A DNA stretch of 64,000 nucleotides from Xenorhabdus mauleonii (GTDB lineage Bacteria > Pseudomonadota > Gammaproteobacteria > Enterobacterales > Enterobacteriaceae): contig NZ_FORG01000003.1 of NCBI RefSeq assembly GCF_900113945.1, positions 248,001-312,000 of the forward strand, read 5' to 3'. The notes below the pieces were generated by a model. That model was given only the letters and a program-made list of their open reading frames with translations. It was not told where the DNA came from and did no database searches. Of the stretch, positions 1 to 64,000 are shown piece after piece. Position numbers and translations under genes: made by a program. Each line of letters begins with the position of its first letter. Positions within the stretch are counted from its first letter, which is position 1.

Positions 1-1124
1 GGCAGTTCAACTTCTGGAATGGTCAGTTTCATCGTGCGTTCGATGTTACGCAGCAAACGGCGTTCACGGTTTTCAACGAACAACAGAGCACGACCCGCGC
101 GACCTGCACGGCCTGTACGACCAATACGGTGTACATAAGATTCTGCATCCATTGGGATGTCATAGTTGACAACCAGGCTAATGCGCTCAACATCCAGACC
201 ACGCGCAGCAACGTCTGTCGCGATCAGAATATCCAAACGGCCGTCTTTCAAACGCTCAAGTGTCTGCTCACGCAAAGCCTGGTTCATATCACCATTCAGC
301 GCCGCAGAGTTATAGCCGTTACGCTCCAGCGTTTCTGCCACTTCCAGCGTTGCATTTTTGGTACGTACGAAAATGATAGCAGCATCAAAATCTTCTGCTT
401 CAAGGAAACGTACCAGCGCTTCGTTTTTGCGCATACCGTAAACAGACCAGTAGCTCTGGCTAATGTCAGGACGGTTTGTAACGCTGCTCTGAATGCGAAC
501 TTCTTGTGGATCATTCATGAAACGACGCGTAATACGGCGAATCGCTTCTGGCATAGTTGCCGAGAACAGCGCAGTCTGGTGTTCAGCAGGGATTTGGCTC
601 ATGATGTTTTCAACATCTTCGATAAAGCCCATACGCAACATTTCGTCGGCTTCATCCAATACCAAACCTTTCAGGTTGGACAGATCCAAAGTTCCGCGTT
701 TCAGATGGTCAAGCAAACGGCCTGGTGTTCCTACCACAACTTGTGGCCCCTGGCGCAGGGCACGCAATTGAACGTCGTAACGCTGTCCACCATAAAGAGC
801 GACAACATTCACATTACGCATGTGTTTGGAAAAATCTGAACATGCTTCAGCAACCTGTACCGCCAGTTCACGGGTTGGTGCCAACACAAGGATCTGTGGA
901 GCTTTAAGTTCAGCATCAATGTTATGCAGCAAAGGCAAACTGAATGCCGCAGTTTTACCACTACCAGTCTGTGCCATGCCCAATACGTCACGGCCATTCA
1001 GCAGGTGAGGAATACACTGTTGTTGAATAGGAGAAGGCTTTTCGTAGCCCATGTCTCCCAGTGCAGAAAGAATAGGTGCCGATAATCCTAAATCAGCAAA
1101 AGAGATTTCAGTCTCAGTGGTCAT
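1..1124 (-). CDS. deaD: ATP-dependent DEAD-box RNA helicase DeaD/CsdA (partial, C-terminus outside window)
   Basis: Unwinds RNA during large-subunit ribosome assembly, mRNA decay and cold adaptation (family knowledge). The reading frame runs from an ATG at 1124 to the window edge, giving 374 codons that begin [19 protein letters not shown]. Visible motifs are the Q motif (SPIQQQCIP, about residues 31-39), Walker A AQTGSGKT at 51-58 and DEAD at 157-160 within LDEADEM. The RecA-like second domain is largely present. The basic C-terminal RNA-binding region lies outside the window. It is preceded by the tiny yrbN, which overlaps its start, and by nlpI, as in E. coli. The call is firm; only the 3' end is missing. 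Confidence 0.97.
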
Positions 1125-1194
1125 GTAATGGTGCCTCATTAATCGTGGCGGCCAGTCTACATAACACAGTGAAAAGAATTTCTGTCATTTTCAT
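1114..1194 (-). CDS. yrbN: small conserved protein YrbN, overlapping the deaD start
   Basis: A 26-codon frame starting MKMTE, containing LCRLAA and INEA, and ending in TGA at 1114-1116. Its last 11 bases overlap the first bases of deaD. From memory, E. coli YrbN is also a 26-residue protein between nlpI and deaD with the same start and the LCRLAA core. The overlap suggests translational coupling, so that reading yrbN may deliver ribosomes to the deaD start. The function of the peptide itself is unknown. The AT-rich leader upstream shows no strong Shine-Dalgarno. The call rests on position, length and the conserved core. Confidence 0.8.
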
Positions 1195-1294
1195 TTAAAA
1201 TGTGAACTGGCTCAAATTATGTTATTAAACGAACAAACAAGCCCTCACCCTTGAAGGTGTGGACTTTAAAATCTGTCGTGAAAATGTTCGTCAG

Positions 1295-2179
1295 CTATTG
1301 TTGGTTCGATTCCGATAAGTCATCTTGTCTTTGGCCCAATAATGCCAATTCCAACAATGCATAGCGGTGCTCAACAAAGTTATGAACGTTGTTAGCTACC
1401 GTCAGCTTGAATAACGCAGATGCGCTATCCTCATCCCCCAGACTTAGGTAATGCTTACCTAAATAGAAGTCAGTTTCACTGAGATGCTCAGCGAGCGAAG
1501 TGTTATCTGTTGAACTCTGTTTCAAACGCTCCATCAATGTTTTCTCACTGATTTTGCCCAAATAGAATTCAACGATATTCCAGCCCCATAGCCCCCGGTT
1601 CGCTTTGTCAATACGATGTGACAAGTTAGTCATTGCAACCTTAGGATCAATTTTTTCTTCCACAAGGTACAACCACAACGAACGGAAGGGATCATTTGGA
1701 TCGTCTTGATAAAACGCCTGCAGATCATCCTGCGCCAATCGATAGCGGCCGCCGTAATACAGAGCAATGCCGCGATTCATTCGCGCGTAGTTGTAAGTTG
1801 GATCAAGCTCTAAAACAGAATCAAACGCTTCATAGGCAGAATCAAAATTGCCTGCCTGCGTAAAATAAATTCCCAGATAATTAAAAATCTCAGGAATATC
1901 AGGGCGAATAGACAAAGCCACCGAAAAATCATTCTGTGCCAGTGCCCTCAGCCCGAGACTATCATACAGCACACCTCGCTCATATAAAAGCTGTGCGTAC
2001 TCATCTTCCGTAAGTGAGCGACTCGCAAGTATTTGCTCCATACGAGCCAAGATAACCTCTTGTTGCAATGTTGGCTGTAACGGAATAGCAATAACTTCAT
2101 TTTTACGCCACCCAGTGCTGCCACATCCCACAAGGAGAAAAATAGCCGCAACATAACACCAGCGCAGAAAAGAATTCAT
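1295..2179 (-). CDS. nlpI: lipoprotein NlpI (TPR adaptor of the outer membrane)
   Basis: 294 residues with a lipoprotein signal, a hydrophobic stretch ending in the lipobox LLVGC with the modified Cys at about residue 19. TPR-type helices follow, for example [10 protein letters not shown]-like and [17 protein letters not shown] around residues 95-145. NlpI is known to present the hydrolase MepS to the protease Prc and to scaffold peptidoglycan enzymes at the outer membrane. Length equals E. coli NlpI (294). It sits between pnp and deaD as in E. coli. The next gene upstream, pnp, ends at 2371 with a terminator-like hairpin, so nlpI probably has its own promoter or depends on readthrough. Confidence 0.96.
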
Positions 2180-2331
2180 TTCCCACTCCCGAAGTCAGAC
2201 ATTAATCAGAATGCCCTGTTACTCCACCCACATTGTAAATTTCAGGCATCCTGCCCAAAATTGACTTTCCCTTTGTTTTCCGCCAGTAATCATTTCATGG
2301 GTTACAATTCGGAAAATATTTTGGGAACAAA

Positions 2332-2355
2332 CGGCGCCCTTTTTACAGGACGCCG
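2332..2355 (-). terminator. probable terminator of pnp
   Basis: Imperfect hairpin downstream of the pnp stop (CGGCG and GG/CC arms with one mismatch), followed on the minus strand by TTTGTT. The short U tract makes it a weak terminator that may allow readthrough into nlpI. Confidence 0.5.
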
Positions 2356-2370
2356 CTCTTTACGTCAAAT

Positions 2371-4509
2371 TTATTCTACTGATGATTCTGGTGCTTTTGG
2401 CTCTTCATCGGTAGTAGATACTGCTTCTTTCATGCTCAGGCGGATACGACCCTGACGATCGATTTCCAATACCTTAACAGGTACTTCCTGGCCCAGTTGC
2501 AGGTAGTCAGTCACTTTTTCTACACGCTTGTCTGCGATCTGAGAAATGTGTACCAGACCTTCTTTTCCACCGCCAATGGCAACAAATGCACCAAAGTCAA
2601 CAATACGGGTTACTTTACCGGAATAGATGCGGCCAACTTCAACTTCAGCCGTAATTTCTTCAATGCGGCTGATAGCATGACGTGCTTTGTCGCCATCAGT
2701 TGCGGCAATCTTCACCGTACCATCATCTTCAATTTCAATGGTAGTGCCGGTTTCTTCGGTCAGTGCACGGATCACTGAACCACCTTTACCGATCACATCT
2801 TTGATCTTGTCTGGATTGATCTTGATGGTGTGAATGCGTGGAGCAAATTCAGAGATGTCATTACGTGGGCTTTCGATAGCTTGTTCCATCACGCTCAGGA
2901 TGTGCAAACGAGCACCTTTAGCCTGATTCAGAGCAACCTGCATGATTTCACGGGTAATGCCTTCAATTTTGATGTCCATCTGCAATGCGCTGATACCATC
3001 ACGGCTACCTGCAACTTTAAAGTCCATGTCGCCCAGATGATCTTCATCACCCAGAATATCAGACAGAACAACAAAGTTATCGCCTTCTTTAACCAGACCC
3101 ATAGCGATACCCGCTACAGCGGCTTTAATTGGTACGCCAGCATCCATCAGTGCCAATGACGCGCCACAAACGGAAGCCATGGAAGAAGAACCGTTGGATT
3201 CAGTGATTTCAGATACGACACGCACGGTGTATGGGAATTCGTTAGCGTTTGGCATCACTGCCAGTACACCACGTTTCGCCAGACGGCCGTGACCAATTTC
3301 ACGACGTTTTGGTGAACCAACCATGCCTGTTTCACCAACAGAATATGGAGGGAAGTTATAGTGGAACAAGAAGCGATCTGTACGCTCGCCCATCAGTTCA
3401 TCGATAACTTGAGCGTCACGCTCTGTACCCAGCGTTGCAGCAACCAATGCCTGTGTTTCACCACGGGTGAACAAGGATGAACCGTGAGTACGTGGCAATA
3501 CGCCAGTACGGACATCCAGAGCACGTACCATGTCTTTTTCGCGACCGTCAATACGTGGCTCACCACGCAGAACACGACCACGAACAACATTTTTTTCCAG
3601 CGCAGACAGAACATCAAGAACTTCTGATTCTTCTAACTCAACGCCTTTTTCCGCCGATTCTGCCACGATAATTGCAGAAACTTCTTCTTTGATGATATCA
3701 ACTTGAGCATAGCGCTCTTGTTTTTCAGTAATGCGGTAAGCATCGCCCAGACGGCTTTCAGCCAATTCTGCAACACGATCATGCAGTGATTGGTTAACAG
3801 GCTCTGGAGACCAATCCCATTTATCTTTCCCTGCTTCAGCAGCCAAAGAATTAATGTTATTAATCACAATCTGCTGTTGCTCATGACCAAATACAACCGC
3901 ACCCAGCATTTGCTCTTCAGTCAACAGTTCTGCTTCGGATTCAACCATCAGAACTGCACCTTCAGTACCTGCAACCACCAAGTCCAAACGGCTGTGCTTA
4001 AGCTCATCACTTGTTGGGTTCAGCACATACTGGTCGTTGATATAACCAACGCGGGCAGCACCGATTGGGCCATTGAATGGAATGCCAGACAATGCCAGTG
4101 CAGCAGATGCACCAATCATAGCAACGATATCAGGGTTAACCTGTGGGTTAACAGAAACCACGGTCGCGATGATCTGAACTTCGTTCAGGAAACCTTCTGG
4201 GAACAGGGGACGCAGAGGACGGTCAATCAGACGGGCAACTAATGTTTCGCCTTCACCAGGGCGGCCTTCACGACGGAAGAAGCTTCCAGGGATACGACCC
4301 GCAGCGTAAGTACGCTCTTGATAATTTACGGTCAGTGGAAAGAAATCCTGACCTGGTTTCATTTTTTTCTGGCCGACAACGGTAACAAATACCGCCGTGT
4401 CATCCATATTTACCATAACGGCTGCTGTCGCTTGACGAGCCATCATGCCGGTTTCGATGGTCACAGTGTGTTGACCATACTGGAATTTACGAACAATCGG
4501 ATTCAGCAA
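2371..4509 (-). CDS. pnp: polynucleotide phosphorylase
   Basis: 3'-to-5' phosphorolytic exoribonuclease of the RNA degradosome, trimeric, cytoplasmic. 712 residues against 711 in E. coli. Domain order is first RNase PH domain (about 10-145), linker helices, second RNase PH domain (about 310-460, catalytic part around [25 protein letters not shown]-type sequence), KH domain (about 555-610, [11 protein letters not shown]) and S1 domain (about 620-690, [18 protein letters not shown]). The start is TTG at 4509, the same rare start as in E. coli, with AAAGG a few bases upstream. It follows rpsO after a terminator and a long hairpin leader, matching the autoregulated rpsO-pnp operon. Confidence 0.98.
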
Positions 4510-4573
4510 AATTATTTACCTTTGTTAGTGTTGCCGATTCTCAATCTCAGCAACAATGGATTATATCTTCTTG

Positions 4574-4643
4574 CTACACCCTCACGACTAATGACAGTGC
4601 TCAAGCCATTAAGGACTCTCATTAGCCGCGCGAGTCACTGTAG
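4574..4643 (-). promoter_or_regulatory. pnp leader hairpin (predicted RNase III target)
   Basis: A 70-base region in the rpsO-pnp gap folds into one long imperfect hairpin. The arms pair CTACA with TGTAG at the base and GGCTAATGA-type sequence with TCATTAGTC near the tip. In E. coli, RNase III cleaves the equivalent long pnp leader hairpin and PNPase then degrades its own mRNA. Position and length match that autoregulatory element. The pairing is read directly; the function is inferred from E. coli. Confidence 0.65.
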
Positions 4644-4670
4644 CGGAAGAGGTTCAATTTTCTAGAAGAA

Positions 4671-4692
4671 AAGGGGCCCAATTTGGCCCCTT
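4671..4692 (-). terminator. rpsO terminator / attenuator
   Basis: Stem GGGGCC/GGCCCC (4673-4690), flanked on the transcribed side by TTTTCTT, 20 bases after the rpsO stop. In E. coli the same site terminates part of the rpsO transcription while the rest continues into pnp. Confidence 0.85.
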
Positions 4693-4710
4693 TCCTCTGA
4701 AACTTGTCGA

Positions 4711-4980
4711 TTAGCGACGCAGACCCAGACGCTCAATCAGCGCAGTGTAGCGAGCCAAATCTTTGCGCTTCAGGTAGTTCAGCAGCTTACGGCGGCGTGC
4801 AACTTTTTTCAGCAGACCACGACGGCTGTGATGATCTTTTTTGTGCTCAGAAAAGTGACCTTGCAATTTGTTGATGTCAGCGGTCAGAAGGGCAACCTGA
4901 ACTTCGCTGGAACCACTGTCGTTCGCGCAACGGCCGAAATCAACAACAATCTGCGCTTTTGCAGTAGTACTTAGAGACAT
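4711..4980 (-). CDS. rpsO: 30S ribosomal protein S15
   Basis: 89 residues, the same length as E. coli S15. It binds the 16S rRNA central-domain three-way junction early in assembly. The family sequence is obvious ([16 protein letters not shown] and LLNYLKRKD). It is last in the rimP-nusA-infB-rbfA-truB group and lies upstream of pnp. The 207-base gap to truB is AT-rich and contains a long ATTAATTAAT repeat, so it probably carries an rpsO promoter. E. coli S15 represses its own translation through a pseudoknot around its start; I did not resolve that fold here. Confidence 0.98.
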
Positions 4981-5187
4981 AGTATAACTCCAAATATGTA
5001 GTTTTTTAAAATGACGAGCGCCGATCTCTAATTCAGCTACTCAGTAGACAGACGCGGTATTCTACGCTGCAAATAGATGAAGCGCAAGACAGCACAATCG
5101 CCGCCATTCCCGACTTCGATACAATTTACCTGCTTAAAATTTCTCATCTGCTATATCATTAATTAATATCAAATTAATTAATGAACA

Positions 5188-6135
5188 TTACTCAATTTCA
5201 GCTTCAACAACCAAACGGCGTGGCGCAATCATCCCATCTTGGTCAATGACAGCGATACCGATGAATTTATTTTCATCCCCTTCGGCAACGCGTACCCATT
5301 CACCTGTAGGCAAATCATGCCCGCTTCTGACTGGTTGTCCCTGCTTAAAATATGATGCAACTATGGATGGCAGATGGATCAGCGGAAAATGTGCAACGGC
5401 AGTATCCATTGGCAGCAGCAATGGATCAAGCAATTCCCCTGCTTCAATTTCTTGATCTTCAGCCTGTTGTTTTAGCTCAAGCAACTGCTCCAGTGTCACC
5501 ATCCGCTGGTTGGGATAGTTAGCCACTTGCAGGCGGCGCAGATAAATAACATGAGCACCACAGCCCAAAAGTTCACCCAAGTCATCAATGATGGTACGGA
5601 TGTATGTTCCCTTTGAGCAGTGAATTTCCAATTCCAGCTCATTCCCTTCCCAGCGAATGAACTGCAATTCATAAACAGTAATTGGGCGAGCTTCCCGCTC
5701 AATTTCAATGCCTTGGCGGGCATATTCATACAGCGGCTTCCCTTGATGTTTCAGAGCTGAATACATTGAAGGAACCTGCATGGTATCACCACGGAATGTA
5801 TCCAGAGCGGCATCAAGCTGCGCTTGGGTAATTTGTACTTCACGTTCACTAATGACAGAGCCATGTGAATCCGAAGTATCTGTACGCTGCCCCAAGCGTG
5901 CAATCACCCGGTAGCGTTTGTCAGAATCCAGCAAAAATTGGGAAAATTTGGTTGCTTCACCAAGGCAAATCGGGAGCATGCCTGTCGCCAGTGGATCTAG
6001 CGCGCCTGTATGACCTGCCTTGCTGGCATTAAAAATCCGCCTGACTTTCTGTAACGCATCATTGGAGGAAATTTCCTGTGGCTTATCCAGCAACAGTACA
6101 CCGTTTATTGCACGGCCTCTACGACGGCGTCCCAT
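5188..6135 (-). CDS. truB: tRNA pseudouridine(55) synthase TruB
   Basis: Makes pseudouridine 55 in the T-loop of tRNAs. 315 residues from the ATG at 6135. The catalytic motif [12 protein letters not shown] carries the active Asp at about residue 48. The later motifs [11 protein letters not shown] and [12 protein letters not shown] match the TruB fold, and a C-terminal PUA-like domain covers about residues 250-312. The ATG overlaps the rbfA TGA by one base (TGATG), with GAGG upstream, so translation is coupled. A GTG just before it would add one residue. It belongs to the rimP-to-truB translation operon. Confidence 0.97.
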
Positions 6136-6545
6136 CACTTTTCCTCATTGCGATCCGTAGAAACCCGACGTTGTTCATCATTTTTTACAACGTTGCTAAC
6201 TAGGTTCGACATGCGCATCCCTTCCACCAGGGAACTGTCATAAGAAAACGTCAGCTCAGGAACAATTCGCAGGCGCATCGCTTTCCCCAACAGGGAACGA
6301 ATGAAACCTGATGCTTCGTTCAATGCCTTGATGCCTTCGTTAACCTGAGATGCATCGTGACCGTCTACCAGTACATTCAAAAAGGTTACGAATACCTTAG
6401 CGTAGGCCAGGTCACGGGAAACCTCAACACCAGAGACAGTCGCCATACCGATACGCGGATCTTTGACTTCACGCTGTAAGATGATGGCAATCTCTTTTTG
6501 CATTTCCTGTGCAACGCGCTGAGTACGACTATATTCTCTTGCCAT
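6135..6545 (-). CDS. rbfA: 30S ribosome-binding factor RbfA
   Basis: Late 30S maturation factor that acts at the 16S 5' end. 136 residues from the ATG at 6545, which reads [19 protein letters not shown] and matches the E. coli N-terminus. An AGGAG lies about nine bases upstream. The open frame extends 14 codons further up but crosses the intergenic hairpin, so the longer start is unlikely. The KH-like core ([30 protein letters not shown]) is intact. It sits between infB and truB, overlapping truB. Confidence 0.96.
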
Positions 6546-6564
6546 TGTTGTATCTCCTGACATT

Positions 6565-6587
6565 TTGGGGGGCATTAAGCCCCCCAA
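6565..6587 (-). promoter_or_regulatory. GC-rich hairpin just upstream of rbfA
   Basis: Perfect 9-bp stem TTGGGGGGC/GCCCCCCAA around ATTAA in the infB-rbfA gap. On the minus strand it is followed by AATGTCAGGAG, not by a U run, so it is unlikely to be a full terminator. It lies six or so bases ahead of the rbfA ribosome-binding site and could stabilise, process or modulate the mRNA. Confidence 0.5.
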
Positions 6588-6620
6588 GAATGGAATAAAT
6601 CTATTGGATAGATGGTGGTA

Positions 6621-9392
6621 TTAATCGATGGAGCGTTTAACTTCAATCACTTCAAAGACTTCAATCATGTCGCCAACGCGAACATCATTGTAGTTCTTCA
6701 CACCGATACCACATTCCATACCATTGCGGACTTCGTTAACGTCATCCTTAAAGCGGCGCAGGGATTCCAGTTCACCTTCGTAAATCACCACGTTATCACG
6801 CAATACACGGATAGGGTTATTACGTTTGATGTTACCTTCAGTCACCATACAACCTGCGATTGCACCAAATTTCGGTGACTTAAATACGTCACGTACTTCA
6901 GCAAGTCCCATGATCTGCTGTTTGAATTCTGGTGCCAGCATACCGCTCATCGCCTGTTTGATTTCGTCAATCAAGCTATAGATAACGGAGTAGTAACGCA
7001 GATCCAGACTTTCGTTCTCGATGACACGGCGTGCAGAAGCGTCAGCACGAACGTTGAAGCCCAGAATGATTGCATTGGATGCTGCAGCCAGAGTTGCATC
7101 AGTTTCAGTGATACCACCCACGCCAGAACCGATAATTTTAACTTTCACTTCATCGGTAGACAGTTTCATCAGTGAATCAGAAATTGCTTCACATGTACCC
7201 TGAACGTCAGTTTTCAGGACGATGTTCAGTTCAGATGCTTTACCTTCTTCCATGTTAGCAAACATGTTTTCCAGTTTAGATTTCTGCTGGCGAGCCAGTT
7301 TCACTTCACGGAATTTACCTTGACGGTACAGGGCCACTTCACGCGCTTTTTTCTCGTCACGAACAACAGTCGCTTCATCACCTGCAGACGGAACATTGGA
7401 CAGACCCAAAATTTCCACTGGGATAGATGGGCCAGCCGAAGTCACTTCGCGGCCAAGTTCATTACGCATCGCGCGGATACGGCCATATTCGAAGCCACAC
7501 AGAACGATGTCGCCTTTGTTCAGAGTACCTGACTGAACCAGAATGGTTGCAACTGGGCCACGGCCTTTATCCAAGAAGGATTCGATAACCACACCGTTCG
7601 CCATGCCGGTACGCACTGCTTGCAGCTCAAGAACTTCAGCCTGAAGCAGAATCGCTTCCAGCAGTTCATCAATACCGATACCTGCTTTAGCAGAAACGTT
7701 GATGAACTGAGTCTCGCCGCCCCATTCTTCAGAAATGACGCCGTACTGAGACAGTTCGTTCTTAACGCGATCAGGATCAGCTTCTGGCTTATCAATTTTG
7801 TTCACTGCAACAACAACAGGAACATTTGCAGCCTTCGCATGCTGGATAGCTTCTATCGTCTGAGGCATGACGCCGTCATCCGCAGCGACAACCAGAACCA
7901 CGATATCCGTTGCCTGTGCACCACGAGCACGCATTGAAGTAAACGCAGCATGGCCCGGAGTATCCAGGAAGGTGATCATGCCTTTTTCAGTTTTCACATG
8001 ATATGCACCAATGTGCTGGGTAATCCCGCCAGCTTCTCCAGAAGCCACTTTGGTGGAACGGATGTAGTCCAGCAGAGAGGTTTTACCGTGGTCAACGTGA
8101 CCCATGATGGTCACTACCGGTGCACGGGATTCTGCTTGAGTTTCACCTGTATCACGATCGCTCATCAGCGCTTCTTCCAGCTCGTTTTCACGACGCAGGA
8201 TAACTTTGTGCCCCATTTCTTCGGCAACAACTTGCGCAGTTTCTTGATCGATAACTTGGTTGATCGTTACCATTGCGCCCATTTTCATCATGGTCTTGAT
8301 GACTTGGGAGCCTTTAACAGCCATTTTGTTAGCCAGTTCTGCAACTGTAATTGTTTCACCAATCACAACATCACGGTTAACCGCCACGACAGGTTTGGTA
8401 AAGCTTTGCTGCAATGTGCTGGTTTTACGCTGCTTACCTTTAGTACGGCCTACAGCGCGTGCTTCTTCGCGGTCAGCTTTAGATTCAGAATGTTTGTTAT
8501 TCTTCTTCTGGCGGGTAGCTTTGCCTCCGCGGGAGCGGGAACGGCGATCGCCTTCAACCTTGGCGTCATTTTCGTCTTCCGCATCACGAGCGTAACGGGA
8601 AGTAGTTACATGGTAATCACTGTTGTCACTAGAATCAGAATCATTAGACCATTTTTCTTGGTTCTCTTCTGCCATCCGGCGAGCCTCTTCTGCAACACGT
8701 TTCGCTTCAGCTTCAACCTTACGGCGCATTTCTTCTTCAGCTTTGCGTTTTAAATCTGCTGCTTCAGCTTCACGGCGCGCTTTTTCATTTAGCGCGGCAG
8801 AATCATTCTGAACTGGTTTTGATTTGTTTTCGGTATGTTGCTTAGTCACTTTTTCTTTTTCCGCCGCCTTACGGTGAGACAATTCAGCCTCTACGCGCTT
8901 GGCTTTTTCTTCTGCTTCACGTTGAGCGCTCACTTCAGCTTCACGCTTCGCTTTTTCTTCAGCTTCGCGTTTAGCTTGCTCTTCCGCGAGTTTTTTCGCT
9001 TCAGCTTCAAGCCGCGCCTTCTCTTCTGCCTCGCGCCGAGCTTGCTCTTCCGCTTCACGCTTCGCCTGTTCTTCCGCTTTAGATTCTTCAATCACATCGC
9101 GGTTTACATATGTGCGCTTTTTGCGGACTTCAATCGCTACCGATTTACTTTTGCCACCGGTGCCAGGGACGTTCAATGTACTACGCGTTTTACGCTGTAG
9201 TGTTAATTTACCTGGCTGGCCGCCAGAACCACCTTGTTCGCGGTTCAAGTGAGCCAGCAAAGATTCTTTTTCTTTCTGGGAAACAGAGTCAGTTGCGGTT
9301 TTCTGAATGCCAGCATCAGAAAATTGCTGGATTAGACGCTCTACCGATGTCTGGATCTCTTCTGCCAGTAATTTTACGGTTACCTCTGTCAT
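6621..9392 (-). CDS. infB: translation initiation factor IF-2
   Basis: GTPase that places fMet-tRNA on the 30S subunit and promotes subunit joining. 923 residues against 890 in E. coli; the extra length is in the N-terminal charged region. The order is IF2N domain (1-50), a long Glu/Ala/Lys/Arg coiled coil (about 100-260), a second IF2N domain (about 345-400), the G domain with GHVDHGKTS (about 430), DTPGHAAF and NKID, then domains II-IV including the initiator-tRNA-binding C-terminus (to 923). AGGAAGGA precedes the ATG. Internal in-frame starts that make the shorter IF2 forms of E. coli are possible but not assigned. It lies 25 bases after nusA. Confidence 0.98.
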
Positions 9393-9417
9393 TCTGTTCC
9401 TTCCTGCTACAGTTTAT

Positions 9418-10947
<1,530 letters not shown>

Positions 10948-11406
10948 TTAAAAGTGGGGTACCAGGTTCGCTTTCTGGATGTTGCTCAGTGCGAACACTT
11001 CGTCTTTTCCATCCACCGTAACCGTAATCATTTCACCATCAACAGCCTTGATGATACCTTGCCATTTGCGGCGGTTCTGCATTGCCATGCGTAAAACCAA
11101 ACTGACTTCTTCCCCTACGAAACGCTGATAATGTTCAGCCTTAAATAGTGGACGCTCAAGCCCCGGCGAAGATATTTCCAGGTTATAAAGCACCGAAATC
11201 GGATCTTCAACATCAAGCACTGCACTGACCTGGTGGCTAACATCAGCACAATTATCAACAGTGATACCTTCTTCACTATCGATATAGACCCGCAAAGTTG
11301 ATACTCGTGCGCGAATAAACTCCAGGCCCACTAATTCAAAGCCCAAAGCTTCAACTGGTGCTGAAATCATCTCTGTTAATTTTTGCTCTAATGTGGACAA
11401 GCCCAC
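10948..11406 (-). CDS. rimP: ribosome maturation factor RimP
   Basis: 30S assembly factor. The frame can start at TTG 11412, GTG 11406 or TTG 11400. I chose GTG 11406 because it gives [10 protein letters not shown], the E. coli N-terminus, and a protein of about 152 residues. The GGGGG run just upstream would serve either GTG 11406 or TTG 11400. The N-terminal alpha/beta domain ([14 protein letters not shown]) and C-terminal SH3-like domain (to [10 protein letters not shown]) are intact. First protein gene of the metY-rimP-nusA-infB operon. Confidence 0.94.
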
Positions 11407-11416
11407 CCCCAAGACA

Positions 11417-11440
11417 TAAAAAAAGGGCTATATTAGCCCA
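11417..11440 (-). terminator. terminator/attenuator between tRNA-fMet and rimP
   Basis: Stem GGGCTA/TAGCCC at 11425-11439, followed on the minus strand by seven T. It lies right before the rimP start, so it can attenuate readthrough from the tRNA gene into the rimP-nusA-infB operon. Confidence 0.75.
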
Positions 11441-11460
11441 GTAGTTCTGCTGTCAAATAA

Positions 11461-11486
11461 CAAAAAACCCCGACACTCGGGGCTTT
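11461..11486 (-). terminator. terminator downstream of tRNA-fMet
   Basis: Perfect stem CCCCGA/TCGGGG (11468-11482) with a loop of CAC and a T-rich tail on the minus strand. It is the first of two tandem terminators between the tRNA genes and rimP. Confidence 0.8.
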
Positions 11487-11623
11487 ATGCAACTGGACCC
11501 TATTTACTGCCAGTGGTCTCAACCAGCTTCTTTCTATACCTTTCAAAGCAACTTTGCAAATTAGGATCGATGTCTTAAGGTTGCTGAATGACTACTCTGG
11601 AAAAGGTACTTGTTGTTAAGAAG

Positions 11624-11700
<77 letters not shown>

Positions 11701-11758
11701 TTCGAAAACGTGGCAAATCTTACGCTGATAATACTAAAAACGCAAGTTTCTAGATTTA

Positions 11759-11848
11759 TGGTGCCGAGGACGGGACTTGAACCCGTACGCCCGTTGTTTA
11801 GGCACTACCACCTCAAGGTAGCGTGTATACCAATTTCACCACCTCGGC
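11759..11848 (-). tRNA. leuU: tRNA-Leu (GAG)
   Basis: 90 bases with an encoded CCA. A 7-bp acceptor stem (GCCGAGG/CCTCGGC), anticodon loop CTTGAGG with anticodon GAG, a long class II variable arm and a T arm GTTCAAGTC. Located between secG and the initiator tRNA as E. coli leuU. Probably co-transcribed with secG. Confidence 0.97.
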
Positions 11849-11952
11849 ACTGATTTTACAGGACTGTTACTTTAAGGGTTAACTACAACTAAAATGCTTA
11901 ATCATAACTAACTATCTAAACCAACAACCCTATTTAAATTTTTTACTGAATA

Positions 11953-12291
11953 TTACTGTGGGATATCACTATTTGGCTTTTCATGCGCTGTCGGAACTTC
12001 TGATTGTGTTTCAACTTTCGCTGGTTCAGACAGATTATCCCATTTACTGCTCGTTCCCGTCTTATTGCTGGTCATGTTACCAAGAATCAAACTGATAACG
12101 ATGAATAGCGTTGCGAGAATGGCTGTCATACGGGTCATAAAGTTACCAGAGCCCGATGAACCAAACAGTGTGTTAGATCCACCCGCACCGAAAGAAGCAC
12201 CCATATCAGCACCTTTACCCTGCTGTAGCAGAACCAGAGCAATTAGCCCGATACCAACTAGCAAGAATATACCTAAAAGAGCTTCATACAT
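11953..12291 (-). CDS. secG: protein translocase subunit SecG
   Basis: Small membrane partner of SecYE that aids preprotein translocation. 112 residues from the ATG at 12291, reading MYEALLGIFLLVGIG. Two hydrophobic segments (about 2-24 and 52-73) flank the conserved LQQGKGADMGASFG loop. The C-terminal tail is polar and ends in NSDIPQ, similar to E. coli. An upstream in-frame codon would add 11 residues without family support. The tRNA-Leu gene follows about 100 bases downstream. Confidence 0.95.
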   Translation of the reverse strand: MYEALLGIFLLVGIGLIALVLLQQGKGADMGASFGAGGSNTLFGSSGSGNFMTRMTAILATLFIVISLILGNMTSNKTGTSSKWDNLSEPAKVETQSEVPTAHEKPNSDIPQ

Positions 12292-12468
12292 ATGTTGTAC
12301 CCATTTCCTCGTGGGGATTTCCACAAATTCGTAGCGACGTTAACTTGCATCACCCGCCCAAAATTAGAAAAATTAACTGATTGAGCGGGTGTGAATACTA
12401 ACCAAAGCATTTCAGACAAGCAAGGTTAATTTTAAATACTGCTGCTGATCGCGGAAAAAATCAACAAA

Positions 12469-13806
12469 TTAACCTATTTTTTTCACGGCATCAGCAATGC
12501 GGTGTGCCAGTGCAGTGACCAATTCTTCGTCTTCGCCTTCAACCATGACACGAATCAATGGCTCTGTACCCGATTTACGCAATAAAACACGACCGCGCCC
12601 ATCCAATTCAGTCTCAACAGATTTAACGGCTTCAAGTACTGATTCAGATTGCAAAGGATCTGTCTTGCCCGCAAAGCGAACATTAACCAAGATCTGCGGC
12701 AACAATTTCATTCCGCTGCACAGGTCATGCAAGCTCATATTATTGCGTACCATTGCACTCAGCACTTGCAATCCGGCAACAATGCCGTCACCCGTTGTCG
12801 TTTTATCCAGTAAAATTACGTGGCCTGAGTTTTCAGCGCCCAAACGCCAGCCTTTTTCCTGCAATTTTTCCAGCACATAGCGATCACCCACTTTCGCTCG
12901 CTCAAATGGAATACCGAGCTGTTTCAACGCTAATTCCAGCCCCATATTACTCATCAATGTGCCGACAGCACCGCCGCGCAATTGCCCTTGTCTCAATGCT
13001 TCACGCGCAATGATGTAGAGGATTTGGTCACCATCGACCTTGTGGCCCAGATGGTCAACCATAATGATGCGATCACCATCGCCATCAAATGCCAGGCCTA
13101 CGTCCGCCTGCTCTTCCAGTACGCGCTCTTGCAATAGACGGACATCTGTTGCGCCGCACTCTTCATTGATGTTAATGCCATTTGGTTCACAACCGATGGT
13201 AATAACATTTGCGCCCAACTCTCTGAGAACATTTGGCGCAATGTGGTAAGTCGCCCCATTGGCGCAATCCAGTACAATTTTCAGCCCATTGAGGTTCTGC
13301 TCGCTGGGGAAAGTACCTTTACAAAATTCAATGTAGCGGCCTGCTGCATCGACGATACGATTGGCACGGCCCAATTCAGCCGATTCGACGCAGGTCAATG
13401 GTTTTTCCATTTCGGCTTCAATTGCTTCTTCAACATCATCAGGCAGCTTTGTCCCATCAATGGAGAAAAATTTAATGCCGTTGTCATAGTAAGGATTATG
13501 GGATGCGGAGATAACAATTCCGGCTTCTGCGCGGAAAGTACGTGTCAGATATGCCACAGCAGGTGTCGGCATTGGCCCCGTGAAAGAGGCAGATAAACCC
13601 GCCGCCGCCAGCCCAGCTTCCAATGCAGATTCCAGCATATAACCTGAAATTCGAGTATCTTTACCAATGATAATTTTGCGAGAACCATGGCGCGCCAGTA
13701 CTTTTCCCGCAGCCCAACCCAGTTTCAATACGAAGTCTGGGGTAATTGGGGTATTACCTACCTTGCCACGTATACCATCAGTACCAAAATATTTACGGTT
13801 ACTCAT
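12469..13806 (-). CDS. glmM: phosphoglucosamine mutase
   Basis: Converts glucosamine-6-phosphate to glucosamine-1-phosphate for UDP-GlcNAc, peptidoglycan and LPS synthesis. 445 residues, as in E. coli. The phosphoserine motif [10 protein letters not shown] has its active Ser at residue 102. The metal loop DGDGDR (about 241-246), the sugar-binding GAENSGH and the phosphate-binding [12 protein letters not shown] are all present. Follows folP, as in E. coli folP-glmM. Confidence 0.98.
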
Positions 13807-13889
13807 AAATTTCTTTTTCCTTTGCTGAACTTATTCTTTGCTTACGGCATGCTTTTTCTGGCATCGTATTTTAGGCGGACAATGTTTTT

Positions 13890-14735
13890 TTAGAGAACAA
13901 TGTTTTTTTGAGAAGACAAAGTTGCCTGTACAATTTTCATTGCCTGAACGGTTTCTTTTACATCATGCACGCGGATAATCTGAGCTCCTTGCATGGCTGC
14001 AATCACAGCACAAGCAACGCTTCCGGCTACTCGCTCTTTCGGTGGAACGTTAATCAATTGACCGATCATAGATTTACGTGACATTCCCGCCAAAATAGGC
14101 AATCCCAAGTCATGGAATTCTTGCAGATGAGCCAATAGCTGGTAATTATGCGATAAGTTCTTACCAAAACCGAATCCAGGATCAAGGATCAGGTTATTTT
14201 TTGTGATACCCGCGGCAACGCAAAGCTCTATTTGCTGTATCAGGAATGCCTTAACTTCAGTCAAAACATCATCATAGTCAGGCTCGGCCTGCATTGTACG
14301 AGGTTGTCCCTGCATATGCATCAAACAAATTGGCAATCCAGTCTGTGCCGCAGCAGTGAGAGCCCCCGGTTCCTGTAATGCACGGATGTCGTTAATAATA
14401 TGCGCTCCGGCATTGGCGGATTCACGAATCACAGCAGCCTTGGATGTATCCACAGAAACCCAGGCATCAAAACGCTGTGTCAGTGCCTCAATCACGGGAA
14501 CAACGCGATCCAGCTCTTCCTGATCACTCACATCATCTGCACCTGGACGTGTTGATTCGCCCCCCACATCAATAATCGTTGCCCCTTCCTCGATCATTTT
14601 AGCTGCGTGCCTTAACGCTGTATCAAAGGTGTTATAGGTTCCACCATCAGAGAAAGAATCGGGGGTAACGTTCAAAATTCCCATCACTTGTGGGAAGGAA
14701 AGGTCGAGGACACTGCCTCTGACTGTCAGTTTCAT
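13890..14735 (-). CDS. folP: dihydropteroate synthase
   Basis: Condenses p-aminobenzoate with hydroxymethyldihydropterin diphosphate in folate synthesis; the sulfonamide target. 281 residues against 282 in E. coli. Motifs are MGILNVTPDSFSDGG (about 18-32), DVGGESTRPGA (57-67), LMHMQGQPRTM, DPGFGFGK and GMSRKSMIG. The last five codons and the stop fall in an 18-bp imperfect tandem duplication (13879-13914), so the C-terminus ends in KNIVL. Lies between ftsH and glmM. Confidence 0.97.
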   Translation of the reverse strand: MKLTVRGSVLDLSFPQVMGILNVTPDSFSDGGTYNTFDTALRHAAKMIEEGATIIDVGGESTRPGADDVSDQEELDRVVPVIEALTQRFDAWVSVDTSKAAVIRESANAGAHIINDIRALQEPGALTAAAQTGLPICLMHMQGQPRTMQAEPDYDDVLTEVKAFLIQQIELCVAAGITKNNLILDPGFGFGKNLSHNYQLLAHLQEFHDLGLPILAGMSRKSMIGQLINVPPKERVAGSVACAVIAAMQGAQIIRVHDVKETVQAMKIVQATLSSQKNIVL

Positions 14736-14756
14736 CGTTTAGGGTGCCTTAATGTC

Positions 14757-14783
14757 AAAACCCCAGGCGAACCTGGGGTTTTA
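14757..14783 (-). terminator. hairpin between ftsH and folP
   Basis: Perfect stem AAAACCCCAGG/CCTGGGGTTTT with a CGAA-type loop, T-rich on both sides. It lies after the ftsH stop and 25 bases before folP, so it acts as terminator or attenuator. Confidence 0.75.
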
Positions 14784-14856
14784 GAGTACAGTCTTTCAAG
14801 AGACTCAGAACCGCCATTAATAACGGTTCTGTATTTGAATAGCCTGATTAACTACA

Positions 14857-16767
14857 TTATGCAGTTGGATTATCATCCGCAGGTTTCACAGTCTGTTTCG
14901 GTGATGATGGAGTTTGACGGTTATTGCTATTGCCACCGTTACTATCGCCTTCCCAACCTGCTGGTGGACGCACAGTTACGCGGTTCATCAGGTCATCAAT
15001 TTGTGGGGCATCAATAGTTTCATACTTCATCAACGCGTCTTTCATTGCGTGAAGAATATCCATGTTATCCGTCAGGATCTGGCGAGCACGGATATAGTTG
15101 CGATCAATGAGAGCTTTCACTTCCTGATCAATTAAGCGAGCTGTATCTTCAGACATATGCTTCGCTTTAGCCACTGAACGACCGAGGAAAACTTCACCCT
15201 CTTCTTCTGCGTACAGCAATGGCCCCAGTTTTTCTGAGAAGCCCCACTGCGTTACCATGTTACGTGCAATGGATGTTGCCACTTTAATGTCGTTAGACGC
15301 GCCTGTAGAAACATTATCTACACCATAGATAATTTCTTCCGCCAAACGCCCGCCGTATAAAGTTGAAATCTGGCTTTCCAGTTTCTGGCGGCTTGCGCTG
15401 ATTTGATCGCCTTCCGGCAAGAAGAAAGTTACACCCAATGCGCGGCCACGAGGAATAATAGTGACCTTGTGAACCGGGTCGTGTTCTGGAACCAAACGAC
15501 CGATGATCGCGTGCCCAGCTTCATGATATGCGGTGGATTCTTTCTGTTCCTCCGTCATTACCATTGAGCGGCGTTCCGCACCCATCATGATCTTATCTTT
15601 GGCTTTTTCGAACTCAACCATAGAAACAACGCGCTTGTTGCCACGTGCAGCAAACAGAGCCGCTTCATTCACCAAGTTAGCTAAATCCGCGCCGGAGAAG
15701 CCAGGTGTACCACGGGCAATGATAGATGCATCGATATCAGTATCCAGAGGGATACGGCGCATGTGGACTTTCAGGATCTGTTCGCGGCCACGAACATCAG
15801 GCAGACCAACAACAACTTGACGGTCAAAACGGCCTGGACGCAGTAATGCAGGATCCAGAACATCAGGGCGGTTGGTTGCTGCAATAACGATGATACCTTC
15901 GTTACCTTCGAAACCATCCATCTCAACCAGCATCTGGTTCAGGGTTTGTTCACGTTCATCATGACCACCACCGAGACCAGCGCCACGCTGACGGCCTACC
16001 GCATCGATTTCGTCAATAAAGATAATGCAAGGTGCTGCTTTCTTAGCCTGTTCGAACATATCACGAACGCGGGAAGCACCCACACCAACAAACATTTCAA
16101 CGAAGTCAGAACCGGATATGGTGAAGAACGGGACTTTCGCTTCACCTGCAATAGCTTTCGCCAGCAACGTTTTACCGGTACCTGGAGGACCAACCATTAA
16201 GATACCTTTCGGGATCTTGCCGCCCAATTTTTGGAAACGGCCTGGCTCGCGCAGATATTCAACCAATTCACCGACTTCTTCTTTTGCTTCGTCACAGCCA
16301 GCAACATCGGCAAACGTGGTTTTGATCTGATCTTCGGTTAACATTCGGGCTTTGCTTTTGCCGAAAGACATCGCCCCTTTACCGCCACCACCTTGCATTT
16401 GGCGCATAAAGAAGATCCAGACGCCGATCAGCAGTAGCATTGGGAACCATGAAATAAAGAGGGTCGCCAACAGGCCTTGTTGCTCTGGTGGTTCACCAAC
16501 AACTTTTACCTGTTTATTGAGCAGGGTATCCAGCAGCTTTTCATCCTGAATCGGCATATAAGTGCTGTATTTTCCACCGTTGTCTTTCTTAGTGAAATCA
16601 ATGTCACGACCCGAAATACGTACTTCGCTTACTTGATTCTGCGATATCTCATTGATGAAATTAGAGTAATCCACCCTACGACCGCTAGAATCGCTGGGAC
16701 CGAAGCTCTGGAACAATAACATCAAGACAACTGCGATGACTAACCAGAGAATCAGGTTTTTCGCCAT
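14857..16767 (-). CDS. ftsH: ATP-dependent zinc metalloprotease FtsH
   Basis: Hexameric inner-membrane protease that removes misassembled membrane proteins and regulators such as LpxC and sigma-32. 636 residues from the ATG at 16767 ([16 protein letters not shown]); an upstream TTG would add three residues. Two membrane segments (about 5-24 and 97-117) flank a periplasmic domain. Then come Walker A GPPGTGKT (about 191), Walker [10 protein letters not shown], the SRH, and the zinc motif HEAGH (about 414). Its modulators HflK and HflC are encoded at 52918-55154. It follows rlmE. Confidence 0.98.
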
Positions 16768-16824
16768 GTCACTCAAGGGATTAACCTCATATTACAACTG
16801 TGTTAACAAATAGTAGTCAGGGTA

Positions 16825-17454
16825 CTATACTTTCAGCCCTGTCGCTACAATGTATACTTCACGTGATCGTGCCCGCGAAGCTTCTGGTTTACGAACTTTT
16901 ATCTTCGTAAAAAGGGAGCGAATTTCCCTCAGGTACTCATCAAAGCCCTCTCCCTGAAACACTTTGACGATAAAACTACCCCCAGGGGCCAGCACATCAC
17001 GACACATATCCAACGCTAACTCAACCAGATACATGGATCGGGGAATATCGACCGCGGGGGTCCCACTCATATTGGGAGCCATATCCGACATGACGACCTG
17101 GACTTTATTATCACCAACTCTTTCAAGCAATGTTTTCAATACAAGCTCATCACGAAAATCCCCTTGAAGGAAATCGACCCCAACTATCGGATCCATTGGT
17201 AAAAGATCACAAGCAATAATTCGCCCGTTATTACCAATCTGACTGACTACGTATTGAGACCACCCACCCGGGGCAGCGCCTAAATCAACAACGGTCATGC
17301 CCGGTTTAAAGATTTTGTCGCTTTGCTGTATCTCATCAAGTTTAAACCAAGCGCGAGAGCGAAGCCCTTTTTTCTGCGCCTGAAGAACATATTTATCACT
17401 AAAATGTTCTTGTAACCAGCGACTTGAGCTTGCTGAGCGTTTTTTATTGGCCAT
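16825..17454 (-). CDS. rlmE: 23S rRNA 2'-O-ribose U2552 methyltransferase RlmE (RrmJ/FtsJ)
   Basis: Heat-shock methyltransferase acting on the 50S subunit. 209 residues from the ATG at 17454, equal to E. coli. GGAAAG lies a few bases upstream, so the four-codon longer frame is not used. The SAM motif [15 protein letters not shown] (about 56-70), the catalytic Lys near [14 protein letters not shown], an Asp in [11 protein letters not shown] and a Lys in [13 protein letters not shown] form the K-D-K-E type site. Upstream partner of ftsH and divergent from yhbY. Confidence 0.97.
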
Positions 17455-17588
17455 TGTTCTTTCCAATTATACTAATTCGAGAACCTTATTTTTGCGTTCT
17501 CTCATCAAACCACACCACACTTTTATGGTGATAGATATGAGATGGCGGTAGAATACGTCGTTTTCAATCCCAATTAAGCAAAAAAACG

Positions 17589-17882
17589 ATGACTCTTAAC
17601 AAGAAACAAGTCCAATATCTGAAAAGCCTTGCTCATTCACTAAAGCCTGTCGTTATGATAGGCAACAACGGTCTGACCGAAGGTGTATTGGCTGAAATCG
17701 AACAAACTCTTTCACATCACGAGCTTATCAAAGTCAAAGTTGCAGGCGAAGACCGTGAAATCAAAACTTTGATCGCGGAAGCGATTGTTCGTGAAACTGG
17801 TGCACATAATGTGCAAATCATTGGAAAAATGCTCGTTCTCTACCGTCCATCACAAGAGCGCAAAATTAGTCTACCTAAATAA
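17589..17882 (+). CDS. yhbY: ribosome assembly RNA-binding protein YhbY (CRM domain)
   Basis: 97 residues, one CRM domain throughout. The GxxG RNA-binding loop is GNNG (about 26-29) after the KPVVMI strand. E. coli YhbY associates with pre-50S particles. Divergent from rlmE as in E. coli, and convergent with greA across a shared terminator. Confidence 0.95.
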   Translation: MTLNKKQVQYLKSLAHSLKPVVMIGNNGLTEGVLAEIEQTLSHHELIKVKVAGEDREIKTLIAEAIVRETGAHNVQIIGKMLVLYRPSQERKISLPK

Positions 17883-17927
17883 CCTCGGCATACTTATACA
17901 AAAATGCCATATCTATTTTACCTTGAT

Positions 17928-17953
17928 AAAAAAGGCCAAATTTGGCCTTTTTT
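17928..17953. terminator. bidirectional terminator shared by yhbY and greA
   Basis: Perfect 13-bp inverted repeat made of AAAAAAGGCCAAA and its complement. It gives a hairpin with a T run on either strand, between two converging genes. Confidence 0.9.
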
Positions 17954-17996
17954 CATATCAACCAATGAGTGGAATGGCTGATGACCATGGTATTTG

Positions 17997-18473
17997 TTAA
18001 ATATAATCCACGCTCAATACTTCGTATTCCACTTGGCCGCCAGGCGTGGCAATCACGACAACATCATCCACTTCTTTACCAATCAATCCACGAGCAATCG
18101 GTGAGTTAACAGAAAGAAGGTTTTCTTTGATGTTCGCTTCGTCGTCACCCACGATACGGTAAGTTTGCTCTTCATCTGAGTCAACATTCATTACCTTTAC
18201 CGTTGCCCCGAAAATAACCCGACCATTATTGGTCATTTTCGTCACATCAATCACCTGTGCATTAGAAAGTTTAGCCTCAATTTCCTGAATGCGGCCTTCA
18301 CAGAAACCCTGTTGCTCACGAGCGGCATGATATTCTGCGTTCTCTTTCAAATCACCATGCTCACGCGCATCAGCGATTGCAGTAATAATCTGAGGGCGAC
18401 GTACATTTTTCAAATATTCTAATTCTTCGCGCAATTTATCCGCGCCACGTACCGTCATCGGAATTTGTTTCAT
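17997..18473 (-). CDS. greA: transcription elongation factor GreA
   Basis: Stimulates cleavage of backtracked RNA by RNA polymerase. 158 residues, as in E. coli. The N-terminal antiparallel coiled coil (1-75) carries the acidic tip in [20 protein letters not shown]-type sequence with Asp and Glu near residues 41-44. The FKBP-like C-terminal domain (80-158) ends in YEVLSVDYI. Divergent from dacB, as in E. coli. Confidence 0.97.
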
Positions 18474-18749
18474 TTATCAAACCTCTAAATCAATCCTAAG
18501 CCCAAAACCACATCTTCCTGATTTTTTTGCAATAACAGCACAATGAGCACACCTTATCAGGCGGGCTTCCAGACAATAAAAGGAGTGTAAACTCAGCATT
18601 ACCTGAAGTTCACGTACATATTTCACCTGCTAATCTATCATTCTAACGTAGAGTTGATGATGGATCATCGTTTACTTTTCCCTGAATTGCACCTTAGTAT
18701 TATTAATACAAATATTCTTGAAATCCATCCACCTTCATACGCGAGAACT

Positions 18750-20198
18750 ATGGCTCTTTTAAAAATTACCAGCAGAATAGCTTGTATGCTCAGTTTGAGC
18801 CTGAGCATTTCCAGTGTAAATGCCTCTTCAATTGAAGAAATTGGCCAACATTTACCTACGGGAACGAGTTTTTCATTTATTGCCCAAAAAGTTGGCTCAA
18901 ACAGCCCTATTCTTGATTATCAAGGACATAAACTGGCGCTACCGGCCAGCACGCAAAAAGTTGTGACCGCCTTGGCAGCTTTGCTTCAGCTTGGTAAGGA
19001 CTACCATTTTGTAACAACACTGGAAAGTGACGCGAATGTCTTAGATGGCACATTAGAAGGTAATTTAACCGCACGTTTTGTCGGCGACCCTATGCTGACA
19101 CGTACCCAGTTGCGCAGTATGGTTGAAAAATTGAAGCAATCTGGCATAGAGCAGATTGATGGCGATCTCATCATTGATACTTCTATCTTCGCCAGCCATG
19201 ATAAAGCACCGGGATGGGTATGGAATGACATGACCCAGTGTTTTAGTTCCCCACCTACTGCTGCCATTGTTGATAAAAACTGTTTTTCAGTTTCACTGCA
19301 TAGCGCAGAACAACCCAACGAAATGGCATTTGTTCGAGTGCCCTCTTTTTACCCTGTCAGTGTATTCAGTGAAGTAAAGACATTGGCCAAAGGCTCTGCG
19401 GAAGCAAAATACTGTGAGCTTGATGTTACGGTTGGTGATTTAAATCGATATACCCTTACCGGCTGCATGGTACAGCGCGATGATTCATTCCCATTAGCTT
19501 TCGCCATTCAGAATGGTGCCAGTTATGCGGGCAATATTCTGAAAAATGAACTGCGTATTGCAGGCATTGAATTAAAAGGCCATATAAGACGCCAAGCTAC
19601 CCCCCAGCATCCGCAAAAAATCCTCGCATTGAACCAATCAGTGCCACTGGATAATATGCTGAAAATCATGCTGAAAAAGTCAGATAATATGATTGCCGAT
19701 ACGATTTTCCGTACCCTCGGCCATCGCTATTATAACGTTCCGGGTACATGGCGTACTGGCTCTGATGCGGTTCGTCAGATTTTGAGGCAGAAAGCCGGCA
19801 TTAATTTAGGTAACACGGTGATGGTGGATGGCTCCGGCCTTTCACGCCACAATCTCATTTCACCCACAACCATGATGGAAATATTACAATTTATTGCCCA
19901 GCATGATAATGAATTGGATTTTATTTCAATGCTGCCCCAATCAGGACATGACGGCACCTTAACTTACCGCCCAGGTCTGCATGAAGCCGGCCTTGATGGC
20001 AAAGTATTTGCCAAAACAGGCTCGTTGCAGGGCGTTTATAATCTTGCAGGGTTTATGACTGCAGCCAGCGGGCAGAAAATTGCTTTCGTCCAATTTGTTT
20101 CCGCTTATTCTATCGTTCCTGAAGATTTCCGAACCCGTCGTGTTCCTCTGACCCGCTTCGAAAATAATTTATATAAATCATTATATAAAAATAATTAA
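18750..20198 (+). CDS. dacB: D-alanyl-D-alanine carboxypeptidase/endopeptidase PBP4
   Basis: Periplasmic class C penicillin-binding protein that trims stem peptides and cuts cross-links. 482 residues from the ATG at 18750 (E. coli 477). The longer frame lacks a signal peptide at its start, while this start gives a typical one (about 1-25, cut after VNA). The catalytic triad motifs are SxxK at Ser67 (PASTQK), SxN in KKSDN and KTG in FAKTGSLQG. The large insertion typical of PBP4 lies between them. Divergent from greA. Confidence 0.96.
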   Translation: MALLKITSRIACMLSLSLSISSVNASSIEEIGQHLPTGTSFSFIAQKVGSNSPILDYQGHKLALPASTQKVVTALAALLQLGKDYHFVTTLESDANVLDGTLEGNLTARFVGDPMLTRTQLRSMVEKLKQSGIEQIDGDLIIDTSIFASHDKAPGWVWNDMTQCFSSPPTAAIVDKNCFSVSLHSAEQPNEMAFVRVPSFYPVSVFSEVKTLAKGSAEAKYCELDVTVGDLNRYTLTGCMVQRDDSFPLAFAIQNGASYAGNILKNELRIAGIELKGHIRRQATPQHPQKILALNQSVPLDNMLKIMLKKSDNMIADTIFRTLGHRYYNVPGTWRTGSDAVRQILRQKAGINLGNTVMVDGSGLSRHNLISPTTMMEILQFIAQHDNELDFISMLPQSGHDGTLTYRPGLHEAGLDGKVFAKTGSLQGVYNLAGFMTAASGQKIAFVQFVSAYSIVPEDFRTRRVPLTRFENNLYKSLYKNN

Positions 20199-20217
20199 TC
20201 AGAAATGATTAGATAAC

Positions 20218-20245
20218 AAAAGGGCGCTATCTTGAGCGCCCTTTT
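20218..20245. terminator. bidirectional terminator between dacB and obgE
   Basis: Perfect stem AAAAGGGCGCT/AGCGCCCTTTT with loop ATCTTG. T-rich in both directions, between convergent genes. Confidence 0.92.
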
Positions 20246-20268
20246 ATCATATTCGATGTTTTTACAGG

Positions 20269-21561
<1,293 letters not shown>

Positions 21562-21570
21562 TCAAAAAAC

Positions 21571-21828
<258 letters not shown>

Positions 21829-21848
21829 TTATCTGCTCTCCTAAGATC

Positions 21849-22157
21849 TTAAGCGATGCCAGTGATTTTAACATCAGTGAACCACTGACGGTGGCCCTGC
21901 TGCTTACGGCTGTGTTTACGACGACGAAACTTAACAATTTTAATTTTCTCGCCACGACCGTGAGCAACAACTTCAGCTTTAACTTTAACGCCTTCAACTA
22001 CTGGAGCGCCGATTTTGATGTCTTCGCCATTAGCGACCATCAGTACCTGGTCAAACTCAACAGTTTCACCTGTTGCGATGTCCAGTTTTTCCAAGCGAAT
22101 AGTTTGACCTTCGCTTACTCGGTGTTGTTTACCACCACTTTGGAAAACCGCGTACAT
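21849..22157 (-). CDS. rplU: 50S ribosomal protein L21
   Basis: 102 residues from the ATG at 22157 ([14 protein letters not shown]). GGAG lies six bases upstream. The longer frame adds 12 residues not seen in the family. It binds 23S rRNA domain I together with L20. The C-terminus ([19 protein letters not shown]) is the usual basic tail. Divergent from ispB. Confidence 0.97.
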
Positions 22158-22407
22158 ATAAACTCCGCTTTCCGCGCACCCCCTAAAATTCATCCAGAGT
22201 GCGCTATAAAATATTCACAATAGGGCGCGAATTCTACGCAAAAACCACTTGGAAGACAAGTGCAGAATTAGAACAGATGAGAAAAAAACGGAGTTTTTCG
22301 ATTGTCATTTATTTAAGCTGTTTTTCAAGTACAATCGATACATCGTAATATCTGTTGATATGCTAATTTAATGAGCACTGCTCTGAATCAGAGTTAAAAG
22401 CCAAAAC

Positions 22408-23379
22408 ATGAATTTAGAATCGATAATAAAACTTACCGCTGACGATATGGCCGCGGTTAATGAAACCATTCTTAACCAATTAAATTCGGATGTTGCGCTA
22501 ATCAATCAACTCGGCTACTACATTATTAGTGGCGGTGGTAAACGTATTCGCCCGATGATTGCGGTACTGGCGGGTAAAGCGCTTCATTGTGACAGTGAAA
22601 AACACGTCAAAGTTGCGGCATTGATTGAGTTTATCCACACCGCAACATTACTGCATGACGATGTCGTTGATGAATCTGACATGCGTCGCGGCAAGGAAAC
22701 AGCCAACGCTATTTATGGTAATGCTGCCAGCGTTCTCGTTGGTGATTTTATCTATACGCGCTCATTTCAAATGATGACAGATCTTGATTCCATGCGCGTA
22801 TTGAAACTGATGTCTGACGCAACAAATGTCATTGCTGAAGGTGAAGTGATGCAGTTGATGAACTGTAATGATCCTGACATTTCAGAAGACGATTATATGC
22901 GGGTCATTTACAGTAAGACAGCTCGCCTGTTTGAAGTTGCCGCCCATTCAGCAGCCATTCTGGCCAGTGCCTCTACCGAGCAAGAAATCGCCCTGCGCGA
23001 CTACGGCCGCTACCTTGGCACTGCATTCCAATTAATCGATGATCTGCTGGATTATGATTCTGATAACAACACGCTCGGCAAGAACACAGGGGATGACCTG
23101 AACGAAGGCAAGCCAACGCTGCCGCTCCTGCATGCCATGAACCACGGTACCCCCGAGCAATCTGCATTAATACGCAATGCCATTGAGAAAGGAAACGGCC
23201 GCCATTTACTGGATACCGTACTGGCAACAATGAAACAGTGTGGTTCGCTTGAATACACCCGCCAACGGGCGGAGGAAGAAGCCGATAAAGCTATTTCAGC
23301 GTTGCAAGTGTTGGATGATTCTCCATATAAGGCGGCCTTGGTTGGTTTGGCCCATGTCGCGGTACAACGACTTTCTTGA
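22408..23379 (+). CDS. ispB: octaprenyl diphosphate synthase
   Basis: Extends farnesyl diphosphate to the C40 side chain of ubiquinone and menaquinone. 323 residues, as in E. coli. First aspartate motif LLHDDVVDESDMRRG (about 80-94) and second LIDDLLDYDSD (about 212-222) bind Mg-diphosphate. GGGKRIRP binds isopentenyl diphosphate. Divergent from rplU. In E. coli the next genes are sfsB and murA; here two Mu-repressor-like genes lie between ispB and sfsB, and murA is absent. Confidence 0.97.
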   Translation: MNLESIIKLTADDMAAVNETILNQLNSDVALINQLGYYIISGGGKRIRPMIAVLAGKALHCDSEKHVKVAALIEFIHTATLLHDDVVDESDMRRGKETANAIYGNAASVLVGDFIYTRSFQMMTDLDSMRVLKLMSDATNVIAEGEVMQLMNCNDPDISEDDYMRVIYSKTARLFEVAAHSAAILASASTEQEIALRDYGRYLGTAFQLIDDLLDYDSDNNTLGKNTGDDLNEGKPTLPLLHAMNHGTPEQSALIRNAIEKGNGRHLLDTVLATMKQCGSLEYTRQRAEEEADKAISALQVLDDSPYKAALVGLAHVAVQRLS

Positions 23380-23390
23380 GCGACGCCAAT

Positions 23391-23427
23391 CGGTATCCCA
23401 GATAATTCAATCTGGGATACCGTTTTT
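23391..23427 (+). terminator. ispB terminator, overlapping the 3' end of the facing gene
   Basis: Perfect 12-bp stem CGGTATCCCAGA/TCTGGGATACCG (23391-23422) with an 8-base loop and TTTTTATTTT after it. The stop codon of the minus-strand regulator at 23407 lies in the loop, so one arm of the hairpin also codes for that protein's last residues (GIPD). Confidence 0.92.
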
Positions 23428-23802
23428 ATTTTCAATATCTTTAATTTCAATATCTTGAATTCCGACGTATTGAACAAGACTGGACAGCCCTTTTCTCAAG
23501 ATAAATTTTACCATTCGTTCCCTCTCAGATTTGGTTAGCTGATAATAAGCCTCCACCCAAATCATAAATGGGTCCTGTCGTTTATTCCGGTAGTATTCAA
23601 CTGAGCTTTCGCTGACTGTCAGGACATTCAAAACTTCTTCAGGCAAACTGCTGACATTATATTCGAGTGCTTTCCCTTGTACCCCACGCTTACGGCGTTG
23701 TTCCCAACCTTCGCGTCTTGCCATCAGGTTCACTCCTTGGGGAGATGATGGCAGCCCTGCGAGGCCGATGAGTTCCTTTGCAGAATACCATTCTTTTTTC
23801 AT
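23407..23802 (-). CDS. Mu c-repressor-like DNA-binding protein (paralogue 1)
   Basis: 131 residues. The N-terminal 70 residues match the Mu-type winged-helix domain of the phage Mu repressor c and MuA (GLPSSPQGVN, REGWEQRRKRGVQGKALEY). The middle (LTKSERERMVKFILRKGLSS) resembles the Mu c segment after its DNA-binding domain. No ClpX-type valine-rich tail is visible. It is paralogous to the next gene upstream, with the same MKKEWY start. The last 20 residues contain a 15-bp in-frame tandem duplication (DIE-K units) and run into the ispB terminator. RBS is GAGCAAGAG-like. A repressor role is inferred from the family; the target is unknown. Confidence 0.75.
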   Translation of the reverse strand: MKKEWYSAKELIGLAGLPSSPQGVNLMARREGWEQRRKRGVQGKALEYNVSSLPEEVLNVLTVSESSVEYYRNKRQDPFMIWVEAYYQLTKSERERMVKFILRKGLSSLVQYVGIQDIEIKDIENKNGIPD

Positions 23803-23835
23803 CTCTTGCTCCTCGCTTTGTATCAGGACAGTGAA

Positions 23836-23868
23836 GAGAAAGCCAAATATTGGACATTTGGCTTTTCA
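23836..23868 (-). terminator. terminator between the two Mu c-like genes
   Basis: Perfect 10-bp stem AAAGCCAAAT/ATTTGGCTTT (23839-23865), loop ATTGGAC, with TCTCTTC after it on the minus strand. It lies just after the upstream paralogue, so the two genes may be only partly co-transcribed. Confidence 0.7.
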
Positions 23869-23877
23869 AAAGCTGCC

Positions 23878-24225
23878 TTAGGTTGCTGTGATTTTTTCCA
23901 AAAAACTTCTTATTCCATCACGCAATATCACTTCGGTAATTACCTCCTTTTCTTCCTCTGTCAGTAAATTAAATGCACTCACCCAAATAGAGAGAGGATC
24001 TTGTTTCTGAACCTGATATTCTGGTGACATTTCATGAAGTTCTAAAGCCGCCAAAGTTGATTCTGGAAAACAAGAATAATGGTATTCAATTGCCCTGCCT
24101 TGAACACCCGTTCGTTTTTGCCTCAACCATTCTTCACGTTTTGCCCTGGCATTAACTCCTTGTGGTGATCTAGGTAACTCGCCTACACCGGTCAACTCCA
24201 TTGCCGTATACCACTCTTTTTTCAT
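23878..24225 (-). CDS. Mu c-repressor-like DNA-binding protein (paralogue 2)
   Basis: 115 residues with the same architecture as its neighbour: MKKEWYTAMELTGVGELPRS, REEWLRQKRTGVQGRAIEY in the Mu-type DNA-binding domain (about 1-65), then a helical segment (IWVSAFNLLTEEEKEVITEV and IRDG-type end). It lacks the C-terminal extension of paralogue 1. Two diverged copies in tandem point to an old duplication. It is the gene nearest to the AT-rich divergent region shared with sfsB and is the likely first gene of the leftward transcript. Its function is inferred from homology to Mu c only. Confidence 0.75.
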   Translation of the reverse strand: MKKEWYTAMELTGVGELPRSPQGVNARAKREEWLRQKRTGVQGRAIEYHYSCFPESTLAALELHEMSPEYQVQKQDPLSIWVSAFNLLTEEEKEVITEVILRDGIRSFLEKITAT

Positions 24226-24263
24226 AATGTTTCTCTATTTTTGTAACCAAGTTCAAAAAAGAA

Positions 24264-24346
24264 GTTATTAAGAAAAAATTAGAAATATTTTTAGAAAAAA
24301 TAATGTTATTTTATTTTCTTAATAACAGATCCGTGTTCGTTATTAA
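24264..24346. promoter_or_regulatory. candidate operator region between Mu c-like genes and sfsB
   Basis: A perfect 13-bp inverted repeat, GTTATTAAGAAAA (24264-24276) and TTTTCTTAATAAC (24314-24326), is separated by 37 AT-rich bases. A third GTTATTAA follows at 24339-24346. These sit in the 187-bp gap between divergent regulator genes, where operators and both promoters are expected. Binding is inferred. Confidence 0.5.
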
Positions 24347-24412
24347 TTTCACACTAACACTTTAGTTATACCACTAATGTGGCTTCAAATTTAATAGGAA
24401 AGGATTAAAAAA

Positions 24413-24679
24413 ATGATTTCTATGAAATCGGATTGGCATCCTGCTGATATTATTGCCGCTTTACGTAAACGTGGGACTACACTGGCAGCAGTGTCTCGTG
24501 AGGCTGGGTTAAGTTCATCAACTTTGGCGAATACTCTTTCTCGCCCGTGGCCCAAGGGAGAATGGATAATAGCGAATTATTTAGAATTACATCCATCTGA
24601 AATATGGCCAAGCCGTTATTTCAATCCTCATACTGGAGAATTATTAGAAAGAAAGATTCGAAATAAAAAAAATAATTAG
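24413..24679 (+). CDS. sfsB: Ner/Nlp-family DNA-binding protein (SfsB-like)
   Basis: 88 residues with the Ner-type helix-turn-helix (DWHPADIIAALRKRGTTL, VSREAGLSSSTLANTLSRPW at about 25-45) and the family tail LHPSEIWPSRYF. E. coli SfsB (Nlp) affects mal gene expression with CRP, and phage Mu Ner is a close relative that represses the c and early promoters. AGGAAAGGA lies eight bases before the ATG at 24413; a second ATG three codons on is possible. Located near ispB as in E. coli, but facing two Mu c-like genes. Confidence 0.85.
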   Translation: MISMKSDWHPADIIAALRKRGTTLAAVSREAGLSSSTLANTLSRPWPKGEWIIANYLELHPSEIWPSRYFNPHTGELLERKIRNKKNN

Positions 24680-24701
24680 CTATCGATTTAATTATTAAAA
24701 A

Positions 24702-24735
24702 AACCGCTAGTTAAAAAATAACTAGCGGTTTAAGT
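24702..24735 (+). terminator. sfsB terminator
   Basis: Perfect 12-bp stem AACCGCTAGTTA/TAACTAGCGGTT around five A. Flanked by AAAAA on the left and TTAAGTT on the right; it can serve sfsB (plus) and, in the other direction, mdh. Confidence 0.8.
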
Positions 24736-24788
24736 TATCTAATATATTTAGCTTAATTCGTATATTAATAAATTACGAATTAAATAAA

Positions 24789-25727
24789 TTAACCATTAAT
24801 GAATTTTTCGCCTAATGCAATATCTGCCTTCAGAACATCAAGCATGTCATTTAATGCATTCTCTTCAAAAGCACTTAACTGACCAATATCTAAACGTTCT
24901 TCAATACCATTTTTACCTAGACGAATAGGCTGAGCGAAGAAACGGGCATATTTTCCGTCACCTTCCACGTAGCTGAATTCGATAACATTGCTTTCGCCTT
25001 GCAGGCCACGAACCAGAGACAGGCCAAAACGTGCTGCGGCTTGCCCCATAGACAGAGTTGCAGATCCGCCACCGGCTTTTGCTTCAACCACTTCAGTACC
25101 CGCGTTTTGAATACGTTTGGTCAATGCTGCAACTTCTTCATCAGAGAAGCTGACACCCGGAACTTGAGACAGCAGTGGCAGAATAGTCACGCCAGAATGC
25201 CCGCCGATAACAGTCACTTCCATTTCTTGTGGGTTTTTGCCTTTCAGCTCAGCCACGAAAGTATTAGAGCGGATAACATCCAGAGTCGTCACGCCAAACA
25301 GACGGTTTTTATCGTAAACACCTTCTTTTTTCAGAACTTCAGCCGCGATTGCCACGGTGGTATTCACTGGGTTTGTGATAATGCCGATTAATGCTTTAGG
25401 ACATGTTTTCGCAACTTGCTGAACCAGATTACGAATGATCCCTGCATTGATGTTGAACAGATCAGAACGATCCATGCCAGGTTTACGCGCTACGCCCGCA
25501 GAAATCAACACAACATCAGCGCCTACCAGTGCAGGGGTTGCATCTTCACCTGCAAAACCAGCAATTTTGACATCCGTTGGGATATGGCTCAAATCGGCGG
25601 CTACGCCTGGAGTTACCGGAGCAATGTCATACAAGGAAAGCTCTGAACCTGAAGGAAGCTGGGTTTTAAGTAGAAGGGCGAGGGCTTGACCAATACCACC
25701 GGCTGCACCGAGAACTGCAACTTTCAT
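24789..25727 (-). CDS. mdh: malate dehydrogenase (NAD)
   Basis: Oxidises malate to oxaloacetate in the TCA cycle. 312 residues, as in E. coli. The NAD site [13 protein letters not shown] is at residues 7-19, substrate arginines lie in [12 protein letters not shown], and the catalytic His is in [14 protein letters not shown] (about 177). Divergent from argR, as in E. coli. The 632-bp gap between them is unusually long. Confidence 0.98.
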
Positions 25728-26830
<1,103 letters not shown>

Positions 26831-26900
26831 CCCTTTTCTGTCATCTGTCTCCTATGGATTTTGAGTCGCATCAACGTGACAAGGAACTGACGGCAGATAA

Positions 26901-26937
26901 ACATGGAGGATCGCCCAATCGGAGCGAGCCTCCATGT
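26901..26937. terminator. inverted repeat between argR and mpl
   Basis: 9-bp perfect arms ACATGGAGG/CCTCCATGT enclose a partly paired centre, between convergent genes. There is no clear U run, so termination is only probable. Confidence 0.5.
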
Positions 26938-26977
26938 CTATATAATAAAGCTAATGAAAGCCGCACGAATTATCCAA

Positions 26978-28348
26978 TCAAACAGTCACTGCTTTCTTGG
27001 CCAGCTCTGTTAATAATTTTTCATGGATACCGTCAAAACCGCCATTGCTCATAATCAAGATATGATCACCCGGCTGTGCTGTTTCAACAATCATCCGTAC
27101 CAACACATCTATATCAGCACTCCAGCGAGCTGGTTGAACACACTGCTCGGCAATTTCAACAACCTGCCACGGCATATTGGTCGGCTGATAGAGAAAAACT
27201 TCATCTGCACGCCCCATAGAAGGTGCAATATCATTTTTGCTCATGCCCATTTTCATCGTATTCGAACGTGGTTCCAATACAGCAAGAATGCGGGTTACAC
27301 CGCCGACTTTACTTCTCAGTGCTTCCAATGTCGCCAAAATGGCCGTTGGGTGATGAGCAAAATCATCATAAACTGAGATGCCATTCACTTCTCCACGCAA
27401 CTCAAGGCGGCGGCGGGCATTAATGAATTTTCCCAGTGCCAGGCAAGCATCCGCAGGCAATATGCCAACATGATGGGCTGCGGCAATTGCAATCAGACCA
27501 TTATGCATATTGTGCTCGCCGACTAATGACCAGCTCACTTCACCCACCAATTCCCCACGGTGGAATACTTGGTAATGGCTACTATCCTGACTGATTTTTT
27601 TCGCCTGCCAGTCTCCGGTTTCACCAAGCTGTTCCAGCTCGCTCCAGCATCCCATGGAAAGTACGTGTTTCAGGTTGATATCATTATCAGGAACGAGAAT
27701 TTTGCCCGTACCAGGCACAACTCTGACAAGATGATGGAATTGTTTTTGAATGGCAGCCAGATCCTCGAAAATATCAGCATGATCAAATTCAAGATTGTTC
27801 ATGATCAGCGTGCGAGGGCTGTAATGTACAAATTTAGAACGTTTGTCAAAAAAAGCACTGTCATATTCATCCGCTTCAATCACAAAAAACGGGCTTTCGC
27901 CAAGTTGTGCTGAAACTTCAAAATTGCCCGGAACCCCACCAATGAGGAACCCCGGTTCATAACCACAAGCTTCCAGAATCCATGCCAGCATACCCGCGGT
28001 TGTTGTTTTGCCGTGAGTTCCCGCAACTGCCAATACCCAACGCTCCGGCAGCACGTTGTCATGCAGCCATTGTGGGCCGGAAGTATAAGGTATGCCACGA
28101 TCCAATACCGCTTCCACACAAGGATTGCCGCGTACCATAGCATTACCGATGATCACTATATCCGGTGCAGGATCAAGCTGTGCGGGATCATAACCGTGAA
28201 TCAATTCGATCCCCTGTTTTTCCAGCAAGGTGCTCATTGGCGGATACACATTGGCATCAGAGCCAGTGACCTCATGACCCAGTGAACGAGCGAGGATTGC
28301 GAGTCCTCCCATGAAAGTACCACAGACGCCAAGAATATGAATGCGCAT
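26978..28348 (-). CDS. mpl: UDP-N-acetylmuramate:L-Ala-gamma-D-Glu-meso-DAP ligase
   Basis: Reattaches recycled murein tripeptide to UDP-MurNAc. 456 residues, E. coli 457. The Mur ligase order is a Rossmann-like domain (GVCGTFMGGLAIL), then the ATP site AGTHGKTTTAG (about 110-120), FVIEADEYDSAFFDK, and the C-terminal domain with YDDFAHHPTAI and EPRSNTMKMG. Divergent from fbp, as in E. coli. The E. coli neighbour on the other side is different; argR lies there instead, marking a rearrangement point. Confidence 0.97.
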   Translation of the reverse strand: MRIHILGVCGTFMGGLAILARSLGHEVTGSDANVYPPMSTLLEKQGIELIHGYDPAQLDPAPDIVIIGNAMVRGNPCVEAVLDRGIPYTSGPQWLHDNVLPERWVLAVAGTHGKTTTAGMLAWILEACGYEPGFLIGGVPGNFEVSAQLGESPFFVIEADEYDSAFFDKRSKFVHYSPRTLIMNNLEFDHADIFEDLAAIQKQFHHLVRVVPGTGKILVPDNDINLKHVLSMGCWSELEQLGETGDWQAKKISQDSSHYQVFHRGELVGEVSWSLVGEHNMHNGLIAIAAAHHVGILPADACLALGKFINARRRLELRGEVNGISVYDDFAHHPTAILATLEALRSKVGGVTRILAVLEPRSNTMKMGMSKNDIAPSMGRADEVFLYQPTNMPWQVVEIAEQCVQPARWSADIDVLVRMIVETAQPGDHILIMSNGGFDGIHEKLLTELAKKAVTV

Positions 28349-28520
28349 TTGTTTCTATCCGATATCATGAACTGTATCACTATTCTAACCATCAATTCGA
28401 ATATAAGAAATGCAATGGCCTATCAATGATTCCATTCTTTAGCTAAACTGCCCGCGCATAAGTGCAACACAAAAGTGAAGCACGCTTCCTAAAACCATAA
28501 TCAAATTCAAGGCCTTTGTC

Positions 28521-29525
28521 ATGAAAACATTAGGCGAATTCATCGTCGAAAAACAGCAAGACTTTCCTCATGCTACAGGTGAACTGACTGCACTTCTGTC
28601 TGCCATCAAATTGGGTGCCAAAATCATTCATAGGGATATCAACAAAGCGGGTTTAGTCGATATCTTAGGGACTAGCGGCGTATCCAATGTTCAAGGTGAA
28701 GTTCAGATGAAACTGGACTTATATGCCAATGAAAAACTCAAAGCGGCATTGAAAGCACGTGGTGAAGTTGCCGGTATCGCTTCTGAAGAAGAAGATGAGA
28801 TCGTTATTTTTGACGGCGACCGTGCAGAAAATGCCAAATATGTTGTTTTGATGGATCCTCTGGATGGTTCTTCGAATATTGATGTAAACGTTTCCGTAGG
28901 GACAATTTTCTCCATTTACCACCGCATTACTCCAATCGGGCAGCCTGTGACTGAAGAAGATTTCCTGCAACCAGGGAATCGGCAGGTAGCTGCGGGGTAT
29001 GTGGTTTATGGTTCATCCACGATGCTGGTATATACCACAGGTTGTGGCGTCCATACTTTTACTTATGATCCTTCCCTTGGTGTTTTCTGTCTGAGCCATG
29101 AGAAGGTTCAGTTCCCAGAAAAAGGCAACATATACTCGATCAATGAAGGGAACTACATTAAATTCCCGATGGGCGTAAAAAAATACATCAAATATTGCCA
29201 AGAGCAGGACGAAGCAACTCAACGCCCTTACACCACTCGCTACGTCGGCTCCTTAGTTGCTGATTTCCACCGTAATCTGCTGAAAGGCGGGATCTATATT
29301 TATCCAAGTACAGCAAGCCACCCAACAGGAAAACTGCGTCTGCTATATGAATGCAACCCAATTGCATTGTTGGCGGAACAAGCAGGTGGAAAAGCCAGTG
29401 ATGGAGCAAACCGCATTCTGGATATCAAGCCTAATAAATTGCACCAACGTGTACCTTTCTTTGTCGGAACAAAGTCAATGGTAGAAAAAGCAGAAAGTTT
29501 TATGGCTGAATTTCCGGGCGAATAA
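28521..29525 (+). CDS. fbp: fructose-1,6-bisphosphatase class I
   Basis: Gluconeogenic phosphatase. 334 residues, E. coli 332. Metal and substrate motifs are [23 protein letters not shown] (about 112-134), [20 protein letters not shown] (about 238-257) and [14 protein letters not shown]. Allosteric AMP-region residues near the N-terminus are conserved. Divergent from mpl. Confidence 0.97.
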
Positions 29526-29546
29526 TCCAGTGGATTATTAACAGCA

Positions 29547-29577
29547 ATTAAAAGAGGTGATTTTTGCCTCTTTTAAT
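29547..29577 (+). terminator. fbp terminator
   Basis: Perfect 11-bp stem ATTAAAAGAGG/CCTCTTTTAAT with a nine-base loop, 20 bases after the fbp stop. Confidence 0.85.
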
Positions 29578-30229
29578 GAAAACACCCATCAACATTTCGA
29601 CTTACCATAATCTTTATATCATTACTGCATTATGCATTTTAAATGTATCTATTTTAGAACTCTCTATTTTTAAGCTCTCTATTTTAAAACCCTCGATCCA
29701 GACAATGTGATAAATCCCTTTATAAAATATCCAAATTTCCATTAGAGTCATCATATTACAAGCTCGGTACGGTTTAACATTCATGGTTTTTATATTGGTA
29801 AATTCAATGAATACCTATACGGAAGAACACCGTTTTCCCCAAAAAATAAAAAAATCTCAACAGAGATAACGCCATTACCTTTTTTTATCACCCGATAATA
29901 ATTATTCATTACGCAGATCAATAAAAAAACTCCTAATGTATGTTAGGCATGGGAAATATTATCTTTTTATATTCATTGGATAGTTTTACCCAATAGGATT
30001 TAGGTTGCTGATTGATAAAAAGGAAATCATCTCTATTAGATAAATCACATCACAATCAAGATGATTAAGGAAATATCACCAACACACCAGCGCCTTAAAG
30101 ATAATTTACCATAAATCTGTCAGTTGGATTGTTAACACTATTTTTTAAAAAAATGTTTTTAACACAACATGTTTAACACAATAAAGATCAAGCGCTGGCA
30201 ACAGCCCATATTTCGTGAGGAATTCAGAT
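29578..30229. other. AT-rich region upstream of the inverse autotransporter gene
   Basis: About 650 bases without a supportable gene. It is much richer in A and T than the gene it precedes. It contains a short tandem repeat (CTCTCTATTTTTAAG-type, near 29660), the dyad CCTAA/TTAGG at 29932-29947, and a doubled TTTAACACA near 30155-30180. Its composition suits H-NS silencing, which is inferred. Confidence 0.5.
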
Positions 30230-33082
30230 ATGGACTCGTATATTAACCATAAATCGATCCGATTTTCCGTTCTTTTATATTCGCTTTTGCTGCCCATGAC
30301 GCCCATGAATGCCTTTTCGGCAGGGGAAAAATCGCTTGAGGACAAGGCCGCAAAAGGAACCTGGCTGAATCCAGCCACTGCCAATCCAGAAGAAAATGAT
30401 AAAGCCGGGGTGGTTACCCAAAATATCCAGCAGGTGAGCAATGTGCTGTCCTCATCCCCCGCTCAATTGGCAGAACAAGCCAAGTCTTACGCATTAGGTA
30501 AAATAAATAACACCATTGCGACAGAAACCCAACAATGGCTGTCCCGTTATGGCACCGCCAGAATTAATTTTTCCCTTGATAGAAAGGGGAAATTGGATAA
30601 CAGCGCGGTCGACCTGTTGCTGCCGCTGTATGACAACAAAACCGACTGGCTGTTATTTACCCAACTGGGGTATCGGCACAAGGATAGCCGCCACACCCTC
30701 AACCTCGGGCTAGGCGGACGCTATTTTACGCCCGGTTGGATGTACGGGATCAATACCTTCTTTGACAATGACGTGACGGGAAAAAATAAACGATTGGGCG
30801 TAGGGGGAGAAGCCTGGACGGATTATGTCAAGCTCTCGGCCAATACCTATTGGCGGGTCACTAAATGGCATCAATCCCTCAAAGGCAAAGAGTACGAAGA
30901 GCGACCCGCCAACGGGTTTGACCTCAGTGGCGAATTTTACTTACCCGCCTATCCCAACCTTGGCGGGAAGCTGGCCTATGAACAATACTACGGCGATAAC
31001 GTTGCCCTGTTTAACCGTGATACCCAGCAGAAAAACCCCAGTTTGGCCAGGATCGGCCTGAATTATACCCCGATCCCGCTGGTGACCATGGGGGTGGATT
31101 ACAAATACGGCAGTGGCGGAAAAAGTGAAACCCTGTTTCAGGCCAACCTGAATTACCGTTTTGGCACCCCTTTTGATGTCCAGATCTCCCCCAGCAGTGT
31201 AGCGTCCCTGCGGACATTGGCGGGAAGCCGCTATGATCTGGTGGAAAGAAACAACAATATCGTGCTGGAATACAGGAAAAAACCGGAATTCAATATCACC
31301 CTACCCAATTTCGTGAGCGGATACAGTGCCCAGCAACTAAACACTGTGGCGAAAATCATTGCCGCAAAACCAGTGAAACAAATTGACTGGCAGGCTGACC
31401 CTCAGTTTATTCAAAATGGCGGAGTAATCATCCCTCGGGAAAACCAGATTGATCTGGTGCTGCCAACGTATACGCCAAATGGAGTCAACGACTATACCTT
31501 AATGGCCCGCGCCGACAGTCATGATGGCAGACAACGGGCAGCTCAAATGAAGATTATTGTTGAGCCTTTTATCGTTAAAGAGAAAAGCATTGAGAAAACG
31601 GCAGAAGGCCCCTTGGTGACCAATGGCCAGTCAGCTTATGATCTCGCCGCTACCATCACCTATGGCCTGAACAAAAACAACAAATCGCTTGCGAATCACT
31701 CGTTCTCAAACGTGGAATGGTACCTCAAACCAGAGAATAAAGAGGCCATACTGACGTGGGATAAATCAGGGAAAAGTGGCACTAAAGGACAATTGACCGC
31801 CACCCTCGCGAGTAAGACCCCCTTGGATAAAAATACCAAGATTTATCTGAAGATGGATGGCATGGAAGAGACCCTTATCGGAGGCGGGGGCGGCACAATC
31901 AATTTCGACAATGTCAAATTTGACAAGAAAATGCACCAACAGGCCTCTGGCTCTCTCCCTCTGAAAGGCAACGGCCAAGACACATATACCTTTAAAGTCA
32001 AGGTGCTCAATGCCCAGAATGAACCGATCAAAACACAGTTCATTCCCGGTGTGACCTGGAAAATCAAAGACAACAAGGACGCCAAAGAGCAGATGAAGTT
32101 GGTGACGCCGGAGAATTCCATGACCGATGGAGAGGGGTATTTAGTCGCCAAGTTAACGAGCCAGTATGGGTTTGATGACATCATTGTGGAAGCCACTCTG
32201 AATTCCTCAACTGATGGCGTTCAAACCTTGTCATCAGAGCCGGTGAAATTTGAGGTTATTCCACAATTCGCCGGTATTTTGTTGAAGTCAGCCACTGTCC
32301 CAGACTTTAGCAAAGAGTTCTCTGCCCAAGAACAAGAAAGGCCTCGCAACGTGCATGATAAACTGGAAGTATACCTGACCCGGAAACAACCAAACCAAGC
32401 CACTACATCGCCGATAACGCCAGATACCGGGGGATCATCAGAACATATTCATTTCAGCATTGGCAAAGAAAATGCTGCAAATGCAACGGTAGACCAGAAG
32501 ACGGGTAAGATCACATTCCCTCCAAGCCCCGACGTCAACGCCCCAGATAATATTTATAATTATCAATCAGGCAAGGCCAATGTTACTGCGCATATTACGG
32601 ATAGAACTACAGGAGCCAAAGCAACTTATACCTATAATTTCAATATAAAACAGACCTTCCATTATTTCCCTAAACCAAGTAAAGTGCCTTTCCAGAAGAT
32701 GGGTGATCCTTCGACAAGCCCAACAGCATGTCATGGGCAATCAGGCACTTGGGCCTCGACCCCGGTTTCTAGTGCTCTAAGAGATTTAGTCGATGAGTAT
32801 GGTTCCACAGATCCAAAAAATTCAAATCTTGGCATTTTTCATAATCCGTCTGGTTCAAGCGAATATATATTAATGTTTGCGTCACTAGACCAAAACCCTA
32901 ACTCACCTATGGCCATGTTCCTGCTGTACAATTACAAAACTAATTCAGTGAAACCGCGAGATCCATCCGATAAAATACCAGGGCATAACCCCAACGACAG
33001 TGAACGTGAGAACGATTTAAATACCCCTCCTTACATAGATACAAATCTAATAGGAAATGTGCTGTGTATCCCCTCCAGATAA
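30230..33082 (+). CDS. inverse autotransporter (intimin/invasin-like) adhesin
   Basis: 950 residues from the ATG at 30230; GTGAGGA sits eight bases upstream, so the GTG at 30215 is rejected. The signal peptide is about 1-31 (cut near AFSA). An intimin-type 12-strand beta domain spans about 100-335, with GLGGRYFTPGWMYG, FFDNDV and GFDLSGEFYLPAYPN motifs, and ends in LNYRFGTPF and the linker VERNNNIVLEYRKK. There is no LysM. The exported part has Ig-like repeats (about 340-810) and a C-terminal region of about 120 residues with two Cys (ACHGQ and VLCIP) that could form a disulfide-closed lectin-like tip. Inserted between fbp and ppa. Adhesion is inferred from the family. Confidence 0.88.
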   Translation: MDSYINHKSIRFSVLLYSLLLPMTPMNAFSAGEKSLEDKAAKGTWLNPATANPEENDKAGVVTQNIQQVSNVLSSSPAQLAEQAKSYALGKINNTIATETQQWLSRYGTARINFSLDRKGKLDNSAVDLLLPLYDNKTDWLLFTQLGYRHKDSRHTLNLGLGGRYFTPGWMYGINTFFDNDVTGKNKRLGVGGEAWTDYVKLSANTYWRVTKWHQSLKGKEYEERPANGFDLSGEFYLPAYPNLGGKLAYEQYYGDNVALFNRDTQQKNPSLARIGLNYTPIPLVTMGVDYKYGSGGKSETLFQANLNYRFGTPFDVQISPSSVASLRTLAGSRYDLVERNNNIVLEYRKKPEFNITLPNFVSGYSAQQLNTVAKIIAAKPVKQIDWQADPQFIQNGGVIIPRENQIDLVLPTYTPNGVNDYTLMARADSHDGRQRAAQMKIIVEPFIVKEKSIEKTAEGPLVTNGQSAYDLAATITYGLNKNNKSLANHSFSNVEWYLKPENKEAILTWDKSGKSGTKGQLTATLASKTPLDKNTKIYLKMDGMEETLIGGGGGTINFDNVKFDKKMHQQASGSLPLKGNGQDTYTFKVKVLNAQNEPIKTQFIPGVTWKIKDNKDAKEQMKLVTPENSMTDGEGYLVAKLTSQYGFDDIIVEATLNSSTDGVQTLSSEPVKFEVIPQFAGILLKSATVPDFSKEFSAQEQERPRNVHDKLEVYLTRKQPNQATTSPITPDTGGSSEHIHFSIGKENAANATVDQKTGKITFPPSPDVNAPDNIYNYQSGKANVTAHITDRTTGAKATYTYNFNIKQTFHYFPKPSKVPFQKMGDPSTSPTACHGQSGTWASTPVSSALRDLVDEYGSTDPKNSNLGIFHNPSGSSEYILMFASLDQNPNSPMAMFLLYNYKTNSVKPRDPSDKIPGHNPNDSERENDLNTPPYIDTNLIGNVLCIPSR

Positions 33083-33124
33083 GTGATTGCAAATATGGCG
33101 CGTTAAGTGCAAGCAGTCACAAAA

Positions 33125-33157
33125 ACAGGCCCAATTATATTTGGGCCTGTTTTTTTA
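33125..33157 (+). terminator. terminator of the adhesin gene
   Basis: Perfect 10-bp stem ACAGGCCCAA/TTGGGCCTGT followed by eight T. Confidence 0.92.
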
Positions 33158-33313
33158 TCCTATATGCCGTAAACCTCTCGTGTTCACAACGTATCAGACG
33201 ATAACGTTAAAACCAAAATCAGATTGCCAGAGCAGCACAGCATTGCTGCCATGCCCTACCTTGCGGTAATAAAATGCAACCGAAAAATCTGAAGATTTTA
33301 AACCTCTTTTAGC

Positions 33314-33319
33314 TATAAT
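33314..33319 (+). promoter_or_regulatory. candidate -10 box of ppa
   Basis: A perfect TATAAT lies 43 bases before the ppa start. The -35 region 17-18 bases upstream is poor. ppa probably starts just after it. Confidence 0.45.
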
Positions 33320-33361
33320 ACCCCGCACTCCATTTTGGTTTGAAATTGAAGGAAACCTTTT

Positions 33362-33892
33362 ATGAGCCTGAACAACGTCCCAGCGGGCAAAGAGCTGCCT
33401 GAAGATATCTATGTCATCATTGAGATCCCTGCAAATGCAGATCCTATCAAATACGAAGTAGACAAAGAGTCTGGTGCCCTGTTTGTAGACCGTTTCATGT
33501 CAACGGCTATGTTCTATCCATGCAACTACGGCTATATCAATAACACACTGTCCCTTGATGGTGACCCTGTGGATGTGCTGGTTCCAACGCCATACCCGTT
33601 ACAGCCAGGCTCCGTGATTCGCTGCCGTCCTGTCGGTGTTTTGAAAATGACCGATGAATCCGGTGAAGATGCGAAATTAGTTGCGGTTCCTCACACCAAG
33701 TTAAGCAAAGAATATGATCACATTAAAGATGTGAACGATCTGCCAGAGTTACTGCGTGCGCAAATCACCCACTTCTTTGAGCACTACAAAGATCTGGAAG
33801 CAGGCAAATGGGTTAAAGTAGACGGCTGGGATAACGCAGAAGCCGCTAAAGCTGAGATTGTCTCTTCTTTTGAGCGTGCTGCAAAAAAATAA
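33362..33892 (+). CDS. ppa: inorganic pyrophosphatase
   Basis: Hydrolyses diphosphate to pull biosynthetic reactions forward. 176 residues, as in E. coli. Family I motif DGDPVDVLV (about 66-74) holds the metal aspartates, and GALFVDR and [10 protein letters not shown] are conserved. AAGGAAA lies before the ATG. In E. coli other genes lie between ppa and fbp; here only the adhesin gene does. Confidence 0.98.
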
Positions 33893-33926
33893 TCCGTATG
33901 GATAACAACGGGTTTTGATTTCAAAA

Positions 33927-33962
33927 AAACCTCTGTTTTTTACAAATACAGAGGTTTTTTTA
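33927..33962 (+). terminator. ppa terminator
   Basis: 10-bp stem AAACCTCTGT/ACAGAGGTTT followed by a T run, and A-rich on its left, so it can also serve ytfP on the other strand. Confidence 0.9.
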
Positions 33963-34030
33963 GTTTGATTCTCGATTGTATGAAAATAAATTACAGCGAT
34001 TCAATGAGCAGTCAGAACAGTCACTGACCC

Positions 34031-34378
34031 CTACCCTTCTTCATGGCGTTTCAACCAATCACCACTTGCTATCCGACACAACCCTTCAACAGGCAATTTA
34101 TAAAGATAGATCCATGCCTTGCCGTAAGGTGTTTCAATGAGTTCCCTTAGATATTCCTGAGAGTTCTTTTTCAATTCATCCAACTCTGTCAGGATAGATG
34201 GCGTTATGCGATATACTTCGCACTCAATTGCCCCTTCTCCACGAATAACCGCCGGATAATGCCCCAGATCATAAATTTCATAACCTTCTAATCTGTGTTC
34301 TCCCAACAATTGGGCATCCGTCATCCAGTGATGATTACCTTGCTTGTGCCTCAGGCTACCATAAACAATAACTCGCAT
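34031..34378 (-). CDS. ytfP: gamma-glutamylcyclotransferase-family protein YtfP
   Basis: 115 residues from the ATG at 34378, reading MRVIVYGSLRHKQGNHHWM; the family motif YGSLR sits in the N-terminal strand-loop. The six-codon longer frame overlaps tamB. A catalytic-type Glu is likely within ELDELKKNSQEYLRE. E. coli YtfP has no firmly assigned substrate. It starts one base after the tamB stop, so it is coupled to tamA-tamB. Confidence 0.93.
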   Translation of the reverse strand: MRVIVYGSLRHKQGNHHWMTDAQLLGEHRLEGYEIYDLGHYPAVIRGEGAIECEVYRITPSILTELDELKKNSQEYLRELIETPYGKAWIYLYKLPVEGLCRIASGDWLKRHEEG

Positions 34379-34379
34379 T

Positions 34380-37300
34380 TTAAAACTCAAACTCATAGAG
34401 CAGATCTAAAGTTTTATCAATACCAGATACTGCTTCCAGATACAATCTTGGCATAACACGATAGCGCAATGTCAATGTCGCCAAGGAGTCGAAAATACCA
34501 ACACCATACTTCACTTGTAAGTCCTGGTTAATCCTCCCACTTACAACGACCTGAGATTTGTCGCCAACGCCTTGTGTATCCAGAGCCAGATCTGAAACAC
34601 CAAAGGTCTTTCCAATCTTACCCACTAATTGACCACTCTGGGCAACCCCCAAACCAATCAACATGGCCGTCATCTGAGAGTTATCCGACCCTCCTTTTTC
34701 CAAACCTTCACCACGTAAAAGATAGGAAAGCGCTTCCTGTTGTGATTTTGCAGGATCAGAGAAAATCTCCACTTTGGGTTTATCTGCAAGCCCCGTCACT
34801 CTTACACCTGCAATAACATTATTTGCCGTCGATTCAGGGTTGCGGATAGCTTCAATATTTAGCAAAGGCTGATCCGGCGGGCCAGAAAACATAATCGTTC
34901 CCTTACGTACCTGTAGATCTTGCCCGTAAGCATGGAAACGGCCTTCAGGAATATCTATCTGACCGTTCAGCCCCAGCCCCTGCCGATCCTGAAGAACGCT
35001 TAAAGCTCCGGTAAGCCGTGCTTGCAGACCAAATGCATTCAAGCGTACATCATCACCAACCCGAATATTTAAGTTGCTTTGGATCAAGATGGGAGACTTT
35101 TTCTTCTCTATCGGATGGAGATTTTTATCCAACATTACCTCATCAGAAGAGATCCCAACCGCTGATTCTGGTAATTCCTGAACCGTAATCCGTGCCCACG
35201 GAATATCTACCTTCCCATTTATTTTCAGTAAATTAGGACTGGCTTCCAGTACAATATCTGGGCTAACGTCCACCTTCACCATCGGTGGAACAGTGACACG
35301 CAATTTGTCGCCATTGGCAGCAATCTTGGCATACCATGCATCCAGGCGACGCCAGTCAGCATTGCCACGTAGATTTAATTGCCCCTTCGGAGTCTTAATC
35401 ATCCCGCTCAAATCAGAACGTGTACCATCAAAATGGACTGCCAACTGCCCCTGAGAGATATCAAATGGCAGCCAATGGCTGATCATTTGTAGGTTATCAG
35501 CCTTAAGTAAACCGAACAGAAGTGGGTTTTTGGCATTTCCCCCAAGGCGCAAATTCGCATTTATCCCCCCTTCAGCTTTTTCACCTTTACCCAAAATAGG
35601 ATTAATCAAATTCAAGGAGAAATCTTGCATATCGACATTGCCGGATAACTTACGGCTATTTTCTAAATCAGCGATCTGCACATTCCCCTTCAATTGACCA
35701 TTTCCAGACAATTTGAAGAGCCATGCTAATTTTGCGTTACCATTTTCCAGCCCCACATTCAATGTGAGTGATTCAAAATCAACCGGCAACGTAGCACCTT
35801 CCACAACTTGCCTGACTTGAACACCGCTCCCTTGCAAGGCCACTTTTGCTTGCGGCAAGCCTTTATTTTCTGCCCACCTGATATCAGCATTACCGCTGAA
35901 TATGCCTTTAAGCTGGGTATTTTTATCAAGAAATGACTGAATCATCGCCAAGTCAAAACGCTCAAGCGCAATTTGGGCATGACCGTTACTTCCTGCTTCA
36001 ATGGGTTTTGAAATACAGATATGTGCGTTAGGATTGAGCCAACAGTGGGCACCAATCGTGACTTTTTGCGATAATTTCAGATAATCAATGGAGATTGCTT
36101 TACTTAAACGCCATTCACCGACTGGCGTATCAAAGTAAGTATTGTTGATATTGCCTTTCCAGCGTTCCTGCTGGCGATCAAAACTACCATTGAGCGCCAA
36201 TTGGCCTGAAATGGGTTCCCCTTCCATTTTCAGTTGTAAATTATGCTGCTTTTCTGTGCCCTTAGCGTTCAGCATCAGATTATTGATAGTCAAATTCGCT
36301 TGTTTCAGTTGGTGAACGGCAACTGATAACTGCCCTTGAATTTGCTCTGTCGAACGGATATCTCCCTTAATTGCGGCACTATCCAGCCAGAGATCATTTT
36401 GCCACCTGACTCCCCGCGCATTCAGATCCGCCAAGATTTGAGGTGCTTTCAGATTTCCACGCAGTTTGACATTCCCCGTTACCAGACCAGCCAAACCAGG
36501 TAATAATCCATTGAGTTGCGGCGCATTAATTTCGCCATCCAATTTCCATGCTTCATCCGTAAGCCGTCCTTGCACATTCAGTGTATTGCGCCCAAAAGCC
36601 AGATCAAATTTGGGGATGTCCCACTGTCCGGCGGCATTACCCGATGCCTTGCCATGTACTTTCACCGCATTCTCTTTTACATGGCCATTAAGGGTAATTT
36701 CAGGAATTTGGAGCTGCCAACTGCCACCATACAGGCTACCACGCACCGCCATTCTTCCCTCAATCTTGGCAGGCCATTCTGGCCACTGTTTAGCAGTATT
36801 TATCCCCTCCAAAAGCAGTTTGGCATTCCAACTAATCGCCTTGCCCCAGCCAACAACACCAGTCACATCCGCTTTCCCCTGTAGGGCAGCCAAACGCAGG
36901 CGGGTTAATCGCAATAGTTCCTCATTTCCTTTCGCATCCAGCATCAGTGATGCAGGAGGAATATCGTTGCCCTTGATATCAGAGCGCAGAGAAAGGGCGT
37001 AATTGTTGGCTTCACCATTCAAGCGCAGTTTGACACCATCAAGTTGGTAATCAGGCTTGCCCTTCAATGGCCATTGCAATTTTTGGCTCTGCAACGTCAG
37101 GCGCAGTGGTAAACCTGCTTTTGCCAGTTCGGTTTGAGCATCTAAATGGGCGGTTATCGCGCCAGAAAGATGCAATGCAAGATCAAGCTGCTGCAACAAA
37201 GCGCCATTCAGCGTTAAATCTATCTTTTGCCCTTTTAGCTCATCCAAATGCACATCAGTTAAATTATCGATATTCCCTTTGATCACCAGCTTGACCGGCC

Positions 37301-38216
37301 ACTGCTGCGCAAGTTCTGCCGTTCCTTGTATCGCAAGTGAGCCTTCTGGAGCCTGCACATTCAGCGTTTTTACATCAATTTGCTGCCCTTGGTTTTGGGC
37401 TTGTAGTAGCAAATCATTTACCGTGAGATCTGTATCTCCGGTCAGGCGAAGATTACGCCCGTGGATACCTTCTACCGTTATATCAAGGGGAATAGGAACA
37501 TTCGGCAGTTCAGACAACAGAGGCTTCGCAAACAACGCTTTTAAGCTATCGCCTAATGACTGCTCACCTAATGATTGCTCAGGTACGATTGGCTGCCCGG
37601 TTTTTGATTTAGTTTTTAGTTTAGTTTTCGGTGTAGTTTTCGGTTGCTGATTAATGTGTGCCGGTGATGTCTTTGGCAGTTCCACCAGCAATGTGTTGAT
37701 TTCCGTCGGCTTTAATATCAGCTTTTTTTCCCGCCATTGTGCAGCCGTTTTAAATTCATTCAAATCAATGGCAATATCATCCACTTTGACATGGATATTT
37801 TTTAAAGAGAGTAAATCCAGCGAGATAGGATAAGGTGTTTGTAATTCAGTCAGGGGTTCAGATTCAGGGGTAGGTTCCGAAGGCGGAAGTTCAGCCGTAT
37901 TGACCGAAACATTAACACCTTCCGTCGTCAGGGCATTGATGCACACATGACTGTGCCGGAAACAAGAAAGTTGTAACGAGAGATGTAGATTGTCGGCACT
38001 GACATCCACACCCGGCATCTGATATTTTACGCCTTTTAGCGTTAGATCGCGCCAGCCTCCGCTGACACTGGCGATATCCAGCCCCGGAACCCAACGGGCC
38101 GCGCTGTTAATCATAAAATGCAGGCCAGACTGGGTTCCGACCAATCCCACAATCGTCATCAATAACAGGCCAACAAACAACAAGAAAACAATGCTGACCT
38201 TTTTTACCCAACTCAT
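34380..38216 (-). CDS. tamB: inner-membrane translocation/assembly protein TamB
   Basis: 1278 residues, AsmA-like/DUF490 family, a long beta-taco protein that spans the periplasm. It is linked to TamA in outer-membrane protein export and to phospholipid transport. One N-terminal membrane segment (about 7-29) is followed by repeated beta structure and the conserved DUF490 C-terminus ([11 protein letters not shown]-like through YLLRGEG and [15 protein letters not shown]). Two low-complexity spots stand out: [13 protein letters not shown] (about 195) and a doubled EQSLG. Its ATG overlaps the tamA stop (ATGA). Confidence 0.96.
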
Positions 38217-39955
38217 AGCTCAGCCCCTAATCCAATATAAAACAGAGTCTTATTTCTGTTTGGATCACCAATTGGCCTTGCTAGATCAAATTTTATCGGC
38301 CCGACGGGAGAAGCCCAACGGACACCCATTCCGACACCGGTTTTAAAATTACTCTTTTTAATATCATCCACGGCTTCACCTGAATCTACAAACAACGCCC
38401 CCCACCAATTCCCATAAACGTTATATTGGTATTCCAATGAACCCACTACCAGTTTGGACGCCCCGACTAGTTTGCCTTTATTGTTTTTGGGTGAAATTTG
38501 CTGGTACTGATAACCGCGGACACTGCGATCACCACCAGCAAAGAAGCGAAGATCCGGTGGGACTTTGTCGAACTCATTGGTTTCTATCCAACCAAAATCT
38601 GCCCTCATCACAAAACGGTGATCCTCGTTATATGTTCTGACCCAGACGTGGTTTGCCTGAAACACGATAAAATCCACATCGGATTGCCATGTTTTATTGG
38701 AGATATCAAACGAATAACGTTGACTGTCTCCCCAATAAGGCATCGTGCCGCCCCGTTGGCGAATACGGCTGACGTTCACTCCCGGATAAAGCAACATGGT
38801 GGTATTGGTTACATTCGCCTGAGTAAAGTGGCTGAGGCTCCAGCGAAGATTGATGCCATATTGCCAGCCGGTAGAACGATCCCAATTGCGGGCAAGATTC
38901 AGCGTTGCTGTGTCTGAAATCGTATCGTTGAGATCTTTACGTTTATAGCCGGTTTGCAGCTCGAAATATTCTTCAAGTGGATTGGTTTTAAGCGGCATTT
39001 TATAGGATGCATCAATGATTTGCTCCCGCGCTGACACATTCAGGCTGGTACTCAGGCTGTGACCACGGGAATTGAGCCACGGTTTTTTCCATTTCGCCTG
39101 AGCGCGGGGGCCGACATCCGTTGCATACCCTCCCCCCAATTCAACATAGTTGGCAGAGCGGGGGACTAAAGATGCATCCAATGGCAATAACTTATCTTTA
39201 CTCTCGCGCCCTATTTTGAAATCTGGCACAACAACGGCGGAATTGAACCACCCGGTATCCACCAAGCGACGGTTGAACTCAGCCAACTGCTCTGAGGTGT
39301 AATATTCCCCCTGCTTGAATGGGACAAGGTTATTCAGATAACTGTCACGGATTTGCGAACCGTGGAATGCCACCGGGCCAAAGCGATAGCGTTGTCCGCT
39401 ATCAAAATCGAAATTCCAAATGGATTCGTGTAATTCTTTTGATACACCGAGTTCGCTTTTCTTCATTACCGCATCAAAATATCCTTTTTTGACAGCCAAA
39501 TTCGCCAATGAACCCTTAAAATCTTCATATTCACCATGATTAAGAACTTCCCCTTCCTTTGGCATATTTTTTTTAATAAGGGCGGCATAATCTTTATCGG
39601 TTTTCGCGCCACCTTCCAGCTCAATGTTTACCTTAGCAACACGCACGGGTTCGCCAAGCGTTACTTTTGCTGTCAAAACAGGACGGGCCGGTGGTGTATT
39701 TTCTTGATAGGTAAATTCAACGGTGGGATCATAATATCCCAATGGACGAAGCCCTTGCCGTATTGCTTTTTCTACGCGGGCACGGAAACGTCCATCAGGA
39801 GAAACTTCATCAGTGCTGATATTTGAAAGCTGTACTCTGGCATTTTTTTCTAATTGGCCAGAAAGCCCTTCCACTTTCAACCGTAAATTTGCACTATAAG
39901 CCGATGGAGTTGCGATAGATACAAAAAGCGCACATATGAGGTGGTATCGTGACAC
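38213..39955 (-). CDS. tamA: outer-membrane translocation/assembly protein TamA
   Basis: 580 residues, Omp85 superfamily, E. coli 577. Signal peptide about 1-21 (cut after YSA), three POTRA domains (about 22-265), and a 16-strand barrel from about 270 with the Omp85 lid motif [16 protein letters not shown] (RGY). It ends with an aromatic-poor terminal strand FYIGLGAEL, as in E. coli. The start is GTG. It is coupled to tamB, its inner-membrane partner, and divergent from msrA. Confidence 0.96.
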
Positions 39956-40072
39956 TCGAACTCCTAATATTTATCTATCTGTAAGGTAAAATCCAATAAT
40001 ATAAAAAAGCTGCAATAAATTAATTCTGGTAAAGTTTTAAATATATACAAGCAGCACGCAACTATAAATTTC

Positions 40073-40741
40073 GTGAATATGAGGAAGAAAATTTTGCCAA
40101 ATTCAGCCCATGAAAGCCAACACGTTTCCACACAGAATAGCCCATCTGCCGGAAACACGCCCTTAACTGTATCACCCTATCATGTCATCACGCAGCATGC
40201 GATAGATAACATTCCTGAAAATATGGAAATTGCTTATGTCGGCATGGGGTGTTTTTGGGGCGTTGAACGCCTTTTCTGGCAACAGGAAGGGATATATACA
40301 ACCTCTGCGGGTTATAGTGGCGGCACTACGCCAAACCCAACCTATGAAGAAGTTTGCACAGGCCTGACCGGGCATGCTGAAGTGGTCAGGATTGTATTTG
40401 ATCCAACCAAAATCACTTATGCGCAATTGCTGACACTGTTCTGGGAAAACCATGATCCCGCCCAAGGCATGCGCCAACACGGCGATATCGGTACCCAATA
40501 CCGTTCTGCTCTTTATACTGTTTCGCCACAACAGCATGAACAGGCACTTGCCAGCCGTGAACAATTTCAGCAAGCCATGATTCAAAATGGTGATCAACGG
40601 ACGATTACAACAGAAATCCATGAAGCCGGGCCTTTTTATTTTGCGGAAGACTATCACCAGCAATATCTCCATAAGAATCCGGAAGGATATTGTGGATTGG
40701 GTGGTACCGGTATTTGCTTCCCTCCCGCGCACAAAAACTAG
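40073..40741 (+). CDS. msrA: peptide methionine sulfoxide reductase A
   Basis: Reduces the S-form of methionine sulfoxide in proteins. The catalytic [11 protein letters not shown] carries the nucleophilic Cys at about residue 59. Resolving Cys residues lie in the C-terminal [15 protein letters not shown]. 222 residues from GTG 40073. An ATG at 40079 and a TTG at 40094 (with GAGGAAG upstream) are also possible, so the start is uncertain by seven codons. Divergent from tamA. Confidence 0.95.
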
Positions 40742-40750
40742 CCGACTCAA

Positions 40751-40786
40751 TTAGCCCAATGTTATAATAATTGGGCTAAAATTATT
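40751..40786 (+). terminator. msrA terminator
   Basis: 9-bp stem TTAGCCCAA/TTGGGCTAA ten bases after the msrA stop, with an A/T-rich tail. Confidence 0.7.
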
Positions 40787-40898
40787 TAGTTACCGCATGT
40801 TGTGGTGATACTTTTTATTGGTATATTTTTTTTATCTCTCTTCCAGTGTTATTCAAATAAAACCTACCCTATTACTGGAGATGAAACACGGATACTTT

Positions 40899-42230
40899 AT
40901 GTTAAACAGTTTATTGATAATAGTTTTGCTTTGTGCGATCAGCGCATTTTTTTCTCTATCAGAAATTTCATTGGCGGCTTCAAGAAGAATTAAACTAAAA
41001 CTCATGGCCGATGAAGGAAACGTCAACGCCGCCCATGTTCTCAAACTTCAAGAAACTCCCGGTATGTTCTTCACTGTGGTGCAAATTGGTCTGAATGCCG
41101 TTGCAATCCTCGCCGGGGTAGTGGGTGAATCCGCATTTTCACCTGCACTGAAAACCCTGTTCATGAAGTTTATGAACCCTGAGTGGGCTGACCAACTCGG
41201 TTTCATCTGCTCTTTCACTATCGTTACCAGTATCTTTATCCTGCTTGCTGATTTAACACCTAAACGCATTGGCATGATTAGACCTGAAGCTGTTGCTGTG
41301 AAAATTGTCAATCCAATGCGTTTCTGTCTGGCTACCTTCCGCCCTCTGGTTTGGTTATTTAATGGTCTGGCTGATTTTATCTTCAAAATCTTTAAGATCC
41401 CGATGGTACGCAACGAAGACATCACACCTGATGATATTTATGCGGTCTTTGAAGCCGGTGCTGTCGCCGGAGTATTGCGCAAGCAGGAACATGAACTCAT
41501 TGAAAATGTTTTCGAACTGGAGTCCCGCACAGTACCTTCTGCGATGACCTCACGTGAAAGTGTGGTGTATTTTGATAAAAGTGAAGATGAGAACAGTATT
41601 AAAGAAAAAATCTCCACTCATCCCCACTCAAAATTCTTGGTTTGTGATGGCGACATTGACCACGTCATCGGATATGTGGACTCAAAAGATCTCCTCAATC
41701 GTGTCCTGAGTGGGCAAAGCCTTAGCTTGAAAAATGGCGTCCAGATCCGCAATGCCCTGATGATCCCGGATACCCTGTCGCTTTCCGATACGCTGGAGAG
41801 CTTCAAGGCTTCAGGAGAAGATTTTGCCATTATTCTCAATGAATATGCCTTGGTCATGGGGGTTATCACGCTTAACGATGTTATGACGACATTAATGGGT
41901 GATTTAATCGGTCAGGGGCAAGAAGAGCAAATCGTTGTTCGTGATGAGAATTCATGGCTGGTAGAAGGCGGTACGCCGATTGAAGATGTCATGCGTGTTT
42001 TGGATATCGATGATTTCCCAGACTCCAGCAATTATGAAACCATCGCAGGTTTTATGATGTTCCGCCTGCGAAAAATTCCCAAGCGGACAGACTATGTCAA
42101 ATTCGGTGGCTATAAATTTGAGGTAGTGGATATTGATAATTATAAAATTGATCAATTGCTGGTAACAAAAATCGCCGCCCCCAATATGCAAGTTCAACCA
42201 ACCAATACTGAGCAATCTCAGGAAGCTTAA
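40899..42230 (+). CDS. ytfL: CNNM/CorC-family membrane protein YtfL
   Basis: 443 residues from the ATG at 40899 (MLNSLLIIVLLCAISAFFSLSEISLA), which matches the E. coli N-terminus. The longer frame starts in intergenic sequence. The order is DUF21 membrane domain (about 1-180, four hydrophobic segments), two CBS domains (about 205-325, HSKFLVCDGDIDHVIGYVDSKDLLNRV) and a CorC/HlyC domain (about 345-425, FMMFRLRKIPKRTDYVKFGGYKFEV). E. coli YtfL affects polyamine (cadaverine/putrescine) tolerance; that is recalled, not shown here. Forms part of the ytfJ-ytfK-ytfL cluster. Confidence 0.94.
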   Translation: MLNSLLIIVLLCAISAFFSLSEISLAASRRIKLKLMADEGNVNAAHVLKLQETPGMFFTVVQIGLNAVAILAGVVGESAFSPALKTLFMKFMNPEWADQLGFICSFTIVTSIFILLADLTPKRIGMIRPEAVAVKIVNPMRFCLATFRPLVWLFNGLADFIFKIFKIPMVRNEDITPDDIYAVFEAGAVAGVLRKQEHELIENVFELESRTVPSAMTSRESVVYFDKSEDENSIKEKISTHPHSKFLVCDGDIDHVIGYVDSKDLLNRVLSGQSLSLKNGVQIRNALMIPDTLSLSDTLESFKASGEDFAIILNEYALVMGVITLNDVMTTLMGDLIGQGQEEQIVVRDENSWLVEGGTPIEDVMRVLDIDDFPDSSNYETIAGFMMFRLRKIPKRTDYVKFGGYKFEVVDIDNYKIDQLLVTKIAAPNMQVQPTNTEQSQEA

Positions 42231-42260
42231 GGCAGAGAAAAGTAACGGTTGGGATCAAAA

Positions 42261-42284
42261 AACGGCCGAAAGGCCGTTTATTAT
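42261..42284 (+). terminator. ytfL terminator
   Basis: Stem AACGGCC/GGCCGTT with a GAAA tetraloop and a TTATTATT tail. Confidence 0.85.
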
Positions 42285-42363
42285 ACTCATGGTGTGCTAT
42301 CGATAAGGTATGCATCCATCAGTTAGCGAGTAACTGCACGTAGAAGTGAGCAATTGCAGAAAG

Positions 42364-42570
42364 TTATCCCATCTCGGTCTGTAGGCGCAGCACTTGCTGA
42401 TTAACTTCACTCATTACATGGAAATGACGTTTATCCTTTATCTTCGGCGGTAAAATTTTCCCATAGTTAAATTCAAAAGCGCCCATATCTTTAATATATA
42501 AACGCCCACTAAATAGAGTTTTTACGTAGAGAGCAATTTTCAGTGGGTTATAGTGGTGAAAGATTTTCAT
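42364..42570 (-). CDS. ytfK: DUF1107-family small protein YtfK
   Basis: 68 residues, the same length as E. coli YtfK, with the family core [20 protein letters not shown] and [15 protein letters not shown]. In E. coli YtfK binds SpoT and raises (p)ppGpp under phosphate or fatty-acid starvation. Located between ytfL and ytfJ as in E. coli. The 326-base gap to ytfJ presumably contains both divergent promoters. Confidence 0.9.
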
Positions 42571-42896
42571 CTCTGTTTTTTTCCTCCCATGCTTCTTACC
42601 GTACCATTCTTTTACAGCACATAATCAGTGAATCAAACAACGCATCACTGCCATGTACCATCTATAGACTGCCTATATGAAAATTTGTTCCCTTGGCCTT
42701 AAGGCTCAATCACTATCTTTACATAACCTTATGAAAGGAATAGAGAATTATAGCCCGACATTTATAAATTTAGCTATATTTTGTGCTGAATGTTATCAAA
42801 TTGTTTACTTTAATGAGGACAGACCAGTTAACAAGCGCTATGCTGAGTGTGACATTCCCTGATAACATGCCACACCATGCTAAGTAAGGAATAAAT
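42571..42896. other. ytfK-ytfJ divergent intergenic region
   Basis: 326 bases with AT-rich stretches and no gene I can support. A plus-strand frame at 42677-42862 lacks a ribosome-binding site and family resemblance. It should contain the ytfK and ytfJ promoters. Confidence 0.5.
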
Positions 42897-43451
42897 ATGA
42901 TAAAAAACATTGTGTTATCTGCAATATTGAGCTTGATGCCAATATTTGCATTCGCCCACAACATCACATTGGGGCAACCAGTCCCTGCGGTCAATGTGAC
43001 TGATAAAGGTGAGCTGCAACTCAACGATGGCAAGTTCAGCTATAAAAGTTGGAGCAGCGCTGAACTCCCGGGCAAGGTGAGAACAATCCAGCACATTGCC
43101 GGCCGCAGTTCCGCAAAAGAGATGAATGATCCGCTGATTCAAGCATTAAAAAATGCCGATTTGCCTAAGGATAAATACCAAACAACCAGTGTTGTGAATA
43201 CCGACGACGCTATTTTTGGCACCAGCGTTTTTGTTCGCAATAGTCTCGAAGACAGTAAACAACAGTTTCCATGGTCACAATTTATTGTCGACAGCAATGG
43301 GCTGGCCAAAAAAGCCTGGGGCCTGGAACCCAACAGTTCAGCAATCATTGTGCTGGATAAGCAAGGTAACGTGAAATTTGTCAAAGATGGCAAATTAAGC
43401 AATGAAGAAATTCAGCACGTCATCAGCCTTATCAAAGAAGAGTTGAAGTAA
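42897..43451 (+). CDS. ytfJ: periplasmic YtfJ-family protein
   Basis: 184 residues with a signal peptide (about 1-20, cut after AFA). It has the YtfJ fold, a thioredoxin-like domain without a CxxC motif (LPGKVRTIQHIAGRSSAKEMN, WGLEPNSSAIIVLDKQG). Function unknown in E. coli. AAGGAATAAAT precedes the ATG. Neighbour of ytfK-ytfL as in E. coli. Confidence 0.9.
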   Translation: MIKNIVLSAILSLMPIFAFAHNITLGQPVPAVNVTDKGELQLNDGKFSYKSWSSAELPGKVRTIQHIAGRSSAKEMNDPLIQALKNADLPKDKYQTTSVVNTDDAIFGTSVFVRNSLEDSKQQFPWSQFIVDSNGLAKKAWGLEPNSSAIIVLDKQGNVKFVKDGKLSNEEIQHVISLIKEELK

Positions 43452-43527
43452 TAATCCGCTAAGATCGCTCCGTCAAAATAGTTCCGTGATAATGGTTCCA
43501 TCGCTGTGAGCCATTATCACCTGAACA

Positions 43528-44271
43528 TTAAAAAATACTGACTCTAAACCCCGGATTCAGAAATGATTCACGTGGAGAGTAATCCAGCGTTTTCCCTTCC
43601 CAGTCAGTTACATGTGCGCCCGCTGCAATTGCAACTGCATGACCGGCTCCGGTATCCCAAATATTGGTCGGCCCGAAGCGCGGATACAGTTGAGCCTTCC
43701 CTTCCGCAACCATGCAGAATTTAAGTGATGAGCCGACGGCAAGCGTATCGTGTACCCCGAGCTGGGTAAGATAATCATTCAGTTCTTCATCATCGCGATG
43801 AGAGCGGCTAACGACTACAACAGGCGGAGTTGCCGGAACCGCTCTAATCGGCAAGGCATGTCCATTGATTTCCTTCCATGCATGGCGATCTTGCCCTGAA
43901 TACAGAATATCCTGCGCAGGGACGTAAACCACGCCCATCACTGGGATGCCTTCTTCAATCAAGGCGATATTGACAGTGAATTCACCATTCCGGCGAATAA
44001 ATTCTTTTGTGCCATCCAGTGGATCCACCAGCCAGTAACGCCGCCAGTTTTTCCTCTCTTCCCATGCAGGTGGATCTTCTTCTGACAACAATGGGATATC
44101 AGGCGAAATACGCAATAAACCGTCTTTAATGATCTTGTGTGCGGCAATATCCGCGGCAGTAACCGGTGAGTCATCAGTCTTGCGCTCTACTTGCAACGGT
44201 TGCTCGGCCTGATAAATCTCCATGATCGCAGCCCCTGCTTCGCGTGCCAATTGGCAGATCTGTTGTAGCAT
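43528..44271 (-). CDS. cysQ: 3'(2'),5'-bisphosphate nucleotidase CysQ
   Basis: Hydrolyses PAP, which accumulates in sulfate assimilation, to AMP; member of the inositol monophosphatase superfamily. 247 residues from the second ATG at 44271, whose spacing from AGAGG is better; 44274 is the alternative. Metal motifs are [30 protein letters not shown] (about 62-92, read in parts) and [14 protein letters not shown] near residue 209. E. coli cpdB, usually divergent from cysQ, is absent. Confidence 0.96.
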
Positions 44272-44697
44272 CATACACCTCTACATTCACTGTTCAGCTA
44301 TTCCCGTCAATAACTCTCGTCAATAACCATTATCTATAATTGCCGCCAATAATTTCAAACCATTGCCTTAATCAGCGCTGCAAGTTGAAAATTATTTTTG
44401 GGCACAATATTTGATAGCTACATTTTTAACGCATTTTTTACTGCAATAGCGAGTATTTTATTATTTTCGCACACCTATGAGATAATGGTCTTATATGCCC
44501 GTGAAATGTCACCCTGCAGCATTTTTAATCCTGAAAAATTCTTTCACCTTGGGGCGCACTGCTAACAACAGTTGCAGCATCAGCCCTTTTCTAGCTGGAG
44601 TGCGCATATGCAAAAACTCAAAAAAAATCCCTCGGATAGACCAAGGGATTTATGCAGGAAATACAACGCTAACTGATTATGTTTAATCAATCGTCAG
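44272..44697. other. cysQ-fklB intergenic region
   Basis: 426 bases between two minus-strand genes. The right part holds the fklB terminator. The rest should carry the cysQ promoter. GCGCACT and AGTGCGC form a distant inverted repeat around 44553-44606. I see no supportable gene. Confidence 0.5.
44620..44651 (-). terminator. fklB terminator
   Basis: Stem AAATCCCT/AGGGATTT (44625-44651) with eight T after it on the minus strand. Confidence 0.85.
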
Positions 44698-45318
44698 TTA
44701 CAGGATTTCCAGTAATTCAACTTCAAAAATCAGCGTGCTGTAAGGAGGAATGGAGGCACCCGCGCCACGCTCACCATAAGCCAAATTATGAGGAATATAG
44801 AGTTCCCACTTCGAACCAACAGGCATCAGAGTCAGGGCTTCAATCCAACCCGGGATAACACCACTGACCGGGAATTCTGCTGGTGTGCCGCGCTGCACTG
44901 AGCTGTCGAATACCGAACCATCAACCAAACGGCCAGTATAATGAACGCGAACACGGTCTGTACGGGCAGGGATTGCACCTTCACCTTGTGTCAGGACAGA
45001 AAATTGCAGGCCAGATTCAGTGCTGCTTACGCCTTCACGCTGCGCATTTTCTGTCAGGAATTTTTTGCCTTCTTCAGCCATCGCTTGCTGACGTTCACGA
45101 CGAACGCCGTCAGCACGTTCATGAATCTCACGCAGCGCACGATGCAATTCTTCAACAGGGATCGCAGGAGCACGACTTTCCAGTGCATCACACAGGCCAG
45201 CCAGCAGTGCTTCCGGCTCCAGACCTTGCAGGCCAGATTCCTGTAATTGTTGCCCAACCTGCAAACCAATACCGTAGCTTGCTCGCGCTTCAATAGATTC
45301 CAAAGAAGGTTTTGTCAT
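44698..45318 (-). CDS. fklB: FKBP-type peptidyl-prolyl isomerase FklB (FKBP22)
   Basis: 206 residues, E. coli 206. An N-terminal helical dimerisation domain (about 1-90) precedes the FKBP domain (about 100-206) with [29 protein letters not shown] and [23 protein letters not shown]. No signal peptide, so it acts in the cytoplasm. Downstream of the promoter region shared with rplI only by position. In E. coli cycA lies between rplI and fklB; it is absent. Confidence 0.96.
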
Positions 45319-45422
45319 GAAAATACCTGTTATTAAATGAATGAAGGCTCAAGCATAACAGCACTGTCTGGAAGGGTAAACGCGTGAAAGGTTTTAATCT
45401 GTTTTCATCTGGTTAAATCAAT

Positions 45423-45449
45423 AAAAAAACGCCGGCAATGCCAGCGTTT
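45423..45449 (-). terminator. rplI operon terminator
   Basis: Stem AAACGC-GGC/GCC-GCGTTT with one mismatch, followed on the minus strand by a T run, 30 bases after the rplI stop. Confidence 0.85.
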
Positions 45450-45480
45450 TTTTGTCACATGTTCTTTAGCTAATCAGAGA

Positions 45481-45933
45481 TTAAGCTTCTGGAACGATGT
45501 TAACGTTCAATTTTGCGAATACATCGCTGTGTACTTGGAAGTCAACTTCGTGCTCACCAACAGTACGCAGAACGCCGTTAGGCAGGCGAACTTCGCTCTT
45601 AGATACTGTAACGCCAGCAGCAACAACTGCATCAGCGATGTCACGAGTACCGATAGAACCGAACAGTTTGCCTTCGTCACCCGCTTTAGAAGCGATAGTA
45701 ACAGAGCCCAGAGCGCTGATTTGCGCTGCACGAGCTTCTGCTGCAGACAGAACGTCAGCCAGTTTAGCTTCCAGCTCAGCACGGCGAGCTTCGAAAAATT
45801 CGATGTTTTTCTTAGTTGCAGGAACAGCTTTGCCCTGTGGTACTAAGAAGTTACGGGCATAACCCGCTTTAACGTTAACTTGATCACCCAGGCTACCCAG
45901 GTTAGCTACTTTATCAAGCAGAATAATTTGCAT
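45481..45933 (-). CDS. rplI: 50S ribosomal protein L9
   Basis: 150 residues, E. coli 149. N-terminal rRNA-binding domain ([30 protein letters not shown], read in parts), long connecting helix (about 40-75) and C-terminal domain. Last gene of rpsF-priB-rpsR-rplI. Confidence 0.98.
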
Positions 45934-45971
45934 TACCTTATCCTCTCAAAGTCGTTAATGGACTGAGCCTA

Positions 45972-46521
<550 letters not shown>

Positions 46522-46526
46522 AGTAA

Positions 46527-46925
46527 TTACTCTTCAGAATCCCCAGCTTCATCTGCATCATCGATCAGATCTTCTTCAGAGACCAGATCACGGCTGCGGC
46601 GTTCGTCTTTAGCCTTAACCATTGGTGATGCTTCAGTTACTGCGTGTTTAACGCGCATAACCATGCTGCGGATAACGGCGTCGTTGAAGCGGAAGTTAGT
46701 TTCCAGCTCATCAATCGCTTCTTGTGGCGCTTCAACGTTCAGCAGAACGTAGTGAGCCTTGTGCAGTTTGTTGATTGGGTAAGCCAGTTGACGACGACCC
46801 CAGTCTTCCAGACGATGAATCTGACCTTGCGCGTTAGTGATAGTCGCACTGTAACGCTCGATCATGCCCGGAACCTGTTCGCTTTGGTCAGGATGGACCA
46901 TAAAAACGATTTCGTAATGACGCAT
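46527..46925 (-). CDS. rpsF: 30S ribosomal protein S6
   Basis: 132 residues from the ATG at 46925 ([18 protein letters not shown]); the ATG two codons upstream sits too close to AAGGAG. The acidic C-terminal tail ([16 protein letters not shown]) is where RimK adds glutamates in E. coli. First gene of the operon with priB, rpsR and rplI; its leader carries a hairpin that may bind S6-S18. Confidence 0.97.
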
Positions 46926-46959
46926 TAGCATTGCTCCTTACGGATTATTCAGCCTCCTG

Positions 46960-47014
46960 TCAGGGTCAGCCGTGGCCCATGGAGGCAAGGAACGTGTTTA
47001 GTACGGCTGAAAAA
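46960..47014 (-). promoter_or_regulatory. rpsF leader hairpin, candidate S6:S18 autoregulatory site
   Basis: Perfect 8-bp arms TCAGCCGT (46966-46973) and ACGGCTGA (47003-47010) enclose GGCCCATGGAGGC-type sequence. It lies about 40 bases upstream of the rpsF start. Bacterial rpsF leaders carry a hairpin that mimics the 16S site and binds S6-S18; location and CCG content fit. Confidence 0.55.
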
Positions 47015-47117
47015 TTGACGCGTAACTATACCCACACAATATAAAAAACTCAAGGTATGGGTACATAAAAAACGCGTTTATTATTCTTTCGGTTGTCTTG
47101 TAATGACTTTAGAACGC

Positions 47118-47373
47118 CTTATGATGGCTATACCCGCCGCCTTTCAAGTGGCTTCTGCTTGGCTTTGTTATTGCTTTGGCTACGTCCACGCCCCCAATCG
47201 CCATTGTCATAAACATACGGTTATTATGTTTGGGGATGGGTGACAAACCCCCGCTTCTCACCGGAAACCGGTCTTTAGCCGGGCGAATTCGTTCCCGACG
47301 AATTCGCCATGTTCTTGCCGCCGCGATACAACGTAAACCCTATTAGGGATTAACATAGGGTATAGCGCATAAG
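47118..47373. mobile_element. MITE-like palindromic-ended element (about 256 bp)
   Basis: The ends are inverted repeats GCTATACCC (47127-47135) and GGGTATAGC (47358-47366). They extend outward to CTTATG (47118-47123) and CATAAG (47368-47373) with one bulge. Inside are perfect hairpins: ACCGG-AAA-CCGGT, GGCGAATTCGT/ACGAATTCGCC (47282-47308), and AAACATA/TATGTTT. There is no coding frame. The right end lies two bases from the rlmB stop, so the element fills most of the rlmB-rpsF gap. The left end shares TATACCCGCCG with the repeat at 48171. Mobility is inferred. Confidence 0.55.
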
Positions 47374-47374
47374 T

Positions 47375-48112
47375 TTACTGAGCGCTTCTCTGGCGTACGA
47401 TCTCGAACAGGCATACCCCTGTTGCCACCGATACGTTCAAGGAAGAAACTGATCCCGCCATTGGAATGCTAATCAGTTCATCGCAATGGTCGCGTGTCAG
47501 ACGGCGCATGCCTTCACCTTCCGCTCCCATGACCAATGCCATCGGGCCGGTCAGTTTGCTTTCATATAACGCATGAGTCGCTTCGCCCGCCGTTCCGACA
47601 ATCCAAATATTGTGTTCCTGCAGTAAACGCAAGGTACGGGCAAGGTTCGTTACACGAATGAGGGGAACGCTTTCTGCGGCACCACAAGCCACTTTTTTGG
47701 CTGTTGCATTCAGTTGTGCCGAGCGATCACGGGGAACGATAACCGCATCAACACCTGCCGCATCCGCAGTACGCAGGCAAGCACCCAAGTTGTGTGGATC
47801 TGTGACACCATCCAGCACCAACAAAAACGGGCGTTCCAGTTGGGACAAAAAATCGGGCAGATCATTTTCCTGATACTGGCGCCCCGGTTTGACCCGCGCA
47901 ATAATGCCTTGGTGGACAGCGCCTTCGGTCTGGGTATCCAACCATTGGCGATTAGCCAGTTGTACCGAGATACCGATATTTTCCAATTCTTGCAGCAACG
48001 GGGTCAAACGGCGATCTTCCCGCCCTTTCAATACATAAACTTCCATGAACCGCTGTGGATCACTTTCTAATAAAGCTTTAACGGCATGGATACCGTAGAT
48101 AATTTCACTCAT
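47375..48112 (-). CDS. rlmB: 23S rRNA G2251 2'-O-methyltransferase RlmB
   Basis: 245 residues, E. coli 243. N-terminal substrate-binding domain (about 1-75) and SPOUT knot domain (about 90-245) with [28 protein letters not shown] and [16 protein letters not shown]. Follows rnr, as in E. coli nsrR-rnr-rlmB. Confidence 0.97.
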
Positions 48113-48170
48113 GACTGGCTGATACCTGATTCACTGATTAACTATTTACTGCATGTTGACTGAATGCGGT

Positions 48171-48231
48171 TATACCCGCCGTTTTTCAAGTTGCAACCTT
48201 GTCGGATGCACCTTGAAATCCGTTAAGTATA
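48171..48231. repeat. short palindromic intergenic repeat
   Basis: A 61-bp imperfect palindrome in the rnr-rlmB gap. The left arm TATACCCGCCG-TTTTTCAAG-TTGCA pairs with TGCACCTTGAAATCCG-TATA at the right. It resembles the TATACCCGTC..TTCAAGTTGC family of enteric intergenic palindromes. The left arm is close to the end of the 47118 element. Confidence 0.65.
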
Positions 48232-48234
48232 TGG

Positions 48235-50727
48235 CTATTTTTCCGTGCTTTTCTTCGCGCGTTTCGCTTTCAGTTTTGCCGTAATTTTTTTGGTTTTGTC
48301 TGACTGCTTTTTCTTTTTGCTTGGCTTATTGCCAGACCTTGTATCACTAAGGCTTGGCGCTTCCGCTTTTTTCTTTTTGTTGCGAAAAGCACTGTCTGGC
48401 TCAAAATTGGCGGATTTTTTATTATCACGGCCTTTTTTACCATTTTTACGCTCTGGCTTGCCTTTTTTGGCCTTGTCGCGCGCAGTCTTACCTTGATTGC
48501 GAGCCTTACGTGTCGTTGAAAGCAGGGTGAAATCAATATTGCGTTCATCCATATGAACGGCTTCCACACGGATCTCAACCTCATCACCGAGGCGATAAGT
48601 TTGGCCGGACGATTCACCAATCAGGCGCTGGCCGACATTATCGTACCTGTAATAATCATTATCCAGTGTTGATACATGAACCAAGCCATCAATGAACAGA
48701 TCATTCAAGCGAACAAAGAAACCGAAACCCGTCACACTGGTAATCAATCCGGTGAAAACATTCCCCACCTGATCTTGCATGAAATCACATTTCAGCCAAT
48801 CGGCCACATCCCGTGTTGCTTCATCGGCACGACGCTCAGTCATGGAGCAATGATCACCCAATTGCAGCATGTGCTCCATATCATTGTGCCATCCTCCCGT
48901 TGGAGTGCCGCGATGTTCAGGGGCACTATTTTCTGGCGCCAATTTTTCACTTGATAGCTTTTCTTTATGCAACAAGTACTTAATGGCCCGGTGCAATGCC
49001 AAATCAGGATAGCGGCGGATCGGTGAAGTAAAGTGAGAATAAGCACGCAAAGCCAAGCCAAAATGCCCCCGGTTTTCCGGCTCATAGATTGCCTGTTTCA
49101 TCGAGCGCAACAACATGGTTTGCAACAACTCATGATCTGGCCGTTCAGCAACGTCTTTCATCAATTGCGCATAATCTTTTGGCTCTGGGTTCAGCCCGCC
49201 CAATAAGCTCAATCCCAGTTCATTAAAGACCGTACGCAGGTTCAGGATGCTCTCTTCCCTCGGGCGGTCATGAATGCGGTACAGCGCCGGTTCATGATTT
49301 TTTTCAACAAAGCGGGCTGCCGCAATGTTCGCCAGAATCATGCATTCTTCGATAAGTTTATGTGCATCATTGCGTACAACGGGCTCAATGCGCTCAATGC
49401 GGCGCTCTGCGTTAAAGATGAACTTGGCTTCTTCAGATTCAAATGAAATCGCACCACGATCTTCACGCGCATGTTCCAATGCCTGATACAGTTCATGCAG
49501 ATGCTCAATATGTTGCACCAATGGCTTATAGTGCTCGCGCAGCTCCTGATCGCCCTGCAAAATCTTCCAGACTTTCGTATACGTCAGGCGGGCATGTGAA
49601 TTCATCACCGCTTCGTAAAATTTATAGGAAGACAGTTTGCCTTGCGCTGAAACCGTCATTTCACACACCATGCACAGGCGGTCAACTTCCGGATTGAGAG
49701 AACACAGCCCGTTTGACAGTACCTCCGGCAGCATCGGTACAACCTGAGATGGGAAATAAACCGAATTACCACGGCTGCGCGCTTCTGTATCCAACGGTGT
49801 TTGCGGGCGAACGTAGTAACTCACATCCGCAATCGCAACCCACAACCGCCAGCCGCCACCGCGTTTTCTTTCACAATATACGGCGTCATCAAAATCGCGG
49901 GCATCTTCGCCGTCAATCGTCACCAAAGGCAGTTCACGCAGATCGACACGGCCTTGCTTGGCGGATTCAGGGACATTCTCATCCAGGTCAGCGACCTGTT
50001 TTTCCACCATTGGCGGCCAGCTATGGGGAATTTCATGGGTACGCAGGGCGATTTCAACCGCCATATTCGTTCCCATCGTTTCACCCAAAACTTCCACTAT
50101 TTTACCAATGGCTTTGGTGCGGCGAGTTGGGCGGCTTGTCAGCTCAACCACAACGACATTTCCCATCCTTGCCCCACAAACTTCCTCTTTGGGGATCAAG
50201 ATATCGAAACTCAGGCGGCTATCATCAGGAACAACAAACCCCATGCCAGCATCCATAAAGTAACGGCCGACAATTTGGCTACTCTTTGGCTCCAGTACCC
50301 GCACGACGCGCACTTCAATACGGCCTTTTCTGTCCGGTCGCAAAGGTTGTGCCAAAATAACATCACCATGGATAGCCATTTTCATCTGTTCAGCAGACAG
50401 ATAAAAATCGTCCTTATGGCCTTCCACACGCAGGAAACCGTAGCCATCACGGTGTCCAATCACCGTGCCTTTCAACAAATCCAGTCTTTCTGGTAATGCA
50501 TAACATTGGCGGCGGGTAAAAACCAATTGCCCGTCACGCTCCATTGCCCGCAAACGGCGGCGCAATGCTTCCTGTGCCTCTGCACTGATTAACTCAAGTT
50601 CTTGTGCTAATTCCTGACGGCTTACCGGAGTGGTGTGTTTAGAAATGATATCCAAGATGTATTCACGGCTTGGGATTGGAGATTCGTATTTTTCAGCCTC
50701 TCGTTCCTGAAAAGGATCTTTTGACAT
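48235..50727 (-). CDS. rnr: ribonuclease R
   Basis: 3'-to-5' hydrolytic exoribonuclease able to degrade structured RNA; involved in cold shock, tmRNA-linked decay and rRNA quality control. 830 residues from the ATG at 50727 ([20 protein letters not shown]). Order is winged helix (about 20-90), two cold-shock domains (about 85-220), RNB catalytic domain (about 255-590, [12 protein letters not shown] near 275), S1 domain (about 650-730) and a Lys-rich tail. A short insertion [16 protein letters not shown] near 610 is absent from E. coli. Operon with nsrR upstream and rlmB downstream. Confidence 0.97.
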
Positions 50728-50771
50728 CGTCATTCCTCTGTTGTCATCAGCAAGCTGTTTATCCCCTTACT

Positions 50772-51191
50772 TCATTTAGCCAGAAGCAATTGATAAAGGG
50801 GACGATTGTCTTTGACCATATCGGCCAAAGTATGTTTATCCAACTCTTCCAAAAAATTCTCTACCGCTTGATTCAAAACTGATTTTAAGCGACATGCAGG
50901 AGTGATTTGGCAGGCACTACAGTTAACCAATGACAGTGGTTCTAATGAACGAACCACATCACCAATTCTGATTTCACTGGCAGGTTTTCCCAGACTAATG
51001 CCACCATTTTTTCCCCTGACAGCATTCACCAACCCCAAGTGACTAAGTTGATTGATGATCTTTACCATGTGGTTACGTGAGACACCGTAAATCTCAGTGA
51101 CTTCGGTAATGCTCGTCATCTGGCCATCCGGTAATGACGCCATGTAAATCAGGGCACGTAATCCATAATCGGTAAAACTGGTTAACTGCAC
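50772..51191 (-). CDS. nsrR: nitric oxide-sensing Rrf2 repressor NsrR
   Basis: 139 residues from GTG 51191, matching the E. coli start [14 protein letters not shown], with AGAGG six bases upstream. The Rrf2 winged helix (about 1-80) includes [14 protein letters not shown]. Cluster-ligand Cys are 91, 94 and 100 ([13 protein letters not shown]). E. coli has Cys 91, 96 and 102, so two residues are missing between the first two ligands here. It normally represses NO-detoxification genes such as hmp. Lies 44 bases upstream of rnr. Confidence 0.95.
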
Positions 51192-51314
51192 ACTCACCTC
51201 TGGGAGACTGAATAGAACGGAAATTATTTGGAGTCTATATATTGGTTTTCGTTAGTTGTTCATCATTATGTGGCTATTTTAAAAATTAAGCAAAACGAGT
51301 GACCTAAAAACAAA

Positions 51315-51340
51315 AACCGGGCATTAAGCCCGGTTATGCG
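51315..51340 (-). terminator. purA terminator
   Basis: Stem AACCGGGC/GCCCGGTT (51315-51335) with loop ATTAA and TTTTTGTTTTTA after it on the minus strand. Confidence 0.9.
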
Positions 51341-51363
51341 TACTAAAAAGACTAAACTGTCAA

Positions 51364-52671
<1,308 letters not shown>

Positions 52672-52801
52672 TCACTCGGTTGCTTAAAAATGGATTCTAC
52701 CATCTCATTTAGCACCTTTCAGTATTTTTTGTTACTTCTGTTATTTCGTTTTGTCATATTAATGGGTGACTAAGTAAACATTAGTAATGATAGATGGGTA
52801 C

Positions 52802-52836
52802 AAAAAAGCCACTGCAAATTTTTTACAGTGGCTTTG
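52802..52836 (-). terminator. hflC terminator
   Basis: Perfect 10-bp stem AAAGCCACTG/CAGTGGCTTT with an 11-base loop and TTTTTTGT after it on the minus strand. Confidence 0.88.
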
Positions 52837-52917
52837 CATAAGGCCGGATTCACCCGCCCCATTTTGTCAACCAAGTGATTTTAAAGGCAGTTTAACTGCC
52901 AGAATCACTGAGCTATT

Positions 52918-53919
52918 TTAGTCATTTGCCTGACGACGTTGCTTAGATGGCGCTTTCATATAACGGAAGAAATCGCTATCCGGGCTGAGTACCATGACGT
53001 TGCCGTCATTTTGGAAACTCTTCTCATAGGCACGCAAACTACGGATAAATGCATAGAATTCAGGATCTTTGCTGAATGCATCTGCGAACAGTTTAGTCGC
53101 TTCCGCATCGCCTTCACCACGCAGAACCAATGCCTCGCTGTTTGCCTTGGCTTTGATTTCAGTTGCTGTCTTATCAGCAGAAGCACGGATCTTCTCGGCT
53201 TCTTCCAGACCTTGAGAACGGTGTCGACGCGCTACAGCTTCACGCTCTGCACGCATACGCTGATAAATTGCACCTGATACTTCATCCGGCAAGTTAATTT
53301 GTTTGATACGAACGTCCACAACTTCAATCCCCAGAGCCGCCATACTGTTCGGGTTCAGGATTGCTTGCTTGCCTTTCGTTTCTTTCTCTACACGAGCCGC
53401 TGCTGAAGCAATATCACTATCTGCACTTGATTCACCATCACTTGTTCCCTCGTTCAGCGCATTACGCACATCTGTCGTCAAACGACCACGGGAATCAGTC
53501 ACGATGCCACGTACATCCAAACGACCTATCTCAGAACGCAAGCGGTCACTGAATTTACGTTTCAATAGCAGTTCAGCCTGAGAAATTTCCCCATTACCTG
53601 TTGCCAGATAATAGCTGCTGAAATCTTTAATACGCCATTTCAGATAAGAATCAACAATCAGGTCTTTATTTTCACTTGTCAGGAAACGGTCGGCCTTGAT
53701 ATCCATAGTCTGGATACGTGCATCGAGCATTTTAACAGTTTCAATAAATGGAATTTTGAAATGCGGACCAGGCTGATAAACCACAGGTTTATTTTCAGAG
53801 TCACGCTCTACTTTACCAAAACGCAGCACGATGCCACGCTGACCTTCATAGACGATAAATACCGACGAATACAACACAACCAATACGGCGACAATAGCAA
53901 AGACGAACGACTTACGCAT
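52918..53919 (-). CDS. hflC: FtsH modulator HflC (SPFH)
   Basis: 333 residues, E. coli 334. One N-terminal membrane anchor (about 4-22), then the SPFH/band 7 domain in the periplasm (about 23-190) and a coiled-coil. Forms a large cage with HflK around FtsH hexamers. Two bases after hflK. QRGIVLRFGKV and VRIKQINLPDEV are typical. Confidence 0.97.
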   Translation of the reverse strand: MRKSFVFAIVAVLVVLYSSVFIVYEGQRGIVLRFGKVERDSENKPVVYQPGPHFKIPFIETVKMLDARIQTMDIKADRFLTSENKDLIVDSYLKWRIKDFSSYYLATGNGEISQAELLLKRKFSDRLRSEIGRLDVRGIVTDSRGRLTTDVRNALNEGTSDGESSADSDIASAAARVEKETKGKQAILNPNSMAALGIEVVDVRIKQINLPDEVSGAIYQRMRAEREAVARRHRSQGLEEAEKIRASADKTATEIKAKANSEALVLRGEGDAEATKLFADAFSKDPEFYAFIRSLRAYEKSFQNDGNVMVLSPDSDFFRYMKAPSKQRRQAND

Positions 53920-53921
53920 GA

Positions 53922-55154
53922 TTATGGTCTCCCTAGTCTTTGCGTATCATTACGCAGGTTGCCTGAATTTCCATAGCCTGAATTGCCATCGTAACTTGAA
54001 TGCCCCTGTGTCGAAGTTGCAGGCATTGTAGTGCCCTGTTCTGGCGCTATCTTAGTACCTGAATGAAGTTTTGGTGCTTCAGATTGATTACGCAGAATTT
54101 GATCCAATGGCAATACCAGCATGTTATTGGTTTTTTCGTTAGCAATAACTTTACGAGTATGGTTCAGAACACGTTCCATCGTCTCAATGTAAAGACGCTC
54201 GCGGGTAATTTCTGGTGCTGCCTTATATTCAGGCAGTATCTTAGCAAAACTTGCCACTTCACCCTGAGCGTTCAAGACGACACTCACCTTATAGGCTTTG
54301 GCGTCTTCAATGATGCGTTGAGCGTCACCATTTGCGATCGGCAGAACAGAGTTTTTATAAGCATCTGCTTCACGGATAGTTTTTTGCTCTTCTTCGCGGG
54401 CAGCGATAACATCATCGAATGCGGCTTTCACCTCTTCTGGTGGACGCGCAGTCTGGAAGTTAACGTCTAACAGCGTGATCCCCATATGGTATGGACGAAT
54501 AGTTTCTTCCAATACCTTCTGAGTATCATTACGCACAATCGTACGATCTGCCGTCAGAATTTTTTCCATTGAATATTTGCCAACGACGCCACGCACTGCA
54601 CTGTCTGTCGCTTGGCGCAGACTGTTGTCAGGATTGGTGACATTGAAAAGGTAGGCAGCCGGATCGGTCACACGATACTGGACGTTCATTTCAGCACGCA
54701 CAACGTTTTCATCCGATGTCAGCATGATACCGTTAGTCGCCAGTTCGCGAACAGATTCGACGTTAACGGCACGCACTCGGTCGATAAACGTCATTTTCCA
54801 GTTCAAGCCGGGCTGAACAACATGGCTGAATTTACCTAAACGGGTAACCACACCACGTTCTGTTTCTTTAATCGTATAGAAACCACTTACAACCCAGACA
54901 ACAACTGCAGCAGCAACGGCGATACCAATAAGACGTCCGCCAAATTTAGAGTTCTGTTCAGAACCATTTCCACCTTTGTTTCCACCGAGACCACCGAGCT
55001 TTTCACTCAGTTTACGGAACAGATCGTCGAGATCAGTCGCCCCACGGTTTCGACCACCTTTATTGTTGTTGCCGCCGGAGTTGCCGCCATTATTATTGCT
55101 GCTTCCCCACGGGTCGCGGTCCTGTCCGTTATTACCGGGCTGATTCCACGCCAT
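53922..55154 (-). CDS. hflK: FtsH modulator HflK (SPFH)
   Basis: 410 residues, E. coli 419. A Gly/Asn-rich cytoplasmic N-terminus (about 1-75, MAWNQPGNNGQDRDPWGS) is followed by one membrane segment (about 77-97), the SPFH domain (ETERGVVTRLGKF to about 290) and a coiled coil with a Gln/Ser-rich tail. Coupled to hflC. The hflX-hflK gap is 333 bases, longer than in E. coli, and holds a possible small ORF. Confidence 0.97.
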   Translation of the reverse strand: MAWNQPGNNGQDRDPWGSSNNNGGNSGGNNNKGGRNRGATDLDDLFRKLSEKLGGLGGNKGGNGSEQNSKFGGRLIGIAVAAAVVVWVVSGFYTIKETERGVVTRLGKFSHVVQPGLNWKMTFIDRVRAVNVESVRELATNGIMLTSDENVVRAEMNVQYRVTDPAAYLFNVTNPDNSLRQATDSAVRGVVGKYSMEKILTADRTIVRNDTQKVLEETIRPYHMGITLLDVNFQTARPPEEVKAAFDDVIAAREEEQKTIREADAYKNSVLPIANGDAQRIIEDAKAYKVSVVLNAQGEVASFAKILPEYKAAPEITRERLYIETMERVLNHTRKVIANEKTNNMLVLPLDQILRNQSEAPKLHSGTKIAPEQGTTMPATSTQGHSSYDGNSGYGNSGNLRNDTQRLGRP

Positions 55155-55487
55155 GTTTTAGCTCCACTTTTTAGTTTTTCACTGGTTTTTCAGAGGTGAC
55201 TGCTCTCCACCCAGATGGGTGAGGCTTCCCACTTCCCAGGCCGTTGGCTGTCCTTGATAGGTCTGACAGCGGCCTCCATGGGCAGAAACGACAAACTTCA
55301 TCGTTTTGTAAGCAACCAATATTATCAGGTGATACTTTTGACCGTGCTAATTTAATCACTGCAATGCTGACACAGTTATTTCACCTCGGTCATTTCATCA
55401 CCACCATTCCATCACCGCTATTCCATAACTATAAGTACCGAAATGGCGGATAAAATAATACCTTGTTTGTTGCCCTGCGCCAATCAA
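55155..55487. other. hflX-hflK intergenic region
   Basis: 333 bases. It contains an imperfect 14-bp direct repeat (GAATAGCGGTGATG and GAATGGTGGTGATG on the minus strand, about 55400-55430) and a 40-codon frame at 55179-55301. It otherwise shows no recognised feature. It could hold a promoter for hflK-hflC. Confidence 0.5.
55179..55301 (-). CDS. possible small ORF between hflX and hflK (uncertain)
   Basis: A 40-codon ATG frame starting MKFVVSAHGG and ending SPLKNQ, 24 bases before hflK, in the same direction. The composition (Gly, Gln, His) is not obviously random, but no Shine-Dalgarno precedes the ATG. I do not recognise the family. It could be a small protein or chance. Confidence 0.25.
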   Translation of the reverse strand: MKFVVSAHGGRCQTYQGQPTAWEVGSLTHLGGEQSPLKNQ

Positions 55488-56768
55488 TCAGACAACATAG
55501 TCAGGTAAATTGGGTTCTTGTTTGCATAAACGTCGCCAATCTACCATAGGCATTCTGACTTCTAGACCAACCTGTCCATCCTCTTCCATCCATTCACGCT
55601 CAATGGCCTGAAGCTGGTAAAAACGGCTGCGCAACCGCCCTGCTTCTGGAGGAAGATGTAATTCGTAGTGCGCAATTTCACCAGAAAGGCGTTCAGTCAA
55701 TGCCTGAAACAGCAATGGGATGCCTTCGCCGGTCTGGGCTGATAACCATATCCTGACTGGGCGATTTTCTTCATCACGATCAATGCGGGGAATAAAATCT
55801 TCCAGCATATCGATTTTATTCATCACCAGCAGAGTTGGGATCTCGTGAGACTCAATCTCTTCCAGCACACTGTTAACAGCGATAATGTTTTCATCCAAAC
55901 GATTATCCGCAGCATCAACAACATGCAGCAATAATCGGGCTTGTCGGGTTTCCTGCAAAGTCGCCTTGAACGCTGCCACCAAATCATGGGGTAAATGACG
56001 AATAAAACCGACGGTATCCGCCAAGACAACGGCACCCACATCATTGACATCGATTCGACGCAACGTTGGATCAAGCGTGGCAAAAAGCTGGTCGGCCGCA
56101 TAAACTTCGGCAGCGGTTATTCTGTTGAATAAACTTGATTTTCCGGCGTTGGTATAACCAACCAGAGAGACGGTAGGTATGTCTGCTTTATTACGTGCCT
56201 GACGCCCTTGTTCCCGCTGTTTTTCAACTTTACTCAAACGTCCCAAAATCTGTTTGATTTTGTCACGCAGCATACGGCGGTCACTTTCCAACTGGGTTTC
56301 GCCAGGTCCACGCAGACCGATCCCCCCTTTCTGACGTTCAAGGTGGGTCCAGCCCCGCACCAGACGGGTAGACAGGTGACGCAATTGCGCCAGCTCGACT
56401 TGCAATTTACCTTCGTGTGTTCTTGCTCGTTGAGCAAAAATATCCAGAATCACACCCGTGCGATCAACAACACGGCATTGACACAAACGTTCAAGATTGC
56501 GTTCTTGCGCAGGACTGAGGCCATGGTTGAACAGCACCACATCTGCGCCGCTGTTTTTTACAGCTTCGGCAATCTCCTCTGCCTTGCCCTCTCCGACAAA
56601 ATATTTCGGATGAGGCGCCTTCCGGCTTCCCGTTACAATCTGCACAGGAGAAACACCTGCGGAAGTCACCAATGATTCGAATTCACTGAGATTTTCCGTA
56701 TCTTTTTCCTGTGAGAAGAAAACATGCACCAGAACGGCTAATTCTCCGCCTTCATAACGATCAAACAA
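55488..56768 (-). CDS. hflX: ribosome-splitting GTPase HflX
   Basis: Rescues stalled 70S ribosomes by splitting subunits. 426 residues, E. coli 426. TTG start reading [18 protein letters not shown]-terminal HflX domain (about 1-195, [17 protein letters not shown]), then the G domain with [11 protein letters not shown] (about 204-214), [14 protein letters not shown] and NKIDM, and C-terminal domain ending PNLPDYVV. In the amiB-mutL-miaA-hfq-hflX-hflK-hflC superoperon. Confidence 0.96.
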
Positions 56769-56805
56769 CGGTGCAACCCCTCAGGCTGAGTAAAAAATCC
56801 ATAGG

Positions 56806-56840
56806 AAAAACATAGGTAAAGTCTCCCTACCTATGTTTTT
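56806..56840 (-). terminator. hfq terminator
   Basis: 9-bp stem ACATAGGTA/TACCTATGT (56810-56836) with T runs at each side, between hfq and hflX. Confidence 0.8.
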
Positions 56841-56865
56841 ATTTACGTCAGGTACGGCAACTGAT

Positions 56866-57168
56866 TTACTCAGCGCCATCACTTTCCTGTTGCGCAGCTG
56901 GGCTAGTGCCAGCATGATAATTTCCAACGCCGGTTGTCGCACCTTGGTTGCTACCATGATGAGATACAGGGCGGGAAGGAACAACAGTAGAGATGGCATG
57001 TTTATAAACCATCTGGCTGACCGTGTTTTTCAGTAAAATGACAAACTGGTCAAAAGATTCAATCTGACCCTGTAATTTGATGCCGTTAACCAGATAAATA
57101 GAAACCGGGACCCTTTCACGCCGTAAAGCATTCAGGAATGGATCTTGCAAAGATTGCCCCTTAGCCAT
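56866..57168 (-). CDS. hfq: RNA chaperone Hfq
   Basis: 100 residues, E. coli 102. The Sm1 (about 10-45) and Sm2 (about 50-66) motifs are near-identical: [40 protein letters not shown]. The disordered C-terminal tail (about 67-100) diverges, as usual, and ends acidic. Promotes sRNA-mRNA pairing. It is followed by a terminator and then hflX. Confidence 0.98.
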
Positions 57169-57273
57169 TCTATATTTTCCTTATTTGTTGTTTTAACTAA
57201 GAACCTATTGGTTCGAAAAAGTAACTACTCAAAAATGACACTTTGTACTGATAATTGTACACAATCAATGAAT

Positions 57274-58215
57274 TTATGTACTAATAACCTGTATTACTTT
57301 ATTTAACGCTTGTTTAGGTTGATCACTATTCAACCACGTCACATTGTCCCAGCTCCTGAGCCACGTGATCTGGCGTTTCGCCAATTGGCGGGTCGCACAG
57401 ATACCACGATAAACCATCTCATCATGAGAAATCTCGCCTGCGAGGTAAGACCACATCTGACGATAACCGACACAACGAATGGAGGGTAAATCTGTATGCA
57501 AATCATTACGAGCATAAAGCGCTTTCACTTCATCTTCAAACCCTGATTTGATCATTTGTTCAAAACGGGCGGCGATGCGCTGATGCAAAATTTCTCGGCT
57601 TGCAGGAGCAATCGCAAATTGATGAACTTGATAAGGCAATATTTCTCCAGACGTTTCAGTCAATTCTGTTAGAGTTTTACCCGAAATCCGAAAAACTTCC
57701 AGTGCGCGAGTAATACGTTGTGGATCATTCGGATGAATCCTTGTTCCGGCAACCGGATCAATTTCCTGTAATTGCCGATGCAATGCTTCCCATCCCAGCT
57801 CTTCCGCCTGCTGTTCTATCTGCGCCCTGATTTCAGGATTGGCAGAGGGTAAAGGAGATAATCCTTCTAACAATGCTTTGAAATATAGCATGGTTCCACC
57901 AACCAGGAGTGGAATTCTCCCTGCCGCCGTAATATCTGCCATTTCTTTCAGGGCATCACGACGAAAATCCGCGGCGGAGTAAACTTCTGCCGGATCGAGA
58001 ATGTCAATTAGGCGATGGGGAGCCTGTAATTGCTCTTCTGCGGACGGTTTTGCGGTTCCCACATTCATGCCACGATAAATCAGCGCAGAATCAACGCTGA
58101 TAAGCTCAACCGGAAGTTGCTGGCGCAAGGCTATCGATAATGCCGTTTTTCCTGAGGCCGTTGGCCCCATCATAAAAATAGCTTTCGGCAGATGCTGAGT
58201 TTTTACATCACTCAT
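57274..58215 (-). CDS. miaA: tRNA dimethylallyltransferase MiaA
   Basis: Adds the isopentenyl group to A37 of UNN-decoding tRNAs. 313 residues from the ATG at 58215 ([14 protein letters not shown]). The P-loop GPTASGKT is at 17-24. [26 protein letters not shown] and RCVGYRQMW are conserved. The 11-codon longer frame lies within mutL. Overlaps the mutL end by eight bases. Confidence 0.97.
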
Positions 58216-60172
58216 GATTAAGAAGTGCCACCACTGCTTGTAAGTCAATTAACTGTAATAATCCGTCTGGTGGCGATGCCACCAATTGGGGACAAAGACG
58301 CTCTACATCAGCCAAAAGCTGGACAGCTTGGGCGACGTTCCACGTTTCATGCTCGCTACCTATATGGCGGGAAAGCCAAATTGTAATCTGTTCAGCAGAA
58401 GCCGCTGACTTTTCCCCAAGATAACCCAACAGTTCCGGCACAAGTTTCGGCAGGTTCTGTTGGCGCAGAGGCAACGATACCGCATGAATGGTTACTTTTC
58501 CATGAGCGACTGAGGATTCAATACCAAAAGTCTTCAGTAGCTCACTATTCTGCTTCAAGACGCCCATTTCTGCCTGATTAAGAGCGAGTTTCAATGGGAT
58601 CAGCAATGGCTGGGGTTTAAGCCCCTGTTCTCCCGGCGTTAACTGTGCCCGCTTCAACCAGCGTTCTGCCACAGGCAAAGAGAGCAACCCGACTCCCGAC
58701 GGAGATTCAAGCAAAGCATAAGTATCCGCGTAGATACTCAATACCTTGCCGAAACTGTGATTATTACCCAATTTAGGGTTCTTGCTAACATTCTGGCTAG
58801 CGCTAAAATTCGGGTTATTGCCGGAGCCAGAACTGCTGTTTTCGTTGTCTGTCGCTGCCTTCCTTTCAGGAAATAAAGGGCGCCTTTCCTGCGACGGTGT
58901 AACCTGCATGAATTTCTGGTACAACTCGCCTTGTTTTTTTTGGTAGCTTTCACCGTGATGCGATTGCGACGCCTCATGACCAGAATATGAGCGTTTCTCT
59001 CGTTCCTGCCCCTTGTGGCTGCCACTCTCCTCATGATGCCGAGGATGCTGGGAAGGTGTAACACCTGCTTCTGTGTTCTTTCTTAGAAAATGGTTTTCTC
59101 CCGCAGAGGGACGATTCTCCGGCACCCAGCTTTCAGTCGGCTCCTGAAGCGCCAACCCCAACTCAGCCCCTGAACCACGTTGCTTCAATACTGCCGCCAC
59201 GCCTTGGTAAATAAAATCATGCACCAAGCGAGCCTGATGAAAACGCACTTCATGTTTCGCAGGATGCACATTGACATCCACTTGATGCGGATCGATTTCC
59301 AGATACAGCACATAGGCAGGCTGCTGCTCACCGTGAATCAGGTCTTGATAGGCTTGGCGAATCGCATGATTAATCAGCCGATCACGCATCATACGCCCGT
59401 TCACATAGCAATATTGGATCTCACTCCCGGCCTTGGCACTGCTGGGATCGGCAACCCAGCCCTTAATCGACAGGGAATCATGCTGCCATGACAAGGCAAG
59501 GGACTGCTGCACAAAGCCCGCCCCACAAATTGCCGCCAAACGCCGCTCATGTTGAGACTCATCTTTGGCGGGACGATATTGGCGCACCAGTTTCCCGTTG
59601 TGATTCAGATTGATTGCCACATCCAGCCGCGCCAACGCAATCCGGCGCACAACCTCATCAATGTGGCCAAACTCGGTCTTTTCCGTTCTCAGAAACTTGC
59701 GGCGGGCTGGAGTGTTATAAAACAGATCCAACACTTCAACCGTTGTTCCCACAGGGTGGGCTGCGGGTTTAACCGTAACGTCCATATCACGCCCCTCAGC
59801 ATAGGATTGCCACGCTTCGGTCTGGCTTTCCGGGCGAGAAGTCAATGTCAACCGCGAAACAGAGCTGATACTCGCCAGCGCTTCGCCACGAAACCCCATA
59901 CTGACAATCGCTTCCAAATCATCCAAGGAGGCAATTTTGCTGGTGGCGTGGCGGGCAAGCGCCAAAGTAAGATCTTGTTTGCTTATCCCGCACCCGTTAT
60001 CACGGATCCGAATCAGCTTCGCGCCACCCCGTTCAATATCAATATCAATGCGGCTGGCACCGGCATCAAGGCTATTCTCCACCAGCTCTTTTACTACCGA
60101 TGCTGGGCGTTCAACGACTTCGCCGGCAGCAATCTGGTTCGCCAATTGTGGGGGGAGTATCTTGATAGCCAT
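58208..60172 (-). CDS. mutL: DNA mismatch repair protein MutL
   Basis: Links MutS to MutH in methyl-directed repair. 654 residues, E. coli 615. The GHKL ATPase (1-330) carries [20 protein letters not shown] and [11 protein letters not shown]. The linker (about 335-460) is long, with His, Ser, Glu and Lys richness, and accounts for the extra length. The C-terminal dimerisation domain (about 470-654) lacks the endonuclease motif DQHAxxE, as expected for MutH-type species. Upstream of miaA. Confidence 0.97.
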
Positions 60173-60284
60173 ATTCGACCTTATTTACTATTCCAATATT
60201 GATTATTTCGGTACTTACTGTTTTAGCGATTGCTATTTCAAAACCTAGCCTATTTCCAAGCCTGCTTTTATCGGTAGATACTGA

Positions 60285-61667
60285 TTATTTTGGGGCTTTC
60301 TGCAATGGATTGGCCTGAAAATAGTGGCGCAATCCCAAATGAATAGCTTGAGCCAGTTTTTCCTGATATTGGTTGGAACCCAATAATTCTTCTTCAGACA
60401 AATTGCTGATAAAGCCCGTTTCCACCAAGATGGATGGAATATCCGGTGAGCGCAAAACACCGAGGCTTGCATGTTCCGGCATTCTCTTGTGCAAAGAACC
60501 TATTCTGGTAAGTTGATTCAATACCTGCACAGCAACATCATAGCCAACCCGTTGAGAATGTCCGAATTGTAAATCCAGCACCGCTTGACTCAGAAACGGA
60601 TCTGAACCATTGGCAAGTGCATCTCCCGCCCCGCCCAATAATTCTGATTGTTTTTCATGTTGCTCCAGCCAACTGCCCAATTCACTGTTTGCACGGCGAT
60701 TCGAAAGCACCCAGACAGATGCGCCTTTAGCACTGCGATTAGGGGCCGCATCTGCATGGATTGATATCAGCATATTGGCCTTGTGCTTACGGGCAACCTC
60801 AGAACGCCCGGCTACCGAGATAAAATAGTCACCATTGCGCGTCAAGACAGGCTTAAACATCGGGTCATCACGCAAAAGCGCTTCCAGTTTACGCGACACA
60901 TGAATAGTGACCTCTTTTTCCTTTAATCCCTTTTGGCCAATAGCTCCGGGATCTTGCCCTCCATGTCCCGCATCAATCGCAATCACAATCGGGAGTATGC
61001 CTTTTCCCTTTGTTGTTTGGACAGCCGAGGCTTTCGCATTTTGCTCATGGTGATTTGATACCGGTTTTTTTGTCTCCGGCGATGTTATCTGGGCTTGATT
61101 TGTAAGCGAACGCTCACTTTCATTTTGAGCATTGTTATTCCTGAAAATGGATGGTTTATTCACTGAACCATTGGCTTTCAATGTCAGCACAACCTGAGAT
61201 TTACCCGCCGAATTTTTCACCACAGAACTTGCTGTAGCTTTATGCTCCAATTCCAGCACAATTCGCTGATGTTGAGCATCTGGTGGCCGGCTGGAGCGAA
61301 CTTGCTTTACTAAATTCTGCCCTGATAGATGCATCGGCAATCCTGCAATTTTGCCGGATTGGCGAATATCGACCACCAACCGTTCAGGGGAATTCAGGGG
61401 GAAAAAACGATAATCAGGATGCCCGCCGGTAAACTCCAACGTGACGGTAGCTTCAGATGGGCTATTGTTTACATGAACATCAGACAAAGTTGCTGCTGAG
61501 GCCGTCGTCGCCACCAACTGACTCAACATGACAAACAAAGCACAGGCTATCACCCAATGGGCAAGCCATTTTTTGCGTATGTTCACAAAAAAAGTGTTCA
61601 CAAAAGAAGTGCTCACAAAAAAGACATTCACGAAAAAGGCATTCAGCATGGTCGGGTATTCCTTCAT
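60285..61667 (-). CDS. amiB: N-acetylmuramoyl-L-alanine amidase AmiB
   Basis: Septal peptidoglycan amidase, activated by EnvC in E. coli. 460 residues. AMIN domain (about 60-160), Ser/Lys-rich linker, and zinc amidase_3 domain (about 220-445) with [30 protein letters not shown] and [11 protein letters not shown]. No LysM seen. The N-terminus before the membrane signal (about 35-60) contains four 15-bp repeats coding FFVN-like units. ATG 61667 overlaps the tsaE stop; ATG 61649 with AAGGA is an alternative. Confidence 0.95.
61584..61643 (-). repeat. four 15-bp in-frame tandem repeats in amiB
   Basis: Four copies of a 15-base unit (minus strand AAYRYC-TTTTTTGTG, with A/G and T/C variation), each coding FVN/FVS-like units. 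Poly-T tracts up to seven bases lie inside. They fall between the start codon and the signal sequence. Confidence 0.75.
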
Positions 61668-62128
61668 CAGGACTTCAAATTATCCAACAAACTTTCACCA
61701 TATTCAGATAACGCGACAAAACGCGCCTGTCGCCCTTCATTGTCATAACTCAAGTACAGCTCAATATCCGCATTCGGTAAAACGCCTTCGCCTTGCTGGG
61801 GCCATTCCACTAAGCAAATGGCATCCTGATGGAAATAATCACGGATCCCCATAAACTCCAGCTCTTCAGGATCTGCCAAGCGGTAAAGGTCAAAGTGATA
61901 GACAGGGCGTGGCTGTAAAGCATAAGGTTCGACCAGCGTATAAGTCGGGCTTTTTACATGTCCCTGATGACCGAGAGCCTGCAAGAAACCACGGCTAAAA
62001 GTGGTTTTCCCGGCACCGAGATCACCATATAAATAAATAACATAGCCGCGATTGCTGATTGCCGCCACTGCATTACCCAATGCAACTGTGGCATTTTCAT
62101 TTGGAAGTGATAAAACGAGTTCTTTCAT
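61667..62128 (-). CDS. tsaE: tRNA t6A37 ATPase TsaE
   Basis: ATPase partner of TsaB-TsaD in making threonylcarbamoyl-A37. 153 residues, as in E. coli. Walker [14 protein letters not shown] at about 35-47, PTYTLVEPY and the [16 protein letters not shown] motif. The C-terminus [13 protein letters not shown] start and stop TGA overlap the amiB ATG. Divergent from queG; nnrD, which normally lies upstream, is absent. Confidence 0.96.
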
Positions 62129-62344
62129 CGAAAAATATCTATTTTTATTTATTGAATGATGCCCTGAAAAATGGGCTTATTTATTAAGTAGCTTAACGAA
62201 TAACCGTGACATAACCCAGACATTATCATTGAATATCGTCATCGTGTTAATGCCGCGACACTGTATTTTTTCTATTCAATCTACAGCATTCACATCACAT
62301 TATGTTAAGCTACGTTTCCTTTTTTAGCAGTAAACTGATATTCC

Positions 62345-63502
62345 ATGGCAACCCCTCTCGATCTGAACCTTCTGGCTGCAAACATTAAACAATGGGGCAT
62401 TTCCCTTGGTTTCCAGCAAGTTGGCATCTGTGACACTGATTTATCAACAGAAGAACCCAGGCTACAGCAGTGGCTTGATAAACAATACCACGGCGAAATG
62501 GACTGGATGGCACGCCACGGCATGATGCGCGCCCGGCCTCACGAATTACTGCCCGGAACCCTGCGGGTCATCAGCGTACGCATGAATTATTTGCCCGCAA
62601 AGGCAGCGTTTGCCAGCACATTGAATAATCCGCAAATGGGATATGTCAGCCGATATTCGCTGGGCAGAGATTACCATAAACTCCTGCGCCAACGTCTCAA
62701 AAAACTGGGTGATCAAATACAAAACTATTGCACCTCCCATGACTATCAGGGAACTCTGAATTTTCGTCCTTTTGTCGATTCTGCGCCGATCATGGAGCGT
62801 CCGTTGGCAGCAAAAGCCGGACTTGGTTGGGTAGGTAAACACTCACTAATATTGAATCGAGAATCTGGCTCTTGGTTTTTCCTTGGCGAATTGCTGATTG
62901 ATCTTCCTCTGCCTGTTGACGCTCCCCAAGAAGAGCAATGTGGGCGTTGTGTTGCTTGCATGACCACTTGCCCGACCGGCGCAATTGTTGAGCCATATAC
63001 GATTGATGCCCGACGCTGTATTTCCTATCTGACGATAGAACTTGAAGGTGTAATACCAGAAGAATTTCGTCCGTTAATGGGTAACCGGATTTATGGTTGT
63101 GACGATTGCCAGCTAATTTGCCCTTGGAACCGTTTCTCACAGTTGACTGATGAAACCGATTTTAGCCCCCGTGCTGCGTTGCATACTCCGGAATTATTGG
63201 ATCTATTTAATTGGAGTGAAGAAAAATTCCTGCGTATTACGGAAGGTTCTGCAATTCGCCGAATTGGTTATTTGCGCTGGCTACGTAATATTTCTGTCGC
63301 ATTGGGCAACGCCCCTTATCAAGATAATATTGTATTGGCGTTGGAGAAAAGAATCGGCTTAAGTGATGTTTTGGATGAACATATCCACTGGGCTATTGAA
63401 CAGCAAATAACCCGCCGTAATAGTCAGGCAATTGAAGTTCAAACGTCACAACAAAAACGGTTGATACGTGCAATTACCAAAGGACTCCCAAGAGATGCTT
63501 AA
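62345..63502 (+). CDS. queG: epoxyqueuosine reductase QueG
   Basis: Last step of queuosine synthesis, reducing epoxyqueuosine in tRNA; contains cobalamin and two 4Fe-4S clusters. 385 residues, E. coli 379. The N-terminal domain (about 1-165) binds cobalamin. Cluster cysteines are in CGRCVACMTTCPTGAI (about 199-214), CISYLTIE, and CDDCQLICPWN (about 258-268). A HEAT-like C-terminus follows. Divergent from tsaE; its 3' end faces the datA-like region. Confidence 0.96.
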   Translation: MATPLDLNLLAANIKQWGISLGFQQVGICDTDLSTEEPRLQQWLDKQYHGEMDWMARHGMMRARPHELLPGTLRVISVRMNYLPAKAAFASTLNNPQMGYVSRYSLGRDYHKLLRQRLKKLGDQIQNYCTSHDYQGTLNFRPFVDSAPIMERPLAAKAGLGWVGKHSLILNRESGSWFFLGELLIDLPLPVDAPQEEQCGRCVACMTTCPTGAIVEPYTIDARRCISYLTIELEGVIPEEFRPLMGNRIYGCDDCQLICPWNRFSQLTDETDFSPRAALHTPELLDLFNWSEEKFLRITEGSAIRRIGYLRWLRNISVALGNAPYQDNIVLALEKRIGLSDVLDEHIHWAIEQQITRRNSQAIEVQTSQQKRLIRAITKGLPRDA

Positions 63503-64000
63503 TAATCAACCACGCCGATTTGTTATTAAAAAGCGCTTCTGTTTCCTTGTGAATAAAATAAAAATGTGTTTCTGATCAAGAAACAAATACAGCATAAATA
63601 TCAATCAATGAGTTATATAAATAAAGTCAATAAAGTTAATTTATCAATAAGTTAAAAAGAAATTACTTTTTGGAAAAATAAATTAAAAAATTAGAATACA
63701 GGAATGGTTCCTGTGGATAACTCTGTGCAACAAGTTGAGCGTTACCAGCTAGCCCAATACAGCAGCAATCTTTAATATTGTGGATAAAAAATAGGAATTG
63801 AATTTTAGTAGAAAACGTCAGATATCAGCAGTGACACAAAAAAACATACACCCATTCTGGATGCCGGTGGAGAAATTTTCCCCTGCCACTTCAAAAATGA
63901 GGCGGCATTATGGACTTGTTGATGCAGGATAGCAAGCGCTTTATCGACAATTTATTTCGGCTGTTTTTGTTGGAGTATTTAGAATAAGTCAGTGCCAACA
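63503..64000. other. gene-poor region downstream of queG with DnaA and IHF sites (datA-like)
   Basis: About 500 bases with no supportable gene. Three TTATNCACA DnaA boxes, all in the same orientation (read TGTGNATAA), lie at 63548-63556, 63712-63720 and 63779-63787. Two perfect IHF consensus matches (WATCAANNNNTTR) are at 63603-63615 and 63642-63654. The stretch 63550-63700 is very AT-rich. A near-match TTATCGACA is at 63941-63949. In E. coli the locus datA lies downstream of queG. Regulation of DnaA-ATP here is inferred. Confidence 0.6.

Follow-up and report, generated by a model that had tools for sequence, protein, structure and literature searches.

What is the hairpin-rich block that lies between rlmB and rpsF in Xenorhabdus mauleonii, a mobile palindromic element that came to rest beside these genes, or a structured RNA made from the rlmB transcript? 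The window analyzed here is a stretch of 64,000 nt from a draft genome of this species, and an earlier note on it had described the block as MITE-like, with limits at 47118-47373, and had left both of these origins standing. Judged from its sequence, the block is a long ERIC (also called IRU or RU-1), i.e. a new copy of an already named, ordinary mobile repeat. We put the probability at about 0.93 that it is a non-autonomous MITE of this family that was inserted at a TA ten bases past the rlmB stop codon, with duplication of the TA. The question raised by the MITE-like finding is in this way settled: the block is one more member of a named family, and an empty site and a likely mobilizer can be given for it.

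Bounds and identity of the block

The element occupies 47129-47364 on the plus strand (236 bp), with limits drawn from alignment with the RU-1 consensus and with other copies in the genome; the plus strand is the one that reads in the direction of the RU-1 consensus given for E. coli in PMC2759123 (Table 1a). It begins with TATACCC (47129-47135) and ends with the inverted counterpart GGGTATA (47358-47364). Of the ERIC termini (TATACCC..TTTCAAG), the left one is complete in this copy, as the terminal inverted repeat TATACCCGCCGCCTTTCAAGTGGC (47129-47152, plus strand, from the family alignment), and the right one (47329-47364, minus strand, from alignment to other copies) retains its outer 7 bp, GGGTATA, and is degraded in its inner part, with about 13 nt extra. 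Between these ends lies an extra block of three hairpins, 69 nt long (47238-47306, plus strand, with alignment-based edges that are uncertain by 1-2 bases). The best single hairpin (47282-47308, plus strand) has 12 pairs, one of them G-T, around a loop of 3, and the earlier description of a block packed with perfect hairpins was in this respect overstated.

A structured block is indeed present between the two genes, within narrower limits than those first proposed. The element stops ten bases, rather than two, short of the stop codon of rlmB (47375-48112, minus strand). The sequences CTTATG and CATAAG, which had been taken for its ends, are not conserved across the aligned copies and belong to flanking or target DNA, the former lying in a stretch just outside the element (47117-47128). 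Together, the flanks at 47117-47128 and 47365-47372 are palindromic across the point of insertion (CTTATG..GC-TA-GC..CATAAG, read in the rlmB sense), and this palindrome is possibly a preferred insertion target. That the block is without coding sequence holds for ORFs of at least 60 aa, none of which was found between 46931 and 47375.

By aligning genome copies of the block we built a consensus of about 210 nt, with the ends TATACCC....TTTCAAGTTGC, which aligns end to end with the 127-bp ERIC (IRU, RU-1) consensus of E. coli and with a Salmonella copy (both from Table 1a of PMC2759123), the core being homologous to ERIC in the same order and orientation. Two features set the Xenorhabdus form apart from the 127-bp ERIC: GGGGAT is followed by a three-hairpin block of about 70 nt (69 nt in the window copy, 71 nt in an E. 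coli copy), and the central hairpin is longer by about 15 nt. The window copy adds to these about 16 nt in its left arm, besides the 13 nt or so in its degraded right arm. With 236 bp it departs from the usual ERIC length of about 127 bp. We treat length as a typical rather than a defining trait of the family, since elements of about 127 bp make up a size class in this genome too, Yersinia ERICs are given as 69-127 bp (PMC2267715), and E. coli has a 198-bp form with the same extra block.

Two other identities were weighed against this alignment. There is next to no chance that the element comes from the YPAL/RU-2 or RU-3 palindromic families: YPAL is comparable in size and structure (about 168 bp and palindromic, PMC2229807), but its termini are described there as having no TA motif, its printed sequence, compared by eye, has no TATACCC/TTTCAAG ends, and it is the ERIC consensus instead that aligns end to end. 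YPAL/RU-2 identity was rejected on the poor fit, by eye, of that printed 168-bp sequence. The long form could also be a separate transposon family that has only its IS630-type ends in common with ERIC and an unrelated inside, as the extra block of about 70 nt, the longer central hairpin and the 87.5% identity of the block between Xenorhabdus and E. coli might suggest. This too is very improbable, given that GGCTGCG..CTCACCCC..GGGGAT, and then GCCGCC, stand around the block as ERIC sequence in the right order and orientation, and that elements of graded sizes coexist in one genome. We accordingly speak of the element as a long ERIC in what follows.

Copies, empty site and candidate mobilizer

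Many further copies were found in the 5.12-Mb draft genome (94 contigs), both with the block itself and with the 210-nt consensus. When the block was searched by BLAST in the genome that it comes from, 47 places matched at E<=10, of which 20, itself included, were below 1e-4. For the consensus, 40 candidates out of 183 were scored, and at least 48 places matched at E<=0.001, some of them pieces of one copy; the window copy was absent from these 40 candidates, and the consensus does match it. The exact sequence TTTCAAGTTGC occurs at 89 genome sites, versus 1 for the reversed pattern, and the evidence for a repeat family lies far beyond chance. Identity between the window copy and its best genome matches is 71-78%.

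Pairing of ends was followed in 78 loci, i.e. the window and 77 stretches picked by exact TTTCAAGTTGC, a biased sample that gives no total copy count. An end-pair detector returned 73 inward-facing pairs, a few of them nested duplicates, versus 0 in the reversed sequences, and left 14 strong ends unpaired. Pair lengths were 57-66 (14 pairs), 86-104 (8), 118-142 (20), 178-228 (23) and elsewhere (8); the detector missed the long copy of the window, whose right end has decayed too far. By crude ORF calls, 65 of the 72 oriented elements overlap no called ORF. Conservation of the ends, which the earlier note had expected, was found for TATACCC...GGGTATA and not for the outer CTTATG.

A second, short ERIC derivative of 61 bp stands in the rlmB-rnr gap of the window (48171-48231, plus strand). 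In G173 (L143) this gap has a similar element at the corresponding position, and in G167 (L142) it has none. A sub-threshold Rfam match to the STnc70 sRNA falls on this short element (48173-48233, minus strand, 25.8 bits against a gathering threshold of 40), and STnc70 and ERIC-type ends may have a common ancestry.

The rlmB-rpsF gap was compared in 30 genomes of the genus, the window genome counted in; 40 loci from more distant genera gave no rpsF by motif and were left out. Genus-mates of the window genome have gaps identical to those of named Xenorhabdus (for instance L144, compared with L046 of X. beddingii), in keeping with the assignment of the window to this genus. The gap measures 449 nt in the window genome versus 131-217 nt in 27 of the 30, and the element is absent from these 27 because the gap is too short to contain one. 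G172 (L161) has a gap of 260 nt with a standard ERIC three bases past the rlmB stop codon, in the same orientation as in the window, and this is an independent insertion. The gap of G173 is unspanned; next to rlmB, this genome has the sequence found in X. szentirmaii L035. In L035 itself the rlmB-rpsF gap is 1589 nt long and holds a different insert, with whose sequence the G173 locus (L143) also starts.

The nearest relative by rlmB DNA is G167 (L142), at 90%, and its empty site reads CTCAGTAAATCATTTTC-TA-TTCATCACAAG; the corresponding sequence of the window is CTCAGTAAACTTATGCGC-TA[...]TA-GCCATCATAAG. On the single TA of L142, the two TA copies of the window (47129-47130 on the left and 47363-47364 on the right) would be a target-site duplication. 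The pattern is what insertion at TA with duplication of the TA, as in ERIC and IS630-type transposition, would give, and, since the flanks are only partly alike between the two species, this reading rests on an alignment of diverged sequence. With many copies, a single-TA empty site and conserved ends, the earlier proposal of a mobile palindromic, MITE-like element is borne out, and comparison among copies and among genomes shows both its multi-copy spread and, across these partly diverged flanks, its insertion at TA.

A candidate for the mobilizer is an IS630-type element of 1.1 kb in G152 (L173, L199), with the ends TATACCCGTCGTCATTGAAGATGC and TATACGCAATTAACTTGAAGATGC. In register with the Xenorhabdus ERIC ends, these match at 20/24 positions (left with left) and 18/24 (right with right). 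Without TATA the matches are 16/20 on the left and 14/20 on the right, versus 12/20 and 10/20 for the crossed pairs, and in 2 million random draws no 20-mer attained 16/20 to the left end, while the frequency of 14/20 to the right end was 3.2e-5. The window contains 310 24-mers that start with TATA, of which only the ERIC left ends at 47129 and 48171 reach at least 14/20 to the IS left end. Against the E. coli ERIC consensus, the left end of the IS matches the left end at 19/24, and its right and left ends each match the right end at 16/24, the right match being no better than the crossed one. Other IS630 copies bear variant ends. Few IS630 ends passed a strict inverted-repeat test, because the two ends of these elements differ, and direct reading of the ends resolved this.

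Transposases of the IS630 type (Pfam DDE_3) were found in 28 of the 30 Xenorhabdus genomes and in neither the window genome (G000) nor G171. All 5 candidates of the window genome were scored and gave 0 DDE_3 matches, in a draft of 94 contigs that may miss some; G167 has 121 DDE_3 candidates, 90 of them scored. Among the best 40 of 47 candidates, the window genome has one IS630 relic of 147 bp. A standard ERIC adjoins this relic (L203 1519-1787, i.e. G000:C31:26918-27186). Two palindromes of 93-94 bp also occur in the window genome: L277 428-521, with 21/24 matches to each of the IS630 ends, and L248 7-101, with 18/24 and 16/24. They are perhaps a second, IS-derived MITE.

In the history that we propose, the non-autonomous MITE entered the TA ten bases after the rlmB stop codon, with duplication of this TA, and an IS630/Tc1-type transposase would have moved the ERIC in trans, with its hairpin-rich inside carried along. 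The similar ends point to kinship between ERIC and IS630 and do not by themselves show that this transposase moves ERIC, a step that we nevertheless hold to be quite likely. The identity of 71-78% to the best matches and the degraded right end mark the window copy as old, and an old and degraded copy, in a draft with no IS630 transposase domain, is probably not mobile now.

Folding of the element and its possible effect on rlmB and rpsF

Taken by itself, the window copy folds better than shuffled sequences by a modest margin. For a single-stranded stretch of 301 nt, the z score is -1.57 for the minus strand, where 8 in 100 shuffles did equally well, and -2.75 for the plus strand, where 2 in 100 did. 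A general repeat finder, at the settings used, listed no inverted repeat inside the element, and the Rfam covariance models gave no match within 47129-47364 at E<=1. A known structured RNA was rejected as the identity of the element, the sub-threshold STnc70 match being only on the neighboring 61-bp element. The hairpins also fit a DNA palindrome.

For the comparison of copies, 32 loci were searched, of which L132, L137, L138 and L139 failed the length filter, and the partial copies L124, L125, L127, L135 and L140 were left out, giving 24 rows with the window included. A further alignment (A1, 20 rows) was also made without L130, L131, L134 and L136, and with L201 trimmed. Covariation was tested on 20 long copies and six helices named from one copy (L115). 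Paired cells came to 89.7% versus 86.8% in shuffles, pairs changed on both sides to 16 versus 7.1 (0 of 500 shuffles as high) and the covariation score to 0.158 versus 0.110, figures that lean towards the L115 structure because it was taken from one sequence and the copies are related. When partners were shifted by 1-3 columns, pairing fell to 28-46%. With unguided RNAalifold, the consensus of the 24 copies was weak (-16.2), for which their many gaps are the probable cause. As read from these alignments, the stems of the long class are kept by compensatory change among copies, which could come from selection acting on the fold or from mutation that corrects the palindrome.

In a transcript read from rlmB, a row of hairpins supplied by the ERIC would make up the 3' end. 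For Yersinia, ERICs are reported to alter how stable their carrier transcripts are (PMC2229807 and PMC10969869), which makes an effect on rlmB mRNA plausible; by this analogy the ERIC might alter rlmB mRNA decay, a suggestion that we regard as rather doubtful. On the rpsF side, the RpsF leader RNA is intact (46923-47007, minus strand, Rfam match to RF02893 at 98 bits), and a predicted promoter, TTGAGT-17-TATAGT, lies at 47025-47053 on the minus strand (a consensus match only, conserved in aligned relatives). Since both lie beyond the element and are conserved, rpsF expression is probably unaffected by the ERIC. Among ERICs at most 60 bp from a facing stop codon, 19 are oriented opposite to the gene versus 8 along it (p = 0.052, with crude ORF calls), a borderline bias near stop codons, and the window ERIC belongs to the commoner, opposite class.

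Several of these observations would also suit a functional cis-acting RNA, a processed 3' UTR or an attenuator, kept for ribosomal gene expression. Compensatory changes keep the hairpins across copies, the element begins 10 nt past the rlmB stop codon, two independent ERICs lie past rlmB in equal orientation, and Yersinia ERICs are reported (PMC2229807 and PMC10969869) to affect the stability of their carrier transcripts. Upkeep of hairpins, however, can reflect the repeat family rather than the rlmB-rpsF site, and ERIC copies occupy many other gaps. Furthermore, the gap has no room for the element in 27 of the 30 Xenorhabdus genomes, the element has no Rfam match, and the predicted rpsF promoter and leader lie beyond it. 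We consider such a role improbable and favor the reading of the block as an inserted long ERIC.

The long form beyond Xenorhabdus and its relation to known systems

The spread of the three-hairpin block was followed with a 79-nt query, consisting of the block and a few bases on each side. It matches 7 of 148 genomes of the order, strongly in 3 of 9 genomes of the same family (the window genome included) and more weakly in 4 other genomes. Among 5426 E. coli genomes the query matched 604, with a coverage of at least 80% in 600, while the full 210-nt consensus reached at least 80% coverage in 0 of the 5426, because the arms and the central hairpin differ. In a plasmid collection 60 records match, 5 of them over at least 80%. 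One E. coli and one Klebsiella copy were read in sequence, the latter (L202) in a 5.4-Mb record listed as a plasmid, and the block is present in both. The long form is thus an ERIC length class of several genera, extending beyond this strain. The long consensus matches 30 of 30 Xenorhabdus genomes at E<=0.001, some weakly, and the weak matches could be explained by standard ERICs alone. In the part of the ERIC literature that our search covered, no published description of a long ERIC class was recognized.

The long form might be the fuller and older ERIC, with the block as a functional module in transposition or RNA processing and the 127-bp and 61-bp ERICs as deletion products, an account that we offer very tentatively and think unlikely on present comparisons. 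In several copies, L131, L133, L134 and L136 among them, the third hairpin lacks its 3' arm only, lost between two short TTCCC repeats, as decay of a long ERIC would predict. With a length class that carries a three-hairpin block in Xenorhabdus, E. coli and Klebsiella and keeps its stems by compensatory change, it becomes possible to test where ERIC length variants came from and what they are used for.

With ERIC/IRU/RU-1 (MITEEc1 in ISfinder, 127 bp, Enterobacterales) the window element has in common the ends TATACCC..TTTCAAG, the core CTCACCCC..GGGGAT..GCCGCC, the TA duplication, a mostly intergenic location, many copies and the capacity to fold, and it differs in its length of 236 bp, the block of about 70 nt, the longer central hairpin and the extra bases in both arms. 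The rpnC-panC gap of E. coli O157:H7 (L201) contains a complete long ERIC of 198 bp, with a shorter central hairpin; the extra block lies at the corresponding position in it and shows 87.5% identity to the block consensus of Xenorhabdus. In the copy of the Klebsiella ndk-rlmN gap (L202) the block likewise has this position, between degraded ends. In Photorhabdus luminescens, a close host relative, the ERIC-like MITEPlu5 (123 bp, 552 complete copies, 47 strain indels) shares with the window element the TA target and IS630 'CCC-type'-like ends, and had already been linked to such ends (PMC6267812). The two are likened by description only, MITEPlu5 having a typical length of 123 bp, and the published likeness between ERIC-like and IS630 ends is now extended from Photorhabdus to Xenorhabdus. 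The RUP element of Streptococcus pneumoniae, with IS630-Spn1, is also a small repeat with IS630-like ends and a TA target, thought to be moved in trans (PMC2229807); it is 107 bp long, belongs to an unrelated host, and is likewise compared with the window element by description only.
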